A stretch of DNA of 64,000 bases from Labedella gwakjiensis (GCF_003014675.1 NZ_PYAU01000001.1:124001-188000), one strand, 5' to 3'. Positions 1-64,000 are shown, numbered from the stretch's first letter. Translations and numbers: made by a program. The notes: generated by a model not told the origin, from the letters alone.

Positions 1-844
1 GCTCGGTGGGTGTGTCGGTGGAGGTCGGGGACGGCTCGCTCGGCGGCGTCGTCGAGGGCGTGTCATCGACCGTCGGGTCGATGTCCACGACCCAGGCTCC
101 ACGATCGGCCGACGACTCGATACTGAGAACGACGACGTCGGACGGAGTCCACGACTGCCTCTCTCGCAGGGGGTCGCTCTCGATGAAGAGGGACTCCTCG
201 CCGGTCTCACGCGTGTAGGCGGTGACGAAGAAGATGCCCTCTCCGACGAACTCGAAGAGCGCGCTCGCGGCGGATCCGCGGTAGACGAGGAGCTTGTTGC
301 CCTTCCCCGAGACCACATCGGTGATCTCCTCCGCGGTGAGAGGCTCGATCCGGAGCTGCCACGGGCCCTCCACCTGAACCCAGAGTTCGAGCGTCCCCTC
401 ATAGGGAAACACGACGGACGGGAGATCGGGCTGCGGATAGCCCACCCGCAATGGCCACTCGCGATCGTCGACGGCCAGATCCGGGTCGATGTCGCCGCTC
501 TCCGTCATGGACAGCCGCACGTTCGCGTCGGAGAGCTGGGTGACCTGGAGCGGATCCGTCGTGACGTCGTCGATACGGATCACCGCGTTGCCGTCGCCGG
601 CGTACACGTTTCCGTCGACGGGCTGCACCTCCGGGAGGTTCGCGTCCTCCCAGGGGTAGTCGCTGTAGCCGTAGCCGCCCTCCGTGTCCCGGAGCGCGCC
701 GGTCTGCGGGTCCCACTCGAGGCGAGCGAAAGTGGAGAACGCGATCAGCGCCATCACGATCGCGCCGACGGTCCAGGCTCCGGCGGAGAAGCGCCCGATG
801 GCGCGGCGAGCGCCGTCGGAACGGATGGGCTGACCGGAGCTCAC
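1..844 (-). CDS. Hypothetical membrane-anchored protein, 3' end outside window
   Basis: The frame is open from a GTG at 844 to the window edge. I chose this GTG because a G-rich ribosome site (GGGGGGAGA, complement of 852-860) lies about seven bases upstream. A short charged N-terminus is followed by one hydrophobic segment near residues 22-38 (WTVGAIVMALIAF), which looks like a signal anchor, so most of the protein should be outside the membrane. The exported part is rich in Asp, Glu and Trp and reads like a beta-rich domain. The last visible residues are a Pro/Ser/Thr-rich linker, so another domain may follow outside the window. I do not recognise the family. Confidence 0.7.
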   Translation of the reverse strand, partial: MSSGQPIRSDGARRAIGRFSAGAWTVGAIVMALIAFSTFARLEWDPQTGALRDTEGGYGYSDYPWEDANLPEVQPVDGNVYAGDGNAVIRIDDVTTDPLQVTQLSDANVRLSMTESGDIDPDLAVDDREWPLRVGYPQPDLPSVVFPYEGTLELWVQVEGPWQLRIEPLTAEEITDVVSGKGNKLLVYRGSAASALFEFVGEGIFFVTAYTRETGEESLFIESDPLRERQSWTPSDVVVLSIESSADRGAWVVDIDPTVDDTPSTTPPSEPSPTSTDTPTE

Positions 845-939
845 GCGATCATCTCCCCCCGACGGTCGATCGAGCGCCCGTCGCGGCGATCACGGGCGCA
901 CGTTCACCCTATCGACACGCCGGGACGCCCCTCGATGGG

Positions 940-977
940 GACCGCTCCCCACTCCTGGGGTGGAGTGGGGAGCGGTC
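940..977 (-). terminator. Hairpin downstream of the monooxygenase gene
   Basis: Perfect 16-bp inverted repeat (940-955 GACCGCTCCCCACTCC, 962-977) with a 6-base loop, 17 bases past the stop at 995 on the minus strand. No U-tract follows, as is common in actinobacteria. Confidence 0.7.
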
Positions 978-994
978 GGTGCAGGCGCGCGTGC

Positions 995-2053
995 TCAGGA
1001 GGTGACGAGCGCGCCCTCCTGTGCGAGGAGTTCGCGGACGCGCGGAGCGACCTGCGTTCCGTAGAGGTCGATGCTGTGCATGAGGTTCTCGTGCGGCATC
1101 GTGCCGTTCGCGTACTTGAGGTCGAAGCGGTCGAGCTCGAGGATCGACGCGGTGCGCGCGATCTTCCGCGCCACGGTCTCGGGCGAGCCCACGTACAGCG
1201 AGCCCTCCGGCGCGGCCTCGGCCTCGAAGCGGTCGCGCGTGATGGGCGGCCATCCGCGGTCGCGGCCGATGCGGTCGAGCAGCACGCGATAGTGCGGCCA
1301 CAGCTCCTCGCGCGCCTGCTCGTCGGTGTCGGACACGTGACCCGGCGAGTGCACGCCCACGGGGGGAAGCGGGTTGCCGAACTGCTCGAGCGCCTGTTTG
1401 TAGAGCTTCACGAAGGGTGCGAAGCGGTGCGGCTCCCCTCCGATGATGGCCAGCATGAGCGGAAGGCCGTAGTGCGCGGCACGCACGACGGACTCGGGGC
1501 TTCCGCCCACACCGATCCACGTCTTCAGGAGGCCGTTCTCGATAGGCGGGTAGACCGACTGGTTCGACAGCGGCGCGCGGGTGTTGCCCTGCCACGTGAT
1601 GGGCTTCTGCTTGCGCACCTCGGTGAAGAGCTGCAGCTTCTCCTCGAAGAGCTCCTCGTACTGCGTGAGTTCGAAGCCGAAGAGGGGGAACGACTCGGTG
1701 AACGATCCGCGACCGAGGATGACCTCTGCGCGACCGTTGGACACGGCGTCGAGCGTGGCGAAGCGCTGGAACACGCGGATCGGGTCGTCGGAGCTGAGCA
1801 CCGTCACCGCGGTGCCGAGGTGGATGTCCTCCGTCTGCGCGGCGATCGCCGCGAGGAGCACCTCGGGGGCCGAGACGGCGAAGTCCTCGCGGTGGTGCTC
1901 ACCGATGCCGAAGTACGCGAGGCCCACGCGGTCGGCGAGCTTCGCCTGCTCCACGAGGTTGCGGAGCACCTGCGCGTGCGGCAGGAGTTCGCCCTGCGCA
2001 TCGACGCTCACGTCCCCGAAGGTGTCGAGTCCGAGTTCGAGGGTCTTCGTCAT
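995..2053 (-). CDS. LLM-class flavin-dependent oxidoreductase
   Basis: A 352-residue bacterial-luciferase-like monooxygenase. These are TIM-barrel enzymes that use reduced flavin and oxygen on a substrate that differs between members. Family hallmarks are the early GIGEHHREDFAVSAP segment, LGTAVTVLSSDDPIRV, and the long central stretch through VILGRGSFTESFPLFG. I start at the ATG at 2053 (MTKTLELGLD), which has AGGACGGA about eight bases upstream; the frame runs open to 2149, but the extra residues look non-coding. It is monocistronic, ends in a hairpin, and is divergent from the mannosyltransferase gene. The substrate cannot be read from sequence. Confidence 0.9.
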   Translation of the reverse strand: MTKTLELGLDTFGDVSVDAQGELLPHAQVLRNLVEQAKLADRVGLAYFGIGEHHREDFAVSAPEVLLAAIAAQTEDIHLGTAVTVLSSDDPIRVFQRFATLDAVSNGRAEVILGRGSFTESFPLFGFELTQYEELFEEKLQLFTEVRKQKPITWQGNTRAPLSNQSVYPPIENGLLKTWIGVGGSPESVVRAAHYGLPLMLAIIGGEPHRFAPFVKLYKQALEQFGNPLPPVGVHSPGHVSDTDEQAREELWPHYRVLLDRIGRDRGWPPITRDRFEAEAAPEGSLYVGSPETVARKIARTASILELDRFDLKYANGTMPHENLMHSIDLYGTQVAPRVRELLAQEGALVTS

Positions 2054-2259
2054 GTCGAGCCGTCCGTCCTGTTCCGTCTGTACCGGTGCCTGCTGCGATC
2101 CATTCACCTGAATGTATCTGTCGATCGGGTCAACGGTCGATTCCCCCACCGTATTCCCGCCCGAGCGCAGGCGCTCGCGTCATGCTCTCGTCACGCCGGC
2201 TTCACCTCGCGTCTTCCTCGCGCTCACCGTCCGGTTCCCGCCGGGAGAGACCATCGAGT

Positions 2260-3423
2260 ATGCGGATCGCGATGGTCGCCGAATCCTTCCTCCCCCACAT
2301 GAACGGGGTGACACACTCGCTGTTGCGCGTGATGGAGCACCTCACCGAACGCGGCGACGAGATGATCGTCATCGCCGCCCGGAGCGGACGCCTCACTCCG
2401 GCGGAGCACGCGGGCGTGCGCGTCGATCAGGTCCCGTCGTTCACGCTCCCCCGGTATCCGAGCGTGCGCGTGGCGCCCGGCGGGTCGCGCCGCTTGATGA
2501 ACACGCTCGAGCGATTCCAGCCGGACGTGGTCCACCTGGCCTCGCCGTTCGTGCTCGGGTGGCGCGGACTCCTCGCGTCGCAGGCGCTCGGGCTGCCGAC
2601 CGTCGCGGTGTACCAGACCGAGATCCCGGCCTACGCCGCCCGGTACGGCATCCCCTACGCCGAGGAGCTGCTCTGGCAGCACGTCGACCGCATCCACACC
2701 GGGTCGACGCTGACTCTCGCCCCGTCGAGCTCCGCGATCCGGCAGCTCGAGGAGCGGAACATCGACCGGGTGCGACTCTGGGTGCGCGGCGTCGACTCCG
2801 AGAGGTTCGATCCGTCGAAGCGCTCGGAGTCGTGGCGACGGACGGTGGCGCCGAACGGCGAGCGCATCGTCGGCTACGTCGGCCGGCTCGCCGCCGAGAA
2901 GCAGCTCGAGGATCTCGCGGCGCTCTCGTCGGTCCCCGGCACGCGCCTCGTGATCGTCGGTGACGGCCCCCTCGGTCCGGCACTCCGGCGGCAGCTGCCG
3001 GACGCGCACTTCGCGGGCTTCCTCGGTGGGGACGAGCTCGCGATGGCCATGGCGAGCTTCGACGTTTTCGTGCACCCCGGCGAGTCCGAGACCTTCTGCC
3101 AGACGATCCAGGAGGCGATGGCGTCGGGCGTTCCGGTCGTCGCGACGGGACGCGGCGGCCCCCTCGACCTCGTCGACTCGAGCCGCACCGGGTGGCTCTA
3201 CACCCCCGGGAACCTCGAGGAGATGGCGTCGCACGTCCGCGACCTCGTGGGCGACGACGGGAAGCGCGCAGCGTTCGGCCGCGCCGCTCGCGAGGCCGTG
3301 CGGACGCGCACATGGAAGAGCGTGACGGGCGCCCTCGTCGGCCACTACAGCGACGCGATCGAACTCGCCTCCGGCACAGCCCCCCTCCGCGTGCCCCGCC
3401 GTCGCCGCACCGGTCGCCCCTAA
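2260..3423 (+). CDS. mgtA: GT4 glycosyltransferase, probable GDP-mannose alpha-mannosyltransferase (MgtA-like)
   Basis: 387 residues. The GT4 N-terminal Rossmann domain opens with MRIAMVAESFLPHMNGVTHS, and the C-terminal nucleotide-sugar domain carries GYVGRLAAEKQ, then VGDGPLG, then the EX7E catalytic signature in HPGESETFCQTIQEAM. This pattern is typical of actinobacterial mannosyltransferases that add mannose to glycolipids or lipoglycans at the inner membrane face. I chose the ATG at 2260, with GGGAGAGA at 2243-2250; the frame is open upstream but lacks a good site there. It is divergent from the monooxygenase. The acceptor is not deducible. Confidence 0.85.
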   Translation: MRIAMVAESFLPHMNGVTHSLLRVMEHLTERGDEMIVIAARSGRLTPAEHAGVRVDQVPSFTLPRYPSVRVAPGGSRRLMNTLERFQPDVVHLASPFVLGWRGLLASQALGLPTVAVYQTEIPAYAARYGIPYAEELLWQHVDRIHTGSTLTLAPSSSAIRQLEERNIDRVRLWVRGVDSERFDPSKRSESWRRTVAPNGERIVGYVGRLAAEKQLEDLAALSSVPGTRLVIVGDGPLGPALRRQLPDAHFAGFLGGDELAMAMASFDVFVHPGESETFCQTIQEAMASGVPVVATGRGGPLDLVDSSRTGWLYTPGNLEEMASHVRDLVGDDGKRAAFGRAAREAVRTRTWKSVTGALVGHYSDAIELASGTAPLRVPRRRRTGRP

Positions 3424-3447
3424 CCCAGAGGGCTACTCCCGACCCAC

Positions 3448-3469
3448 GGCTACAGGTGCACCTGTAGCC
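3448..3469. promoter_or_regulatory. 22-bp perfect palindrome between mgtA-like gene and acetyltransferase gene
   Basis: GGCTACAGGTG is immediately followed by its reverse complement, with no loop. A loop-free palindrome suits a dimeric regulator site better than a terminator, though it could also form a cruciform or hairpin after the stop at 3423. A nearby GGGCTAC at 3430-3436 repeats the outer arm. Confidence 0.45.
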
Positions 3470-3541
3470 CTCGACAGGTATCTGCCGCCCTCGACGCCCG
3501 CCCGGCGCAGCCTCGGAGTCGACGAGTGATTGACTGATCCG

Positions 3542-3958
3542 ATGGAGATCAGGTCCTTCCGCCCGTCCGACACCGAGGCCGTCGTCGCTCTGTGGCACGC
3601 GTGCGAGCTCACCCGACCGTGGAACGATCCTCACCGCGACATCGAGCGGAAGCTCACCGTGCAGCCGGACCTCTTCCTCGTCGGGACGGTGGACGACGAA
3701 CCGATCGCGAGCCTCATGGCCGGCTACGACGGCCACCGCGGCTGGCTCAACTACCTCGCGGTCGCACCCGACCACCGCGGCACGGGATTCGGGCGGGCTC
3801 TCGTGCGCGAGGCTGAGGTGCGGCTCGAGGCACTCGGCTGCCCGAAGATCAACCTGCAGGTGCGGGCGGGGAACGATGCAGCTCTCGGCTTCTACGCGTC
3901 GCTCGGCTACGAGCCCGACGGCTCGATCAGCATGGGCCGACGCATCATCCCGGACTGA
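3542..3958 (+). CDS. ypeA: GNAT acetyltransferase, YpeA family
   Basis: 138 residues that follow the small YpeA-type GNAT protein from end to end: MEIRSFRPSD, then LTRPWNDPHRDIERKL, then AGYDGHRGW, then the acetyl-CoA loop DHRGTGFGRALV, and finally GCPKINLQVRAGN and FYASLGYE. It should transfer acetyl from acetyl-CoA to an unknown amine. The ATG at 3542 aligns with the family N-terminus; a TTG at 3530 adds four residues and cannot be excluded. No clear ribosome site precedes either start. Confidence 0.88.
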   Translation: MEIRSFRPSDTEAVVALWHACELTRPWNDPHRDIERKLTVQPDLFLVGTVDDEPIASLMAGYDGHRGWLNYLAVAPDHRGTGFGRALVREAEVRLEALGCPKINLQVRAGNDAALGFYASLGYEPDGSISMGRRIIPD

Positions 3959-4113
3959 CGCGCCAGCAGCACCCTCCGACGCAGTCGACCGGAGCGACAG
4001 GTTCGGCCGAGCGCTACGGGAACTCCTTTCGTGCTCGGCTGAACGTGTCGCGGTCGGCGGACCCAGCGCGCCGTGCGGACCTCCGTCGGTGCACCAGATA
4101 CGTGACGAAGGTG

Positions 4114-4136
4114 TATAGTTGACCGTTGCCAACTAT
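4114..4136 (+). promoter_or_regulatory. Promoter -10 and MarR-type operator for exporter operon
   Basis: A -10 hexamer TATAGT (4114-4119) overlaps the left arm of an inverted repeat, ATAGTTG (4115-4121), 8-base spacer, CAACTAT (4130-4136). The gene pair downstream is a drug exporter and a MarR regulator, so occupancy would block the promoter. Seven-base AT-rich arms of this form are typical MarR sites. Confidence 0.7.
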
Positions 4137-4149
4137 TACCGGGAGTCAC

Positions 4150-5904
4150 ATGTCACGCCACGAGGATGCGCGGAAGCGCAGCACGAACACACCTGATACC
4201 GCCGCCACAGCGGTCGCCGAGGGGTCGCCAGACGGCTCGATGAGCCACCGCCAGGTGCTCCAGGCTCTCTCCGGTCTGCTCCTCGGCATGTTCGTGTCGA
4301 TCCTCGCGGGAACCGTCGTCTCGACGTCGCTCCCGCTCATCATCTCGGAGCTCAAGGGCGACCAGTCGGCCTACACCTGGGTGGTCACGGCGACCCTCCT
4401 CGCCACGACGGTGTCCACGCCGCTGTGGGGGAAGTTCGCCGACCTCTTCAACCGCAAGCTGCTCATCCAGCTCGCCCTCGGGCTCTTCGTGCTGGGCTCG
4501 GCCGCAGCCGGCTTCGCTCAGAACACCGACTGGCTCATCGTCTTCCGCGTCTTCCAGGGTCTCGGCGGCGGCGGTCTCGCGGCGCTCAGCCAGATCATCA
4601 TGGCCGACATCATCAGCCCGCGAGAGCGCGGGCGTTACGCCGGCCTCTTCGGCGGCGTGATGGCCGTCGGCACCGTCGGCGGCCCGCTGCTCGGAGGCCT
4701 CATCACGGACGCGTTCGGGTGGCGGTGGAACTTCTTCGTCGCTCTCCCGGTGGCGATCGTGGCGATCATGCTCATCCAGTCGACGCTCCACCTGCCGAAG
4801 CGCGCCAAGCGCAAGGTCACCATCGACTACGCGGGCGCCGTCCTCATCGCCGGTGGCGTCTCCCTCTTCCTCATCTGGCTGTCGATGGCCGGCAAGCAGT
4901 TCGACTGGATGTCGCTCGAGACGCTCATCATGGTCACGGGAGCCGTCGTGCTCCTCGCCGCCGCGGTCATCGTCGAGCTCAAGGCCGCCGAGCCGATCAT
5001 CCCCCTCTCGATGTTCCGCAACCGCACCTTCACCCTCGCGGTCATCGCGAGCATCTCCGTGGGCGTCTCGATGTTCGGCACCGCCGTCTTCCTCGCCCAG
5101 TACATGCAGCTCGCGCGTGGCGCGACGCCCACCCAGTCGGGCCTCCTCACCATCCCGATGATGGCCGGACTGCTCATCGCGTCCGCGTTCTTCGGCTCCC
5201 TCATCAGCAAGCGCGGACGGTGGAAGGCGATCATGGTCACCGGCGGTGTCCTCGCCGTGGTGGGCACCTCCCTCCTCAGCACCCTGCACTACGACACCCC
5301 GTTCGTCCTCGTCGCGATCTACATGTTCGTGCTCGGAGCGGGTATCGGCATGCTCATGCAGAACCTCGTCCTCGTCGTGCAGAACTCGATCGAGGTGCGG
5401 AACCTCGGCGTCGCCACGAGCGCCGTCACGTTCTTCCGCAGCCTCGGAGGCACCGTGGGTGTGTCCGCTCTCGGATCGATCCTCGGAACCGTCGTCGCCC
5501 AGAGCATCAAGGACGGCATCGCCGGCCTGGCCCCCGAGCAGCAGGCCGTCGCGGCGCAGGCCCTCGCGGGCGGCACCATCCCGCAGGTGAATCAGCTGCC
5601 CGAGGCGATCCGTGTGGTCGTCGAGAGCGCCTACGGCACCGGTGTCGGACAGGTCTTCCTCTACAGCGTGCCGCTCGCGGTCATCACCCTCATCGCTGTC
5701 GCGTTCCTCCCGAACGCGCGGCTCGGTACGATGAACGCGGTGCAGCGACACGGCGCTGCACAGGAGACCGAGCTGGAGACCGAGCTCGAAGTGGCGGAGG
5801 ACCGACTCATCAGCACGTCGACCGCCGCCGTCGCCCTCCCTCCCGTGGGTCTCTCCCACCCGGACGAGCGCGGGCGGCGCGACGCCGACGGCGGGGACCG
5901 GTAG
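4150..5904 (+). CDS. MFS multidrug exporter, DHA2 (14-helix) family
   Basis: 584 residues, the size and hydrophobic pattern of 14-helix EmrB/QacA-type proton-driven drug exporters. The cytoplasmic loop after helix 2 carries the MFS motif-A variant GKFADLFNRK. Later come the helix-4 stretch VFRVFQGLGGGGLAALSQII and the antiporter-type motif C, GGVMAVGTVGGPLLGG. The first ~38 and last ~60 residues are hydrophilic. ATG at 4150 with GGGAG at 4141-4145; a frame start at 4126 would lie inside the operator and is rejected. It forms an operon with the MarR gene two bases downstream, which probably represses it and responds to its substrate. Confidence 0.92.
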   Translation: MSRHEDARKRSTNTPDTAATAVAEGSPDGSMSHRQVLQALSGLLLGMFVSILAGTVVSTSLPLIISELKGDQSAYTWVVTATLLATTVSTPLWGKFADLFNRKLLIQLALGLFVLGSAAAGFAQNTDWLIVFRVFQGLGGGGLAALSQIIMADIISPRERGRYAGLFGGVMAVGTVGGPLLGGLITDAFGWRWNFFVALPVAIVAIMLIQSTLHLPKRAKRKVTIDYAGAVLIAGGVSLFLIWLSMAGKQFDWMSLETLIMVTGAVVLLAAAVIVELKAAEPIIPLSMFRNRTFTLAVIASISVGVSMFGTAVFLAQYMQLARGATPTQSGLLTIPMMAGLLIASAFFGSLISKRGRWKAIMVTGGVLAVVGTSLLSTLHYDTPFVLVAIYMFVLGAGIGMLMQNLVLVVQNSIEVRNLGVATSAVTFFRSLGGTVGVSALGSILGTVVAQSIKDGIAGLAPEQQAVAAQALAGGTIPQVNQLPEAIRVVVESAYGTGVGQVFLYSVPLAVITLIAVAFLPNARLGTMNAVQRHGAAQETELETELEVAEDRLISTSTAAVALPPVGLSHPDERGRRDADGGDR

Positions 5905-5906
5905 CG

Positions 5907-6419
5907 ATGACGTCCACCGGGGTCGACGGCGGCGCGCGGCGTGGCGAGAACGAAACGCCCTCTCCCCTCCACGAGGTCGAGGAGCAGATGGGCATCCTCG
6001 CCGCGAAGATCCGCACGAGCATCCGCGACGCGGCCGCGGCCGTCGACCCCGCACTCCAGCCGTTCGGCCTCAAGCTGCTCCGCATCGTCGAGCGCCTCGG
6101 CCCGATTCACGCGGGTGCCGCGGCCGAGATGCTCGCCGTCGACCGCACAGCCATCAGCCGTCAGTCGCGGCAGCTCGAGGACCTCGGCCTCGTCTCCACA
6201 CGCTCAGACCCCGAGGACCGCCGGGCGCGATTCATCGAGCTCACAGACGAGGGTCGCGCGCGCCTCGGGAACATCGGGCCGACCGGTTTCTCCTCCCTGC
6301 AGCGCGTGCTCGGCGAGTGGGACGACGCGGACCTCCACCGTTTCGCCGGCTACCTCGCCCGTTGGATCCACGACTGGGAGGCCCTCGAAGTTGAGGACGG
6401 GCGGAACACCCCGGTCTGA
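5907..6419 (+). CDS. MarR-family transcriptional regulator
   Basis: 170 residues with the MarR winged-helix core. The recognition helix region is MLAVDRTAISRQSRQLEDLGLV and the wing is STRSDPEDRRARFIELTDEG, flanked by dimerisation helices. It begins two bases after the exporter stop and is therefore probably translationally coupled. The inverted repeat over the exporter promoter at 4114-4136 is the likely target, giving autoregulation of the operon. Confidence 0.92.
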   Translation: MTSTGVDGGARRGENETPSPLHEVEEQMGILAAKIRTSIRDAAAAVDPALQPFGLKLLRIVERLGPIHAGAAAEMLAVDRTAISRQSRQLEDLGLVSTRSDPEDRRARFIELTDEGRARLGNIGPTGFSSLQRVLGEWDDADLHRFAGYLARWIHDWEALEVEDGRNTPV

Positions 6420-7223
6420 TTGACTGTGGGCGTGGACCAGGAATTCGTCGCGCCAGAGCCGTCTGAAGAGCCGGAGGGCTTCGAGGTGCTGATGTCGAGT
6501 TCCGGGGAGATCCGTTTCCCCAGCGGTATGCCAGACAAAGACAGCGCTGCTGCTTTCCTTGCCGGCGCTGTCGCGCGCCAGCATGAGCTCCTCGATCGAT
6601 TCGCGGCGTCTCTCCTCTCGCATGACGACGAGGACCGGAGAACCCAGACCGGTCATGACCTCGGGAATGCGATCACGAGCCTTCAGATCGCTGCGGCGAT
6701 GTTCTCGACTCTCGTGCCGACGAAGGCCGGCTTCGAGCTGATGTCGGAAGGCGACGACCAATCCCCCTTCGCAGACGAGCATGGCGCGTATGACCTCGCT
6801 CCCGTCGGCGAGCTCCCGGCCTCCGTCCCGCTGCACATCGAACTGTCACGTGGCGACTATGACGTGCGCGTCCGCGACGCACAGGTGTACAGCACGGGTT
6901 TCCTCCTCACGGTCGATGTCCGCTTTCGACGGAGCGACGAACGCGTTGCCCGATGGCTGGACTGGGCGGATTACCGCCTCTCGGGACGGTGGGGATCGAG
7001 TCTGACGGACGATGCACGGGACGCCGTCGACTATCCGGCCGGCTGGCGGACGCTTCCGCCTCAGCCGGGGATGACGAGAGGTGAGAGGACCTTCTGGATC
7101 GACACGTCCTCCGGCCTACACGACTTCGCGTTCCGACTTCTGGATCCGATGAGCGATTCACTCACCCCGTGGCGTTTCTCGATCGACGCCGTCACTCTCG
7201 CGGCGGCCGAGCCCCTCAGCTGA
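6420..7223 (+). CDS. Hypothetical protein
   Basis: About 267 residues, directly after the MarR stop. The start is unclear: TTG 6420, GTG 6426 and GTG 6432 are in frame and none has a good ribosome site. The N-terminal half is acidic and helical; the C-terminal half is beta-like with several Trp (ARWLDWADYRLSGRWG, then GERTFWIDTSS). There is no signal peptide or membrane segment. Third-position GC is somewhat lower than in its neighbours, suggesting a lineage-specific acquisition. It ends 8 bases inside the convergent gene at 7216-7638. I do not recognise a family. Confidence 0.65.
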   Translation: MTVGVDQEFVAPEPSEEPEGFEVLMSSSGEIRFPSGMPDKDSAAAFLAGAVARQHELLDRFAASLLSHDDEDRRTQTGHDLGNAITSLQIAAAMFSTLVPTKAGFELMSEGDDQSPFADEHGAYDLAPVGELPASVPLHIELSRGDYDVRVRDAQVYSTGFLLTVDVRFRRSDERVARWLDWADYRLSGRWGSSLTDDARDAVDYPAGWRTLPPQPGMTRGERTFWIDTSSGLHDFAFRLLDPMSDSLTPWRFSIDAVTLAAAEPLS

Positions 7224-7638
7224 CGGATTCGATGAGGTCGAGGAGCGCCTCGCCGTAGGCCTCGGCGGCGTGGTCGCTCGTGAACGAGCGTTCCTCTCCG
7301 TCGATGCGCGCGGTCACGGTGTAGATCGTGCGGCCGCGGAGCCCCTCCTGCATGCGCACGAGCGACACGAACGCCCCGCGGAGGAGTTCGCGCAGCTGGT
7401 CCTCGCGCGGCAGCCAGAGCGCGTCGTCGAGGGAGACGGAGTCGAGCGCCCACTCCGTGGTGCCGTTGAAGCCGAGGATGGTGCCGCTCGGGTAGTGCTG
7501 CGGCTCGATCGTCATGTCGCTCACCGTGAAGACGTCGCCCTCGAAGTCCTCCCCCTTGATCTCGAACGCGTCGCCGGACGACGGCGCCCACGTGAGGCCT
7601 ACGGTGCGGAGTCGGGCGGCGAGCGCTGTGGAGATCAT
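7216..7638 (-). CDS. Conserved hypothetical protein (140 aa)
   Basis: Soluble protein starting MISTALAARLRTVGLTWAPSSGD, with a central LGFNGTTEWALDSV and a Trp-rich WLPREDQLRELL segment, then a beta-rich C-terminus. From memory, short actinobacterial proteins of this kind are often labelled pilus assembly CpaE, but no CpaE ATPase motifs are present and I do not endorse that name. ATG at 7638 is the first start that leaves a plausible protein. It is convergent with the preceding gene, with an 8-base overlap. Confidence 0.75.
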   Translation of the reverse strand: MISTALAARLRTVGLTWAPSSGDAFEIKGEDFEGDVFTVSDMTIEPQHYPSGTILGFNGTTEWALDSVSLDDALWLPREDQLRELLRGAFVSLVRMQEGLRGRTIYTVTARIDGEERSFTSDHAAEAYGEALLDLIESVS

Positions 7639-7705
7639 GTGACCATCCTGTCGTGTCCCGCGGCGAAGGCGCTGAATGCCGACGGAACGATCCGCCCCGT
7701 TGCGG

Positions 7706-8371
7706 TCAGCGTGCGGCGACGACCTTCTGCAGGTCGTCGAAGACAGCCGTGTTCGCATCGAAGGCCGCGCGCGCCTCGGCGACGAGGACGTCACGGTCCG
7801 CGTCAGTGAGATCGAGGGCGTCGAGCGCGTCGCGGTAGCCGCGCTTGTAGGGCACGAGCGGCCCGAGCTCGTCGAAGCGGAAGTAGGAGAGCTGCTCATC
7901 GGTGGCGCCGTAGTGGCGCCGGAGCATCGTCGCCATCACCTGCCCACCCGAGAGGTCGCCGAGGTAGCGCGTGTAGTGGTGGGCCACGAGGCGGAGAGGC
8001 TCGGTGCGGGCGATCGCCCGCAGGTGCTCCTCGTAGACGATCGTCGCGGGCAGGGCCGGAACCGTGTCGCGCCAGTCGGGGGCGCCGAGCGCGGCGAGGT
8101 CCCCGTCGATCGCGGCTGCACGATCCAGCCGGCGGTCCTGGAGCACGGATGGGTCGGTCGGGACGGTGTCACGCGACTCGAGGGCCGCGTAGATCCGGGC
8201 GAACTGCGCCAGGTACAGCGTGTACGCGGCGAGGTCGAGCTCCCCTCCCATGAGCGCCGTCATGAACGGGCGCGACTCGGCGGTGCGGTGCTGGGCGTCT
8301 GTGGCCTCGCGCAGAAGCGCGGCGACGCCGGGGGCTGCGTGCTCAGCGGTCGGGGCGATGGTCGTGTCCAT
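7706..8371 (-). CDS. hmuO: Haem oxygenase (biliverdin-producing)
   Basis: 221 residues. It opens haem to biliverdin, CO and Fe2+ in the cytosol, releasing iron from imported haem. The proximal haem ligand is the His at residue 28 in EATDAQHRTAE. The distal-helix glycine motif GDLSGGQ lies around residues 137-143, preceded by YTRYLG. Length matches the HmuO family. It is divergent from hmuT across an intergenic region with two iron boxes, so it should be induced under iron starvation together with haem import. Confidence 0.95.
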   Translation of the reverse strand: MDTTIAPTAEHAAPGVAALLREATDAQHRTAESRPFMTALMGGELDLAAYTLYLAQFARIYAALESRDTVPTDPSVLQDRRLDRAAAIDGDLAALGAPDWRDTVPALPATIVYEEHLRAIARTEPLRLVAHHYTRYLGDLSGGQVMATMLRRHYGATDEQLSYFRFDELGPLVPYKRGYRDALDALDLTDADRDVLVAEARAAFDANTAVFDDLQKVVAAR

Positions 8372-8390
8372 GCCGCCACTCTACGGCAAA

Positions 8391-8407
8391 GGATAGGTTT
8401 ACCTAAG
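8391..8407. promoter_or_regulatory. Probable DtxR/IdeR iron box (hmuO side)
   Basis: On the minus strand CTTAGGTAAACCTATCC matches the DtxR consensus TTAGGTTAGCCTAACCTAA at most positions over its first 16 bases. It lies 20 bases upstream of the hmuO start. Confidence 0.7.
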
Positions 8408-8419
8408 TAGTTAATGTGG

Positions 8420-8438
8420 TTAGGGTTGGCTTACCTTC
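8420..8438. promoter_or_regulatory. Probable DtxR/IdeR iron box (hmuT side)
   Basis: TTAGGGTTGGCTTACCTTC matches 13 of 19 positions of the DtxR consensus, about 60 bases upstream of the hmuT start. It pairs with the hmuO-side box. Confidence 0.65.
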
Positions 8439-8500
8439 CTTCGACGCCGCCTCGCCGCCGACATCCCCCCACCGATCGAGAGCATCGCACCGCCGTGACC

Positions 8501-9583
8501 ATGACCAGCCGTTTCCGCATCCTCGCCCTCGTCGTCGCAACGGGCCTGCTCCTCGTGGGGTGCACGACGACAGCAGGAGACGGGGACGGTGATGCCCAGG
8601 CGACCCCGCGGCTCTCCGATGTCACTCCCCTCGCCGATCCCGGCGGATGGGACGGGCCGAGCACAGCCGTCGCGCCTTCCTCCCCCGTCGATCCGGTGAC
8701 GGAGGGCCAGCAGTCGCTGCCTGCGACCGTCACCGACGCCCAGGGGACGACCGTCGAGGTCGACGACACATCGCGCATCCTCGCGCTCGACATCTACGGC
8801 TCCCTCTCGCGGACCGTGTTCGAGCTGGGATTCGGCGATCAGGTGGTGGGACGCGACATCTCGAGCGGTTTCGCGGAGATCGCCGACCGCCCCCTCGTGA
8901 CGCAGAACGGCCACGACCTCAACGCCGAGGCCATCCTCGAGCTGGCCCCGACCCTCATCATCACGGATACGAGCCTCGGCCCCTGGGACACGGTGCTGCA
9001 GATGCGCGACGCAGGCGTCGACGTGGTCGTCGTCGACTCTCACCGCGCGATCGACTCGATCGGGTCGCTCATCGACGGAGTCGCGACGGCACTCGGTGTC
9101 CCCGAGAGAGGCGCGGCTCTCGCCGAGCGGGTCACGGCGTCCGTCGACGCCACCGTCTCGGACATCGCGGCGATCGCGCCGGCCGATGGCGAGCGTCTCC
9201 GCATGGTGTTCCTCTACGTGCGCGGACAGTCGGGCGTCTACTACATGTTCGGCCAGGAGTCCGGGGCCGATGCCCTCGTGACGGCGCTGGGAGGCGAGGA
9301 CGTGTCCTCGGAGATCGGGTGGACCGGGATGCGGCCGATCACGGACGAGGGGCTCGTCGCCGCGAACCCGGACCTCGTGCTCGTCATGACGGGAGGCCTG
9401 GAGTCGGTGGACGGGGTCGACGGTCTGCTCGAGGCTCTGCCTGCGCTGCAGCAGACGCCCGCGGGTGAACACCGTCGTATCGTCGATATGGCCGACTCAC
9501 AGATCCTGAGCTTCGGGCCCGACACGGCCCGCGTTCTCGAAGCCCTCGCCGTGGCCATCTACGCGCCGGACCAGGCCGGATGA
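8501..9583 (+). CDS. hmuT: Haem ABC transporter substrate-binding lipoprotein
   Basis: 360 residues. The lipoprotein signal ends in LLVGC (lipidated Cys21), followed by an acidic, Ser/Pro-rich linker and a class III periplasmic-binding-like fold (ILALDIYGSLSRTVFELG, then NAEAILELAPTLIITD, then GWTGMRPITDEGLVAANPDLVLVM). It should hold haem at the outer membrane face and pass it to HmuUV. I use the ATG at 8501; a GTG six bases earlier is possible. Its stop overlaps the hmuU start (ATGA). Iron boxes lie upstream. Confidence 0.93.
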   Translation: MTSRFRILALVVATGLLLVGCTTTAGDGDGDAQATPRLSDVTPLADPGGWDGPSTAVAPSSPVDPVTEGQQSLPATVTDAQGTTVEVDDTSRILALDIYGSLSRTVFELGFGDQVVGRDISSGFAEIADRPLVTQNGHDLNAEAILELAPTLIITDTSLGPWDTVLQMRDAGVDVVVVDSHRAIDSIGSLIDGVATALGVPERGAALAERVTASVDATVSDIAAIAPADGERLRMVFLYVRGQSGVYYMFGQESGADALVTALGGEDVSSEIGWTGMRPITDEGLVAANPDLVLVMTGGLESVDGVDGLLEALPALQQTPAGEHRRIVDMADSQILSFGPDTARVLEALAVAIYAPDQAG

Positions 9584-10740
9584 GCGCGGCGATCGCGCCG
9601 TCGGTCGGGGCGTCACGGGATGAGCCCACGATCGGCGATCCGTCGCATCCGGCGCCGACGGTCCGCCACCCGCGACGGCGGCGCCGCATCCTGACAGGCC
9701 TGCTCCTCGGCGCGACAACTCTGCTCGCCGTCCTTTCTGCTGGTCTCGGCCAGCTCTCCATCCCGGTCCCCGAGATCCTCGGCTCGGTCGCGGCCCACAC
9801 GAACGACCTGCTGTCGGCCGTGGGTCTCGGCGCGATCACACTGCCGATCGTCGCAGAGCCGGGCCACCCCAACGCCGACGCGACCCTCTGGATGATCCGC
9901 TTCCCCCGCATCGCGATGGCGCTCGTCGTCGGGGCGGCGCTCGCCGTGGGCGGGGCGCTCATGCAGGGCGTGTTCCGCAATCCCCTCGCCGAGCCGGGAG
10001 TGGTCGGGGTGTCGTCGGGTGCGGCCATGGCGGCGGCGATCGCGATCGTCTCCGGTGCGACCTCCGCCGGGCCGCTCACCTCCCCGCTCTTCGCGTTCGT
10101 CGGCGGACTGATCGCCACCTTCCTCGTGTACCTGGCGGCGCGTTCCGGCGGGCGGACGGAGGTCGTCACGCTCGTGCTCACGGGCATCGCCGTGAATGCC
10201 GTGTGCGGCGCCGGGATCGCCCTCGCGACCTTCCTGTCATCCACTCAGCAACGCGAGCAGATCGTGTTCTGGCAGCTCGGCTCGCTCAACGGCACGCGCT
10301 GGCAGGACGTCGCGATCGTCGCCCCTGTCACGGTGATCGGCCTCGTGGGCGCCCTAGCTCTCGCCCACCGGCTCGACCTCCTCGCCCTCGGCGAGCGCCA
10401 AGCGCGCCACCTCGGCGTCTCCATCGAGCGCACGCGGGTGGTCGCGATCGTGCTCGTCGCGATCCTCACGGCAGCGGCCGTCGCGCTGTGCGGCATCATC
10501 GCGTTCGTCGGTCTCGTCGTGCCACATCTCGTGCGCCTCGTCCTCGGTCCGTCCCACCGCCCCCTCATCGCCGTGAGCGCCCTCGGTGGCGCCCTGCTCC
10601 TGCTCGCCGCCGACACCGTCGCGCGCACGGCCGTGCCATACGCCGACCTCCCGATCGGCATGCTCACGGCTCTCGTGGGCGGACCGTTCTTCTTCTGGCT
10701 CCTGCGCCGCACGCGCGTCCGCTCGGGAGGATGGGCGTGA
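9580..10740 (+). CDS. hmuU: Haem ABC transporter permease
   Basis: 386 residues, FecCD/BtuC type, with about ten membrane helices after a ~40-residue cytoplasmic start. Typical segments are RFPRIAMALVVGAALAVGGALMQGVFRNPLAEPGVVGVSSGAA, GIIAFVGLVVPHLVRLVLGPSHR and LPIGMLTALVGGPFFFWLLRR (quoted in part). It forms the haem channel with HmuV. Overlaps of 4 bases at both ends mark tight translational coupling. Confidence 0.93.
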   Translation: MSAAIAPSVGASRDEPTIGDPSHPAPTVRHPRRRRRILTGLLLGATTLLAVLSAGLGQLSIPVPEILGSVAAHTNDLLSAVGLGAITLPIVAEPGHPNADATLWMIRFPRIAMALVVGAALAVGGALMQGVFRNPLAEPGVVGVSSGAAMAAAIAIVSGATSAGPLTSPLFAFVGGLIATFLVYLAARSGGRTEVVTLVLTGIAVNAVCGAGIALATFLSSTQQREQIVFWQLGSLNGTRWQDVAIVAPVTVIGLVGALALAHRLDLLALGERQARHLGVSIERTRVVAIVLVAILTAAAVALCGIIAFVGLVVPHLVRLVLGPSHRPLIAVSALGGALLLLAADTVARTAVPYADLPIGMLTALVGGPFFFWLLRRTRVRSGGWA

Positions 10741-11564
10741 CGGCGATCATCGAGGCACGCGGCCTGCACGTCCGGTTCGGAGCGCGCGAGATCCTGACCG
10801 CCATCGATCTGGCCGTCGGTCCGGGTGAACTCGTGGCCCTCGTGGGACCGAACGGGGCCGGAAAGTCCACGCTGCTGCATGCCCTCTCGGGCGATGCGGC
10901 CCCGACGGACGGCGCCGTGCACCTCGACGGACGGCCCCTCGGCGCGTATCGGCCCGTCGACCTCGCCCGGCGCCGCTCCGTCCTCACCCAGTCGAACGAG
11001 GTCTCGTTCCCGTTCAGCGCGCGCGAGGTCGTCGAGATGGGACGCGCGCCCTGGCGGGGGCGACCGGAGGAGAACGAGGACGACGCACACATCGAGCGCG
11101 CCGTGGAGGACGCCGAGATCGCGCCACTGCTCGACCGCACGATCACCGAGTTGTCAGGCGGCGAGCGCGCCCGTGTCGCGTTCGCGCGTGTGCGCGCCCA
11201 GGCATGCCCGCTCATCCTGCTCGACGAGCCCACAGCGAGTCTCGACATCCGCCACCAGGAGCGGGTGCTCGCGCGTCTCCACCGACACGCGGACGAGGGC
11301 GGGGCCGTCGTCGTCGTGCTGCACGACCTCGATCTCGCCGCGGCCTACGCCGGGCGCGTCGTGGTCCTCGAGGCCGGGCGCATCCGCGCCGACGGGCCTC
11401 CGCGCGAGGCCCTGTCGAGCGACCTGCTCTCCGAGGTGTACCGCCACCCCATCGCGGTCTCCTCCGAGGGAGACACGGTCCGCGTCGGCCCCGTCCGGTC
11501 CGGGTCCACTCCCCCCGTCCCACCCACCGATCACGACCGGAAGGAACACCCGGCCCATGCCTGA
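10737..11564 (+). CDS. hmuV: Haem ABC transporter ATPase
   Basis: 275 residues. Walker A GPNGAGKS is near residues 37-44, the ABC signature LSGGERARV near 138, Walker B LILLDEPTASLD near 160, and the switch His in VVLHDLDLAAAYA. I start at GTG 10737, which has GGGAGG at the ideal distance (10725-10730) and overlaps the hmuU stop by 4 bases; ATG 10731 sits directly on that site. The ~40-residue tail after the ATPase core is Pro/Ser-rich. It powers haem import through HmuU. Confidence 0.93.
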   Translation: MTAIIEARGLHVRFGAREILTAIDLAVGPGELVALVGPNGAGKSTLLHALSGDAAPTDGAVHLDGRPLGAYRPVDLARRRSVLTQSNEVSFPFSAREVVEMGRAPWRGRPEENEDDAHIERAVEDAEIAPLLDRTITELSGGERARVAFARVRAQACPLILLDEPTASLDIRHQERVLARLHRHADEGGAVVVVLHDLDLAAAYAGRVVVLEAGRIRADGPPREALSSDLLSEVYRHPIAVSSEGDTVRVGPVRSGSTPPVPPTDHDRKEHPAHA

Positions 11565-12657
11565 CTCCCCCGCCCGCTCACGCCGCCGCACGTTCGCCGC
11601 CGGGACGGCCTTCACGGCCGTCGCCGTCCTGGCGGCAGCGCTCCTGCCCGGCACTGTGCAACCGGCCGAGGCGGCCGGACGGGTCACCGTCGAGAGCGCG
11701 ACCGGCGGGGCGACGGCCGACCCGGAGTTCGCCACGACGGTCACCGTGACGGGGTCCGGCTTCCAGTCGATCACCGGCGGCTTCGGAGGGGTCTACGTGC
11801 TGTTCGGCTGGGTCGCCGACGGTTCGTCGTGGCGGCCGAGCAACGGCGGCCAGGTGGGCGAGGACTACAGGTACGTACCCGACTCGGAGTCGAAGGACAA
11901 TCAGGGATTCCAGCGCTTCGTCGCCTTCCCGGGGAGTGAGACCGAGGACGCGGCGAACGCCGTGATGGCGGCCGACGGGTCCTGGAGCGTCGAGATGGTC
12001 GTTCCAGGGGCGACGTTCGAGAGCCAGGACCGCTCGGGCGCCGTCAGCTCCGTCGACTGCCTGGAGGTGACCTGCGGCATCATCACGATCGGGGCCCACG
12101 GGGTGAAGAACGCGAACAACGAGACCTTCACACCCCTCGACTTCACCACGTCCACGGGCTCGGAGCCGGCGACCGACGCGGACGACGAGAAGCCGGCAGA
12201 GGGCGGCTCGGCCGCGACCGCCGCACGGGTCGGCTACACGACCACGTCGGCCATCTCCGGTCAGGCGCTCAGCTTCACCGGGCAGGGATTCGAGCCGGGA
12301 GAGCTCATCGTCGCGACGCTCGACGACGGCGTCTCAGCCGTCGGCCCCCTCACGGCCGGGCCGTCCGGAGAGATCGCCGGTGTGCTCCCGCTCCCCGCCG
12401 ATCTCCGCGACGGAACCCATCTCCTCACTCTCACGGGCGCGGCGTCCGGGCGGGTCGCGGAGTCCGACGTGACGGTGAGCGCCGACCCGGCCGCGATACC
12501 GAGTACCACCGAACCGGCGTCAGCGGCGACCTGGCCGTACGTCGTTCTGGGGGTGTCCCTCCTGATCGCGCTCGTGCTCCTCCTGCTCAGCATCGGCACG
12601 TCGATCCGTCGAGGTGTCCGGGCACGCGCTGCGCGGCGCGCGGAGGTGACGGCGTGA
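11557..12657 (+). CDS. Cell-surface protein of the haem locus (HtaC-like position)
   Basis: 366 residues: Sec signal peptide (residues ~1-40, ending AEAAG), two beta-rich domains (about 45-195, and 225-315 with GQALSFTGQGFEPGELIVATL), then a C-terminal membrane helix (about 332-352) and a basic tail. The second domain resembles the Ig-like repeats common in actinobacterial surface proteins. It overlaps hmuV by 8 bases, so it belongs to the haem operon. By position it could be the counterpart of corynebacterial HtaC, but no HtaA domain is visible and haem binding is inference. Confidence 0.8.
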   Translation: MPDSPARSRRRTFAAGTAFTAVAVLAAALLPGTVQPAEAAGRVTVESATGGATADPEFATTVTVTGSGFQSITGGFGGVYVLFGWVADGSSWRPSNGGQVGEDYRYVPDSESKDNQGFQRFVAFPGSETEDAANAVMAADGSWSVEMVVPGATFESQDRSGAVSSVDCLEVTCGIITIGAHGVKNANNETFTPLDFTTSTGSEPATDADDEKPAEGGSAATAARVGYTTTSAISGQALSFTGQGFEPGELIVATLDDGVSAVGPLTAGPSGEIAGVLPLPADLRDGTHLLTLTGAASGRVAESDVTVSADPAAIPSTTEPASAATWPYVVLGVSLLIALVLLLLSIGTSIRRGVRARAARRAEVTA

Positions 12658-13925
12658 TGCGCGGTCGCCGGCCGATGACGGTTCGTCGCACGTGGGCAGC
12701 GGCCATCGTCGCCGCCGCGCTCCTCGGAGCGGCGGCGCCCTCGGCGTCCGCCGCCGCACTCCCCCTCTCCGCTGAGACGGACGACGGCGTGCCCATCGAC
12801 GTCACGGTCCCGGAGTCGACCGACCCACCCGCGCCCGAGGCCGGTGCCGTCGACGACGCGCAACTGCGGTGGGGCCTCAACCGTGAATCGAGCGGCGGCG
12901 CGTTCGCCGGCGGATGCAACTTCCTGAGCGCGGGTCGCGCCGGCGACAGCGGCGGAGCGCGGGTCTGGGGGGCGGGCGACGGACTGTACTCCGCTCAAAG
13001 CGGCGACGTCGAGATCGTCAAGGCGACGACCGACGGCGGTTGGGAGCGCGCGTCCTTCGCCACGAAGTGCCTCGACGCCGCCGGCAACCCCGTCACCGCC
13101 GCGTCGACCGCCTCCTCGACCGACTCGCAGGTCGTGTTCACGGGCGGAGCCGGCACGTTCGGCACCGACGGCGTCGACCTCCGCTGGACCGGCTCGTTCA
13201 CGGTCGCGTTCTACGGCGGGATGACCTACTGGAGCGCGACGGACCCGGCGCTCGCCATCGATGCGTCGGGGAACGGCCGCCTCACCGCGACCCTCAGCGG
13301 CTACGGCACGAGTATGGAGGACATGACGAAGTGGGAGCCGATCGCCGGCCGCACCGTCGTCCTCGCCGAGCTCCGTGACGTGCCCCTCACCGACTCCGGA
13401 TTCCAGATCCTGCCGGAGTACCTGGGCGTGTCGGCGGCGGGCGCCGACCAGGCACCCCGCACCGACGCGAACGCGGCCTACTGGGGAGCGTTCCCCGCGA
13501 GCTTCCTCGGTTTCCAGAAGCTCACGGGCCAGACGGGCTACTGGCTGACGTCGGGCGGCCAGCGCGATCCTGCAAAACCCGCGACGTCCCTCATCGTGAA
13601 CGCCGACGCCGCCGCTCCGGCGATCGTGCCGACGACGAACGAGTCGGCGACCTCCGGCGGATCCACGCCACGCAACGAGGCGGTGTTCGCTCCGGGAAGC
13701 TCCCCGGAGGCGACGACCGGGGCGCCCGAGGCTGCGGCGCTGGGTGCCGCGCAGTCGTGGTCATCGGTCCAACGGGCCACGGCAGGGCTCGTCCCCACGG
13801 CCACGGACCTCGTGACGCCCCTCGTCCTGCCCATCGGAGGCGCGATCCTCGCCGGACTCGTGAGCGTTCTCTCGGTGTTGAACCTCACGGGTCGGCTGCG
13901 CTTCCCCTGGTCGAAGGCGGGGTGA
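12657..13925 (+). CDS. HtaA-domain haem-binding surface protein
   Basis: 422 residues: signal peptide to about residue 33, one HtaA domain (about 60-240), a Ser/Thr-rich linker, and a C-terminal membrane helix with short basic tail. HtaA hallmarks are WGLNRESSGGAF, the segment SFTVAFYGGMTYWSATDP with the conserved Tyr expected to contact haem, and GYGTSMEDMTKW. Two Cys (GGCNF and ATKC) are conserved with the paralogue at 16088-17503. It probably captures haem on the wall and hands it to HmuT. GGAGGTG at 12642-12648 serves either GTG 12654 or ATG 12657. Last gene of the hmuTUV operon. Confidence 0.88.
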   Translation: MRGRRPMTVRRTWAAAIVAAALLGAAAPSASAAALPLSAETDDGVPIDVTVPESTDPPAPEAGAVDDAQLRWGLNRESSGGAFAGGCNFLSAGRAGDSGGARVWGAGDGLYSAQSGDVEIVKATTDGGWERASFATKCLDAAGNPVTAASTASSTDSQVVFTGGAGTFGTDGVDLRWTGSFTVAFYGGMTYWSATDPALAIDASGNGRLTATLSGYGTSMEDMTKWEPIAGRTVVLAELRDVPLTDSGFQILPEYLGVSAAGADQAPRTDANAAYWGAFPASFLGFQKLTGQTGYWLTSGGQRDPAKPATSLIVNADAAAPAIVPTTNESATSGGSTPRNEAVFAPGSSPEATTGAPEAAALGAAQSWSSVQRATAGLVPTATDLVTPLVLPIGGAILAGLVSVLSVLNLTGRLRFPWSKAG

Positions 13926-13937
13926 GCGTGTGCCGTC

Positions 13938-13968
13938 CTGGCCGGGAGAGCGCGCGATCCCCGGTCAG
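13938..13968. terminator. Imperfect hairpin between convergent operons
   Basis: CTGGCCGGG (13938-13946) pairs with CCCCGGTCAG (13959-13968) with one mismatch, just past the stop at 13925 and overlapping the stop of the convergent reductase gene. Confidence 0.4.
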
Positions 13969-14885
13969 CTGACGGGCTCGCGCGCTCCATCAGCGAGGTG
14001 AGCCGACAGCACGTCACGGACCGAGGTCCACGGCACGGGCCCGTAGCGATCGTTGTCGAGGTTGCGCAGCTGTGCCTGGCCGCTGAACATGCTCACGAAG
14101 TACTGCATCCCCTGCCATGCCGGGAACGCCTCACCGTCGTCGCGCGACATCCGGCGCATGACCGAACTGATCCCCGCGAGCGTGCCGGTCGTGCCCGCCC
14201 ACTGGAGCCGGTGACTCGTCCCGGTGAGGCTCGTGAGAGTCTCCGCGATCTGACGCGCTGTGACACTCGACCCGGCCACTTCCACGACGCGCGGTGCCCG
14301 ATCGTCGAGAGCGACAGAGGCGACCGTGCGGGCCACGTCGTCCTTGGTCGTGAAGTCGAGGACCTGATCGGCCGACGACCAGAACATCACCCGGTGCCGC
14401 GAGAACGAGATGAGCGGCGCCTGGCCCGTGAGCATGTCGGCGAAGGCCCCGTTGAGCACGGAGGTGGCGCGGATGTCGGCCGCATCCAGGGTTGCCGCGA
14501 ATTCGCGACGGAGCTCGAAGTTGCGGTTGCTGCCCGGGGAGATGGACCGGTAGTCGGCCGAATAGTCGGAGGGGATGAATCGGGAGACCCCCGAGCGCAC
14601 CGCGGCAGCGAGAAGGGCGCTCTGCGCGTCGACGATCACGGGACGGAGGCCGTTGACGGCGGAGATCACCACGTCGACACCCGCGGTGGCCGCCAGGAGA
14701 GCCGCAGCGTCCGTGTAGGAGGCCTCGACGATCTCGATCCCGTCAGCGTCACCGTACATCGCGTGCGCCGAGTCGCTCCCGGGACGTGTGAGAACGCGGA
14801 TCCAGGCGTCGCGGCCACCGAGGGCACGGACGATACGGCGGCCGAGATCGCCGGTCGCTCCGGCGACGAGAACGGTGGTGGTCAT
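13965..14885 (-). CDS. NmrA-family NAD(P)-binding reductase
   Basis: 306 residues. It starts with the Rossmann motif TVLVAGATGDLGRRIVRAL, and the atypical SDR core continues with GVDVVISAVNG and RFIPSDYSADYRSI. This is the NmrA / aromatic-alcohol-reductase branch: either NADPH-dependent reductases or redox-sensing proteins. Substrate unknown. It lies 83 bases downstream of the DUF916 gene on the same strand and may be co-transcribed with it, but nothing ties it to haem biochemically. Confidence 0.85.
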   Translation of the reverse strand: MTTTVLVAGATGDLGRRIVRALGGRDAWIRVLTRPGSDSAHAMYGDADGIEIVEASYTDAAALLAATAGVDVVISAVNGLRPVIVDAQSALLAAAVRSGVSRFIPSDYSADYRSISPGSNRNFELRREFAATLDAADIRATSVLNGAFADMLTGQAPLISFSRHRVMFWSSADQVLDFTTKDDVARTVASVALDDRAPRVVEVAGSSVTARQIAETLTSLTGTSHRLQWAGTTGTLAGISSVMRRMSRDDGEAFPAWQGMQYFVSMFSGQAQLRNLDNDRYGPVPWTSVRDVLSAHLADGAREPVS

Positions 14886-14968
14886 GGATGGCGCTCGATT
14901 CGTCGGTGTCGACGTCGCGCATCGGATCGGGTCGATCCGACCCGTGGAGGCATCGCCTCACCATCGTG

Positions 14969-15988
14969 TCACGCGCTCCGGCGCCTCCGGCGCATCAGGA
15001 GGACGATGGCGCCGACGAGAACGGCGATCCCCGCGAGGATGAGGAGCGTCGCCACAGGCACGGCAGCCACACCGAACGGCAGGACGACGGCGTCCAGCTG
15101 CGCCGCCCCGATCCCGACGCTCGTGGGGATGACGTTCACGGCGCCTCCCAACCAGACGAGAGCGGCCACACCGGACACGGTCTGCGTCACTTCCACGGTG
15201 GAGCCCGGCAGTACCTCGGGCAGTTGCTCGGCTCCCGTCGTGAGCGACGCGACACCGGCGGGGCCGTGGATCGATGTCGCCCCCACAGCCGTGACGCGGG
15301 TGTCGCCCGTGTTGCTCAGCGTGTACACGACATCGACCTGGCCGAGGGCGAGGGGGTTCCAGGTCCCGGAGAACGAGACCACCGGATCCGATACCTCGAC
15401 GGATGGAGAGAGCTCACCGGCGACGCGCACGAACAGGCGGCTCCCGAGTCGGCGGTCCACCTGGACCTGCGCGCCGTCGTCGTCCGATCGGAGCGACGTG
15501 ACGATCCCGGCGGGGTGATCGCCCGGCCGGGCGTCGGCAGGAACGGCGATACTGAACGGCACGACACGTGTCTCACCCGGCTGGAGGACGATCTCGGCCG
15601 TATCGAGCTCCACCCACGTGCCCGCGTCCTCCGACTGCTCGCCGGCGGGGAGGAGATCGATGTTCCCCTCCCTCGTCGTGAAGGCGTCGGCGGCGTAGAC
15701 GGCGAGGGTGAGAGCGGCCGCGCCGTCATTGCGCACGGCGAACGCATCATCGATCGTCTCCCCCGGGTCGAGGGCGTAGTCGAAGAAGGGTCGGCCGGCA
15801 CCGTGTGGAGTGTCGGCTGGGGAGACGCTCCAGCTGGCGCCGTCCGTTGCAGCGCTCGAGAGCGTGTGGGCGCGGGTCGCCGCGGCGGCCGCCGTGGCGG
15901 TGCCGCCCGCGGAGACGGCGAAAGCCGTGGCGACGGCCACGGCTGAAAGGAGCATTGTTAGGGTTCGGGTCGTTCGGCTCTGGGGCAT
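14969..15988 (-). CDS. DUF916 (WxL-interacting-type) membrane protein
   Basis: 339 residues: signal peptide to about residue 38, an exported beta-rich region with the DUF916-like pattern (SWSVSPADTPHGAGRPFFDYALDPG, VFRVRND-like AFAVRNDGAAALTL, then PGDHPAGIVTSL and RLGSRLFVRVAGE; parts quoted), a second Ig-like part, one membrane helix (about 308-330) and a RRRRR tail. In Firmicutes such proteins bind peptidoglycan and partner WxL-domain proteins. Here the gene follows an HtaA protein with a WxL-like C-terminus, which suggests it holds that protein on the wall. Confidence 0.8.
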   Translation of the reverse strand: MPQSRTTRTLTMLLSAVAVATAFAVSAGGTATAAAAATRAHTLSSAATDGASWSVSPADTPHGAGRPFFDYALDPGETIDDAFAVRNDGAAALTLAVYAADAFTTREGNIDLLPAGEQSEDAGTWVELDTAEIVLQPGETRVVPFSIAVPADARPGDHPAGIVTSLRSDDDGAQVQVDRRLGSRLFVRVAGELSPSVEVSDPVVSFSGTWNPLALGQVDVVYTLSNTGDTRVTAVGATSIHGPAGVASLTTGAEQLPEVLPGSTVEVTQTVSGVAALVWLGGAVNVIPTSVGIGAAQLDAVVLPFGVAAVPVATLLILAGIAVLVGAIVLLMRRRRRSA

Positions 15989-16038
15989 GCGGGGTCCTGG
16001 CTCGAGGAAGGTTCGGGAGGGGCGCGGAAACGACCGAG

Positions 16039-16070
16039 GGGCGGCGCCGGACCTTCGTCCGGCACCGCCC
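16039..16070 (-). terminator. Strong intercistronic hairpin after the HtaA gene
   Basis: 14-bp stem (16039-16052, 16057-16070) with a single wobble and a 4-base loop, between the HtaA stop (16088) and the DUF916 start (15988). It probably lets only part of the iron-regulated transcript continue into DUF916, or stabilises the HtaA message. Confidence 0.65.
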
Positions 16071-16087
16071 GATCGTCTCGCGTGTGG

Positions 16088-17503
16088 TCAGCCGAGCGCC
16101 GTCACCGTGAGGGTGGAGGTGTACGCGCCTGCGGCGGTGTCGCTCGGGATGACGAGCGACAGCGCGGCATCGACAGAGGCGCTCGCCGCCGCCGTGCTCG
16201 ACGCGAGCGTGGCCGACGATCCGAGCCCCGCGCCGCCACTGAGGGTCGAGGTCACGGGGGTGCCGGCCGTCACGCCGGCGCCCGCGGCGGACACGCTCGG
16301 GGTCCACCCGAGGTATCCGGCCGAGAAGCTGCCGTCGCTCGAGACGAAGTCCGATGCGCTACCCGAGATGCTCCACGAGTACGCTCCGGAACCGCCTGCC
16401 CGCGTATCGGTGACCGCGATCGTGTTGAGGGCTCCGGACGCGGTGAAGGTGCTGCCGGCCTGGGTCGCGGTTCCGAGGCTCACGGCGTCAGCGGAGGTGA
16501 AGGCCCAGCCAAAGCTGCCCGACTCGGGCTCGGGGGCGGCCGGAACGGTCACGTCGATGTCCTGCTCGTCGTCGGCCGGCTCCGTTCCCGGCTCGGTGCC
16601 GGTGCCCGTGACGACGTACGAGACGTCGAGCGGGGTCGTCGGCTTCGCGGCGTCGCGTGACCCGCCCGAGCTGTACCAGTAGCTGCTCTGGCCGGTCAGC
16701 TGCTGGAAGTCCACGAAGCTCTGCGGGAAGGAGCCCCACGTCGCACCCGTGGTGGTCTGCGGGGTTCCGGAGGTCGTGACGGTCTTGCCCAGGTACTCGG
16801 GCGTCACCGTGAAGCCGTCGTCGTCCGCGGCTGCTCCGGTGATGTCGGCGAGCACGATCTCGCGGCCGGAGATCGGGACCCACTGGGTCATGTCCTCCAT
16901 GCTCGTGCCGTAGCCCGACGCCGTCGCGGTGAGCTGGCCGTTGCCGGACGCGTCGAGCGTGAGCACCGGGTCGGTCGCACTCCAGTAGGTGAGGCCGCCG
17001 TAGAACGCGACCGTGAACGATCCCGTCCAGGCGATCTCCGTGGATCCGTCGGCCGCGACGGTCCCCTCTCCCCCGTCGAAGACGACGGCATTCTTGGTGA
17101 GCGATGTCGTCGACGAGGCCGACACGGCCGTGCCCTGCGGCGTCTGGCACTTCGTGGCCCACGTCGGCTGCTCGAGTTCGCCAGCCGCGTTCGGCTTCAC
17201 GATGGTGACGTTGCCCGATTGGGTCGAATAGAAGCCGTCGGACTCGGTCCACAGCCGGGAGCTCCCCGTGTTGCCGGCGGTGCCGGCGCTCAGGAAGTTG
17301 CAGCCGCCGAAGAAGGCGCCGCCGCCGGCTTCGCCGCTGAGACCCCACGTGAAGGAGGCGTCCGAGATCGTGCCGGCGGATGGAGCGGCGGACGCGGCGG
17401 TGGCCGTTCCGAGGGCTGCGCCGATCGAGAGGGCGGCGACGGCGACGAGCGCTGCGGCCTTCCGGGCCGTCGCGCCGGGGCGACGAGGTACTGCTGGGTG
17501 CAC
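16088..17503 (-). CDS. HtaA-domain haem-binding protein with WxL-like C-terminal domain
   Basis: 471 residues. Signal peptide to about 40, HtaA domain (about 45-225: WGLSGEAGGGAFFGGCNF, SFTVAFYGGLTYWSATDP, GYGTSMEDMTQW), an acidic linker, then a C-terminal ~155-residue domain with the features of WxL wall-binding modules: an IAVTDTRAGGSGAYSWSI segment and a final PSDTAAGAYTSTLTVTAL strand. I start at GTG 17503, preceded by AAAGGACA; the open frame continues to 17557 without a site. Two iron boxes lie 74-112 bases upstream. No membrane helix or sortase signal is present, so wall retention must come from the C-terminal domain, probably with the DUF916 partner. Confidence 0.88.
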   Translation of the reverse strand: MHPAVPRRPGATARKAAALVAVAALSIGAALGTATAASAAPSAGTISDASFTWGLSGEAGGGAFFGGCNFLSAGTAGNTGSSRLWTESDGFYSTQSGNVTIVKPNAAGELEQPTWATKCQTPQGTAVSASSTTSLTKNAVVFDGGEGTVAADGSTEIAWTGSFTVAFYGGLTYWSATDPVLTLDASGNGQLTATASGYGTSMEDMTQWVPISGREIVLADITGAAADDDGFTVTPEYLGKTVTTSGTPQTTTGATWGSFPQSFVDFQQLTGQSSYWYSSGGSRDAAKPTTPLDVSYVVTGTGTEPGTEPADDEQDIDVTVPAAPEPESGSFGWAFTSADAVSLGTATQAGSTFTASGALNTIAVTDTRAGGSGAYSWSISGSASDFVSSDGSFSAGYLGWTPSVSAAGAGVTAGTPVTSTLSGGAGLGSSATLASSTAAASASVDAALSLVIPSDTAAGAYTSTLTVTALG

Positions 17504-17576
17504 AGGGTGTCCTTTCGGGAGGGAGACAACCACACGCCTCCGCAGCGGCGCAGGCACTCGCCCCGGAGAGAGTTGG

Positions 17577-17595
17577 TTAGGTTATCCTTAACTTA
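17577..17595. promoter_or_regulatory. Probable DtxR/IdeR iron box 1 upstream of HtaA gene
   Basis: TTAGGTTATCCTTAACTTA matches 15 of 19 consensus positions, the best iron box in the window. Confidence 0.8.
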
Positions 17596-17596
17596 C

Positions 17597-17615
17597 TTAG
17601 GAGAGCCTTACCTTT
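17597..17615. promoter_or_regulatory. Probable DtxR/IdeR iron box 2 upstream of HtaA gene
   Basis: TTAGGAGAGCCTTACCTTT matches 14 of 19 positions and begins 20 bp after box 1, about two helical turns, which favours binding of two dimers. Confidence 0.75.
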
Positions 17616-17790
17616 GCAACGGCGGCAGTCATCTTTCCTCGAGTCGTCACGAATCGCGGGTGCCCTCCCCCGCCCACCCGCACATCGCGCCCGCCCCACA
17701 TCGGGCGGCACGCTGGGTCGACGCACATGCCGCGTCCGCTCCGAATCCGCTAGACATATGTGACAAGCCGACGGCGGGCGGGAGGACGCG

Positions 17791-18648
17791 ATGAGGCACG
17801 AACGAATCGACGCAGCCCTGGTCCGCCGCCTCATCGCCGAGCAGTTCCCGGAATGGCGATCGCTCGCCGTGCGTCCCGTCGAGATCGACGGGTGGGACAA
17901 CCGCACGTTCCATCTCGGAGACGAGTACACCGTCCGGCTCCCGAGCGGGCCAGGCTACGCCTCACAGGTTCACAAGGAGATCCGAATCCTCCCGATCGTG
18001 GCGGCCGCCGTCTCCCTTCCCGTTCCGGAGATCGTCGGCGTCGGCGTGCCGGGCGCAGGTTATCCGTTCTCCTGGACGGTCCGACGGTGGATCGACGGCA
18101 CCCCTGCCCGCGACGTCCCGAGCCTCGACCGCGATCTATTCGCGCGCGACGTCGCTCGGTTCCTCCACGAGCTGTGGGCGATCGACACGGTCGACGGCCC
18201 CACAGCCGGAGAGCACAGCGCGGGTCGCGGAGCCCCGCTTCAGCAGTGGGACGAGCAGGTACGCTCAGCCCTCGACGCCCTCGGGCCACGTGTCGACGCG
18301 ATGAGAGCCCGCGAGCTGTGGGACGACGCACTGCACGCGAAGGACTCTCACGAGCCGCGCTGGTTCCACGGCGACGTCGCCGTGGGGAACCTCCTCACGA
18401 GGGGCGGCCGGCTCTCCGCGGTGATCGACTTCGGCTGCGCCGGAGTCGGCGATCCGGCGTGCGACCTCGTCATCGCCTGGACACTCCTCGATCCCGCGGG
18501 TCGAGACGCCTTCCGACGGGCGATCGACGTCGACGACGCGATGTGGGCGCGCGCGATCGGGTGGGCCCTGTGGAAGGCCCTCATCACCGTGGACGATCCG
18601 CTCCGCGCGACCGAGTCCGCCTTCACCCTGCGGCAGCTCCTCGACTGA
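17791..18648 (+). CDS. Aminoglycoside phosphotransferase (APH) family kinase
   Basis: 285 residues with the APH fold: N-lobe IDGWDNRTFHLGDEYTVRLP, catalytic loop WFHGDVAVGNLL, and metal-binding IDFGCAGVGDPACDLVIAW. These are ATP-dependent kinases; many chromosomal members phosphorylate unknown small molecules, so a resistance role is not implied. ATG 17791 has GGAGGA at 17781-17786. Not obviously linked to its neighbours. Confidence 0.88.
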   Translation: MRHERIDAALVRRLIAEQFPEWRSLAVRPVEIDGWDNRTFHLGDEYTVRLPSGPGYASQVHKEIRILPIVAAAVSLPVPEIVGVGVPGAGYPFSWTVRRWIDGTPARDVPSLDRDLFARDVARFLHELWAIDTVDGPTAGEHSAGRGAPLQQWDEQVRSALDALGPRVDAMRARELWDDALHAKDSHEPRWFHGDVAVGNLLTRGGRLSAVIDFGCAGVGDPACDLVIAWTLLDPAGRDAFRRAIDVDDAMWARAIGWALWKALITVDDPLRATESAFTLRQLLD

Positions 18649-18692
18649 GACGCATCACCGACGTCCCGACTCGCCTCCCACCGCCGACGCGA

Positions 18693-18731
18693 CGAACGCC
18701 CACGCGCGTCGGAGACGAGCATGGGCGTTCG
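18693..18731. terminator. Hairpin between convergent genes
   Basis: CGAACGCCCA (18693-18702) pairs perfectly with TGGGCGTTCG (18722-18731), between the APH stop and the transporter operon stop. Confidence 0.5.
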
Positions 18732-18746
18732 CGTGGGGGACGGGCG

Positions 18747-19658
18747 TCAGAGCGGTCGGGCCTCCCCCGTGTCGCCGACGATGTCGGGCTGGCGCCTCGC
18801 CTCGGCCTCCACCTGCTGAGCGATCGGTGAACGCGGACCCATCGTCCGCTGGAGCTCATGTGCGAGCGAGTCGAGCTCCGCGCCTCCGGCCATGAGGCTC
18901 GTGAGCTCGTCGAGGGTGATCTGCTCCTTCGGGAAGTCGCCGAGACTCGTGCCGCGGTTGAGCAGGAGGAAGCGATCACCCACAGGGTAGGCGTGATGGG
19001 GATTGTGGGTGATGAAGACCACGCCGAGTCCCCGATCGCGCGCACGGGCGATGTACCGCAGCACGACGCCCGACTGCTTGACGCCGAGCGCGGCCGTCGG
19101 CTCGTCGAGGATGAGCACTCGCGCGCCGAAGTAGACGGCGCGTGCGATGGCGACGCACTGGCGTTCGCCACCCGAAAGGGTTCCGATGGGCTGGTCGACG
19201 TCCCGCAGCTCGATACCCATGTTGTCGAGCTCGGTGTACGTGATCCGTTTCATCTCCGCCACATCGAGCCGTCGGAAGGGACCGACGCCGCGCGTGATCT
19301 CCGACCCGAGGAAGAAGTTCCGCCAGACCGGCATGAGGGGAACGACCGCGAGGTCCTGGTAGACGGTCGCGATACCGGCGTCGAGCGCGGCGCGCGGAGA
19401 CGAGAACGTGACCGGCCGGCCGTCGAGGAGGAGCTCACCCTCGCTCGGCGAGTGTGCCCCCGCGAGCATCTTGATGAACGTCGACTTCCCCGCACCGTTG
19501 TCTCCGAGGACGCAGGTCACCTCGCCGGCGGCCACGGTCGTGGAGACCCCCGAGAGCGCGTTCACGGGCCCGTACGACTTGCCGATCCCGCGGACCTCGA
19601 CGATGGGGGTGCCCGACGGCGCTTCTCCGTCGGCGACGGCCTGACGCATCGCGCTCAT
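18747..19658 (-). CDS. Sugar ABC transporter ATPase (FrcA-like, single domain)
   Basis: 303 residues with one ATPase domain: Walker [16 protein letters not shown], signature [15 protein letters not shown], Walker [13 protein letters not shown] and switch His in [14 protein letters not shown]. The ALGVKQ and HHAYPVGD features are typical of FrcA-like ATPases, half the size of RbsA. ATG 19658 has AGGAGG twelve bases upstream and overlaps the permease stop by 4 bases. It energises uptake through the permease at 19655-20698. In this cluster inositol is the likely substrate. Confidence 0.9.
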
Positions 19659-20698
19659 CGTGTTCCTCCTGCTCTGGTGCGCACGAAGTGGTTGAGGAAC
19701 ACCGCGAGGAGCAGCATCACCCCGAGGACCGTGCGGAGCCAGTTCGTGTCCCACTGCGCGAACGTGATGCCCTGGAAGACCATCCCGTAGATGAGGGCTC
19801 CGAGCGCGGCGCCGATCGCCGATCCGAATCCGCCCGTGAGCAGGCATCCTCCGACGACCGCGCAGATGATGTAGATGAACTCCTGTCCGACGCCCGTGTT
19901 GGCCTGGACCGTCGACGTGCGGAAAAGCGAGATCATGCCGACGAGCCACGCCGCACCGGCCGTCGTCATGAAGAGCCCGATCTTCGTCTTGAGCACAGGG
20001 ACACCCACCTGGCGGGACGAGTTCAACTGCCCGCCGACGGCGAAGATCCAGTTCCCCGCACGTGTGCGCAGGAGGACCCACGTGGCGATCGCCGTCGCCG
20101 CGAACCACCACAGGACCGAGACGTAGAAGGTCCCGCCGCCGATCTGGATCGACGACCCGAAGACCGGCTGGATGGAGTCGTAGAACGGGACGTTCGTCAT
20201 CCCCTGGATCGCCACCTGGCCCGTGATCATCTTGGTGACGGCGAGGTCGACGCCGGCGAGGACGAAGAAGGTCCCGAGGGTGACGATGAAGCTCGGCAGC
20301 CCCGTCCGCATGACGAGGAATCCATTGAGCGCGCCGACGGCGAGGGCCGTGACGAGCGAGATGAGGACCGCGACCCAGATGTTGAGGCCGAAGTGGCTCG
20401 TGAGGATTCCGACGATGAGGGCGGTGAAGCCCGTCATGACACCGGCGGAGAGGTCGAACTCGCCACCGATCATCAGGAGCGCGACGGCCACGGCCATGAT
20501 CCCGAACGTCGAGGCCGACTCGAGCCAGACGCCCGCGCCCGACAGGGTCATGAAGTTGGAGGTGTAGATGGAGAAGAAGATCATCACGGCGAGAGCCGCG
20601 ACGAGTGCACCGATCTCCGGGCGGGCGAGCAGCTTGCGGAGCGGTCGCCTCTCGAGACGCGGCCTGTTGCCGACGGTCACGATGTCTGTGGTCGTCAT
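19655..20698 (-). CDS. Sugar ABC transporter permease (RbsC/FrcC family)
   Basis: 347 residues with about ten membrane helices. The hydrophilic start ends in [23 protein letters not shown]. Family segments include [42 protein letters not shown] and [20 protein letters not shown] (quoted in part). It forms the channel with the FrcA-like ATPase. A hairpin separates it from the binding-protein gene upstream. Confidence 0.92.
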
Positions 20699-20720
20699 CC
20701 CTTGTTCCTTTCCGCGAGAC

Positions 20721-20744
20721 GGCGGGGCGCCGTGGCGCCCCGCC
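20721..20744 (-). terminator. Intercistronic hairpin between binding-protein and permease genes
   Basis: GGCGGGGCGCC and GGCGCCCCGCC (11-bp perfect arms, 2-base centre) just after the binding-protein stop at 20760. Such stems are usual here and keep binding-protein mRNA more abundant than permease mRNA. Confidence 0.65.
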
Positions 20745-20759
20745 TCTCGATCACCCGGT

Positions 20760-21725
20760 TCAGCGGGTGCCCTTCGCGGCGAACTCCGCGACCTCTGCGG
20801 CGTTCTCCTTGGTCACGAACGCCGGACCGGAGTAGACCGGCTGGCCTCCACCGATCTGGTTGCCGTTGATCGAGTCGAGGTAGAGCGCCGTGACACCGAG
20901 GAATCCCTGGACGTAGGGCTGCTGGTCGACCGCGAACAGGATGGAGCCCTCCTCGACGTCCTTCACGACGTCCTCGGAGAGGTCGAAGGTCGCGACGGTG
21001 GCGTCGCTCCCGGACTCGGAGACCGCTCCGACCGCGTCGATCGCGTACTGCCCGCCGAGGGTGAGGACACCGTCGATCGAGGGGTCGGCCTGCAGCTTCG
21101 ACTTGATGGTCGCCTTGACCTCGGCGTCGTTCGTCCCGTCGACCTGGAGGTTCTCCATGGTGCCGCCGAATGCGCCGGCCGCCGCGGAGCACCGCTCCTC
21201 GAGACCGACGTTGCCGGCCTCCTGGATGACGCAGAGCACGTTGCTGAGCCCCTCCTCTGTGAGCCTGTCCCCCACGGCTTCGCCGGCCACGGTCTCGCTC
21301 TGGCCGATGTGGGTGAGGGCCCCGAACTCGGCGGAGCGCTCGATCCCCGAGTTGATCGTGACGACCGGGATCCCGGCGGCGACGGCCTTCTCGATGCTCG
21401 ACTTGAGACCGTCGGGGTTCGCCATGGAGACGACGATGCCGTCGACGCTCTGCGCCACGGCGTTGTCGATGAGCTGGGACTGCTTGGCGGGGTCGGGGTC
21501 GGCGTTGTACGTGATGTCCGCGCCGTAGTCCGCGCCGGCCTTCTCCGCGCCCGACTTGACGCGGTCCCAGAACGCGTCGCCCGGGCCGGAGTGCGTGATG
21601 ACGGCGTAGGTCAGGTCGACGGAATCGGAGGTGCTCTCGGGCTCCTGACCGGTTCCCGAGCAGGCGCTCAACAGGAGGGCGGCCGAGGCGGCGAGGCCGA
21701 TCCCCGCGAGGAGTTTCTTCGTCAT
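20760..21725 (-). CDS. Sugar ABC transporter substrate-binding lipoprotein
   Basis: 321 residues. Lipoprotein signal with LSAC (Cys22), then a class I (ribose-binding-like) fold: TYAVITHSGPGDAFWDRVKSG, the hallmark VDGIVVSMANPDGLKSSIEKAV, VTINSG, and DGVLTLGGQYAIDAVGAV. ATG 21725 has AAGGGAAC upstream. It captures the sugar or cyclitol and delivers it to the permease. Its promoter region faces a dehydrogenase gene and carries an IolR-like motif, so inositol or a related cyclitol is the likely ligand. Confidence 0.9.
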   Translation of the reverse strand: MTKKLLAGIGLAASAALLLSACSGTGQEPESTSDSVDLTYAVITHSGPGDAFWDRVKSGAEKAGADYGADITYNADPDPAKQSQLIDNAVAQSVDGIVVSMANPDGLKSSIEKAVAAGIPVVTINSGIERSAEFGALTHIGQSETVAGEAVGDRLTEEGLSNVLCVIQEAGNVGLEERCSAAAGAFGGTMENLQVDGTNDAEVKATIKSKLQADPSIDGVLTLGGQYAIDAVGAVSESGSDATVATFDLSEDVVKDVEEGSILFAVDQQPYVQGFLGVTALYLDSINGNQIGGGQPVYSGPAFVTKENAAEVAEFAAKGTR

Positions 21726-21812
21726 TGAGGTTCCCTTCGGTGCGGAGCGTCTCGCTGGCGAGGCGTCCTGGTGACGTCGGTGTCGAGAAGAGTGTCCGCC
21801 GGGCCGAATCAT

Positions 21813-21844
21813 TTGTCAATACATTCTGTCAACAAGCGTATAGT
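21813..21844. promoter_or_regulatory. Divergent promoter region of transporter operon and Gfo/Idh gene
   Basis: TATAGT (21839-21844) is a good -10 for the rightward gene. TGTCAA is repeated 13 bp apart (21814-21819, 21827-21832); read on the minus strand each gives TTGACA, a perfect -35. TGTATTGACA (complement of 21814-21823) fits 9 of 10 positions of the corynebacterial IolR motif as I recall it (KGWCHTRACA). Confidence 0.5.
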
Positions 21845-21876
21845 CGACCTCACTCATCGTCGAGGAAGGACAGCAC

Positions 21877-23061
21877 ATGGTCGCAGCTCGGGAGGTCGGT
21901 GTCGGCCTCGTCTCCGTCGGATGGATGGGGCGCGTGCACGCACGCGCCTACGGTGCCGTCCGGGTCCACTACCCCGACCTGGCCGTCTCCCCCCGACTCG
22001 TCGCGGCGGCCGACGTGAGCGAGGACGCGCGCACCTACGCGCGGGACGCACTCGGTTTCGAGCGGACGACGTCGGACTGGCGCGAGGTCATCGACGACCC
22101 GGCCGTCGACGTGGTGTCGATCTGCACGCCGAACTTCCTCCACCACGCGGTCGCGCTCGCGGCGGCCTCAGCGGGCAAGCCCTTCTGGATCGAGAAGCCC
22201 ATGGGCCGCGGGGCCGCGGAGTCGGCGGAGATCGCGCGGGCCGCCGCCGAGGCCGGGCTCGTGACAGCCGTCGGCTTCAACTACCGGCACGCGCCGGCCG
22301 TCGCGCGGATCCGGGAACTCGTGCGGAGCGGGGCTCTCGGGCGCATCACGAACGTGCGTGTCGCCCTCCTCGCGGACTACTCGGCGGATCCCCGCGGAGC
22401 GCTCACCTGGCGGTTCCGCTCCGAGCTGGCGGGTTCCGGGGTCCTCGGCGATCTCCTCTCGCACGGAGCGGACCTCGCCCAGTACACGGTCGGACGGATC
22501 GCCGAGACGACGGCGATCACGGAGCGCTTCATCCGCGAGCGCCCGCTCCCGGGCTCCGCATCGGCCGGGCACTTCGAGCGCGGCTCCGACACGGCCCCCA
22601 CGGGCGCCGTGGAGAACGAGGACTATGCAGCCCTCCTCGTGCGCTTCGAATCGGGCGCCGTCGGCGTCTTGGACTCGAGCCGCGTGGCCGTCGGCCCCCA
22701 CGCCGAGTACACGCTCGAGGTGTACGGGACCCTCGGCTCGGTGCGCTGGGACTTCCAACGCCTCAACGAGCTGCAGATCGCTGACACGCGCGACGGTTAC
22801 CGGACGGTCATGGCCGAGTCGGCGTTCGGCGACTTCTCCCGCTTCCAGCCCGGTCAGGGCACGAGTATGGGCTTCGACGACCTCAAGACGATCGAGGCGC
22901 AGCTCTTCCTCCGATCCGTCCTCGAGGGACGCCAGCTCGCCCCGTCGGCGAGCGACGCATGGGCAGCGGCGGAGATCGTCGCGGCGGCCGAACGGAGCGC
23001 CGAGGCGCGCTCGTGGGAACGCATCCACGAGGTCTCGGGTGAGACGACGATCGACGCCTGA
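21877..23061 (+). CDS. Gfo/Idh/MocA-family oxidoreductase
   Basis: 394 residues. N-terminal NAD(P) fold VGLVSVGWMGRVHARAYGAV, then VVSICTPNFLHH and the catalytic IEKPMGRG (Lys of the EKP motif). In the C-terminal domain SHGADLAQY supplies the His of the active site. Length and GFNYRHAPA resemble inositol or scyllo-inosose dehydrogenases. ATG 21877 has AAGGACA upstream. It is divergent from the importer and its stop abuts the convergent isomerase stop. A cyclitol or sugar dehydrogenase is likely; the exact substrate is inference. Confidence 0.88.
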   Translation: MVAAREVGVGLVSVGWMGRVHARAYGAVRVHYPDLAVSPRLVAAADVSEDARTYARDALGFERTTSDWREVIDDPAVDVVSICTPNFLHHAVALAAASAGKPFWIEKPMGRGAAESAEIARAAAEAGLVTAVGFNYRHAPAVARIRELVRSGALGRITNVRVALLADYSADPRGALTWRFRSELAGSGVLGDLLSHGADLAQYTVGRIAETTAITERFIRERPLPGSASAGHFERGSDTAPTGAVENEDYAALLVRFESGAVGVLDSSRVAVGPHAEYTLEVYGTLGSVRWDFQRLNELQIADTRDGYRTVMAESAFGDFSRFQPGQGTSMGFDDLKTIEAQLFLRSVLEGRQLAPSASDAWAAAEIVAAAERSAEARSWERIHEVSGETTIDA

Positions 23062-23844
23062 TCAGAGGGCGAACGCGGCCGTGAAGGCGTCGAGGGCCGC
23101 GTCGGTGTCGCCGCTCGCCCAGCCCTCGAGGCCCACGACGCCGTCGTAGCCGAGCGATCCGAGCTCGCGCGCGATCGCCTCGTAGCGGATCTCGCCGGTG
23201 CCGGGCTCGCACCGTCCGGGCACGTCGGCGACCTGGATCTCGCCCACCCACGGCAGAGCCTCGCGGACGAGTTCGACGAGGTTCCCCTCCCCGATCTGCG
23301 CGTGGTACAGGTCGAGGTTGAGGCGGAGTCCACCGTCGTCCACGGCGCGCACGAGGGCGAGCGTGTCGTGCGCCCGCGCGAAGGGCGTCCCCGGGTGGTC
23401 GACGGCGGTGTTGAGGTTCTCGAGCGTGAACACCCGGCCGGCGCGACGGCCGAGCTCCGCGAGTCGTCCGAGCGTGTCGGCCGCACGCAACCAGTCGTCG
23501 CCCTCGACCACCTCGCGAGGGACGACCGGCAGCCCGCTCCCGTCGAGGCCTGTGCCATGCAGGTTGAGGCGCGGCGAGTCGATGACGTCGGCCGCGCGCA
23601 GGGACTCCTCGGCGGTCGCGAGCAGCTCGTCGATGCCCGCCTCGGTCGTGAGGTCGCCGCGGAGATAACCGGTCATGGACGAGAACACCGCACCGGTCGT
23701 GGCGAGCTCGCGGAGGTCCTTCGTCGACCAGTCCCAGATCTCCACCTCGAAGCCGCGCTCGTGGAGGGCGCGCACGCGCTCGACGAACGGTCGGTCGGTG
23801 TAGAGCATCTCGGCGGAAGCGGCGAGGCGGAACGGGGCGGCCAT
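23062..23844 (-). CDS. TIM-barrel isomerase, hydroxypyruvate isomerase / IolI-like
   Basis: 260 residues of the AP-endonuclease-2 TIM barrel. The segment GEIQVADVPGRCEPGTGEIRY is close to the hydroxypyruvate isomerase signature, and TLENLNTAVDHPGTPF and LNLDLYHAQIGEGNL supply predicted metal-binding Glu, Asp and His. In this cluster a role interconverting inososes (IolI-like) is as likely as hydroxypyruvate isomerisation. Overlaps iolG by one base. Confidence 0.82.
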   Translation of the reverse strand: MAAPFRLAASAEMLYTDRPFVERVRALHERGFEVEIWDWSTKDLRELATTGAVFSSMTGYLRGDLTTEAGIDELLATAEESLRAADVIDSPRLNLHGTGLDGSGLPVVPREVVEGDDWLRAADTLGRLAELGRRAGRVFTLENLNTAVDHPGTPFARAHDTLALVRAVDDGGLRLNLDLYHAQIGEGNLVELVREALPWVGEIQVADVPGRCEPGTGEIRYEAIARELGSLGYDGVVGLEGWASGDTDAALDAFTAAFAL

Positions 23845-24851
23845 CAGGCGAGGTCCACGGGCACGACGACGCGCTCGGTGGCGGACCTCTGCGCCGCGTC
23901 CGCGAGAACGAGGGCGGCCCGGCCGTCCTCGAAGGTCGGGCTCGTCGACCGCTCTCCGCGGACGAGCTTGGTGAACTCGCGGAGCTCGGCGGCGTACGCC
24001 TCGGCGTAACGCTCGAGGAAGAACTCCTGGTAGGGCGGCCGACCCTCGACGACGGTGGCCGTCGAGAGACTCACGAGGCTCGTCGGCGCGTTCGCGACCT
24101 GGAGCATGCCCCGCGAGCCGAAAGCCTCCATCCGCTGGTCGTAGCCGACGGCGCTGTGCCGGGAGTTCGTGATCGTCACGATGGCACCCGACGCGGCCCT
24201 CAGGGTGATGGACGCGGTGTCGAAGTCCCCGTGTTCGCGAGCGCCGTCGTCGAAGACGGCGGTCCCCGTCGCCACGACCTCCACGATGTCCGGGAGGAAG
24301 AATCGCGCCATGTCGAGGTCGTGGATCGACATGTCGCGGAAGATGCCGCCGGACACGCCGACGTAGGCTGCCGGCGGGGCCGACGGGTCACGGCTCACGA
24401 TCGACAGCTGCTCGAGCTCCCCGATCTCGCCGGCGCCGACGCGCGCGCGAACGCTCGCGAATGCGGGATCGAAGCGGCGGTTGAAGCCGAGCGCGACGGG
24501 CACGCCGGAGTCCCTCACCACGGGGCGCAGCGCGTCGACGCGTGCGATGTCGAGGTCGATGGGCTTCTCGCAGAGGACGGGGATCCCGGCGGCGACCGCT
24601 GCCGCGATGAGGTCCACGTGGGTGGGCGTCGGCGATGCGACGAGGACCGCGTCGACCTCGCCGGAGCCGATGAGCTCGGCGGAGTCGTCGGTGACCCGGC
24701 CGCCGAATCGCTCGGCCACGGCGTGGGCGCCGTCCACGAACGGATCGGAGATCCACGCGAGCGTGGTCTCGGGGTCCGCCGCGATGCTCGCGGCGTGCAC
24801 CTGGCCGATGCGTCCGGTGCCGATGAGGCCGAAGCGGAGAGGTGTCGTCAC
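23844..24851 (-). CDS. iolG: myo-Inositol 2-dehydrogenase
   Basis: 335 residues. NAD-binding LIGTGRIGQVHAASI, then VASPTPTHVDL, catalytic Lys in CEKPIDLD, GFNRRFDPAF, and the characteristic SGGIFRDMSIHDLDMARFF that supplies the active-site Asp/His pair. This is the standard IolG pattern: oxidation of myo-inositol to 2-keto-myo-inositol (scyllo-inosose) with NAD+. It lies 88 bases after iolE; that gap has repeated CCTGACC elements on the minus strand, possibly an extra IolR site. Confidence 0.92.
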   Translation of the reverse strand: MTTPLRFGLIGTGRIGQVHAASIAADPETTLAWISDPFVDGAHAVAERFGGRVTDDSAELIGSGEVDAVLVASPTPTHVDLIAAAVAAGIPVLCEKPIDLDIARVDALRPVVRDSGVPVALGFNRRFDPAFASVRARVGAGEIGELEQLSIVSRDPSAPPAAYVGVSGGIFRDMSIHDLDMARFFLPDIVEVVATGTAVFDDGAREHGDFDTASITLRAASGAIVTITNSRHSAVGYDQRMEAFGSRGMLQVANAPTSLVSLSTATVVEGRPPYQEFFLERYAEAYAAELREFTKLVRGERSTSPTFEDGRAALVLADAAQRSATERVVVPVDLA

Positions 24852-24939
24852 GGAGGTGTCCTGTCTGGAATGGGTGGTCGGTCAGGTGGTCAGGTCAGGT
24901 GGGGCGGGCGGCCGGTCGCGAGGCGTGGTGACCCGGCCG

Positions 24940-25857
24940 TCAGGTCCAGGGTCCGAGCGCACGCCGGTTGACGCGCTGGTCCTCTGCTCGTTGCGCGGCG
25001 AAGTCGGCGATGGAGACGTCGGGACCGTTGAGGACGTCCTGCTCCACGACGATCCAGCCGTCGAAGGCACGGCGGTCCACCTCGGCCATGACGGCCGCGA
25101 GGTCCACATCCCCCGCGCCGAACGCGACGAATACGCCGGACGACCACACCTCCCGCATTCCGCCTCCGGCGCCGAGAACGCGGCGGAGTCCGGCGAGGTC
25201 GACGTCTTTGAGGTGCAGGTGGTTGATGCGATCGCCCCACCGCCGCACGGCCTCGACCGGGTCCCCGCCGGCGATCGCCAGGTGCCCGGTGTCGAGCGTC
25301 AGGTCGACGTCGACAGCCCCGAGGAAACGGTCGATCTCCTCCGGCGACTCGACGAACGTTCCCGCGTGGTGGTGGAACGTTGGTTCGAAGCCGGCCGAGC
25401 GCACGATCGTCGCGGCCCGCTCGACGTTCGCGATGAGCCGGAGCCACCCCTCGTCCGCGAGAGGATCGACGTCGGCGCCGCTCCCGGGCGCCGCACGTCG
25501 GGCCGCCGAGCCGTCGTCGGCGAGTGTGGGAAGGGGCAGCCTCTCGGGACCCGATTCCGCCGCCGCGTCGAAGAGACGCAGCGCGTCGTCGAGCCCGGGA
25601 AGGCTCGCGGCGAAGGCCTCGTCGTCGGCGAACGGCAGCTGAACCCACCCGCCGGCGAGGGACAGGCCGAAACGGTCGAGCCGCCGGCGGAGGTCGGCGT
25701 CGCGTCCCAGGTAGCCGACGGGTCCGAGGTCGACTCCGACGTAGCCCGTGGTGGCGAGGATCTCGAGCATCGCGTCGGGCGCGATCGTCTCGGCTCCCTC
25801 GGGCGTCAGCTCGAACACGCCGAAGCTCACGGGCGCTCCTGCGACGGTCGCCCTCAC
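24940..25857 (-). CDS. iolE: Inosose dehydratase (IolE-like TIM barrel)
   Basis: 305 residues. Starts RATVAGAPVSFGVFELTPEG and carries the family segments FHHHAGTFVESPEEIDRFL, LTLDTGHLAIAGGDP and INHLHLKDVDL, providing the metal ligands. It should dehydrate 2-keto-myo-inositol to the diketone that IolD opens. GTG 25857 overlaps the iolD stop (GTGA). A long insertion near residues 100-140 includes a run rich in Pro, Ala and Gly. The position directly after iolD supports the assignment. Confidence 0.88.
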   Translation of the reverse strand: MRATVAGAPVSFGVFELTPEGAETIAPDAMLEILATTGYVGVDLGPVGYLGRDADLRRRLDRFGLSLAGGWVQLPFADDEAFAASLPGLDDALRLFDAAAESGPERLPLPTLADDGSAARRAAPGSGADVDPLADEGWLRLIANVERAATIVRSAGFEPTFHHHAGTFVESPEEIDRFLGAVDVDLTLDTGHLAIAGGDPVEAVRRWGDRINHLHLKDVDLAGLRRVLGAGGGMREVWSSGVFVAFGAGDVDLAAVMAEVDRRAFDGWIVVEQDVLNGPDVSIADFAAQRAEDQRVNRRALGPWT

Positions 25858-27779
25858 GAGCCCGACCCCTCTCCGAGGAGCGGCCTCTGCGCCGCGCGCA
25901 GGCCCTCGTAATCCGTCCGGGCGCGCTGCGTCGACGGCAGCGTCGAGACGGCCGCGACGGGGACGTCCCACCAGCCGTCGCCGTCCGGCCCGTAGACGAG
26001 CGGATCGCTCTCCACGTGGATGACCGTCGAGCGGTCCGAGCGCTTCGCAGCCGCGACGGCTCGACCGAGCTCGTCGATCGCGTCCGGCCCCGGCGCGATC
26101 TCCACGACGTCGAGCCCGTAGCTGCGTGCGTTCATCGCGAGGTCGACGGGGAGGACGTCGCCGTCCTGGAAGTTGCGTGCGTCGGCGTCGTAGCTCCGGT
26201 ACTTCGTGCCGAACCGCCCGGATCCGACCGTTTCCGACAGGTGCCCGATCGACGCGAAACCGTGGTTCTGTACGAGGACGAGGATGATCTTGATCCCCTC
26301 GGCCACCGCCGTCACGAGCTCCGAGTGCATCATGAGGTAGGAGCCGTCGCCCACCATGACGACGACGTCGCGGTCCTCGCCTGCCGCCTCGATCGCCCGC
26401 TTCACACCGAGGCCGCCGGGGATCTCGTAGCCCATGCAGGAGTAGGCGTACTCGACGTGGTACCCGAGCGGGTCGCGCACGCGCCACAGCTTGTGGAGGT
26501 CGCCGGGCAGGGAGCCGGCCGCCTGCACGACGACGTCGTGCGGGTCCGTCGCCGCCTGCACCGCCCCGATGATCTCCGGCTGCCCCGGCCGATCGCGTCC
26601 CGTCGGGGCGAGCGCCGCATCGACGAGCCCGTCCCACTCCGCCTTCTCGCGAACGATGCGCTCGGCGAAGCCCGTCGACACGTGGAACCGCGAGAGCTCG
26701 GCGGCGAGCGCCTCAAGGGCCTCGCGCGCGTCCGCGATCACGGGCGACTGCGTTCCGTGCTTGTAGGCGTCGAACGCGGCCACGTTGATGTTCACGAACG
26801 CGACGCGCGGGTCCTGGAACGCCGTGCGGGAGGCCGTCGTGAAGTCGCTGTAGCGGGTGCCGATGCCGATGACGACGTCGGCCTCGGCGGCCAGCCGGTT
26901 CGCGGCCGTCGTACCGGTGGCTCCCACGCCCCCGAGATACTGCGGGTGGTCCCACGCGAGCGAGCCTCCGCCCGCTTGGGTCGTCGCGACGGGGATCCCC
27001 GTCGCCTCGACGAACGCGCGCAGCGCGTCTTCCGCACCCGAGTAGAGCACCCCGCCACCCGCGACGATGAGGGGCCGCTCCGCCGAGCCGATCCGAGCGA
27101 CCGCGCGAGCGAGCGCCGCACGCTCGGGCAGCGGACGACGGATGTGCCACTCGCGATCGGCGAGGAACTCCTCCGGCACGTCGAGCGCTTCCGCTTGGAC
27201 GTCCTCGGGCAGCGCGATCGTCACCGCCCCGGTCTCGGCGGGGTCGAGCAGGACCCGCATGGCGGAGAGCGCGATCGAGTACAGCTGCTCGGGGCGCTGG
27301 ACGCGGTCGAAGAAGCGCGAGAGGGGACGGAAGGCGTCGTTCACCGTGAGCCCGATGTCCCACGGCTGCTCGAGCTGCTGCAGCACGGGGTCGGCGACTC
27401 GCGTCGCGAACGTGTCGCTCGGGAGGAGGAGGGCGGGAAGGCGGTTCGTGGTCGCGAGGGCCGCACCCGTCAGCATGTTCGTCGCCCCCGGTCCCACGGA
27501 CGCCGTCGAGGCGTAGGTGGCGCGGCGGCGACGCATCCGGGCGTATCCGACGGACTGGTGCACCATCGCCTGCTCGTTGCGCGCCTGCAGGTACGGCATG
27601 AGGTCGGGGTCGGCGGCGTTCGCCTGCGCGAGGGCCTGGCCGACTCCCGCGACGTTGCCGTGACCGAAGATCCCGAACATGCCGGGGATGGTGCGCTCGC
27701 GGTGTTCGCCGTCGACCGTCCATTGATGTGCGAGGAACTCGACGAGCGCCTGCCCGACCGTCATGCGTCTCGTGGTCAT
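25854..27779 (-). CDS. iolD: 3D-(3,5/4)-trihydroxycyclohexane-1,2-dione acylhydrolase
   Basis: 641 residues, a thiamine-diphosphate enzyme with three domains. The catalytic Glu is in ARNEQAMVHQSVGYA, the central domain has RPLIVAGGGVLYSG, and the ThDP/Mg motif is GDGSYLMMHSELVTA through VLVQN. It opens the six-membered ring to 5-deoxy-D-glucuronate. ATG 27779 overlaps the iolB stop by 4 bases. Length fits the family. Confidence 0.95.
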   Translation of the reverse strand: MTTRRMTVGQALVEFLAHQWTVDGEHRERTIPGMFGIFGHGNVAGVGQALAQANAADPDLMPYLQARNEQAMVHQSVGYARMRRRRATYASTASVGPGATNMLTGAALATTNRLPALLLPSDTFATRVADPVLQQLEQPWDIGLTVNDAFRPLSRFFDRVQRPEQLYSIALSAMRVLLDPAETGAVTIALPEDVQAEALDVPEEFLADREWHIRRPLPERAALARAVARIGSAERPLIVAGGGVLYSGAEDALRAFVEATGIPVATTQAGGGSLAWDHPQYLGGVGATGTTAANRLAAEADVVIGIGTRYSDFTTASRTAFQDPRVAFVNINVAAFDAYKHGTQSPVIADAREALEALAAELSRFHVSTGFAERIVREKAEWDGLVDAALAPTGRDRPGQPEIIGAVQAATDPHDVVVQAAGSLPGDLHKLWRVRDPLGYHVEYAYSCMGYEIPGGLGVKRAIEAAGEDRDVVVMVGDGSYLMMHSELVTAVAEGIKIILVLVQNHGFASIGHLSETVGSGRFGTKYRSYDADARNFQDGDVLPVDLAMNARSYGLDVVEIAPGPDAIDELGRAVAAAKRSDRSTVIHVESDPLVYGPDGDGWWDVPVAAVSTLPSTQRARTDYEGLRAAQRPLLGEGSGS

Positions 27780-28702
27780 CGGTGTGTCCCTTCGGTCGTG
27801 TAGGGCAGTCTCGCGTCGATCGACTGCCCGTCCCACTCGCCGCGCACCCACGTGTGACGGGGGTCGTCGGTGATCCGCCAGGCGCGCTCGGGATCCGGCC
27901 CTGCCATGACGTTGAGGTAGTAGAGGTCGTAGCCCGGGGCCGCCACGGCCGGGCCGTGGTATCCGAACGGGACGAGCGCGATGTCGCCCGTGCGCACCTG
28001 CGCGTCGATCGCGATCTCGCCGGCGGGCGACGATGAGGTGCTGAAGAGCCCGAACGCGGCGTCGGCGTCGATGGAGGCAGCCGCCCCCCGGGTCGGAGTC
28101 GCCTCGAAGTAATAGATCTCCTCGAGCCTCGACTCGTGGCCGTCCACGTGCTCGTCGTGCTTGTGCGGCGGGTAGGACGACCAGTTCCCGGCCGGAGTGA
28201 TCACCTCGCAGACGATGAACCGGGCGGCGTCGAGAGCGTCGGGCGTGCCGAAGTTGTGCACCTGTCGGCTCGACGTTCCGGCGCCCCGCAGTTCGACCGG
28301 TGTCTCGGCGGACGTCACGAGTCGCGTCGGGAACTGCTCGGCCGTCGGCGAGGAAGCCACCGCCACCCGTCCGGAGCCGCGGAGCTCGAGCACCGACCCC
28401 GACGTCACGTAGAGGACGTCGCTCGGACCGTCGAACACGGAATGGCGACCCGCGAGCGCGTGAACCGTCTGCTCGCCTCCCGGGTCGACGACCGTCGCCT
28501 CGACCCAGCCGGCGAGGGGAACCACGAGACGTTCGACCGCCGCTCCCGGCAGGGTCAGGGGTGCGGACGGATCGAGCCGCGCGACGTGCAGGCCAGTGTG
28601 TTCCCATCCCGGCAGGCTGTCGTCGACAACGCTCTCCCAGCCGTCGCGCGCGAGCGCTCCGGCGGAATGGAACCAGCGGATCGGTTCGTCGGCGTGAGAC
28701 AC
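27776..28702 (-). CDS. iolB: 5-deoxy-glucuronate isomerase
   Basis: 308 residues, two cupin domains. The C-terminal metal site is visible as YPPHKHDEH, LEEIYYFE and PFGYHGP. It isomerises 5-deoxy-glucuronate to 2-deoxy-5-keto-gluconate. GTG 28702 has GGAGGGA upstream. Coupled to iolD downstream; 58 bases separate it from the aldolase-like gene. Confidence 0.95.
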   Translation of the reverse strand: MSHADEPIRWFHSAGALARDGWESVVDDSLPGWEHTGLHVARLDPSAPLTLPGAAVERLVVPLAGWVEATVVDPGGEQTVHALAGRHSVFDGPSDVLYVTSGSVLELRGSGRVAVASSPTAEQFPTRLVTSAETPVELRGAGTSSRQVHNFGTPDALDAARFIVCEVITPAGNWSSYPPHKHDEHVDGHESRLEEIYYFEATPTRGAAASIDADAAFGLFSTSSSPAGEIAIDAQVRTGDIALVPFGYHGPAVAAPGYDLYYLNVMAGPDPERAWRITDDPRHTWVRGEWDGQSIDARLPYTTEGTHR

Positions 28703-28760
28703 GGTGTTCCCTCCAGGTCGACAGCGATGTCGGTGCGGATTGTTCGGCGGTGACCCGCGG

Positions 28761-29681
28761 TCAGCGGGAGTGGTCGGAGACGGGGTTCGGGTGCACGAGC
28801 CGGGCTGCGATGTCGACGGCCCCCGCGACGTCCCCGTCCGGCGGATAGAGCAGGGTGCGGCCCACCGTGAGTCCCCTGACGCCCGGAAGCGCGAGGGCGT
28901 CCTGCCAGGACGCGAAGGTGTCGTCGGGGTCGGCCCCGGAGTCGCCGCCCAGGAGGAGTGTGGGGAGCGTCGTCGCGGCCATGACGCGTTCCATGTCCTC
29001 CACGACGGGGAGCTTCATCCACGTGGAGGCGCTGCTCGCGCCGAGCCCCGCAGCGATCGCCACGGAGAGAACGACGGCGTCCGTCGAGAGGTCGTTGACG
29101 ACGCGGTCCCCGTTCCAGCGGCTCATGAACGGCTCGAGCATGATGGGCAGGCCGGCCCGCGCGGCATCGGTGACGACGCGGCCCGTCGACTCGAGGGTCG
29201 GAGCCGTCCCGGGGTCGTCGAGGTTCACGCGGAGCAGCGTCTTCGCGAAGTCGATCCCCGATGCGACCATCGTGGGCACGTCGTACGCGGTGAAACGGTC
29301 GTCCATCTCGAAGCGGGAGGCGCGGAGTCCGCCGCGGTTCATCGATCCGACGACGATGCGATCGTCGAGCAGGCCGAGCAGGGCGAGGTCGTCGATGATG
29401 TCGGGCGTGCCGAGCACGCCGTCGACCCCCGGGTGCTCGAGCGCGATGGCGAGCCGGCGGAGGAGCTCGCCGCGATCGGCCATCGCCGTCGAGTCGCCGC
29501 CGACCGCGAGTGCGCCCCTGGCGGGGTGGTCGGCCGCGACGATGAAGAGCCGGCCGTCGCCCCGGAGCACGGGTCGGCGACGACGCGCGGCGAGCGCGGT
29601 TCCGATGGCCCCCGGGTCCTCCACCCGCGCGGCTCGGAGGCCCGCCAGTCGATCGGTCCACGTGTCGATCGTGATCGTCAT
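28761..29681 (-). CDS. DeoC/LacD-type (beta/alpha)8 aldolase-like protein (Cgl0159 family)
   Basis: 306 residues: LFIVAADHPARGALAVGG, VDGVLGTPDIIDDLALLG, GIDFAKTLLRVN (candidate Schiff-base Lys), and LLLGGDSGADPDDTF. From memory, this matches the aldolase-like proteins found next to iolC in corynebacterial iol operons. It is the best candidate for cleaving 2-deoxy-5-keto-gluconate 6-phosphate into dihydroxyacetone phosphate and malonic semialdehyde. ATG 29681 overlaps the iolC stop by 4 bases. Confidence 0.85.
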   Translation of the reverse strand: MTITIDTWTDRLAGLRAARVEDPGAIGTALAARRRRPVLRGDGRLFIVAADHPARGALAVGGDSTAMADRGELLRRLAIALEHPGVDGVLGTPDIIDDLALLGLLDDRIVVGSMNRGGLRASRFEMDDRFTAYDVPTMVASGIDFAKTLLRVNLDDPGTAPTLESTGRVVTDAARAGLPIMLEPFMSRWNGDRVVNDLSTDAVVLSVAIAAGLGASSASTWMKLPVVEDMERVMAATTLPTLLLGGDSGADPDDTFASWQDALALPGVRGLTVGRTLLYPPDGDVAGAVDIAARLVHPNPVSDHSR

Positions 29682-30637
29682 GATTGCCCCTCCCCGAGGA
29701 GATCGTCGACCTCCGCCGTCGTCGGCATGGCCGTCGAGCACTCCCGCCGCGACGCGACGATGGCTCCGGCGGCGTTCGCGAACCGGAGGATGCGTTCGAG
29801 ATCCCAGCCCGCCAGGAGCCCGTGGCAGAGGGCGCCGCCGAAGGCGTCGCCGGCTCCGAGTCCGTTCACCACGTCGACCGGATGCGGCGGCACCTCGACC
29901 CGTTCCGTCCGCGTCTTCGCGAGCACGCCCTTCGGCCCCTGCTTCACGATCGCGAGCTCGAGCCCCCGATCGAGGAGTGCATCGGCCGCGCGATCGGGAT
30001 CGGTCTCCCCCACGGCGACCTCGCACTCCTCGCGGTTGCCGACGGCGACCGTCGCGTGGGCGAGAGCCGCGCCGATGTGATCGGACGCCTCCGCGCGCGT
30101 CGACCAGAACATCGGCCGATAGTCGAGGTCGAAGATCGTGAAGCTGCGGCGGCCGCGGGCGGCGAACGCGGCGGCGTGAGTGGTGCGCGACGGCTCGGCG
30201 CTCAATCCGGTCGCCGTGAACCAGAAGATGGAGGCGTCGCGGATCGCGTCCTCGTCGAGGTCGGCGGCCTCGATGGCCATATCCGGCGCCATGGGCTCGC
30301 GATAGAAGTAGAGGGGGAAGTCGTCGGGCGGGAAGATCTCGCAGAAGGTGATCGGCGTCTTGAGCGTCGGATCGGTGGGGACGAACCGGGGGTCGACGCC
30401 CAAGCGCTCGAGCTCGCGGGTGAGGTACCGCCCGAACGGGTCGTCGCCAACGCGCGAGACGAGGGCCACGCGGCGGCCGTGGCGGGCCGCGGCGACCGAC
30501 ACGTTGGCGGCGCTCCCGCCGAGGTACTTCCCGAACGTCGAGACGTCCTCGAGGCCCACGCCGTCCTGCAGCGGGTAGAGATCGACGCCGAGGCGTCCGA
30601 CGGTGAGGACATCGAGTCCAGCGGTGTTCGCGGTCAT
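29678..30637 (-). CDS. iolC: 5-dehydro-2-deoxygluconokinase
   Basis: 319-residue PfkB-family kinase. Sugar-binding GGSAANVSVAAARHG, SRVGDDPFGRYL, and the catalytic anion hole NGLGAGDAFGGALCHGLL with the base Asp. It phosphorylates 2-deoxy-5-keto-gluconate at C6. First gene of the leftward iol operon, facing iolR across an intergenic region with several IolR-like motifs. Confidence 0.93.
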   Translation of the reverse strand: MTANTAGLDVLTVGRLGVDLYPLQDGVGLEDVSTFGKYLGGSAANVSVAAARHGRRVALVSRVGDDPFGRYLTRELERLGVDPRFVPTDPTLKTPITFCEIFPPDDFPLYFYREPMAPDMAIEAADLDEDAIRDASIFWFTATGLSAEPSRTTHAAAFAARGRRSFTIFDLDYRPMFWSTRAEASDHIGAALAHATVAVGNREECEVAVGETDPDRAADALLDRGLELAIVKQGPKGVLAKTRTERVEVPPHPVDVVNGLGAGDAFGGALCHGLLAGWDLERILRFANAAGAIVASRRECSTAMPTTAEVDDLLGEGQS

Positions 30638-30687
30638 ACGACGGTGTACAACTTCCTTGACGGAGCAGCGTGGTCACGGGATTCCGT

Positions 30688-30760
30688 GGTCATGTCCTGA
30701 CAATATCACAAGCGATTCGCGGTGGCGGGAAGTGACATCGAACCCGTCAGGTCATATTGT
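30688..30760. promoter_or_regulatory. iolC-iolR divergent promoter with IolR-like motifs
   Basis: TGTCCTGACA (30693-30702) fits the corynebacterial IolR motif KGWCHTRACA (as I recall it) at all ten positions. The complements of 30688-30697 and 30745-30754 fit at nine. GTGACA (30732-30737) and TATTGT (30755-30760), 17 bp apart, make a plausible iolR promoter overlapped by the last site, implying autoregulation. GACAATAT also appears at both ends in opposite orientation. Confidence 0.65.
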
Positions 30761-30793
30761 CGTCACAAACGAATGCGGACGGCGAGGGGCATC

Positions 30794-31555
30794 ATGGCGG
30801 ACGAACGGACCTACTGGCCGGACGAGGCCTTCGCCGATCTCGATCGCACGGGCCCCGTCCCCCTCTACTTCCAGGTCTCGAGCCGACTCGAGGCCGCCAT
30901 CCACTCCGGGCTCATCCCGAGCGGTGCGCGACTGGAGAACGAGATCGCGATCGCCGCCCGCCTCGGCCTCTCCCGTCCGACCGTGCGGCGCGCCATCCAG
31001 GAGCTCGTGGACCGCGGGCTCCTCGTGCGCCGGCGCGGGATCGGAACGCAAGTGGTCCAGGGGCAGGTGACGCGTCCGGTCGAGCTCAGCAGCCTGTTCG
31101 AGGACCTCACGAGCACCGGCCACCGTCCGGGCACAGTCATCCTCCGTCACGAGGTGCGTGCCGCGGACGAGACGATCGCGAACCAGCTCGGCGTCTCCGT
31201 CGGCGAGGACATCGTGCACCTCCGACGGCAACGGACCACCGACGACGTTCCCGTCGCCGTGCTCGAGAACTTCCTCCCCGGCGAGTTCGCCGACATCACC
31301 ACCGCGCAGCTCGAGACGTCCGGTCTCTACCAGGTGCTCCGCGCCCGCGGAGTGGCCATCCGGATCGCGAAGCAGAAGATCGGAGCCCGTCGCGCCCAGG
31401 GCGACGAGGCCGAGTTGCTCGGCATCGACAAAGGGCACCCCGTCCTCACCGTCGAGCGCGCGGCCTTCGACAACGCCGGGCGGGTCGTCGAGATCGGCCA
31501 CCACTGTTACCGACCCGACATGTACAGCTTCGAGACCACCCTCGTGGCGAAATAG
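30794..31555 (+). CDS. iolR: GntR-family (HutC/UTRA) regulator of the inositol cluster
   Basis: 253 residues. The N-terminal winged helix (PLYFQVSSRLEAAI to RPTVRRAIQELVDRGLLVRRRGIGTQVV) is followed by a UTRA ligand-binding domain (VPVAVLENFLPGEF, VLRARGVAI, HPVLTVERAAFDN). ATG 30794 has GGCGAGGGG upstream; the frame is open to 30722 but that stretch is promoter. Position and motifs make it the probable repressor of the iol genes, released by inositol or a catabolite. Confidence 0.88.
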   Translation: MADERTYWPDEAFADLDRTGPVPLYFQVSSRLEAAIHSGLIPSGARLENEIAIAARLGLSRPTVRRAIQELVDRGLLVRRRGIGTQVVQGQVTRPVELSSLFEDLTSTGHRPGTVILRHEVRAADETIANQLGVSVGEDIVHLRRQRTTDDVPVAVLENFLPGEFADITTAQLETSGLYQVLRARGVAIRIAKQKIGARRAQGDEAELLGIDKGHPVLTVERAAFDNAGRVVEIGHHCYRPDMYSFETTLVAK

Positions 31556-31652
31556 TCGGACGGAAGCTGCGGCGGAGCGCCCGTGCGTCAAGGGTCTCCG
31601 CAAGGATGGGAGCGGATGATCCAATGGACATCGATGATCGAGGATTGGACAC

Positions 31653-34046
31653 GTGAACGCTGAGATGCCGAACGACCACGGGAACGTAGACGACCAGGGC
31701 GACACGCTCGACGAAGCGACCACACCCGCCGTCGATGCGACGGACGACGACTCGAGCGAGGCCGGCGAGATCACCTACGACGAGCAGCGGTACCCCGCGA
31801 GGCCCCGTCGCCTCCGGCCGCGCACGAACCTCCGCGGCGGCAGCCTGCGCCGGTCGTTCTCCGACCCGCGTGCGGCGAACGGCCAGAACCCGGCATATGT
31901 CGAGTGGCTCGTCCGGCACTCGATGCTGAAGGACGCCGACGTGCTCGGCCGCCAGCTCTCCGGTCAGCCGAGCATGTGGCGCCACCCGTACGCCCGTCCG
32001 GACGCGCGCCGCGCCGTCACGACGGCCGACGTCTGGTTCACGGCGTACCCGATCTCCGTGATCACCCGCGAGCACGAGACCTACCTCGGTGCCCTGGCCG
32101 ACCCCGCACTCTGGAGCGCGTTCCAGGCGATCGGCATCAACGGCGTGCACACCGGACCGGTGAAACGAGCCGGTGGCATCACCGGCTGGTCGGAGACGCC
32201 GAGCGTCGACGGTCACTTCGACCGCATCAGCACCCAGATCGACCCCGTGTTCGGCAACGAGGAGACGTTCCTGCGCATGGCGGACGTCGCCGAGGAGCAC
32301 GGCGGCAGCATCATCGACGACATCGTGCCGGGCCACACCGGCAAGGGCGCGGACTTCCGCCTCGCGGAGATGGCGTTCAAGGACTACCCGGGCATCTACC
32401 ACATGGTCGAGATCCCGCCGGAGGAGTGGGACCTGCTCCCCGAGGTTCCGTCGAACCGCGACTCGGTGAACCTCGACCCCGCCACGGAGGCCGCCCTCTC
32501 GGAGCGCGGCTACATCATCGGCGAGCTGCAGCGCGTCATCTTCTACTCCCCCGGAGTGAAGGAGACGAACTGGAGCGTGACCGCTCCGGTCGTGGGCGTC
32601 GACGGCGTCACCCGCCGCTGGGTCTACCTCCACTACTTCAAGGAGGGGCAGCCGTCGGTGAACTGGCTCGACCCCACCTTCGCCGGCATGCGCCTCGTGA
32701 TCGGCGACGCCCTGCACTCGCTCGGTGACCTCGGAGCGAGCGCGTTGCGTCTCGACGCGAACGGCTTCCTCGGCGTCGAGAAGAGCGCCGAGGGACTGCC
32801 GGCCTGGTCGGAGGGCCACCCGCTCTCGCAGGCCGCGAACCACATCATCGCCGGCATGGTGCGCAAGGTGGGTGGCTTCACCTTCCAGGAGCTCAATCTC
32901 ACGGTCGACGACATCCGCGACACCGGCGCCGTGGGCGCCGACCTGTCGTACGACTTCATCAACCGCCCCGCGTACCAGCACGCCCTCGCCACGGGCGACA
33001 CCGAGTTCCTCCGCCTCACTCTGCGCACGTCGCTCGAGTACGGCGTCGAGCCCGTGAGCCTCGTGCACGGCATGCAGAACCACGACGAGCTCACCTACGA
33101 GCTCGTGCACTGGTCGACGCTGCACCGCGACGACGTCATCACGTATCGCGGCGTCGAGACCACAGGGCTCGCGATCGCGGACTCCATCCGCGCCGAGCTC
33201 ACGTACGTCCTCACCGAGAACGCCGACTACAACATGGTGTTCACGCAGAACGGCATCGCGTGCACCACGGCGTCGCTCATCGCCGCGTCGCAGGGTCACC
33301 AGACCCTCGACTCGATCACCGAGGGCGACATCCCCCACATCCGCGAGGCGCACCTCGTGCTCGCCGCGTTCAACGCGTGGCAGCCCGGCGTGTTCGCCCT
33401 CTCCGGGTGGGACCTCACGGGCGCCCTCACCATCCCGAAGGAGGAGGTCGCCGACCTCATCGGCGACGGCGACACCCGCTGGATCGAACGCGGCGCTCAC
33501 GACCTCGTGGGCTCTTCCCCCGATGCCACGCGTTCGCTCTCGGGCATGCCGCGTGCGCGGTCGCTCTACGGCACCCTGCCCGAGCAGCTCGAGCGCTCCG
33601 ACTCCTTCGCGACCGGGCTCAGGGAGATGCTGCGGATCCGCGCCGAGAACGGCATCAACACGGCCCGCCAGGTCGACATCCCCAACGTCGCCCAGCGCAG
33701 CATGCTCGTCATGGTGCACGAGATCGACGGGGAGGACGGCGAGATCACGACCCAGGTGACGGTGCTGAACTTCTCGGGCGAGCCCATCGACGGCGCCGTG
33801 CTGTCGGAGTCGCTCCCGCCGCGCGCGATCGTCACCGACGTGGCGACGGGCGAGACGATCGCGAAGGTGGACGACCTCCACAGCTTCCCGATCCACCTCG
33901 ACGCGTACGGACGCGCGTTCCTCATGCTGCAGCCCGGACCGCCCGAGCCGCCCACGGCGACGACCGCGATCCCGATCATCGGAACGGCCACGTCGTCGAT
34001 CCCGACGATCACGTCGGCGATGCCGATCATCCCGCCCGCGCACTGA
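31653..34046 (+). CDS. GH13 alpha-glucan enzyme, trehalose-synthase-like
   Basis: 797 residues. The (beta/alpha)8 core shows the GH13 catalytic set: nucleophile Asp368 in [12 protein letters not shown], acid/base Glu413 in FTFQELNL, and Asp478 in [11 protein letters not shown]. The layout with [22 protein letters not shown] near the start and [12 protein letters not shown] at the C-terminal beta domain resembles actinobacterial proteins labelled maltose alpha-glucosyltransferase or trehalose synthase, so maltose-trehalose interconversion is possible. The N-terminus (60 residues) is acidic and disordered. The C-terminus ends in an unusual Pro/Thr/Ile-rich tail. GTG 31653 has GAGGA upstream. 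Confidence 0.8.
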
Positions 34047-34080
34047 TCTCGCGCGAGCGCGTGTCGAGGAACGACCGACG

Positions 34081-34410
34081 GTGATCGACGTCGTGCTGAA
34101 CCTGTTCATGCTGCTGCTGGACGGGCTCAGCGTGGTGTTCGGCGGTCGGCGACGGTTCGATTTCCGGGAGACGGTCGCGTCGGAGAGCGGCGGGTTCGCC
34201 CTCGGTGTCGAGCGTCGGAAGAGTCAGCCGTACCTCGAGATCCGGTTGCGGACGAGGCTCGGCACGGGTCGCGAGCACTACAGGCTCACCCTCGACGAGT
34301 ACGAGCGACTCGTCGGTGATCATGCCGCCGGCACCGCCTTCGCGGCGGAGTGCCGGAACGGATCGCACGACGACCGCCGCTTCGTCACCGGGCGCCGCCG
34401 CCGCGGGTGA
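34081..34410 (+). CDS. Hypothetical small protein
   Basis: 109 residues: hydrophobic N-terminal helix (VVLNLFMLLLDGLSVVFGG), then a charged region with PYLEIRLRTRLGTGREHYRLTLDEYERLV and a basic tail. GTG 34081 has GAGGA about ten bases upstream. It lies 34 bases after the GH13 stop. I do not recognise the family. Confidence 0.55.
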   Translation: MIDVVLNLFMLLLDGLSVVFGGRRRFDFRETVASESGGFALGVERRKSQPYLEIRLRTRLGTGREHYRLTLDEYERLVGDHAAGTAFAAECRNGSHDDRRFVTGRRRRG

Positions 34411-34417
34411 CGGCCCG

Positions 34418-34969
34418 TCAGGTCCAGCCGAGCGAGCGCGCTGTCCCGATCCACCGGGCGAACCCCGCCGGCGATGATGCGAACGCCTCGGGGAGCGTCG
34501 AGCTGTGGAACCAGGGGCCGATCGTCACGCCCGGGTAGCGACGGGAGAGGTCCGTGAGCACGGCTCCGAAGACCTCGTGCGGGTCGAAGACGGAGTAGAG
34601 GGTGCGGCGGACGCCGTGGACGGTGAGCAGCAGATCGCCTGCGTCGACGCGTTCGAGGAGAACGTGGTAGCTCACGTTCTGCATGCCGCCCTGAGTCGTC
34701 ATGGCCTGCAGGAGCTGGGCGCCGAACCATCGTCCACGTCCGCCACGTCGGTACAGCCAGAGGCCGGCGCCTGTCCCCTCGATCTCGACGGGTCGGACGT
34801 CGAGCACGGAGGTGAGGGCGAGATCGAGTTCGGCGAGAAGGCGATCGAGGTCTTCGGCCGTGCCTCGGAAGGCGATCGCCGGCGAGTGGTTGATCTCGGA
34901 CTGCTCGAGCGCGCGACGTGCCTCGTCGAAGGAGTTCGTCGAATGTGTTCCGTCGGTCGGGGAGGTCAC
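34418..34969 (-). CDS. Hypothetical protein (183 aa)
   Basis: Soluble protein with no membrane segment. Visible stretches are AEDLDRLLAELDLALTSVLDVRPV, GLWLYRRGGRGRWFGAQLL and YPGVTIGPWFHSSTLPEAF. It might be a small enzyme or binding protein, but I recognise nothing. The GTG at 34969 is the best start in frame, though without a good ribosome site. It is divergent from the cupin gene and nearly abuts the convergent small gene. Confidence 0.65.
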   Translation of the reverse strand: MTSPTDGTHSTNSFDEARRALEQSEINHSPAIAFRGTAEDLDRLLAELDLALTSVLDVRPVEIEGTGAGLWLYRRGGRGRWFGAQLLQAMTTQGGMQNVSYHVLLERVDAGDLLLTVHGVRRTLYSVFDPHEVFGAVLTDLSRRYPGVTIGPWFHSSTLPEAFASSPAGFARWIGTARSLGWT

Positions 34970-35057
34970 GCTGACACTGTACCGGCGGCGTTCGTGGGAC
35001 GCCGGAGCAGATGGGTCGATCCGGGCAACTGCACCTCGGCCGCGCCGGTACGGTGGA

Positions 35058-35426
35058 ATGGTGACCGCCGACACCCGTAACGTCTTGACCGCCCTCTCCA
35101 CGATCTCGGAGCACTGGCAGCCGCATCGCCTCGTCAGCATCAACGACTACGACGTGAAGGTCGTGAAGCTGCAGGGTGAGTTCGTGTGGCACACGCACCC
35201 CGACACCGACGAGCTCTTCCTCGTACTGAGCGGTGAGCTGACGATCCAGCTGCGCGACCGCGATGTCGTCCTCGGCCCGAACGACGTCTTCGTGGTTCCC
35301 AAGGGCGTCGAGCACTGCCCGCGGGCCGACCAGGAGGTGCATGCGATGCTCATCGAACCGCAGGGAACGGTGAACACGGGCGACGCCGGAGGCGAGATGA
35401 CCTCGCCGCTGCGCGAGCTCGACTGA
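35058..35426 (+). CDS. Cupin-domain protein
   Basis: 122 residues, a single cupin: metal ligands in VWHTHPDTDELFLVLSGE (HxH and Glu) and VPKGVEHCPRA (His). Such proteins are isomerases, dioxygenases or sugar-binding proteins; the substrate is not evident. It starts at ATG 35058 (MVTADTRN); the GTG directly after could also serve. Confidence 0.85.
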   Translation: MVTADTRNVLTALSTISEHWQPHRLVSINDYDVKVVKLQGEFVWHTHPDTDELFLVLSGELTIQLRDRDVVLGPNDVFVVPKGVEHCPRADQEVHAMLIEPQGTVNTGDAGGEMTSPLRELD

Positions 35427-35444
35427 GCTGTCGGGGGCCTCCAA

Positions 35445-35819
35445 TCACCCGGTGAGCTGAGCGCGGAGCTCGGCATCCGGTGAGCCTGTGAACTCCGCGA
35501 TGCGCCCATTCGCCACGCGGTACATCGCAAACTCCGCCACGTTCACGTGTCGCCTCGTCGGCGCGATACCGAGGTAGTCGCCGGTGTGTGTGCCGCTCCC
35601 CCGCAGGTGGGCGGCGATCCGGTCGTCCTCCGCGACGAGCTGGATCCGCTTCCAGCGCCAATCGGGGAAGGCGTGGAAGAGCTCGGCGAGATCCGCGATC
35701 CACGCCTCGGCGCCGCGAGGAAGGTGCGCTCGGCGCACGCCCGGGTCGATGAACTCGCGAATCGCGTCGAGCTCGTGGCGGTTCAGAGCATCGAGGTAGT
35801 CGCCGAACCACAGATGCAT
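35445..35819 (-). CDS. SnoaL-like / ester-cyclase-type protein
   Basis: 124 residues with the NTF2-like cone fold: YLDALNRHELDAIREFIDPGVRR, FHAFPDWRWKRIQLVAEDDRIAAHL and FAMYRVANGRIAEFTG. Such proteins range from polyketide cyclases to binding proteins. ATG 35819; a GTG at 35834 would add five residues and lies directly on a GGAGGG run. It is convergent with the cupin gene, 18 bases apart. Confidence 0.82.
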   Translation of the reverse strand: MHLWFGDYLDALNRHELDAIREFIDPGVRRAHLPRGAEAWIADLAELFHAFPDWRWKRIQLVAEDDRIAAHLRGSGTHTGDYLGIAPTRRHVNVAEFAMYRVANGRIAEFTGSPDAELRAQLTG

Positions 35820-35898
35820 CTCCCACGACTCCACCCCTCCATTATCCCGGGGTAGGGACGGAGGGGTGCGGCCGGTGGACGTCGTCGGGGCAGGACCG

Positions 35899-36336
35899 TC
35901 AGTCGGTGGGACGCTTGCGCAGCTGCTTCGTCTGGCTGCGCTTCTGGTTCGCCACGACGCGACGCTTCTGGGCGCCCTTGCTCGGTTTCGTGGGTCGACG
36001 CGGAGCAGCCGGCGGCCGTAGCGCCTCGGCGACCACGTCGGCGAGCCGGGCGAGCGCCGCCTCCCGGTTGCGCAGCTGCGCGCGCTGCTCCGATGAGGCG
36101 ATCGTGAGCACGCCGTCCACGAGACGCCCGTCCAACCGACCGAGCACCCGCTCCCGTTGAACGGGCGACAGCGCCCGCGACGCCGCGGCATCCCACACGA
36201 GCTCGACGCGCGAGTCGGTCGTATTCACGCCCTGCCCGCCCGGACCCGAAGACCGCGAGAACCGCCACGACAACTCCGAGTCGGGGATCGTGACCCCCGA
36301 TGTCACGCGGAGGCCGGGGCGGTGTGGAGTGGCCAT
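35899..36336 (-). CDS. arfB: Alternative ribosome-rescue factor / peptidyl-tRNA hydrolase ArfB
   Basis: 145 residues. The release-factor-type GGQ motif sits in RFSRSSGPGGQGVNTTDSRVEL, and the basic C-terminal tail (KPSKGAQKRRVVANQKRSQTK, in part) inserts into the mRNA channel of stalled ribosomes. It hydrolyses peptidyl-tRNA on non-stop complexes. ATG 36336 has GGAGGGG about eleven bases upstream. The foreign-looking island begins directly behind it, so its original promoter may have been replaced. Confidence 0.92.
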   Translation of the reverse strand: MATPHRPGLRVTSGVTIPDSELSWRFSRSSGPGGQGVNTTDSRVELVWDAAASRALSPVQRERVLGRLDGRLVDGVLTIASSEQRAQLRNREAALARLADVVAEALRPPAAPRRPTKPSKGAQKRRVVANQKRSQTKQLRKRPTD

Positions 36337-36786
36337 GGGTCCATCATCCCCTCCGGCGACTGCAAGATCTGTGGCAAGCCCGTCATGGAGATAGACCACA
36401 TCGATGGCAGCTCTGCCGATCTGGGCAACCTCCAACTCCTCTGCGCGGACTACCATCACACGAAGACCGCAGAGAGTCTTGTACCTGCCAGCGCCGAGCA
36501 GAGCGCGCTCTTCATGACACGAGTCGCTCCGGACATTCCTAGACTTCTCGCGGATGACAAGGTCACATGGCAGACGTCGTGGAGCGGGCTCAAGTCTTCC
36601 CGGAAGGCACGTTTCGTCGACAGCCTAAAGACTGCAGGGATCGACCTCTCGGGGCTTGAGACCCGAGCCCAGATGATCGCGGCGCGCGAGACGCAAGTTC
36701 CAATGCCGTCGCCACGGCCCCAAGAATACGACGAGGCCGACTACGGATCGAACTTCCTCGCCGACGCGACAGAGCGGTCAGCGTGA
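36322..36786 (+). CDS. HNH endonuclease, probably 5'-truncated
   Basis: The HNH core is clear: CKICGKPVMEIDHIDGSSADLGNLQLLCADYHH, with the first Cys pair, the catalytic DH, and the Asn and His positions; the second Cys pair is only partly kept. About 90 further residues follow. No ATG with a ribosome site begins the frame. GTG 36322 is possible but lies inside the arfB coding start, and the frame simply runs on into antisense arfB. The simplest reading is a 3' fragment left at the island junction near 36345-36358. Convergent with the helicase, 22 bases apart. Confidence 0.55.
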   Translation: MWSGHGSIIPSGDCKICGKPVMEIDHIDGSSADLGNLQLLCADYHHTKTAESLVPASAEQSALFMTRVAPDIPRLLADDKVTWQTSWSGLKSSRKARFVDSLKTAGIDLSGLETRAQMIAARETQVPMPSPRPQEYDEADYGSNFLADATERSA

Positions 36787-36808
36787 AAGCCAGGAGCCGA
36801 CCGGCACC

Positions 36809-39514
36809 CTAACGCGTGACGGGCGTCAGGCCACGCCTTCCTGACAGGAGCGCCACGTCCTTCGGGCTCGACTTGCGCTCCAGCTTTTCGATCACGGATT
36901 GCTGCGTCTCAGGGGTCCAGAACACCTGAAGCTTCTGGCGCGCCCTCGTCAAGGCCGTGTAGAAGATGCTGTGTGAAATGTCGTCCTCATTCGCGTCCGT
37001 CACAACTACCTTGACCGACTCATACTCGAGACCCTGGGCTCGGTGAATCGAGACCGCGTAGGCAACCTGGAACGGGATCGAAGTATTCAACGCCGCATCG
37101 TCATCGTCGCTGTTGGCCAACTCGAAGACGTCGAAGGCGACAACCGAGTCCCGCACCCACGCGAGCTCAGTCCCCCAGACCGAAAGCTCAGTAACGTCTC
37201 GCGCGAGATCGATCTCGAACCGGACTCGGCCGGGCACTCGCTCCATACCGACGATCACGCCCTTGAGGTTGTTGTAGATGAGCGGCTTGAACCGCTCGCT
37301 GTCGTTGAAGACGACAGGGTCCCCGATCTTGTAGGTGGCAGGTCCCCATTCGACCGAAGGGTTCGGGTTGCTGCTCTGCAGGAACCGGTTGATGTTGTTG
37401 ATCCCGTAGAGCCCGTCGTAGTTGAGGCACAGGATGATTTCGTCCTCACGCTGAGGCTCGAACAAAGTCTCGTTCAGAATGGTCGAGTAGCCACCCCTCG
37501 TCATCGCCTCCGTGATGTCGTCTTCGACATTGCGCACCTTCTGCCAGAGCCCGAGGAGCGCGGTATTTGTCGTGCGGTACGGAGTCTCCAGCTCGAAGAC
37601 CGACGCTTGTGGCACGAACGACCGCATCATCCCAAACCAGTTCCCGAACTGGATCGACTCAATTTGGTACACATCGCCGACGAGAACGAGCAACTTGAAC
37701 CGAGTTCCCTGGAGAACCTTGAGCAGGGCTTCGTTGCTGACCGTGCTGCACTCGTCGATGACGACGACCTCAAACTCGGGGTCGGACTGGTTCCGCCAGT
37801 TGTGGCTCGCGATTGTCCGGAACTGTGCGTGCTGCGACTGCACACGACGACGGAGATTGTCGACCGCTGGGTGTGTGTTCGCGAGGAAGAGCGTCGGCGA
37901 CTCGTTGAAGTAATTCGCGATGTAGTTCACCATCGTCGTCTTGCCAGTTCCGGCTGCACCGTAGACGAGTGCGACCCGCGACTCCTCGAAGAGTGATCTC
38001 AGGGCGCCGGCCTTAATTGGGTCGTCGATCAACTGAGGACGCTCGTCCAACCATTGGTCGATGGCGCTCCCCCAACCACCAACACCTGTGGCGGCATTGG
38101 CCTGCACCTTCTCAACGATCTCGACAATCTCGTTCTCGTAGCCCCGGATGAAAACATGCCCGCGATCTACTTCGAGCGTCCGGGCCTGGTGGCGCGCGCT
38201 CCGATATAGCGCATCGTTGTGTTGCTCGATCAAGGCAGGTACATCGCCGAAGCCCTCAAGGTCGGCGATCGGAGTGTAGAGCATCCCGTAGCGATCGACG
38301 TTGTTCTTCACTCGTCGGGCCAATAGCTCGTGCGTGCGATCGGTCGAGTCGATGGCTTCCATCAGGTCCCGAAACCGCGGGTTGTGGCCCATCGGAGACG
38401 TGCAGAACGGCATCTGATCGAACGGAATGCAGCCCCACTGAAGATTCAGCCCGGACAACCGTGCACATCCATCGGAGTTGTACTGCTGACGCACCACGGC
38501 ATTCTTGAGCTGCAGCAAGAGGTACCGTAGCACCACGTAGCCGCGGCGCTTCTCCTTGATGATCGCCCGAGCTTTGTCTAGGGCCGGGAAGATCCTTGGA
38601 TCTCGGGACCGCTCGGTCACCTTGGCTTTGACGCGTTCGTACCGCCGGTCTGACAGGTCCATGAGATCAACCAAGGTCGACTCGGTCGACGTCAGGTAGT
38701 CCATGAGAGCCCGATATTCGGGACCGCCGGAGTTGACGTTCGTTGACGGACCAACCAGGCGCGCGAAGTTCTCAAGCTCACACGGACGGATAGACACAGC
38801 CCACTTTCGGATGACCGTGATCGGCATTGTCTGCCCGAGCACGTCGATCGACTCAGAACGTAGCGTCAGATAGGCAGCGTACTTGTCACCGACATCCTGA
38901 TCGGTGAAGGCGATCACGCGGTCGAACTTACTGTTGCGATCAACCGGATTCGTGAAGGTCACCTCGTAGTAGATCCGACCGTTCACGAAGAGGGGGCGGG
39001 TCTTGAGGACGTAGTATCGCGAAGACGAATCTCCGGCCTCGGGGAGGCTTCGCACCGCGACAATACGAGCAGCGATCTTCTCGTGGTACTCCCGGAGAGA
39101 CGGATCAAGGTCCACTGGGAATGACTCGAGGTTGGCAAGCACCTCGAGGCCGAACGTGTCGCTAAGGAAAGCGCGGACTCGCAACAGGTACTCGTAGTAC
39201 TTGAGCATCAAGCGTTCGGAACTGTCGCCGTCGAACGTGTAGTGCGAGGTGCTCGGCTGAAGCAGCGTATAGAAGCGATTCAAGAACGCGAACTTGCCCC
39301 GCGACTTGATGTGCGCGAGTGCGGCCGTGATCGCGGCATAGTCGTGCTCGGTGTCGCCGTCGTTGGTGTGCACCAGAACCGCGACACCCTCGACGAGGTT
39401 CCGGAGCTGCAAGAGCATGTTCTGGGACAGGAGTCCGCGGTCATCGCCGAGCGCCTCGATGTTGCTGCAGACCGCTTCGTCGATGCTGCTTACGTGCTCG
39501 TAGACGGTACTCAC
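36809..39514 (-). CDS. SF1 DNA/RNA helicase of the island operon
   Basis: 901 residues. The last ~400 carry SF1 (RecD/UvrD-like) motifs: Walker A GAAGTGKTT (about 519-527), Walker B VVIDECST (about 586), motif III VLVGDVYQIESI, PYRT, and motifs V/VI SIHRAQGLEYE and FYTALTRARQKL. The first ~510 residues have no motif I recognise and may contain the substrate-binding or effector part. I start at GTG 39514, twelve bases past the ATPase stop, with GGGGA at five bases; the open frame to 39613 would overlap the ATPase. Probably acts with the ATPase on foreign DNA or RNA. Confidence 0.85.
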   Translation of the reverse strand: MSTVYEHVSSIDEAVCSNIEALGDDRGLLSQNMLLQLRNLVEGVAVLVHTNDGDTEHDYAAITAALAHIKSRGKFAFLNRFYTLLQPSTSHYTFDGDSSERLMLKYYEYLLRVRAFLSDTFGLEVLANLESFPVDLDPSLREYHEKIAARIVAVRSLPEAGDSSSRYYVLKTRPLFVNGRIYYEVTFTNPVDRNSKFDRVIAFTDQDVGDKYAAYLTLRSESIDVLGQTMPITVIRKWAVSIRPCELENFARLVGPSTNVNSGGPEYRALMDYLTSTESTLVDLMDLSDRRYERVKAKVTERSRDPRIFPALDKARAIIKEKRRGYVVLRYLLLQLKNAVVRQQYNSDGCARLSGLNLQWGCIPFDQMPFCTSPMGHNPRFRDLMEAIDSTDRTHELLARRVKNNVDRYGMLYTPIADLEGFGDVPALIEQHNDALYRSARHQARTLEVDRGHVFIRGYENEIVEIVEKVQANAATGVGGWGSAIDQWLDERPQLIDDPIKAGALRSLFEESRVALVYGAAGTGKTTMVNYIANYFNESPTLFLANTHPAVDNLRRRVQSQHAQFRTIASHNWRNQSDPEFEVVVIDECSTVSNEALLKVLQGTRFKLLVLVGDVYQIESIQFGNWFGMMRSFVPQASVFELETPYRTTNTALLGLWQKVRNVEDDITEAMTRGGYSTILNETLFEPQREDEIILCLNYDGLYGINNINRFLQSSNPNPSVEWGPATYKIGDPVVFNDSERFKPLIYNNLKGVIVGMERVPGRVRFEIDLARDVTELSVWGTELAWVRDSVVAFDVFELANSDDDDAALNTSIPFQVAYAVSIHRAQGLEYESVKVVVTDANEDDISHSIFYTALTRARQKLQVFWTPETQQSVIEKLERKSSPKDVALLSGRRGLTPVTR

Positions 39515-39525
39515 AACGTCCCCGA

Positions 39526-41967
39526 CTACTTCTTCTTGAGGTTCAGGTTGTAGTTGCCGCAGTCGCAGCGGAGTGCATCTTCGGGCCAGCCGGTATAGAT
39601 CCATCCGCCGCAATCGGGGTTGTCGCAGGTGAAGAGATCGAGGAACGCGCGCGTCGCATCGAGAACGGGCTCCAGATCATTCACAGAAGCGTTCGCCCAG
39701 TCGTTGTTGTGCACCATCGAGTTCACGAGCCACACTTCGGATTCCTGCTCGGGGACGATGGCGGCGCGCTCCGCCTTCTTCGTTTTCACTACTTCGACCG
39801 CTGTCTCGTCGCCCCATGAGTTCGCTGCTGCTGCTGCCTTGGCGAGCAAGTCGCCGTGACGACCCTTTACCGCAGACAGGAGCACCGACAGGTCGTAGTT
39901 GTTGTCTCCGCGGAAGGGCACCTTCCCGCCGATGGCCTCAGCGATATCTGCGGCTGCGGCTTCCAGCCGCCGACGAAGCTTGTGCGCGGCACCAGCGACG
40001 TCCTCCTTGGCGAGGTCCTCGTCAATGCGCTCCCAGATGTCGCCCTGCTCGTAGACCGGGCCACCATCGACGGTCCATCCATAGAAGCGCGCCTGGGACT
40101 TCGAGGTGATGAGACCGGCCGACTGCATCTGACGGGCCCACACGACGTCGTGGGTCGTGATGATGAACTGAACGTCCGGGAATTCGCTCTTGAGCAGTTC
40201 GCAGAACTGGCGGCGGTGGTTGACGTCAACCGACATCACCACGTCATCGAGTACGGCGTAGCGAAACCCCTCGCCAAGGAGCTGCTTCACGAGAGCGAGG
40301 TACAGGCAGACGCCCATCCCGTCCTGATGTCCCTCGCTGTGGTAGGCCGTGGGCGGGAACTTACCGATGCCGTAGAAATCCACGGTGAGGTCAAGACTCC
40401 CCGACGTGGGCTTCAGTTCGGCGGTGAAATGCCCCTCGTCGTCGGAATTGATGATCTGGTAGTAGCGGCTGAAGTCGGCCTCGACGGACTCGTAGAGTTC
40501 TTTGAGCGCCGTATCCGAGACCGCGCAGTACTGGTCATAGATGATCTGGGCATTGTCGCGAACCGCCGTGGCCTTCGTTGCTTGAGCGCGTGCAACGCGA
40601 ACGCGAGCCCACCGATCCTGAGCGATGGCGAGATAGGTTCGGGCGGCGGTCGAAGCAGTCTGGTCGGGCAGTGCTTTGAGGGTCGTATCCAGGTCTCCGA
40701 CGAGGCGACGGGTATCGGACTCGATCGCGAAGATGGAAGACGCAAGCGCATCGGCGGCCGCCAGGACCGATTCAGGTGTGGTCCCGACGGCCTGGTTATG
40801 AGCCGAGATAGATGCGGAGAAGTTCGAAAGGAGGTGGGGAAGCGTGTCGTCGCCGTGCGAGGTCGCGAAGGGAATTGCCTTGTCGATCGACTCCTTCAAC
40901 TCGCGAAGACCAGTGCGATAGGCCGTTGCGGCTGCCAGGAGCTGCGTCCGCACGCCGACGGCGCTGCGAGAATGCTCGAGCTTCTCGGTGAGATGCGCGC
41001 GAAGGGTGTCGATGTCTTCCCAGTCGTGGTCGCAAAGAGGACAGTGTCCATCGACTAAGGCCGCAAGGCCGGCGTCAACGAGTTGCTGGTGTTTGAGGGC
41101 TTCTAGCAGCGTTGGGTCGTCAGCAAGCTCCTGCGCGATCGTCGCGAGCGCAGTCTGCTTCGCGGCGAGTTCCGTTGTGTCGTCCACTGCATCGATCAGA
41201 CCGGCGACCTCGAGCAACGCGGTCGCGAGGTTGAACGTTCCCGCCTCGCCAGCGGCAGTGAGCCCCTCCTCGAAGTTGGTATCAATGGTGACGTCCGTGA
41301 GTGGATCAGCGCCAAGAACTGCTCGCCGAGCATTGATCTCACGGGCGATGCTCTCGGACAGCAGCTCGCCGATGCCCAGGTGAGCTGCGAAGTTGGTCTC
41401 CGCCGTCGACCGCTCGGTCGTGGCCGTGGTGAGCGCACCGCTCGTCTTGGTAAGCGACGACTTGAGAAGCTTGCGGAACTCATCGAGACGATCGAGCTTG
41501 AGGAGCGCCTGCACTTCCTGGGCTCGCTCGCCCGGCTTCGACAGCACGTACTTAATGATTTCGCGGCGCGACAAGGTCAGTTCAGGGTGGACCTGGGCCT
41601 CGGCGATGGAAGCGCGCATCGGCTCGGTGTCCGGATCGAGCGTGAACTCACCAGGGTCCTTGATGCTGCGTCGGAGCACCGCGGTGTCACCGGTCACGAT
41701 ATCCTTGACGGTCAGCTCGACGACCGCGGCGCCGGGATCGTCTCGCTTGTGAACGTGCGGGCCGTGCTTCACGAGCGTGACACCACCAGTTCCAGCGCCG
41801 AGTAGGCGGTGGATGCTGCCCGACAATGCGAAGTCGATCGCGTCAACCACGCCACTCTTGCCCGATCCGTTCGGGCCGTGGATCGCGAACGACTTCGACC
41901 TCAGGGGTAGATCCAGTACTCGGATACCGCGGAAGTCTTCCATGTGGAGATGCTCGAGTTGGATCAT
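39526..41967 (-). CDS. Rad50/SMC-like AAA ATPase with CxxC hook and zinc ribbon
   Basis: 813 residues. Walker A HGPNGSGKSGVVDAIDFAL (residues 31-38 core), long coiled coils interrupted by CPLC (Cys309-Cys312), which resembles a Rad50/RloC zinc hook, then an ABC-signature region YHSEGHQDGMG, Walker B YAVLDDVVMSVD and H-loop FIITTHDVVW. After the ATPase head, about 180 residues form a helical domain with LVNSMVHNNDW, and the protein ends in a zinc ribbon (CDNPDC then CDCG). No TOPRIM motif is seen. It overlaps the small upstream gene by 4 bases. Confidence 0.88.
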   Translation of the reverse strand: MIQLEHLHMEDFRGIRVLDLPLRSKSFAIHGPNGSGKSGVVDAIDFALSGSIHRLLGAGTGGVTLVKHGPHVHKRDDPGAAVVELTVKDIVTGDTAVLRRSIKDPGEFTLDPDTEPMRASIAEAQVHPELTLSRREIIKYVLSKPGERAQEVQALLKLDRLDEFRKLLKSSLTKTSGALTTATTERSTAETNFAAHLGIGELLSESIAREINARRAVLGADPLTDVTIDTNFEEGLTAAGEAGTFNLATALLEVAGLIDAVDDTTELAAKQTALATIAQELADDPTLLEALKHQQLVDAGLAALVDGHCPLCDHDWEDIDTLRAHLTEKLEHSRSAVGVRTQLLAAATAYRTGLRELKESIDKAIPFATSHGDDTLPHLLSNFSASISAHNQAVGTTPESVLAAADALASSIFAIESDTRRLVGDLDTTLKALPDQTASTAARTYLAIAQDRWARVRVARAQATKATAVRDNAQIIYDQYCAVSDTALKELYESVEADFSRYYQIINSDDEGHFTAELKPTSGSLDLTVDFYGIGKFPPTAYHSEGHQDGMGVCLYLALVKQLLGEGFRYAVLDDVVMSVDVNHRRQFCELLKSEFPDVQFIITTHDVVWARQMQSAGLITSKSQARFYGWTVDGGPVYEQGDIWERIDEDLAKEDVAGAAHKLRRRLEAAAADIAEAIGGKVPFRGDNNYDLSVLLSAVKGRHGDLLAKAAAAANSWGDETAVEVVKTKKAERAAIVPEQESEVWLVNSMVHNNDWANASVNDLEPVLDATRAFLDLFTCDNPDCGGWIYTGWPEDALRCDCGNYNLNLKKK

Positions 41968-42140
41968 GCGAACTTTTGCCCGCTGTGCTGCTTGATAAAT
42001 TCGGCCACAATCTCCGCAGTTGGGAGCTTTTCGCCGAGAAACGCCAAACCGATGGCCTTGATCAGATCCTCGTTCAGCCCCTTTTCCGTGAGCTTAGCAA
42101 GGTAGGACACCAGTACTGCGTCCTCGAGCGGAGTGCTCAT
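41964..42140 (-). CDS. Small helical protein, first gene of the island operon
   Basis: 58 residues, mostly helical and amphipathic: MSTPLEDAVLVSYLAKL, then KGLNEDLIKAIGLAFLG, then TAEIVAEFIKQH. ATG 42140 has AAGGA about nine bases upstream; the frame allows an ATG at 42170 with no site. Its stop overlaps the ATPase start by 4 bases, so both are translated together. It may be a regulatory or assembly subunit; no family recognised. A likely -10 (CATACT) lies about 55-60 bases upstream. Confidence 0.7.
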   Translation of the reverse strand: MSTPLEDAVLVSYLAKLTEKGLNEDLIKAIGLAFLGEKLPTAEIVAEFIKQHSGQKFA

Positions 42141-42291
42141 TCTCTTGTCCTTATTCTGATCGGGGGTCATATCGCCACTTAGTATGACGATTTATCTTTT
42201 TTTCTGTAGAGGTCCTCAGGACTCCGCAGCCTCTGTTGCCGAGTCGCGCGGGCTGAAGACGGGTCTGATGCAGGAATCGGTGACAGGTTAG

Positions 42292-43152
42292 TCACGCGGC
42301 CAGCTCGGCCGGTGGTTTCATGATGGTCTCGTACTCGACGGGGGTCAAACAGCCCAGGCCGAGCTGTCTTCGGCGTCGGTGGTAGGTGCGTTCGATCCAG
42401 ACAACGATGGTCATGCGTAGTTCGTCGCGCGTGGCCCAGGCGCGACGGTTCAGGACGTTCTTCTGGAGCAGGCTGAAGAAGCTCTCCATAGCCGCGTTGT
42501 CGCCGGCAGCGCCGACCCTCCCCATTGATCCGACCGGCCCGTGGTGGGCCAGAACGGTCAAGACTATCCGGGACCGGAACTGGCTGCCCCGGTCCGAATG
42601 AACGATGCAGCCGGCGACGTTGCCTCGGCGGGCGACCGCTTATTTGATGGCGTCGACGACAAGGCGGGACTTCATCCGATCGCTGATTGAGTAGCCCACG
42701 ATCCGGTTGCTGAACACGTCTTTCACAGCGCACAAATACAACTTCCCCTGCCCGGTCCAGTGCTCGGTGATGCCGGTCAGCCAGAGCCGATTCGGCGCTT
42801 CGGCGGCGAACACACGTTGCACGTGGTCGTCGTGGACTGGTGGACCAGGCTTGGTACCTTTTCGGCGCCGGCGGCGCTGCACCGCGGACATGATCCCGGC
42901 ATCCGAACACAACCGCCATGCGGTCCGGTCCGCCATCGGGAACCCGACCTCGCGAGCTTCGTCGGCGAGGAGCCGATACCCGATTTCGGGATCTTCCCGA
43001 TACGCTCTCGTCAACGCGTTGACCCGGTCTTGGCGCAGCGCCTCGGTGGGGGTGATCGGGTGGGCCAGCCACCGGTAATACGGTTGGCGGGCGAGCGTGA
43101 GGACCCGGCACGTCACCGCGACGGGAACCCCGTCAGCGGCGAGCTCTTTCAC
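42292..43152 (-). pseudogene. IS3-family transposase orfB, inactivated
   Basis: The DDE integrase half. Reading continues in one frame from MKELAADGVPVAVTCRVL through SDRGSQF and NAAMESFFSLLQK to EYETIMKPP, but an in-frame TAA at 42640-42642 splits it. In addition the first catalytic Asp is replaced: the family motif WLTDITEH reads WLTGITEH. Two independent lesions mean it cannot transpose the element. Confidence 0.9.
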
Positions 43153-43460
43153 GAGCGGGTAGAGCCTTTTCCCGGCAGATTCGCCTGCGACAAATACGCC
43201 GCGGCTCGCCGTAGGACCTCGTTCTCCTGCTCAAGGAGCCTGGTCCGTCGGTTCGCGGCCCGCAACTCGGCCGAGTCCGACCGCTACGTCCCAGGCTTCG
43301 CCCCGTCGTCGATGTCGCCTTGACGAATCCACTTCGACAACGTGATCAGGTGCACCCCAAAATTGGAAGCGATCCGCTCGAGCGTCACACCCGGCTCGCG
43401 ACCCCGCGCGGCTCGGACAACGTCCTCCCGGAACTCCTTCGGAAACGGCTTCGACGTGAT
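43149..43460 (-). pseudogene. IS3-family transposase orfA, inactivated
   Basis: Helix-turn-helix protein of the element: SKPFPKEFREDVVRAARG, TLERIASNFGVHLITLSKWIRQ, and the leucine-zipper part LLEQENEVLRRAAAYLSQANLPGKGSTRS (quoted in part). An in-frame TAG follows GDIDDGAKPGT, and no ATG precedes the frame (ATC ACG where a start is expected). It would normally make the fusion transposase with orfB by frameshifting. Confidence 0.85.
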
Positions 43461-43686
43461 GACATACTTTCAGGCCGCCCTCCCGGACAAGCCAGATCAG
43501 TTGTCAGCAATCCCTGCATCAGACCCAAGCCCGGGAACTGCAATTCGATGCCGTGCTCGCTCGATCATCTGAGCGTCTCGAGCGCTTGGCTGGAAAAGAT
43601 CCTTCGCGAACAGGATGAATTGGACGTCGAACTTGCGACGCGGAGTGTCCTCGACTCTGGCTGCGCGGCCCGATTAGGCTCGCCGC

Positions 43687-44262
43687 GTGACTCCCTCTGA
43701 CGCCGGTGCGCTGGTACTCGATCCCACAGCTCAAGTTCTGCTCACGATCTTCGGTGCTGCACTGGTCACCGCGGCCTCCGGGTTCGTTGGCGCGTGGTTG
43801 CAATCGAGGCGCGATCACAAGCGCTGGGTGCGACAAGAAAGGCTCGGCGCCTACGTCGCTTTCATGAAGGTTGCCCAAGATCTCGCTGGGATTGCTCGCG
43901 ACGTGGAGAAGACAATAGGCCGTGGGCACGCCACTCGCGCCGCGGTCGATGAGGCTAGGACTGCGTTAGCGGCCAGCGTAGATAGTTCCGAGCGCGCTCA
44001 CTTAGCCGCCCAGGTGCAGCGTCACCAGGACACATTGGAAGCCCTGATCGCGGCTCTCGCCGACAATCAGGACCGACAGAAGATGCTCATGGACACCGTT
44101 GTAGACAGAGCAACCGCTTTCTACTTACTCGGTCCAGCGAAGGTCGAAGATGCCGCAACCGCTTTCGCCGGCGCGATGGGCGTCGGAGGCTCCGAGGAAA
44201 TGGACCGCCAGCTCGGTCGACTCCATGCAGTGATGCGTGAAGCGCTGAGAATCAAACATTGA
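43687..44262 (+). CDS. Hypothetical membrane protein (191 aa)
   Basis: One N-terminal membrane helix (VLLTIFGAALVTAASGFVGAWL), then a basic stretch (QSRRDHKRWVRQERLGAYVAF) and a long helical, coiled-coil-prone region to the end. GTG 43687 lacks a ribosome site; GATTAG (43673-43678) would be a -10 for a leaderless message. It lies between the IS relic and the tRNA in the island. Function unknown. Confidence 0.7.
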   Translation: MTPSDAGALVLDPTAQVLLTIFGAALVTAASGFVGAWLQSRRDHKRWVRQERLGAYVAFMKVAQDLAGIARDVEKTIGRGHATRAAVDEARTALAASVDSSERAHLAAQVQRHQDTLEALIAALADNQDRQKMLMDTVVDRATAFYLLGPAKVEDAATAFAGAMGVGGSEEMDRQLGRLHAVMREALRIKH

Positions 44263-44495
44263 GCGAGTTCGGGCGGTGACCATCTGCACTGGATGCCTCA
44301 GAAAGAAGCCATTCCGAACCGCCCCGGGCCCGCCACCCGTACTGGCGGCTACCAGCCGAGACCTTCCAGTGACTCAGCCTCGCTGCGCGTAATTTTCGGG
44401 GATGCTCTCCAGACAAGAGCGACACCGCTCTCGCTCGACGGTGGAACCTTGGGCTTCGGATAAGAATTCGAACCTCAGTCCTGTGCACGAACACC

Positions 44496-44570
44496 TGGTG
44501 CCCCTGGAGGGACTCGAACCCCCAACCAACTCCTTAGGACGGAGGTGCTCTTCCATTGAGCTACAGAGGC
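44496..44570 (-). tRNA. tRNA-Arg (CCU anticodon)
   Basis: On the minus strand the acceptor arms GCCTCTG and CAGGGGC pair over seven bases, the D-arm GCTC/GAGC, the anticodon loop GTCCTAA with CCT, and the T-arm GTTCGAG are in place, and CCA is encoded. The top base pair of the anticodon stem is mismatched. Flanks the putative island with its 3' end. Confidence 0.93.
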
Positions 44571-44887
44571 CAGCGCACGTCAGTCTATCGGACGGCCTCG
44601 CTGCCCTTCCATCGTCCGCTCACTCGCCTCCGTGCCACACGAGGACGTCGGTGCGAGCGCTTTGTGCCCCGAGTACGCGACACAAAGCGCTCGAAGTGAC
44701 GACATCGCGGGCTTGACGGCGACGACACGAGGCCACCGGGTCGAAATCCTCCACGTACCGCGCGTTCACCGGCGAGACACACGACGGGGCGCAGCGGGCA
44801 ACGCGGGGTTCACGGGAGGACGGAAGCGTTGAGACGTTTCCAGTGGAAACAACTCCCCCTCCGTACAACCCTTCGAAGGACACTCCT
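44571..44887. other. Intergenic region, 317 bases
   Basis: No credible coding frame. It holds a 13-bp perfect palindrome at 44654-44693 (reported separately) and, towards 44888, the ribosome site AAGGACA of the metallophosphoesterase gene. Confidence 0.6.
44654..44693. repeat. 13-bp inverted repeat with 14-base loop
   Basis: CGAGCGCTTTGTG (44654-44666) and its exact complement (44681-44693). It could terminate transcription, but no gene clearly ends here; see also the similar palindrome at 47511-47566. Confidence 0.6.
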
Positions 44888-47449
44888 GTGCATTCCTCCC
44901 CCTCCGCCCCCTCCGGCGGATCCGGTCGACGCCGAACCGCCGTCCGCACCGCTGCGGCGGCCGCGGCGAGCGCCGTCGCCCTGAGCCTCTTCGCCGCGTC
45001 GCCGGCCGCACCGGCCGTCGCCGTCCCCGAGGACCTCGCGTCGCGCTTCACGTTCGCGGTCCTCCCCGACACGCAGTTCTACTCGCGCTACTCGGCCGAC
45101 CAGTTCCTCCCCCGCTACGGCACCGACCCGTACCGCGTGCAGACGGAGTTCCTCGCGGAGAACGCCGACGCCCTCAACATCCCGTTCGTCGCGCACCTCG
45201 GCGACGTCGTCGACCGCGTCGGCACCACGCGCGAGTGGGAGGCCGCCGACACGGCGATGCAGACACTCGACGATGCGCAGCTCCCCTACTCGATCCTCCC
45301 GGGCAACCACGACGTCCGGAACTCGAACGACACGGTCACCGACGTCGACTACGACCTCGCGAACGAGCCCTTCCTGCAGTGGTTCGGCCCCGACCGCGCC
45401 GCGGGCGTCTCCACCTTCCAGGGCAGCGACCCCACCGGCCTCAGCCAGTATCACGTCTTCGAGGCCGAGGGCCAGGAGTTCATGGTGCTCGCCCTCACCT
45501 GGCGGGCGTCCGAGCAGACGTTCCAGTGGGCGCGCGACGCGATGGCCGCGCACCCCGACGTCCCCGTCATCCTCACCACGCACTCACTCCTCAACATCGA
45601 GGCCGACCAGGAGACGCCGCGCGACACGGAGTACGGCGACAAGCTATGGGACGAGCTCATCGCCCCGAGCGACCAGATCTTCCTCACCCTCAACGGGCAC
45701 TTCCACGGCGCCACGAAACAGACGAAGACCAACGATGCCGGCCACGCCGTGACCCAGGTCCTCATGGACTACCAGATGGCCTACGAGGGCGGAAACGGCT
45801 ACCTCGGACTCATGGAGTTCGACCTCACGAACAACGCGATCAACGTGCAGACGGCGTCGCCGTGGGTCGTGTCGAAGCCGCAGGACACCCTCACGAGCTA
45901 CGACCAGCCGTTCCTCGAGGCACCCGGGCAGCAGTTCACGATCGACATCGACTTCGAGGAGCGCTTCGCCGCCTTCGACCCGGACTTCACCGCGGGTGAG
46001 CCGACCCAGCCGAAGCTCACCCAGGCCGCGCGCGACATCCTGCTCGACGGCTTCGAAGGACCCGACCCGATCTCCACCGAGATCCCGGGCAACGAGCTCG
46101 ACTACGTCGAGGCCGACGGCACCGTCGCGCACTGGCGCATGGGCTCGCTCGACGAGGGTGTGCTCCCCGAGGGCGGCGTCGTGCCCGACGTCGCGAACGG
46201 CAACGACCTCACACGCGTCTCGATCGCCGACTCCGGCTCCTCGACCGCCGAGGTGGGCGACGTCACCATCGTGAAGGACGACGTGCACGACTTCTCCTCC
46301 GACGGCGCCGCGATGTGCTTCGCGAACGCCGACCAGGCGGCCGGCCGCTTCAGCTACCTCGAGACGGCCGACGATGCCCCCGCCAACGACGAGACCTTCG
46401 ATGACGGCTACACGCTCGAGACGTTCATCAAGCTCGACGCCAGCTGGACGGCCGAGGCGAACGGCTGGTCGAAGGCCATCGTCCGCTCCGGCAACCGCTC
46501 CGAGCTGCCCGGCATGCCGTGGTCGCAGTGGGACTACACCGCCTCCCCCGCCGCCCTCGGCATCTCGAACCTCCGCGAGTTCCAGTACACCGAGGTCCCC
46601 ACGGAGACCACGAAGGGCGACCGCACCGCCTGGTCCGGCGAGATCATGGTCGACAGCTGGGCGCACGTCGCCATCGTCAACGACCCCGACACCTCGACCA
46701 CCACGATGTACGTCGACGGCGCCCCCGTGCTCCGCAACGCGACCGATACCCTCGGCCAGAGCATCAACGAGGACACGACGTGGCTCTTCGGCGCCGACTT
46801 CGTGGACGAAGCCGCCCGCAACGGTTGGAACGGCTGCATCGGCGAGACCCGCGTGATCGACCACGCGACCGACCAGACCGAGTGGCTCACCCAGCGCGCC
46901 GACCTCAGCACCCTCACGGTCGACGCTCCCACGGGAACCCTGCCGTGGGACACGGAGATCACCGAGCTCACCGGCACGGGCTTCCCCGGAGCCGAGGTCA
47001 CGCTCGGCGACGCCCCCGAGTCGACGGATGCAGCGGCCGTGGCGGCGCGCGCGGCCGGTGAGCTCGCCGGCACGACGACGGTCGCGGAGGACGGCACCTG
47101 GACGATGTCGCTCGACGCGGCACTGCCGCCCGGGTCCTACTCGGGCGCCGTCGTCCAGGCGCTCGGCGCCCGAGCGTCCGACGCGGTCGCGTTCGACTTC
47201 GCCATCGCGGCGGCGCCCGGCGAACCCACGACGGAGCCGACAGCGCCCGGCACCGACCCGTCCGACCCGGGCACCGGCGGCGGAGACGACGCAGGCAACG
47301 GCACCGGGAGCGCACCAGACGGAGACCTCGCCGTCACCGGTGCCGACACGGCTCCTTGGCTCCTCGGAGCCGGGATCGCCCTGGTCCTGGGAGCAGCCGC
47401 GCTCCTGATCGCGCGCGTTCGACACCGACGCCACCACACGGCCGACTGA
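44888..47449 (+). CDS. Secreted, wall-anchored metallophosphoesterase with LamG domain
   Basis: 853 residues. Signal peptide (to about residue 47), calcineurin-like phosphoesterase with the full motif set (PDTQFYS, HLGDVVDR, LPGNHDVRN, TTHSLL, NGHFHG), a LamG-like jelly roll about residues 415-640 (TLETFIKLDASWTAEANG), an Ig-like domain, a Pro/Thr linker, then LAVTGAD, a membrane helix and a basic tail. That ending is a sortase sorting signal of the LAxTG type, so the protein is covalently wall-linked. GTG 44888 has AAGGACA at the right distance. It probably hydrolyses phosphoesters outside the cell. Confidence 0.9.
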   Translation: MHSSPSAPSGGSGRRRTAVRTAAAAAASAVALSLFAASPAAPAVAVPEDLASRFTFAVLPDTQFYSRYSADQFLPRYGTDPYRVQTEFLAENADALNIPFVAHLGDVVDRVGTTREWEAADTAMQTLDDAQLPYSILPGNHDVRNSNDTVTDVDYDLANEPFLQWFGPDRAAGVSTFQGSDPTGLSQYHVFEAEGQEFMVLALTWRASEQTFQWARDAMAAHPDVPVILTTHSLLNIEADQETPRDTEYGDKLWDELIAPSDQIFLTLNGHFHGATKQTKTNDAGHAVTQVLMDYQMAYEGGNGYLGLMEFDLTNNAINVQTASPWVVSKPQDTLTSYDQPFLEAPGQQFTIDIDFEERFAAFDPDFTAGEPTQPKLTQAARDILLDGFEGPDPISTEIPGNELDYVEADGTVAHWRMGSLDEGVLPEGGVVPDVANGNDLTRVSIADSGSSTAEVGDVTIVKDDVHDFSSDGAAMCFANADQAAGRFSYLETADDAPANDETFDDGYTLETFIKLDASWTAEANGWSKAIVRSGNRSELPGMPWSQWDYTASPAALGISNLREFQYTEVPTETTKGDRTAWSGEIMVDSWAHVAIVNDPDTSTTTMYVDGAPVLRNATDTLGQSINEDTTWLFGADFVDEAARNGWNGCIGETRVIDHATDQTEWLTQRADLSTLTVDAPTGTLPWDTEITELTGTGFPGAEVTLGDAPESTDAAAVAARAAGELAGTTTVAEDGTWTMSLDAALPPGSYSGAVVQALGARASDAVAFDFAIAAAPGEPTTEPTAPGTDPSDPGTGGGDDAGNGTGSAPDGDLAVTGADTAPWLLGAGIALVLGAAALLIARVRHRRHHTAD

Positions 47450-47460
47450 CAGCACACGAC

Positions 47461-47495
47461 GGGAGGCCCCGTCCGCGTGCCGAGCGGGGCCTCCC
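47461..47495 (+). terminator. Terminator of the metallophosphoesterase gene
   Basis: 11-bp perfect arms GGGAGGCCCCG (47461-47471) and complement (47485-47495), 12 bases after the stop. Confidence 0.75.
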
Positions 47496-47510
47496 GGCGC
47501 CTCCTGAGAA

Positions 47511-47566
47511 GCAGCGTTTGAGCGTGATTGCACCGTTATAGCGGCGTAATCACGCTCAAACGCTGC
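47511..47566. repeat. 19-bp perfect palindromic element
   Basis: GCAGCGTTTGAGCGTGATT (47511-47529) and its exact complement (47548-47566) around an 18-base centre that is itself nearly symmetric (CCGTTATAGCGG). It lies between a clear terminator and the convergent HNH gene, so it is not needed as the terminator of the gene to its left. Confidence 0.7.
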
Positions 47567-47610
47567 ATCTGGCGACGGCGGGAGGGTGGTCCGTCAGGGG
47601 CAGCGCCGTG

Positions 47611-48114
47611 TCAGGCGGCCGCGACGATGTCGAGGTACTGGTCCCACACGGGGGTCGTGCGCTCCACTCCCCGGACCGCCCACGTGGGGCCGTGCGGGGT
47701 CTTCGGCGTGACACGGAGGCTCCAGCCCATCTCGGCGGGCGTGCGATCGCTCTTGAGGTTGTTGCACTTGAGGCAGCAGGCCACGAGGTTCTCCCACGAA
47801 TCCTCTCCCCCGCGCGAGCGCGGGAGGATGTGGTCGATGGTCGTCGCGCTCTTGCCGCAGTATCCGCAGTGCTGACCGTCGCGCCGCAGGACTCCGCGGC
47901 GGGTCACGGGCACTCGCCGGGAGTGCGGGATGCGCACGTAGCGCGTCAGGACGATCACACTCGGCCGATCCCACGACCCGGAGGCGGCCCAGACGGGGTG
48001 CCCCGTGTCGACTTCGACGACGGTCGCCTTGTCGTTCATCACGAGCATGAGGGCCCGTTTGAACGACACCACGGCGAGTGGTTCGTATCCTGCGTTCAGC
48101 ACGAGTGTGCGCAT
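47611..48114 (-). CDS. HNH endonuclease (actinobacterial core type)
   Basis: 167 residues. N-terminal MRTLVLNAGYEPLAVVSFKRAL, then the HNH domain CGYCGKSATTIDHILPRSRGG with ENLVACCLKCNNLKSDRTP: two Cys pairs, the catalytic His, Asn and final His-equivalent. Such genes are widespread in actinobacterial core genomes; the substrate is unclear. ATG 48114 has GAGGAAC upstream; the frame extends to 48171 without a site. Confidence 0.9.
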   Translation of the reverse strand: MRTLVLNAGYEPLAVVSFKRALMLVMNDKATVVEVDTGHPVWAASGSWDRPSVIVLTRYVRIPHSRRVPVTRRGVLRRDGQHCGYCGKSATTIDHILPRSRGGEDSWENLVACCLKCNNLKSDRTPAEMGWSLRVTPKTPHGPTWAVRGVERTTPVWDQYLDIVAAA

Positions 48115-48191
48115 CGGTTGTTCCTCTCGAACGGCCGCTTGGGTTTCCGGTAATTCGAACTGCACCGACACGAGACGAGGATCGTAGGGTT

Positions 48192-48329
48192 TCAGGCAAC
48201 AAAAAAGGCACCGTCACGTGGACGGCGCCCTTCTTCACTCGGTTCGAGACCGAGGCACAGTTGGCTGAAATGCTTCAGGACGTACAGGCCGCGCGCATCC
48301 GTGGGGTGGATACCCGTAACCCTGTCCAT
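48192..48329 (-). CDS. Possible 45-aa small protein containing a terminator
   Basis: ATG 48329 is preceded by GGGGAG at about five bases and opens a 45-codon frame (MDRVTGIHPTDARGLYVLKH at the start) that ends at TGA 48192-48194. The terminator stem and T-tract at 48201-48229 lie inside its last third. It may be a real small gene, a regulatory leader, or chance; no homologue is known to me. Confidence 0.25.
   Translation of the reverse strand: MDRVTGIHPTDARGLYVLKHFSQLCLGLEPSEEGRRPRDGAFFVA
48201..48229 (-). terminator. Rho-independent terminator with T-tract
   Basis: On the minus strand GGCGCCGTC, 5-base loop, GACGGTGCC, then TTTTTTG: a canonical intrinsic terminator and the only one with a long T-run noticed in the window. 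It would end transcripts from the NlpC/P60 gene 230 bases upstream. Confidence 0.8.
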
Positions 48330-48460
48330 TCGGCTCCCCTTCTCCTCGAGAAGTGTCAGAGCATCAGAGTAACCCCAATCCGTCGGGAATCGTCCGCGGA
48401 CCTGCGGATCGTCGACGTGTCGTCACGCAGAGTTCACACGGCGGACCGAGAACCGGGAGG

Positions 48461-49255
48461 TCAGCCGTTGATGCGGACGATGTAGTAGTCGCTGGTCCAG
48501 ATGGCGCGCATCTGCACGACCTTGCCGGGACGCGGAGCGTCGAGGATCATGCCGTTGCCGGCGTAGAACCCGTCGTGACCGTTCATGATCACGAGGTCAC
48601 CCGGCTGGGCCTCCGCCAGGGAGATGCGCGTACCGGCCGCGGCCTGCGCGCTCACCGAGTGGGCCAGGTTGATACCGAACTGTGCGTACACGTACATGAC
48701 GAAACCGGAGCAGTCGAATCCGGACGGCGTGGAACCGCCGAAGACGTACGGCGTGCCGCGGTACTCGAGCGCCTTCTGGAAGACGGCCGAGAGGCTGAAC
48801 GACGTCGTGGGGGCGGAGGTCGATCCTGTGGAGGCGGCGCTCGTCGTCGTGGTCGTGGCAGCCGATGCGGCGGCGGCACGAGCCGCGGCCTCCGCCTCAG
48901 CTGCGGCCTCCGCTGCCGCGAGTTCCTCAGTGGTGGTCGCCGAGTAACCGCCTGCCGATGCTCCGGCGAGCGCCGTGTCGCCGTTCACCGTGAGCGACTG
49001 CGTCTCGATCGCGGCCGCCTCATACGTCGTCGGAGTCACGGGGCCGGGCTCCGTCGCGAACGCCGGCAGGGCGGTGGTACTGAACAGGCCGGCGACGATC
49101 GCGGTTCCGATGATGCGCGCACGAGCCTGTCGCGCTCGACGTGCGGCGGCGAAGCGACGCTCGGCCTCCCGTCGGGCTGCCCGCGAGAGCGGCTGCATCG
49201 CGCCGAAGGAGGTGGCTTCGGCACGGGTGGAACGACGGGCGTCGGTGGAATTCAC
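48461..49255 (-). CDS. Secreted NlpC/P60 peptidoglycan endopeptidase
   Basis: 264 residues: long basic N-terminus then export signal (about residues 45-68, ending ALPAFA), an Ala/Glu coiled region (EELAAAEAAAEAEAAARAAA), a Ser/Thr linker, and the C-terminal peptidase with catalytic Cys in GFDCSGFVMYVY and His in NGHDGFYAGN. It cuts stem-peptide bonds in the wall. GTG 49255 has GGAGAG at seven bases. Its architecture up to the catalytic domain parallels the M23 protein next door. Confidence 0.9.
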   Translation of the reverse strand: MNSTDARRSTRAEATSFGAMQPLSRAARREAERRFAAARRARQARARIIGTAIVAGLFSTTALPAFATEPGPVTPTTYEAAAIETQSLTVNGDTALAGASAGGYSATTTEELAAAEAAAEAEAAARAAAASAATTTTTSAASTGSTSAPTTSFSLSAVFQKALEYRGTPYVFGGSTPSGFDCSGFVMYVYAQFGINLAHSVSAQAAAGTRISLAEAQPGDLVIMNGHDGFYAGNGMILDAPRPGKVVQMRAIWTSDYYIVRING

Positions 49256-49499
49256 GAATGACTCTCCAGCGCCCGCGCGGCGCGGCGTGAGCCACTCGCC
49301 GCCTCGCTCGGTGGTTCTGGAATCGGCTCCGGGGCGAGGCGCGAGCACCCGGGTCCGAGTCCGCCCATCGGGTGGGGAGGCGGACTCGCACTACCCTAAG
49401 GCAGGATCAGAGGATGAGCGAATTGTCCACAGGCTCAGATCACGGATCGGTAACAATTACCAGCGAACTCGGAGGAAGAACGGCGGCGGTCCGATCGAG

Positions 49500-50525
49500 T
49501 CAGGCGACGCCGTTCGCGCGCAGCCAGGCCATCGGGTCCACGAGCGAGCCGTTGATCTTGACCTCGAGGTGGAGGTGGTTCGCCGTCGAGCGTCCCGTGC
49601 TGCCCACCTGGCCGATGATCTGGCCGGCCGAGACCGTCTGACCGACCTGCACCGTGCGGGTGCCGTACGTCATGTGGCCGTACAGCGTCGAGACGGTCTG
49701 TCCGTTGATGACGTGGTCAATGACCACGGCGACGCCGTATCCGAAGTAGCTCTCCGACGAGATGCGGACGACACCGTCGGCGATGGCGCCGATCGCAGTG
49801 CCGCCGGCGCAGAGCATGTCGACACCGTTGTGGGCTCCGCCACGCGAGCCGAAGCCGTCACCGATGGTCGCGGTGACCGCAAGCGGGTAGCGGACGGCAC
49901 CGGAACCGGCGATCGCTCCGAAGATCGCGGAGCCGCCCGATGAGGTGGAGCCGCTCGAGCCGCTTGCGAGGGCGGCCTCCGCGGCCTTCTTCGCTGCCGC
50001 TGCGGCTTCGGCCTCTTCCTTCGCCTTCTTCGCCGCTGCGATCTCCTCGGGAGTCGTCGCGGCATAGACGTCGCGGTTCACCGTGAGCGCACCGGAGGCC
50101 GACGAGACCACGAGGGTCTGCGCAGAGCCTTCGGCGACCGAGTGGGCGGTCTCGGTGGTGCTGACGTCGGGTGCGACGGCGTAGGCCGGAAGAGCGACGG
50201 TCGCGAACAGACCGGGGACGACGAGGGCGACGATCGCCGTGGAACGGAACGACTTGCGCGCAGGAGCGCGCTTGATCGCCGAAGCCGGGGCGGTCTGCGC
50301 AGGCACACGTGCGGAGCGCTGGGCGCCGTCGGTGGAGCGAGAGTTCGACGTGGGGACGGCCGGTGACGACGTCCGCTTCTGCGGGCGAGCCGATGCAGCC
50401 ATGGAGGCGTCTCGACGCAGCGACCGCCGTGAGGGGAGTTCCGATGTGGTCGGCTCGGTACGAGTCGGATCATTCGATCGCTCGGGTGCCGAGTCCTCAG
50501 GAGTCGAGGCGGATGACAGGACCAA
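49500..50525 (-). CDS. Secreted M23 (LytM-type) peptidase
   Basis: 341 residues: ~90-residue charged start, export signal ending ALPAYA, a coiled region with AAAKKAKEEAEAAAAAKKAA (in part), Gly/Ser linker, then an M23 domain with GAHNGVD and HLHLEV zinc ligands. It hydrolyses peptidoglycan cross-links, or activates amidases if degenerate. The TTG at 50525 is supported by GGAGGT at seven bases. An MtrA-like box lies about 200 bases upstream. Confidence 0.9.
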   Translation of the reverse strand: MVLSSASTPEDSAPERSNDPTRTEPTTSELPSRRSLRRDASMAASARPQKRTSSPAVPTSNSRSTDGAQRSARVPAQTAPASAIKRAPARKSFRSTAIVALVVPGLFATVALPAYAVAPDVSTTETAHSVAEGSAQTLVVSSASGALTVNRDVYAATTPEEIAAAKKAKEEAEAAAAAKKAAEAALASGSSGSTSSGGSAIFGAIAGSGAVRYPLAVTATIGDGFGSRGGAHNGVDMLCAGGTAIGAIADGVVRISSESYFGYGVAVVIDHVINGQTVSTLYGHMTYGTRTVQVGQTVSAGQIIGQVGSTGRSTANHLHLEVKINGSLVDPMAWLRANGVA

Positions 50526-50587
50526 TAGGTGACCTCCGGCGTCCCGAACCCTTGCGGGCAGCTCTCGTCACAACCAAAGTGTTGGCC

Positions 50588-50628
50588 TCTCTCCGCGATG
50601 TGACGAGTCTCGGGACGACTCGCGGAGG
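50588..50628. other. Structured leader of the M23 gene
   Basis: In the 290-base region upstream of the M23 gene, the minus strand carries CTCCGCGA and TCGCGGAG around an inner GAGTC/GACTC stem. A folded leader is likely; I looked for the c-di-AMP (ydaO) riboswitch conserved blocks and did not see them. Confidence 0.35.
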
Positions 50629-50721
50629 GTCCGTCGGTCGGCTTGTCGACCTTTGGACTTCCCCGAGAATACGGGAGATTCCGCGGAAAAGCACGTCTCA
50701 ACCGGGGTGAAAACCGAGATA

Positions 50722-50737
50722 GTAACGGTGCGGTAAC
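50722..50737. promoter_or_regulatory. MtrA-like box upstream of the M23 peptidase gene
   Basis: GTAAC repeated in the same orientation at 50722-50726 and 50733-50737, 11 bp apart (one helical turn), in the form AGTAACnnnnnCGGTAAC. MtrA controls wall peptidase genes in actinobacteria. Half-site-like GTAAC/GTAAT also occurs near 49450 upstream of the NlpC/P60 gene. Confidence 0.6.
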
Positions 50738-50814
50738 GACGAATACCTATCTGATCCGGGTTTTAACCCGAATTCGACGACGAAGGAGTCGCCGGTCCGA
50801 TCGGGACGACCTGC

Positions 50815-51510
50815 CTACGCGATCGAGACGTAGATGTGGCCGGCCACCTCTGTGGGCAGTTCGAGGCCGTCACCCTGGCCCTCGACGCGCACGAGGACGT
50901 ACGAACCGGACCGGGAGAACGTGGCGGTGGCGCCGGGCGTGACACCCGCCTGCTTGAGTTGCAGAAGCAGTTCCGGCTCGAACTGGACGGGCTCGGCGAG
51001 TCGGCGGACGGTCGCGACGACGGGGGTCTCGGACCCGCGCACCACGTCGACGATGTTGATCACTCCCGTGGTGAACGCGGCCGCGGCCGAGCCACCGAGT
51101 TCCTCGAGGCCAGGAATCGGGTTGCCGTACGGGGATTCCGTGGGGTGGCCGAGCACTTCGAGCAGCTTGCGCTCGACCTGCTCGCTCATCACGTGCTCCC
51201 AGCGGCACGCCTCTTCGTGCACGAACTCCCACTCGAGTCCGATCACATCGCTGAGGAGACGCTCGGCCAGGCGGTGCTTGCGCATCACGTGGACCGCACG
51301 GCGTCGACCCTGATCCGTGAGCTCGAGGTGGCGGTCGCCCGACACGACGACGAGGCCGTCCCGCTCCATCCGTCCGACGGTCTGGGACACGGTCGGGCCG
51401 GAGTGACCGAGCCTCTCGGAGATGCGCGCGCGCAGAGGCACGATGTTCTCCTCCTCGAGATCGAGGATGGTGCGGAGATACATCTCCGTCGTGTCAATAA
51501 GGTCGGTCAT
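50815..51510 (-). CDS. dtxR: Iron-dependent regulator of the DtxR/IdeR family
   Basis: 231 residues. The N-terminal winged helix (recognition helix SGPTVSQTVGRMERDGLV) is followed by the metal-binding dimerisation domain with Met10, His79, Glu83, His98, Cys102, Glu105 and His106, the same numbering as DtxR itself. The Cys102 marks the iron type rather than the manganese type. A C-terminal SH3-like domain is present. ATG 51510 has AGGGG upstream. The likely targets in this window are the four iron boxes near 8.4 and 17.6 kb. Confidence 0.93.
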   Translation of the reverse strand: MTDLIDTTEMYLRTILDLEEENIVPLRARISERLGHSGPTVSQTVGRMERDGLVVVSGDRHLELTDQGRRRAVHVMRKHRLAERLLSDVIGLEWEFVHEEACRWEHVMSEQVERKLLEVLGHPTESPYGNPIPGLEELGGSAAAAFTTGVINIVDVVRGSETPVVATVRRLAEPVQFEPELLLQLKQAGVTPGATATFSRSGSYVLVRVEGQGDGLELPTEVAGHIYVSIA

Positions 51511-51610
51511 CGACAACCCCTTCGAATTCGCGCACGTCGACTCTCAGCCTACTGTTTCCCGCGGCTCCTCCGGCGCACCGGCTCGTCCGCTGCAGAGAGT
51601 CGCTCGCCTC

Positions 51611-52735
<1,125 letters not shown>

Positions 52736-52741
52736 TCCGCT

Positions 52742-52796
52742 GGATGCACGACGAAGGGGCCGGTCGCGATTCGACCGGCCCCTTCGTCGTGCATCC
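52742..52796. terminator. Bidirectional terminator, 25-bp stem
   Basis: 52742-52766 and 52772-52796 pair perfectly over 25 bp around CGATT, between the serC stop and the convergent DUF3027 stop. Confidence 0.85.
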
Positions 52797-52805
52797 GTCA
52801 GCGGA

Positions 52806-53462
52806 TCAGCGGACGCGCTCCTCCTCGTCGGAGTCGTCGTCGTGGTCGTCGTCATCGTCATCGTCGGAATCGTCGTCGAAGTCGTCGTCGTCCGACTCGT
52901 CGTCATCTGAATCCTCGTCGTCGTCCGCAACGGCCGCCTCGTCGATGTCGAGGTCGTCGTCATCCTCGTCGAGGTCGGACTCGTCGATGTCGTCGTCGTC
53001 CTCGAGACCCTCGGCGTCGAGGGCCGCGGCCTCCGCCGCCTCCTGCGACGCGCGGTAATCGGCGAGCCGATCCGACCAGGGAACCCAGTCCGGTGCCGTC
53101 AGGGCGCCCTCGCCCGGCATCATCGAGATCTCGAGCACCGTCGGCGCCTCGTCCCCCACACGGGCGATCGTGACGGTCCAGAACCAGCCCACGTAGCCTT
53201 CGACGCGGCTCGAGAAGCGCAGCGACAGGACGTGCTCCGCCTCGACCGTGTGGCCGGCGTCCGGTCCGACGGTGCGCTCAGGGGTCACCTCGAGGAGCGC
53301 CGTCCGCGCGAGCCCCCTGGCGGCCACGAGCGTCTCGTCGGCGACGAGAGGCGTCTCGACGTCCGTCACGGAGTCGGCGGCCCCATCGACCGCCTCGACG
53401 GCTGCATCCCCAGAGACGACGGCCTCAGCGGTCGCCTCGACGGGCTCGACCTGCTCAGGCAT
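52806..53462 (-). CDS. DUF3027 protein with poly-Asp C-terminal tail
   Basis: 218 residues. The conserved core shows GHTVEAEHVLSLRFSSRVEGYVGWFWTVTIARV (in part) and LEISMMPGEGALTAPDWVPWSDRL, the DUF3027 signature. The final ~75 residues are almost only Asp, Glu, Ser and Ala, encoded by a GTC/GTCGTC-rich simple repeat on the plus strand. Function unknown. ATG 53462 overlaps the stop of the cold-shock gene by 8 bases, so they form an operon. Confidence 0.88.
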   Translation of the reverse strand: MPEQVEPVEATAEAVVSGDAAVEAVDGAADSVTDVETPLVADETLVAARGLARTALLEVTPERTVGPDAGHTVEAEHVLSLRFSSRVEGYVGWFWTVTIARVGDEAPTVLEISMMPGEGALTAPDWVPWSDRLADYRASQEAAEAAALDAEGLEDDDDIDESDLDEDDDDLDIDEAAVADDDEDSDDDESDDDDFDDDSDDDDDDDHDDDSDEEERVR

Positions 53463-53838
53463 CGAGCTCGTCGGCGACGCGGCGGAGAACAGCCGCGACC
53501 TTCCGTCCCTGGGCACCCTCGGGGTAACGACCCTTCCGGAGCCCGGTGCCGAGTCCGTCGAGGAGCTTCACGAGGTCTTCGACGATGATCGCCATGTCGT
53601 CGGCGGACTTGCGCTTCATCTTCACGAGGCTCGGCGGCGCTTCGAGCAGCCGGACCGAGAGCGCCTGCGCGCCGCGCTTGCCGTCGGCGATGCCGTACTC
53701 GAGCCGCGACCCCGTCTTCACGCTCGTCACGTCCGCTGGCAGAGCAGACGCGTGCAGGAACACTTCCTGACCATCGTCTCCGGCGATGAAGCCGAAGCCC
53801 TTGTCCTCGTCGTAGAACTTGACCTTGCCGGTGGGCAT
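53455..53838 (-). CDS. Cold-shock-domain protein with C-terminal extension
   Basis: 127 residues. The N-terminal ~65 are a cold-shock domain (MPTGKVKFYDEDKGFGFIAGDDGQ, in part, with RNP motifs GFGFI and VFLHASAL); the remaining ~60 form a helical extension (MKRKSADDMAIIVEDLVKLLDGL, in part) absent from short CspA proteins. It binds single-stranded nucleic acid. ATG 53838 has GAGG upstream. Coupled to the DUF3027 gene. Confidence 0.92.
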   Translation of the reverse strand: MPTGKVKFYDEDKGFGFIAGDDGQEVFLHASALPADVTSVKTGSRLEYGIADGKRGAQALSVRLLEAPPSLVKMKRKSADDMAIIVEDLVKLLDGLGTGLRKGRYPEGAQGRKVAAVLRRVADELDA

Positions 53839-54033
53839 GGGGACCTCGCTGTGTTTCGAACGCCGATTCGTGTCGGCGTCTGTGGTGGTCGCTTCGGGAG
53901 CCCGGAGCGTCACGACGTTCGCGCCGCCCCGCCAGTTTAGTCGGCCCCACCCCGGACATCCCTCCCGCCCGAGCTTCCGGTCTCTCGCGAGGCGCCGCGA
54001 CCGCTCGGACCCGCGTGGGCCTATCCTGACAGT

Positions 54034-54303
54034 GTGAGCACATCGTCGACGTCTGCACCGAGCCGCGTGGAGCGCATCCTCGCCTTCATGCTCATCGGCG
54101 TCTTCCTCGTCTCCATCGTCGCCCTCTTCGTGGTGCTCATCGCCACCTGGGCCGGCGCCACCGACTTCGGCGGCAGCTTCTGGCCCGTCGTGGCCATGAC
54201 GCCATACTTCGGGCTGCCTTTCGCCTTCCTCCTGCTCCTCGCGCTCCTCATCATCGCCACGGTGCGGCGAGCGCGAGCAGCCAGACGCGACGACGGGTCC
54301 TGA
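54034..54303 (+). CDS. Small membrane protein, two helices
   Basis: 89 residues with two membrane helices (ILAFMLIGVFLVSIVALFVVLI and FGLPFAFLLLLALLIIATV, in part) and a basic C-terminus. Function unknown. GTG 54034 lies six bases after TATCCT (54022-54027), a likely -10, so the message is probably leaderless. Confidence 0.8.
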   Translation: MSTSSTSAPSRVERILAFMLIGVFLVSIVALFVVLIATWAGATDFGGSFWPVVAMTPYFGLPFAFLLLLALLIIATVRRARAARRDDGS

Positions 54304-54331
54304 GCATGGCCGACCCGCTGAGCAGGCCAGA

Positions 54332-56203
54332 GTGACCGACACTCTCGCGCTCGCGGGCGCGCTCCGCCAGTGGGACGAAGGTCGTCTCCGCCGCCTCGTC
54401 GCGCTCCGCCAGGTGCCGGACGACCCGGCCATCGACGACCTCTTCGACCTCTCCGAGTACCTTCTCGACCGCGCTCGCCTCGAAGCCGTCGTGCGTCGAC
54501 TCGATCGCCGTGTCCTCATCCTGCTCGCCGCCGCCGCCGAGCTGAATCGCCCGTTCGCGTTCGAAGAGCTCCTCGCGCACGTCGCCCACACCGCCGGAGA
54601 TTCGACGCTGTGGGACGAGGACATCCTCGCCGAGGCCCGAGCGACGGCCACGGGATCCGCCCTCCTGCTGGACGAGGACCTGGACGTGCCGATCGCGGCC
54701 GTCGGGTCCGCTCTCGCCGCCGTCGGGCCGTCCTTGAGCCTCGCGACGCTCGTCGGCGAGGACCGGCCACGGACTCTCGCCGTCGCGGACGACCCGAACG
54801 TCGTCTCCGCGGTCTCCGCCGAGCGCGCCTTCCTCGCCTCCGCCCGGACGGGCGACCTCCTCGACGCGCTCCTCCGCCACCCGGCGAGAGAACTCGGCCG
54901 CGGCGGACTCTCTCTGCCGGACGCCCGCCACCTCTCGACGATCATCGGCACGGACGTGGCGGCCGTCGGCCCCCTCATGGAGCTGGCGTCCGCGGCCGAC
55001 CTCGTCTCGCTCGAGGACCGCTCGTGGCTCGTCACCACCGCCGGCATCGAGTGGATGGGGCTCCGCATCGCCGAGCGATGGCGGGTCCTCGCCGACTCGT
55101 GGCGGTCGAGCATCTCCCCCGAGATCCTGTCGATCATGAGCTCGACGCGTCACGGCCACCTCGGCGACAGGCTCGAGGCGTTCGCCCGCTGGTGGTTCCC
55201 GGCCGGCGGGGACTGGCTCGGGGGACGCATCGAACAGCTCGCGGCGCGCTCCGACATTCTCGGTCTCACCGTCGACGGCGTGTGGAGTCCCGCGGCCGTC
55301 TCCCTCCTCACCGACGGCATCGACGCGGCCTCCGCCACCCTTGCTCCGTCCCTGCCGGAGGAGGTCGACAAGGTTTACATCCAGAACGACCTCACGATCA
55401 TCGCGCCCGGTCCGCTCCTCCCCGATCTCGACCGCACGCTCCGCAGCCTCGCCGATCTCGAGTCGCGCTCGCACGCCTCGACCTATCGGATCTCGCCGAT
55501 GAGCGTCGGACGCGCCCTCTCGCAGGGCACCACACGGGAGACGATCCTCGGATTCCTCCGAGGCATCTCCCTGACGGGCGTCCCCCAACCCGTCGAGTAC
55601 GTCGTCTCGGAAGCCGCCTCACGGCATGGCCTGATCCGTGTCGGGCCGTTCTCCGCGCTCGACGGCTCGAACGCCGCGGCATCCTCGACCGTCCGCTCGA
55701 CGGACCGCGACTACCTCGACGCGATCCGGGTCGACCAGTCTCTCGGGTCCTTGTCTCTCTCCGCGTCCACGACCGCGGACGGGGGAAGCGAACTCGTCAC
55801 TCGGTTCGCGCCGGACGTGGTCTTCTGGGCACTGCAGGGGGCGCGCTACCCCGTCGCCGCCGAGACATCCGACGGCGCCATCGTCCAACTGACGAGGGAG
55901 CATCTCGCCGCCCGGGTCGATTCGCCGGCGTCGACCTCCGACGCGCTCCTCCGGCGACTCGTGGCGTCGGTGGGCGACGACGGGGAGGCGACCGACGCCG
56001 CCTGGCTGTCCCGCCAGCTCGACGAGGCCGTCAAGCGCAAGAGCACCATCACGATCGTCGTCCGATTCCCGGACGGGCAGGACCGCGAGTTCGTCCTCGA
56101 GGCCACGGGACTCTCCGGCGGTCGACTCCGCGGTCGCGACGCCAACGCCGACGTGGAGCGTACGGTGCCCGTCCGGAGCATCGTCTCCGTCCGACCCGCC
56201 TGA
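54332..56203 (+). CDS. Helicase-associated protein (Helicase_C_3 type) paired with XPB
   Basis: 623 residues. The start ALRQWDEGRLRRLVALRQVP and the middle EVDKVYIQNDLTIIAPGPLLPDL (in part) are typical of actinobacterial helicase-associated proteins encoded directly before XPB. The last ~70 residues (RKSTITIVVRFPDGQDREFVLEATGL, in part, then RGRDANADVERTVPV) form a WYL-like domain that could bind nucleic acid. No Walker motif is present. It presumably works with the XPB helicase 66 bases downstream in DNA repair. Confidence 0.85.
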   Translation: MTDTLALAGALRQWDEGRLRRLVALRQVPDDPAIDDLFDLSEYLLDRARLEAVVRRLDRRVLILLAAAAELNRPFAFEELLAHVAHTAGDSTLWDEDILAEARATATGSALLLDEDLDVPIAAVGSALAAVGPSLSLATLVGEDRPRTLAVADDPNVVSAVSAERAFLASARTGDLLDALLRHPARELGRGGLSLPDARHLSTIIGTDVAAVGPLMELASAADLVSLEDRSWLVTTAGIEWMGLRIAERWRVLADSWRSSISPEILSIMSSTRHGHLGDRLEAFARWWFPAGGDWLGGRIEQLAARSDILGLTVDGVWSPAAVSLLTDGIDAASATLAPSLPEEVDKVYIQNDLTIIAPGPLLPDLDRTLRSLADLESRSHASTYRISPMSVGRALSQGTTRETILGFLRGISLTGVPQPVEYVVSEAASRHGLIRVGPFSALDGSNAAASSTVRSTDRDYLDAIRVDQSLGSLSLSASTTADGGSELVTRFAPDVVFWALQGARYPVAAETSDGAIVQLTREHLAARVDSPASTSDALLRRLVASVGDDGEATDAAWLSRQLDEAVKRKSTITIVVRFPDGQDREFVLEATGLSGGRLRGRDANADVERTVPVRSIVSVRPA

Positions 56204-56269
56204 CGCGTTCGGCGTCGGATCGCACCGCCGTGCACCCGTTCCCATCGGGGACGAATAGACTTGACCCTC

Positions 56270-57910
56270 ATGTCAGACGGCCCGCTCATCGTTCAAAGCG
56301 ACCGCACGGTTCTCCTCGAAGTCGCCCATCCCCTCGCTGAGGACGTGCGGCACGAGCTCGCTGTGTTCGCCGAGCTCGAGCGCGCCCCGGAACACGTGCA
56401 CACGTATCGCATCACCCGCCTGGGGCTCTGGAACGCGCGCGCCGCAGGTCACGAGGCCGCCGGCATGATCGACACGCTCGAGCGCTTCTCGAAGTTCCCT
56501 CTGCCGCAGAGCGTCGTCACGGACATCCACGACACGGTCTCGCGATACGGGCGCCTCGTCATCGAGCGCGACGAGGAGAAGCAGCTCGTCTTGCGGTCGA
56601 CGGACGAGGCCGTCCTCACCGAGGTCTCGCGGGCGAAGCGGATCGCGCCCCTGCTGATCGGTCACCCGGCGCCCGACACGTTCCTCGTCGAGCCCTGGGC
56701 ACGTGGCCAGTTGAAGCAGGAACTCGTGAAGCTCGGCTGGCCGGCCGAGGATCTCGCCGGCTACACGCCGGGCACCCCTCACCCCATCTCCCTCGCGGAG
56801 AGCGGCTGGGGCATGCGGGACTACCAGTCGAAGGCCGTCTCGAGCTTCTTCGACGGCGGTTCCGGAGTCGTGGTGCTGCCGTGCGGTGCAGGCAAGACGA
56901 TCGTAGGAGCCGGGGCGATGGCGACGGCGGCCACCACCACGCTCATCCTCGTCACGAACACCGTCTCGGCCCGTCAGTGGCGCGACGAGCTCCTCCGCCG
57001 CACGAGTCTCACCGCCGAGGAGATCGGCGAGTACTCCGGCGAGTCCAAGGAGGTCAAGCCGGTCACGATCGCGACCTACCAGATCCTCACGGCCAAGCGG
57101 AAGGGCGAGTACGCCCACCTCGCGCTGCTCGATGCGCTCGACTGGGGCCTCGTGATCTACGACGAGGTGCACCTCCTCCCCGCGCCCGTCTTCAAGCTCA
57201 CCGCCGAGCTGCAGGCACGCCGTCGTCTCGGCCTCACCGCCACCCTCGTCCGCGAGGACGGGCGCGAGGGCGACGTCTTCAGCCTCATCGGACCCAAGCG
57301 CTTCGACGCTCCGTGGAAGGAGATCGAGGCCCAGGGCTACATCTCCCCCGCCACGTGCTACGAGGTGCGGGTCGATCTGCCCTCCGGCGAGCGCATGACG
57401 TACGCGGCGTCGGCCGACGATGAGCGGTACCGGCTGGCGGCCACAGCGCCCGTGAAGCTCGGGGTCGTCCGTCGACTCATCGAGCGGCATGCAGGAGAGC
57501 GCATCCTCGTGATCGGGCAGTACCTCGATCAGATCGACGAGATCGCGACCTCCCTCGGCGCCCCGAGCATCACCGGGTCGACCCCGATCGACGAGCGCGA
57601 GCGGCTCTACCAGGCGTTCAGGGTCGGCGAGGAGAAGGTGCTCGTGGTGTCGAAGGTCGCGAACTTCTCCGTGGACCTCCCCGAGGCCACCGTCGCCATC
57701 CAGGTGTCCGGATCGTTCGGATCGCGCCAGGAGGAGGCCCAGCGTCTCGGCCGGCTCCTCCGACCGAAGGAGTCGGGTCTGCCCGCCAACTTCTACACGC
57801 TCGTGGCGCGCGACACCGTCGACCAGGACTTCGCCCAGAACCGGCAGCGGTTCCTCGCCGAGCAGGGCTACAGCTACACGATCCTCGACGCCGACTCCAT
57901 CGCCGCTTAG
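56270..57910 (+). CDS. XPB/Ssl2-type DNA repair helicase
   Basis: 546 residues. An N-terminal damage-recognition-like region (GPLIVQSDRTVLLEVAHP, FAELERAPEHVHTYRIT), Walker A LPCGAGKTIVG, DEVH box YDEVHLLPAP, motif III TATLVREDGREGDVF (RED loop), and C-terminal VVSKVANFSVDLPEA with QRLGRLLRP. An ATP-dependent 3'-5' DNA unwinding enzyme. ATG 56270 lies eight bases after TAGACT (56256-56261) and lacks a ribosome site. Confidence 0.94.
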   Translation: MSDGPLIVQSDRTVLLEVAHPLAEDVRHELAVFAELERAPEHVHTYRITRLGLWNARAAGHEAAGMIDTLERFSKFPLPQSVVTDIHDTVSRYGRLVIERDEEKQLVLRSTDEAVLTEVSRAKRIAPLLIGHPAPDTFLVEPWARGQLKQELVKLGWPAEDLAGYTPGTPHPISLAESGWGMRDYQSKAVSSFFDGGSGVVVLPCGAGKTIVGAGAMATAATTTLILVTNTVSARQWRDELLRRTSLTAEEIGEYSGESKEVKPVTIATYQILTAKRKGEYAHLALLDALDWGLVIYDEVHLLPAPVFKLTAELQARRRLGLTATLVREDGREGDVFSLIGPKRFDAPWKEIEAQGYISPATCYEVRVDLPSGERMTYAASADDERYRLAATAPVKLGVVRRLIERHAGERILVIGQYLDQIDEIATSLGAPSITGSTPIDERERLYQAFRVGEEKVLVVSKVANFSVDLPEATVAIQVSGSFGSRQEEAQRLGRLLRPKESGLPANFYTLVARDTVDQDFAQNRQRFLAEQGYSYTILDADSIAA

Positions 57911-58686
57911 GCCGCGGCGGGCCGCGTGTAGCGCAGCAGCAGGGTGTCGTCGGCCGCGCGCGCCACGTGGGCGAGCGCGAGACCGACGGGGGCGGACGGC
58001 GGAGGCCCCTGCGCGATACGGCCGGCGTCGCCGCTCGCGAGGAGCGGGCTCACCGTGAGACACACGTCGTCGACGGAGCCGCTCGCGATGAACGCCCCGA
58101 AGAGCGCAGGTCCCCCCTCCGAATGGATGCGCGGCAGTCCGGTGGCTGCGAGGGCGGTGCGCAGTTCCTCCCCGTCCACCGACTCGTCACCGCAGGCGAT
58201 CACGTCGGCGACTCGGGACAGTGCCACGATCCGATCGCGGTCGGCCGCTCGCGTCGTGAGAACGAGCGGACGCACGGGCGCCTCCGTGAAGATCCGGTCA
58301 TCGGGGTCGAGATCGAGCGACCGGGAGACGATCCCGAACCGAGGCTGCTCGGCGTACCCGGCATCGGTCCGCAGCCGGGAGTGATGCCCACCCACACGCA
58401 GCGGACCGTAGCCTTCGGTGCGCACGGTGCCGGCGGCGACCACGACAATGTCGCACGGCACGCGGAGAAGGTCGAAGACCCGGCGATCGGCGTCCGATCC
58501 GAGCCCGCCGCTCAGGCCGTCCACCGTCACGGCGCCGTCGACGCTCGCGACGAAGTTCATGCGCAACCAGGGGGAACCGTCTGACGGAGTGGACTCCTCG
58601 TACCAGTCGAGGACGTCGCGATCGCCGCTGTCCCATCCCGCGTGTCCGGAGCGCGACCACACGCGTTCGAGCGGAGCCTCAGTCAT
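57907..58686 (-). CDS. RibD C-terminal-type pyrimidine reductase
   Basis: 259 residues with the RibD_C/DHFR-like fold: RMNFVASVDGAVTVDGLSGGLGSDADRRVF (in part), VVVAAGTVRTEGYGPL, and GGPALFGAFIASGSVDDVCLTVSPLLASG (in part). Such stand-alone proteins reduce a pyrimidine intermediate of riboflavin synthesis or a related compound with NADPH. It overlaps folP by 8 bases, so it may have a role in pterin metabolism; it also overlaps the convergent XPB stop by 4 bases. Confidence 0.88.
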   Translation of the reverse strand: MTEAPLERVWSRSGHAGWDSGDRDVLDWYEESTPSDGSPWLRMNFVASVDGAVTVDGLSGGLGSDADRRVFDLLRVPCDIVVVAAGTVRTEGYGPLRVGGHHSRLRTDAGYAEQPRFGIVSRSLDLDPDDRIFTEAPVRPLVLTTRAADRDRIVALSRVADVIACGDESVDGEELRTALAATGLPRIHSEGGPALFGAFIASGSVDDVCLTVSPLLASGDAGRIAQGPPPSAPVGLALAHVARAADDTLLLRYTRPAAA

Positions 58687-59608
58687 TGACGTCTCCCATG
58701 TTGTGTCGAAGCTCCACCGGCTGCCGCATCCCGAGGACGGCCTCGGTCATCCGCACGGCGGCGACGGACTCGCGCACGTTGTGCATCCGGACGATGCGGG
58801 CTCCCTGCGCGATGCAGAGGACCATGGCGGCGAGAGATCCCTCGAGCCGTTCGGGCTTCGGGGCTCCGATGCTCTCGCCGACGAAGTCCTTGTTCGACAC
58901 GGCGACGAGCGTCGGCAGGCCGATGCCGGCGATCTCGCCGAGCCGCTTCGTGAGCTCGAGACTGTGGAGGGTGTTCTTGTTGAGGTCGTGGCCGGGATCG
59001 ATAACCAGTCGTTCCTCCGGCACTCCCCCGTCGAGCGCCCGGGACACCCGCTCCTCGAGGAACGCGGCCACATCGCGGACGACATCGTCGTACTGCGGCC
59101 GCGGGTACGCCGTTCGCGGCGCGGCGAGGCTGTGCGTGAGCACGAGGGTCGCATCGCTGTCGCTCACGACGGGGAGCAGGTCGGGGTGGTGGAGTCCGGT
59201 GGTGTCGTTGATCACGTCGGCTCCCGCGTCGATGCAGGCGCGTGCGACGGCGGGGAGGAACGTGTCCACCGAGATGACGACGTCGGATCGCTCCCTCACG
59301 GCCCGGACGACCGGCAGGACCCGCTCGATCTCGTCCTCTGCCGAAAGGGCGGGACCCGGCGCGAACGGAACCCCTCCGATGTCGACCCAGTCGGCCCCGG
59401 CCTCGACGGCGCGCTCGCACGCGAGGACCGCCGCTTCGAGGGCGAAGGTCCTCCCCTGGTCGTAGAAGGAGTCCGGCGTCCTGTTCACCACGGCCATCAC
59501 CGCAACCTGGCGAGTGAAGTCGAAGGTGCGGGCGCCGATCCGACGCTGTGGACGACGGATCTCCAGCCCCCGCGTGAGGGAATCGAGCGGGGGAAGCGAA
59601 GGGGGCAT
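58679..59608 (-). CDS. folP: Dihydropteroate synthase (FolP-like)
   Basis: 309 residues, TIM barrel: VMAVVNRTPDSFYDQGRTF (substrate loop), GADWVDIGGVPFAPG, ISVDTF, INDTTG, LVIDPGHDLNKNT and the final RMHNVRESVAAVRM. It condenses p-aminobenzoate with dihydropterin diphosphate. VDIGG replaces the more common DIGGES/ESTRPG pattern, as in the second FolP copies (FolP2) of actinobacteria, so activity as a true synthase is not certain. ATG 59608. Confidence 0.85.
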   Translation of the reverse strand: MPPSLPPLDSLTRGLEIRRPQRRIGARTFDFTRQVAVMAVVNRTPDSFYDQGRTFALEAAVLACERAVEAGADWVDIGGVPFAPGPALSAEDEIERVLPVVRAVRERSDVVISVDTFLPAVARACIDAGADVINDTTGLHHPDLLPVVSDSDATLVLTHSLAAPRTAYPRPQYDDVVRDVAAFLEERVSRALDGGVPEERLVIDPGHDLNKNTLHSLELTKRLGEIAGIGLPTLVAVSNKDFVGESIGAPKPERLEGSLAAMVLCIAQGARIVRMHNVRESVAAVRMTEAVLGMRQPVELRHNMGDVND

Positions 59609-59659
59609 GCCGCCATTCTCTCGGACGTCCTGCACGCGCCGCTGGGAGCGACCAGGACA

Positions 59660-59691
59660 TTCAGGAATGCTTCAGGAAACACGCAGATACT
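59660..59691 (+). promoter_or_regulatory. Promoter of the two-component pair with direct repeats
   Basis: TTCAGGAA at 59660-59667 and 59671-59678, 11 bp apart, followed by -10 GATACT (59686-59691) and the ATG at 59698. Direct repeats one turn apart in place of a -35 are typical binding sites of OmpR/PhoB regulators, so the system probably controls itself. The message would start at the ATG. Confidence 0.6.
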
Positions 59692-59697
59692 GTCCTC

Positions 59698-60393
59698 ATG
59701 ACCGGCCCCCGCATCCTGATCGTCGACGACGAGCCCAACATCCGCGACCTCCTCACCACCAGCCTGCGATTCGCGGGCTTCGCCGTCCGCGCGGTCGGAA
59801 ACGGCGCCCAGACCATCTCGGCCGTCCTCGAAGAGGAGCCCGACCTCATCATCCTCGACGTCATGCTCCCCGACATGAACGGTTTCGGGGTCACCAAGCG
59901 CCTCCGCTCGGCCGGGTACACGGCTCCGATCCTGTTCCTCACCGCGAAGGACGACACCGAGGACAAGATCACGGGCCTCACCGTGGGTGGTGACGACTAC
60001 GTCACGAAGCCGTTCAGCCTCGACGAGATCGTCGCGCGCATCAAGGCCATCCTCCGCCGCACGATGCAGGCAGACGAGGACGCGGTGATCCGCGCCGGCG
60101 AGCTGACGATGGACCAGGACACGCACGAGGTCCTCGTCGGCACCACACCGGTAGAACTCAGCCCGACGGAGTTCAAGCTCCTGCGCTACCTCATGCTCAA
60201 CCCCAACCGCGTGCTCAGCAAGGCGCAGATCCTCGACCACGTCTGGGAGTACGACTTCAACGGCGACGCCGGCATCGTCGAGAGCTACATCTCGTACCTC
60301 CGCCGCAAGCTCGACCAGTTCTCGGGCGAGCCGCTCATCCAGACGAAGCGCGGATTCGGGTACATGCTCAAGACCGCCGCGGCGAAGCCCTGA
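59698..60393 (+). CDS. OmpR/PhoB-family response regulator
   Basis: 231 residues. Receiver domain with acidic pair VDDEPN, phosphoacceptor Asp54 in IILDVMLPDMNG, and Lys84 in FLTAKDD; then a winged-helix DNA-binding domain (VELSPTEFKLLRYLMLNPNRVLSK, in part, then VESYISYLRRKLD and TKRGFGYML). It is co-transcribed with the kinase gene 14 bases downstream. Confidence 0.94.
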   Translation: MTGPRILIVDDEPNIRDLLTTSLRFAGFAVRAVGNGAQTISAVLEEEPDLIILDVMLPDMNGFGVTKRLRSAGYTAPILFLTAKDDTEDKITGLTVGGDDYVTKPFSLDEIVARIKAILRRTMQADEDAVIRAGELTMDQDTHEVLVGTTPVELSPTEFKLLRYLMLNPNRVLSKAQILDHVWEYDFNGDAGIVESYISYLRRKLDQFSGEPLIQTKRGFGYMLKTAAAKP

Positions 60394-60407
60394 CCGTCGG
60401 CGCTCCC

Positions 60408-62204
60408 GTGACGGAGGCGACCCCGAAGCGGGAATCCTGGCACGCGTTCGTGGAGCGCACGGGCGAGTGGTGGAACGGAGTCTCCCTCCGGACGAAGATC
60501 ACCGGGGTCACGGTCCTCGTTCTCACGTTCGGTCTGCTCATCGCGGGTACCGGCACGATGGCGATCCTGAAGCAGGCCCTCGTCTACCAGGTCGATGCTC
60601 AGGTGAGCACGATGTCCGAGAGCAAGGTGCGCGCATACCTCGAGGGCGACGCGAGCGCTTTCGCGATGCAGTCGCAGAACGACCTCTATATGGCCCTGTA
60701 CGGCCGCGACGGCGCTCTCATCGACCAGTCGTGGTCGTCGGGCGACGCTCTCGCCCCCCGGGTCGCCGAGAACATCCACTTCGACATGGCGCTCGCGGCT
60801 GTGGGCGACACGGACCCGGTCATCACCCGGAGCGAGACCGGTGGAACCGAGTTCCGCGGTCGCTGGGTGTCCGTCTCCGTGGGCGGGTGCGACTCCTGCT
60901 ACGTGGTCTACGTCGCCGCATCGATGCGCAACACCGACACGATCGTGGCCACGTACCTCACGATCTTCTTCGGCCTCGGCCTCGGTGTGATCGTGCTCGG
61001 CGCTCTCCTCACCCGCATCCTCGTCACGAACACGTTCCTCCCCCTCCGCGAGGTCGAGCACACCGCCGCGCGCATCGCCGACGGCGACTTCAGTCAGCGG
61101 TTGTCCGGCGCCACCCCGAACACGGAGGTGGGCCGACTCAATCGGTCGCTCAACACCATGCTCGCCCGGATCGACCGCGCGTTCCGCGATCGAGCCAGGG
61201 CGAACGAACAGATGCGGCGTTTCGTGGGCGACGCGAGCCACGAACTGCGCACCCCTCTCGTCACGGTACGCGGCTACGCCGAGCTCTACCGCATGGGTGC
61301 CCTTCAGAAGCCCGAGGACGTCGCTCAGGCCATGGAACGGATCGAGAAGGAGGCCATCCGCATGGGCGGCCTCGTCGAGGACCTCCTGGAGCTCGCGCGC
61401 CTCGATGAGACGAAGCCCATGCGCCTCGAGCGCGTGGATCTCACTCCGATCGCACGAGACGCCGTCATGGACGCCAGGGCGGCGTCACCCGGGCGCGACA
61501 TCCGCGTGATCCGCGACACCCCTCCCCCGCGGCTCACCACCATCACGCGCCCGGAGGACATTCCCGTCCAGGCACCGCCCCCTCCGGCGATCGCGCGACC
61601 GCGGAACGGCTCGACGACGGCCACCGGGCCGATGGCCCTCGCCGCCGGAACCCTCGCCCGTCTGCGGTCCCGGCGCCCCCGCAAGGGATCGGAGGAGGAG
61701 CAGCAGCTCCTGACCCTGAACCCGATCGCCCACACGACGTCGCCCACTCTCACCGTTCCCGCCGTGGTGTTCGCCGAGGAGAACAAGCTGCGCCAGGTCG
61801 TGGCCAACCTCATGGGCAACGCCCTGCGTTTCACGCCGTCCGACTCGCCGCTCGAGGTGGGGGTGTCGGCCGACCCTGTCACGGGACGCGCCACGATCGC
61901 CGTCATCGACCACGGCGAGGGGATCCCTCCGCAGATCCGCGACAAGATCTTCCAGCGCTTCTGGCGCGCCGACAGCTCGCGTACGCGTGAGACCGGCGGA
62001 AGCGGCCTCGGGCTCGCGATCGTCTCCTCGATCGTCGCGGCTCACCAGGGCACGGTGACGGTCGTCGAGACGCCCGGCGGCGGAGCGACCTTCCGCGTCG
62101 AGCTGCCGCTCGCCGCACCGGCCGAGGAGACGGAGCTCGTGGACTCCGACGAGACGAACGAGTCCGGCACGGAGCCCCAGGCCGAGCGCCCGGGCGAGCT
62201 CTGA
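60408..62204 (+). CDS. Sensor histidine kinase with Pro-rich insert in the ATPase domain
   Basis: 598 residues: helix 1 (about 32-52), extracytoplasmic sensor of ~125 residues with a CDSC pair, helix 2 (about 183-206), HAMP, HisKA with phospho-His278 in VGDASHELRTPL, and HATPase with NLMGNALRF, DHGEGIP and GGSGLGLAI. Between HisKA and the N-box lies a basic, Pro/Ala-rich insert (about residues 370-447) not found in standard kinases. It phosphorylates the response regulator just upstream. GTG 60408. Confidence 0.92.
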   Translation: MTEATPKRESWHAFVERTGEWWNGVSLRTKITGVTVLVLTFGLLIAGTGTMAILKQALVYQVDAQVSTMSESKVRAYLEGDASAFAMQSQNDLYMALYGRDGALIDQSWSSGDALAPRVAENIHFDMALAAVGDTDPVITRSETGGTEFRGRWVSVSVGGCDSCYVVYVAASMRNTDTIVATYLTIFFGLGLGVIVLGALLTRILVTNTFLPLREVEHTAARIADGDFSQRLSGATPNTEVGRLNRSLNTMLARIDRAFRDRARANEQMRRFVGDASHELRTPLVTVRGYAELYRMGALQKPEDVAQAMERIEKEAIRMGGLVEDLLELARLDETKPMRLERVDLTPIARDAVMDARAASPGRDIRVIRDTPPPRLTTITRPEDIPVQAPPPPAIARPRNGSTTATGPMALAAGTLARLRSRRPRKGSEEEQQLLTLNPIAHTTSPTLTVPAVVFAEENKLRQVVANLMGNALRFTPSDSPLEVGVSADPVTGRATIAVIDHGEGIPPQIRDKIFQRFWRADSSRTRETGGSGLGLAIVSSIVAAHQGTVTVVETPGGGATFRVELPLAAPAEETELVDSDETNESGTEPQAERPGEL

Positions 62205-62226
62205 CTCGAAATGCGGTCGCGGGTCC

Positions 62227-63129
62227 GTGTCGCACCCCTCCGCTGAGCGCGTGATCGTCCCGCAGAGCTTCCGCGAGCAGCCGCGCTGGTGGCTCGACGA
62301 GGACGGCCGCCGGTGGCTCGATGACATCCCGCGCCTCGCCGACCTCGTCGCCGCCCGATGGGGCCTCACCCTCACCGGCGAGGTCTGGCACGGTTCGAAC
62401 GCGATTGTCATCGCCGCCGAGCGGGGTGGACACCGTTTGGCCCTCCGTCTCTCGCCTCCGGGCGACGACGTCGAGGCGGAGGTCGGAGCGCTCCGCCTCT
62501 GGTCTGGACGCGGGACGGTGGCCCTCGAGGACTGGAACGTCGACCTTCGCGCGCTCCTCCTCGAAAGGCTCGACGGATCCCGCACCCTGGCGGAGGAGTC
62601 CGTCGACAGTGCGGCCGACGTCATCGGAGCCATGACGCGACGGCTCGCCGTCCCCGTCCCCTCGAGCGTGCGCTCGACGTCCTCGATCGCGCACGCCCAT
62701 GCGGTCTCGTTCGAGACGGAGTGGGAACGACTCGGCCGTCCCGCGCCGCGGACGATCCTCGACACGGCAGTGCGTCGAGCCGAGAGGCTCGCCGGGTCGG
62801 GCGGAGCGTTCGCGGTCAACGGAGACCTTCACGACGGGCAGTTCCTCCGGGGAGGGGTCACCGAGTGGACCGTGGTCGACCCACTGCTTCTCCGCGGGGA
62901 CCCGGAGTACGACCTCGCCCGCCTCCTCTGGTCGCGATTCGACGAGTCGACGGACGTCGCGACCATCCGGGCGACAATCGATCGCCTCGTCGACGCCGCC
63001 GGCGTACCGGCTCCACGTGCCCACGATTGGATCGCGGTCCGTTCGATGTCGTACCTGTTGTGGGGGGTCGAGCATGGACTCACGATCGATCCGCCGCGCT
63101 GCCTCCACATCCTCGAGACGGTCGCCTGA
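62227..63129 (+). CDS. Aminoglycoside/hydroxyurea-kinase-type phosphotransferase
   Basis: 300 residues. Start with EQPRWWLDEDGRRWLDDIPRL, ATP-lobe LTGEVWHGSNAIVIAAERGGHRLALRL (in part), catalytic AVNGDLHDGQFLRGG, and VVDPLLLRGDPEYDLARLLW. This is the APH(6)/hydroxyurea-kinase branch; the natural substrate of chromosomal copies is usually unknown. GTG 62227; a GTG at 62251 is an alternative. It lies 22 bases after the kinase gene. Confidence 0.85.
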   Translation: MSHPSAERVIVPQSFREQPRWWLDEDGRRWLDDIPRLADLVAARWGLTLTGEVWHGSNAIVIAAERGGHRLALRLSPPGDDVEAEVGALRLWSGRGTVALEDWNVDLRALLLERLDGSRTLAEESVDSAADVIGAMTRRLAVPVPSSVRSTSSIAHAHAVSFETEWERLGRPAPRTILDTAVRRAERLAGSGGAFAVNGDLHDGQFLRGGVTEWTVVDPLLLRGDPEYDLARLLWSRFDESTDVATIRATIDRLVDAAGVPAPRAHDWIAVRSMSYLLWGVEHGLTIDPPRCLHILETVA

Positions 63130-63259
63130 GAACGTCGTCCACAGGCCGTCCACGATCCGGTTACGCACCGAACGTCGAGCGATACCGGCGACTTTCTGAC
63201 GGCCCGGATTACCGTCGCTCTGGTACGCACACGGCGTGCGGAAGACGAACGGAGTGGAC

Positions 63260-63547
63260 ATGACGAGGTTCCAGGTCGACAGCGAGGCCGCGGCCGGCGT
63301 TGCGGGCAGCATGAGATCGACGGCGGAGCGCGTGCGCACCGAGTGCGCCGCGCTCCACGCTCAGCTGACGGAGCTCCAGGGCTCGTGGACGGGTTCGGCC
63401 TCCGCGGCCTTCCAGGGAGTGGTCGCCGAGTGGCGATCGACGCAGCAGCGCGTCGAGGAGTCACTCGCGAGCATCAACACGGCACTCGACCGATCGGTCC
63501 AGAGCTACGTGGACGTCGAGCAGCAGAACGCAGCGATGTTCCGCTGA
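63260..63547 (+). CDS. WXG100-family (ESAT-6-like) protein
   Basis: 95 residues, the standard size: two helices around SWTGSASAAFQG, which carries the WxG turn. These helical-hairpin proteins are exported by type VII secretion or serve as its partners. ATG 63260 has GGAG at six bases; the frame extends upstream without a site. No type VII machinery is visible in the window. Confidence 0.92.
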   Translation: MTRFQVDSEAAAGVAGSMRSTAERVRTECAALHAQLTELQGSWTGSASAAFQGVVAEWRSTQQRVEESLASINTALDRSVQSYVDVEQQNAAMFR

Positions 63548-63603
63548 CGCTGACGGGGGCCGAGCTCGGCGCTCACTGAGCCTCGACCCCTGGCGCAAGC
63601 GAA

Positions 63604-63639
63604 ACGGCGGGGCGCCTCCCGAAGGAGACGCCCCGCCGT
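63604..63639. terminator. Terminator between WXG100 gene and groEL
   Basis: ACGGCGGGGCGCCTCC (63604-63619), loop CGAA, and a complement with one wobble (63624-63639). Serves groEL and probably the convergent WXG100 gene. Confidence 0.8.
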
Positions 63640-63674
63640 CGCGGTGCTGCTGTACCTCTGTGGTGCTGTGCGGA

Positions 63675-64000
63675 CTAGAAGTCCATGCCACCCGAGGGGT
63701 CGGCCGGCATCGGAGCGGACTTCTCCGGCTTGTCGGCGACGACGGCCTCCGTGGTGAGGAAGAGACCGGCGATCGACGCGGCGTTGACCAGCGCGGAGCG
63801 CGTGACCTTCACCGGGTCGTTGATGCCCGTGGCGAGCATGTCGACGTACTCGCCGGTCGCGGCGTTGAGGCCGTGTCCGACGGGCAGCTCGCGCACCTTG
63901 GCGGCGACGACGCCCGGCTCGAGACCGGCGTTGAGCGCGATCTGCTTGAGCGGAGCCTCGATGGCCACCTTGACGATGTTGGCACCGGTCGCCTCGTCGC
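63675..64000 (-). CDS. groL: Chaperonin GroEL, C-terminal part
   Basis: The last ~108 residues of the 60-kDa chaperonin, open to the window edge: [31 protein letters not shown] (in part), [44 protein letters not shown] (in part), and the short C-terminal tail ending PSGGMDF, i.e. a single GGM rather than a long GGM repeat. Confidence 0.95.

What the first reader, a model, noticed from the sequence alone, without database searches (positions are those of the whole stretch)
14969..17503. Haem-binding HtaA domain joined to a WxL-like wall-binding domain, next to a DUF916 partner gene
The protein at 16088-17503 has a clear HtaA domain but no membrane helix or sortase signal. Its last ~155 residues show the VTDTR and terminal TSTLTVTAL pattern of WxL domains. 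The next gene in the unit is a DUF916 membrane protein, the partner class of WxL proteins in Firmicutes. This suggests a haem-capture protein held on the actinobacterial wall by a WxL/DUF916 mechanism, under iron control. HtaA and WxL are known separately; I do not recall this combination being described.
Basis: partly seen in the sequence, partly recalled or inferred. Interest (0 to 1): 0.75.

Follow-up and report, generated by a model that had tools for sequence, protein, structure and literature searches.

The report
Haem-locus receptor with WxL wall anchor
A soil/plant actinobacterium carries, in its iron-regulated haem-uptake locus, a surface receptor related to the diphtheria haemoglobin receptor that appears to be held on the cell by a wall-anchoring module (WxL plus its partner DUF916) known so far almost only from lactic-acid bacteria and their kin; the same pairing recurs across many actinobacteria.

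Summary
The gene at 16088-17503 (-) encodes a signal peptide, a beta-sandwich of the HtaA/CR superfamily and a C-terminal WxL-like domain; a DUF916 (WxLIP) membrane-protein gene follows 99 bp downstream. Neither domain of the window protein reaches a Pfam or NCBIfam model, but both assignments stand on family profiles, folds and linkage. The WxL-like domain aligns to Bacillota WxL at hhalign probability 96-97% (controls <8%). DUF916 follows 29 of 30 testable fusions and 0 of 58 relatives that lack the WxL-like domain. In this genome the only WxL-like domain and the only DUF916 are neighbours. The pair belongs to a haem-uptake locus (heme oxygenase, HmuTUV) with DtxR-like boxes, conserved in most relatives. 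Canonical HtaA-WxL + DUF916 loci also exist in other actinobacterial families. Two corrections: the N-terminal domain is closest to HbpA, the haemoglobin receptor of C. diphtheriae, not to HtaA, and it lacks the conserved axial tyrosine; the mature protein has no histidine. 'Haem-binding' is therefore unproven; haemoprotein capture, or haem ligation by the invariant Tyr168, is as likely. The second WxL motif has lost its Trp. New variant of a known kind: known modules, an undescribed combination, recurrent in evolution.

The parts
16088..17503 (-). HbpA/HtaA-like + WxL-like fusion gene, 471 aa
   Evidence: ORF with RBS; 33 fusion proteins in 32 related loci
17387..17503 (-). signal peptide region, residues 1-39
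   Evidence: hydrophobic stretch ending ASAAP; low-confidence segment in the model
16604..17377 (-). CR-superfamily (HbpA-like) domain, residues 43-300
   Evidence: AF2 model; VIA-align Z 14.7 to HbpA 9bcj_C, 13.4-13.6 to HtaA 6jsa/6jsc; profile hit to HbpA 9bch E=8.2e-4
17000..17002 (-). Tyr168 codon, invariant in 90/90 family members, aligned with the helper His/Tyr position of HtaA/HbpA
16088..16525 (-). WxL-like domain, residues 327-471 (D366, R368, W377; LGW 398-400; terminal TLTVTAL)
   Evidence: hhalign to Bacillota WxL prob 96-97%; 38/58 members hit PF13731 at E<=1; AF2 pLDDT 94.8
15989..16087 (-). intercistronic gap with strong GC stem-loop, no T-run
   Evidence: fold -52.6 kcal/mol; similar in L001, L003, L005, L017, L018
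14969..15988 (-). DUF916/WxLIP-type membrane protein, 339 aa (PGBD residues 66-162, C-terminal TM, Arg-rich tail)
   Evidence: PF06030 E=1.2e-9; only copy in the genome; family profile hits EfmWxLIP1 9i25/9i1y
17572..17615 (.). two DtxR-like boxes (15/19 and 14/19) upstream of the fusion gene
   Evidence: present also in L001-L006, L018, L021
8388..8438 (.). DtxR-like boxes between heme oxygenase and hmuT
7706..8371 (-). heme oxygenase
   Evidence: PF01126 E=1.5e-46
8414..9583 (+). HmuT-like haem-binding lipoprotein
   Evidence: PF01497 E=9.2e-27
9580..10740 (+). HmuU-like permease
   Evidence: PF01032 E=5.3e-93
10728..11564 (+). HmuV-like ATPase
   Evidence: NF010068 heme ABC ATPase, 287.5 bits, over cut-off
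11557..12657 (+). conserved haem-locus membrane-anchored protein, no named family
12654..13925 (+). second HbpA-like protein, with a C-terminal TM anchor and no WxL-like domain
   Evidence: whole-genome match at G000:C1:136840-137766; orthologues

Best explanation
It is an iron-repressed surface receptor of an actinobacterial haem-uptake system whose capture domain (CR superfamily, HbpA-type) is displayed by a WxL/WxLIP anchor instead of the usual transmembrane or sortase tail. Shown here: domain make-up, strict pairing with DUF916, place in a heme-oxygenase/HmuTUV locus, DtxR-like boxes. Inferred: after secretion the pilin-like WxL domain docks on DUF916, probably by accepting a DUF916 hairpin strand into its open sandwich as predicted for Enterococcus WxLIP. 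DUF916 is held in the membrane by its C-terminal helix and, with WxL, contacts peptidoglycan. The HbpA-like domain then captures haem or a haemoprotein, and haem passes through the membrane-anchored HbpA-like paralogue (12654-13925) and HmuT to HmuUV and heme oxygenase.
For: WxL homology: hhalign prob 97.2%, E 2.9e-11 with all C-domains and 96.0%, E 4.9e-9 with HbpA-like-fusion loci only; unrelated controls 0.1-7.3%. Asp/Arg at W1-8/W1-6, the published WxL pair (PMC9772566): D 58/58, R 57/58, D-to-aromatic spacing 8 in 43 of 57. Linkage: DUF916 follows 29/30 fusions, 11/11 WxL-like proteins with other N-termini and 0/58 HbpA-like proteins without WxL (Fisher p 2e-22). In 118 class-wide genomes 33/46 DUF916 genes lie directly behind a WxL-like domain, and co-occurrence p is 5e-14. 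Own genome: one credible WxL-like domain (next hit E 0.135), one DUF916, adjacent. A solved complex 9i25 holds an Enterococcus WxL domain and EfmWxLIP1; our DUF916 profile hits EfmWxLIP1 at E 5e-4. Haem context: hmuTUV accompanies the pair in most relatives. Canonical HtaA-WxL + DUF916 occur in G110, G095, G171, G012, G035, G001, with HmuTUV genes nearby. Fold: HbpA Z 14.7, HtaA Z about 13.5. DtxR-like boxes.
Against: No wet data. The window protein itself matches no curated WxL or HtaA model. The second WxL tryptophan is replaced (TLTVTAL; Leu/Ile/Val in 58/58). The canonical axial Tyr of the alpha1 helix is absent (F64; F/Y/P in the family) and the mature protein has no His. No DUF3324 match in the DUF916 protein, so the partner is not a full WxLIP as defined in Bacillota. 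Foldseek and VIA-align did not list 9i25 for the WxL-like model; they list pilins and GH123 N-domains at Z 6-8.5.
Confidence: 0.68

Rival explanations
1. DUF916 is a periplasmic folding or secretion partner rather than an anchor: it completes the pilin-like WxL domain during export and the HbpA-like protein is then shed as a soluble haemophore, as C. diphtheriae HtaA and ChtA partly are.
For: The WxL-like domain folds like donor-strand-complemented pilins (CfaE Z 8.4, Csu/Fim 6-7). No membrane or sortase anchor in the protein itself. CR haemophores are partly secreted (PMC12494546).
Against: Bacillota WxL domains bind peptidoglycan and WxLIP is described as a wall platform (PMC10599100). HbpA-like and HtaA-like relatives otherwise carry permanent anchors: TM, LPXTG-like, S-layer-like or wall-binding repeats.
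Confidence: 0.17
2. The N-terminal domain is a haemoprotein receptor only (HbpA-like) and never ligates haem; it brings a haemoprotein to the surface and other proteins take the haem. (This rival concerns the ligand only and is compatible with WxL/DUF916 anchoring.)
For: Best structure and best PDB profile hit are both HbpA. Canonical axial Tyr missing, no His in the mature protein. HbpA binds the Hb alpha chain (PMC12494546).
Against: Tyr168 is invariant in 90/90 at the helper-residue position and Tyr275 (88/90) lies after the second helix where CR domains place a propionate-contacting Tyr, so a haem pocket with a changed ligand is possible.
Confidence: 0.45
3. The C-terminal domain is a generic Ig/pilin-like spacer without WxL function, and the DUF916 neighbourhood is a lineage habit of haem loci.
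For: Structure hits are pilins and GH123 N-domains, not WxL; second WxL motif degenerate.
Against: DUF916 tracks this domain and not the haem locus: 11/11 WxL-like proteins with other N-termini, mostly outside haem loci, also precede DUF916, while 58 HbpA-like proteins without it never do. hhalign 96-97% to Bacillota WxL.
Confidence: 0.07

Closest known systems
HbpA, haemoglobin receptor of Corynebacterium diphtheriae (9bch/9bcj)
   Same: CR-superfamily beta-sandwich; closest fold (Z 14.7, 23% identity over 175 residues) and best PDB profile hit (E 8.2e-4); iron-regulated surface protein of a haem system
   Different: HbpA is not described with a WxL domain; here the domain carries two cysteines conserved in 80/90 members and a long insertion, in non-corynebacterial, mostly environmental genomes; ligand unknown
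HtaA/ChtA CR-domain haemophores (PF04213)
   Same: Superfamily (hhalign 95.5%, 10/25 members hit PF04213), locus with hmuTUV and DtxR control
   Different: Conserved axial Tyr and helper His absent in the window protein; anchor is WxL-like instead of a membrane tail
WxL / WxLIP (DUF916-DUF3324) surface clusters of Lactobacillales, Enterococcus and Listeria
   Same: C-terminal WxL domain, DUF916 membrane partner encoded next door, Asp/Arg pair, first Trp motif
   Different: Second Trp lost; no DUF3324 match; no separate small WxL protein in this genome; cargo is a haem-system receptor; reported distribution is over 91% Firmicutes

Membership tests
WxL domain (PF13731) | Domain at the C-terminal end of a secreted protein | tested here: met
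   0 residues after the domain in nearly all members
WxL domain (PF13731) | Curated model over cut-off for the window protein | tested here: not met
   No match at E<=10; 38/58 family members match at E<=1, best 1.7e-6
WxL domain (PF13731) | Profile similarity to Bacillota WxL domains | tested here: met
   hhalign 96.0-97.2%, E 4.9e-9 to 2.9e-11; controls <8%
WxL domain (PF13731) | First motif W-x-L with Asp at W-8 and Arg at W-6 | tested here: met
   D 58/58, R 57/58, W 53/58; W-x-[L/I/V/A], window WSI; spacing 8 in 43/57, 11 in the window clade
WxL domain (PF13731) | Second motif W-x-L near the C-terminus | tested here: not met
   TLT[LIV]T: Trp replaced in 58/58; hence 'WxL-like', a divergent branch
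WxL domain (PF13731) | Partner DUF916 gene adjacent | tested here: met
   29/30 fusions; sole pair in own genome
WxL domain (PF13731) | Peptidoglycan binding | not testable with these tools
   wall-binding assay needed
WxLIP (DUF916-DUF3324-TM) | DUF916/PGBD domain | tested here: met
   PF06030 38.7 bits (cut-off 27.3); 28/28 family members
WxLIP (DUF916-DUF3324-TM) | DUF3324/HBD domain | tested here: not met
   no PF11797 among the listed matches of the window protein or 28 relatives; a structural counterpart was not modelled
WxLIP (DUF916-DUF3324-TM) | C-terminal transmembrane helix | tested here: met
   sequence...VATLLILAGIAVLVGAIVLLMRRRRRSA
HtaA CR domain (PF04213) | CR beta-sandwich fold and homology | tested here: met
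   Z 13.4-13.6 to HtaA, 2.6-2.7 A; hhalign 95.5%; 10/25 fusions hit PF04213
HtaA CR domain (PF04213) | Axial Tyr in helix alpha1 after WG(x)n | tested here: not met
   no Tyr within W53+12; F64 is F 51, Y 29, P 7 of 90. By sequence position; pocket geometry not inspected
HtaA CR domain (PF04213) | Helper His (or Tyr in ChtA) in the beta6-beta7 loop | tested here: inconclusive
   Tyr168 (90/90) aligns there; no His in the mature protein
HbpA-type haemoglobin receptor | Closest sequence and fold | tested here: met
HbpA-type haemoglobin receptor | Binds haemoglobin | not testable with these tools
   binding assay needed

The most novel reading that the evidence does not exclude
Across Actinomycetota a divergent WxL/DUF916 pair is a general, exchangeable non-covalent surface anchor, and haem-uptake loci have repeatedly put different CR modules (HbpA-type, HtaA-type) on it; the anchor works by strand complementation between DUF916 and the pilin-like WxL domain, and environmental HbpA-type receptors capture non-animal haemoproteins.
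Probability: 0.2. Interest if true: 0.82.

Novelty: new variant of a known kind. Interest (0 to 1): 0.62.

Why it matters
It links two fields that have not been joined in the papers I could search: CR/HbpA haem receptors, whose known anchors are membrane tails, and WxL/WxLIP complexes, described almost only in gut Bacillota and in terms of host adhesion. A WxL pair serving nutrient uptake in soil and plant actinobacteria argues against host binding as its basic role and gives a simple one-receptor, one-partner system in which to test how WxL anchoring works. It also places HbpA-type domains far outside pathogenic corynebacteria, which raises the question of what they bind there.

Tried and rejected
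Pfam/NCBIfam on the window protein: no hit to HtaA or WxL, so single-sequence searches cannot settle it. PF13731 and PF04213 in the own genome: no match; a family profile finds the WxL-like domain at 1.4e-45. phmmer to PDB with the single protein: nothing. Foldseek/VIA-align did not list the WxL chain 9i25_A for the C-domain model; best rows were pilins and GH123 N-domains at Z<=8.5, within the range of common arrangements. Considered and rejected: a Pfam-level 'clear HtaA' label; a haem ligation scheme copied from HtaA; chance adjacency of DUF916. A class-wide search with the DUF916 alignment failed on the server and was replaced by PF06030. PNAS 2025 HbpA paper and the J Bacteriol 2022 HbpA paper not held. 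The C-domain tree rests on 134 columns and many forks are open.

Full report
OBSERVATION. The minus-strand gene 17503-16088 (GTG start, AAAGGA six bases upstream) encodes 471 residues: a signal peptide, a beta-rich domain (about 43-300), an acidic/proline linker and a C-terminal domain (327-471) ending ...YTSTLTVTALG. Ninety-nine bases further 3' on the same strand lies 15988-14969, a 339-residue protein with PF06030 (DUF916, now WxLIP_PGBD; E 1.2e-9) and a C-terminal transmembrane segment. The genome is a Labedella (Microbacteriaceae), judged from its nearest loci. Single-sequence searches, however, do not support either domain name: the window protein has no Pfam or NCBIfam match.

WXL-LIKE DOMAIN. 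Sixty-five related loci were fetched. In the loci searched, the C-domain sits at the extreme C-terminus of 60-odd proteins. Of 58 such domains, 38 match PF13731 at E<=1 (best 1.7e-6); part of this set was itself collected with PF13731, so I repeated the profile test with C-domains from HbpA-like-fusion loci only. Against a WxL alignment built from twelve Bacillota plasmid proteins, hhalign gives 97.2% (all C-domains) and 96.0% (fusion loci only), with controls against the HtaA, HbpA-like and DUF916 alignments at 0.1-7.3%. Published WxL landmarks (PMC9772566) are present: Asp at W1-8 and Arg at W1-6 (D 58/58, R 57/58, spacing 8 in 43/57; the window clade has three extra residues) and the first Trp (53/58). 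The second Trp is Leu/Ile/Val in 58/58. I therefore call it a divergent, actinobacterial WxL-like domain. AlphaFold2 gives a confident pilin-like sandwich (pLDDT 94.8), with pilins and GH123 N-domains as nearest solved folds at Z<=8.5.

LINKAGE TO DUF916. Among HbpA-like proteins in the loci, DUF916 follows 29 of 30 testable fusions and none of 58 proteins that lack the WxL-like domain; it also follows 11 of 11 WxL-like proteins with other N-termini (Fisher p 2e-22; related genomes are not independent, so the p-value is a guide). In 118 genomes drawn across the class, 25 of 28 genomes with DUF916 also have a WxL-like domain (p 5e-14), and 33 of 46 DUF916 genes lie directly behind one. In the window's genome both are single copy and adjacent. 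A solved Enterococcus complex (9i25) holds a WxL domain and EfmWxLIP1, and Hassan et al. predict that a WxLIP hairpin completes the WxL sandwich (PMC10599100). DUF3324, the second domain of Bacillota WxLIP, was not detected.

N-TERMINAL DOMAIN. It belongs to the CR/HtaA superfamily: 10 of 25 fusions match PF04213, and hhalign to HtaA domains gives 95.5% over the core. The nearest solved structure is HbpA, the C. diphtheriae haemoglobin receptor (9bcj_C Z 14.7, 3.1 A, 175 residues, 23% identity), followed by HtaA (Z about 13.5; the margin is small, so the fold alone does not decide). The profile search does favour HbpA (E 8.2e-4 against 0.076 for HtaA). CR domains bind hemin through an axial Tyr in helix alpha1 with a helper His or Tyr (PMC12494546). 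Here no Tyr follows the WG motif within 12 residues (F64; F/Y/P across 90 sequences), the mature protein has no His, and the one Tyr invariant in 90/90 is Tyr168, aligned with the helper position; Tyr275 (88/90) follows the second helix. So canonical HtaA chemistry is not met; either Tyr168 or another residue ligates haem, or the domain binds a haemoprotein as HbpA does.

LOCUS AND REGULATION. The window carries heme oxygenase, HmuT, HmuU, HmuV, an unnamed conserved protein (11557-12657) and a membrane-anchored HbpA-like paralogue (12654-13925). Most fusion-bearing relatives keep this set close by, often as one operon ending in fusion gene + DUF916, in Microbacteriaceae, Cellulomonadaceae, Ruaniaceae, Dermabacteraceae, Propionibacteriaceae, Bifidobacteriaceae and Streptomyces. 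DtxR-like boxes of 14/19 or better occur at only two places in the window, upstream of this gene and upstream of hmuT; first-order random sequence gave none. Relatives have them upstream of the fusion gene or of the hmu operon.

RECURRENCE. Unmistakable PF04213 HtaA domains, in G110/G171 with the WGxK..F..Y and GH motifs intact, are fused to the same WxL-like domain and followed by DUF916 in G110, G171 and G095, G012 and G035 (where HtaA-WxL and HbpA-like-WxL stand side by side before one DUF916) and G001. On the C-domain tree the HtaA label needs at least four changes along supported branches (short alignment, six rows), so modules were joined or swapped repeatedly. Full-length fusions occur in 7 of 150 Microbacteriaceae genomes.

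MECHANISM AND NOVELTY. Best reading: an iron-repressed haem or haemoprotein receptor displayed by non-covalent WxL/DUF916 anchoring and feeding HmuTUV. Rivals are DUF916 as folding partner of a shed haemophore, and haemoprotein-only binding. No paper in the searched library joins HtaA with WxL. The parts are known; the combination, its conservation and the lost second Trp make it a new variant of a known kind.

Noticed in passing
window 11557-12657 (+); also L018, L021, L022, L023, L034, L128, L147: Conserved haem-locus protein with no named family; its core module also occurs inserted between the HbpA-like or HtaA domain and the WxL-like domain in several fusions.
   Followed up: partly
window 15989-16087: Strong GC-rich stem-loop without T-run between the fusion gene and DUF916, with similar ones in L001, L003, L005, L017, L018; may set the ratio of the two products.
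   Followed up: partly
L073, L083: WxL-like domains carry other cargo: GH43 plus ricin-type lectin (L073, DUF916 next) and an M64 peptidase (L083).
   Followed up: partly
L020, L045, L027, L030, L008, L009, L032: HbpA-like proteins without WxL end in other anchors: wall-binding-repeat-like (L020, L045), S-layer-homology-like (L027, L030), LPXTG-like (L008, L009, L032) or plain TM tails (by sequence inspection).
   Followed up: no
G004, G032, G067, G083, G096 (L066-L071): A family of small genomes (1-1.7 Mb) with several WxL-like genes; DUF916 lies about 3 kb away on the opposite strand in some of them.
   Followed up: no
L145 12522-13812 (G012): DUF916 appears split into two overlapping frames, so PF06030 misses it there.
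   Followed up: no
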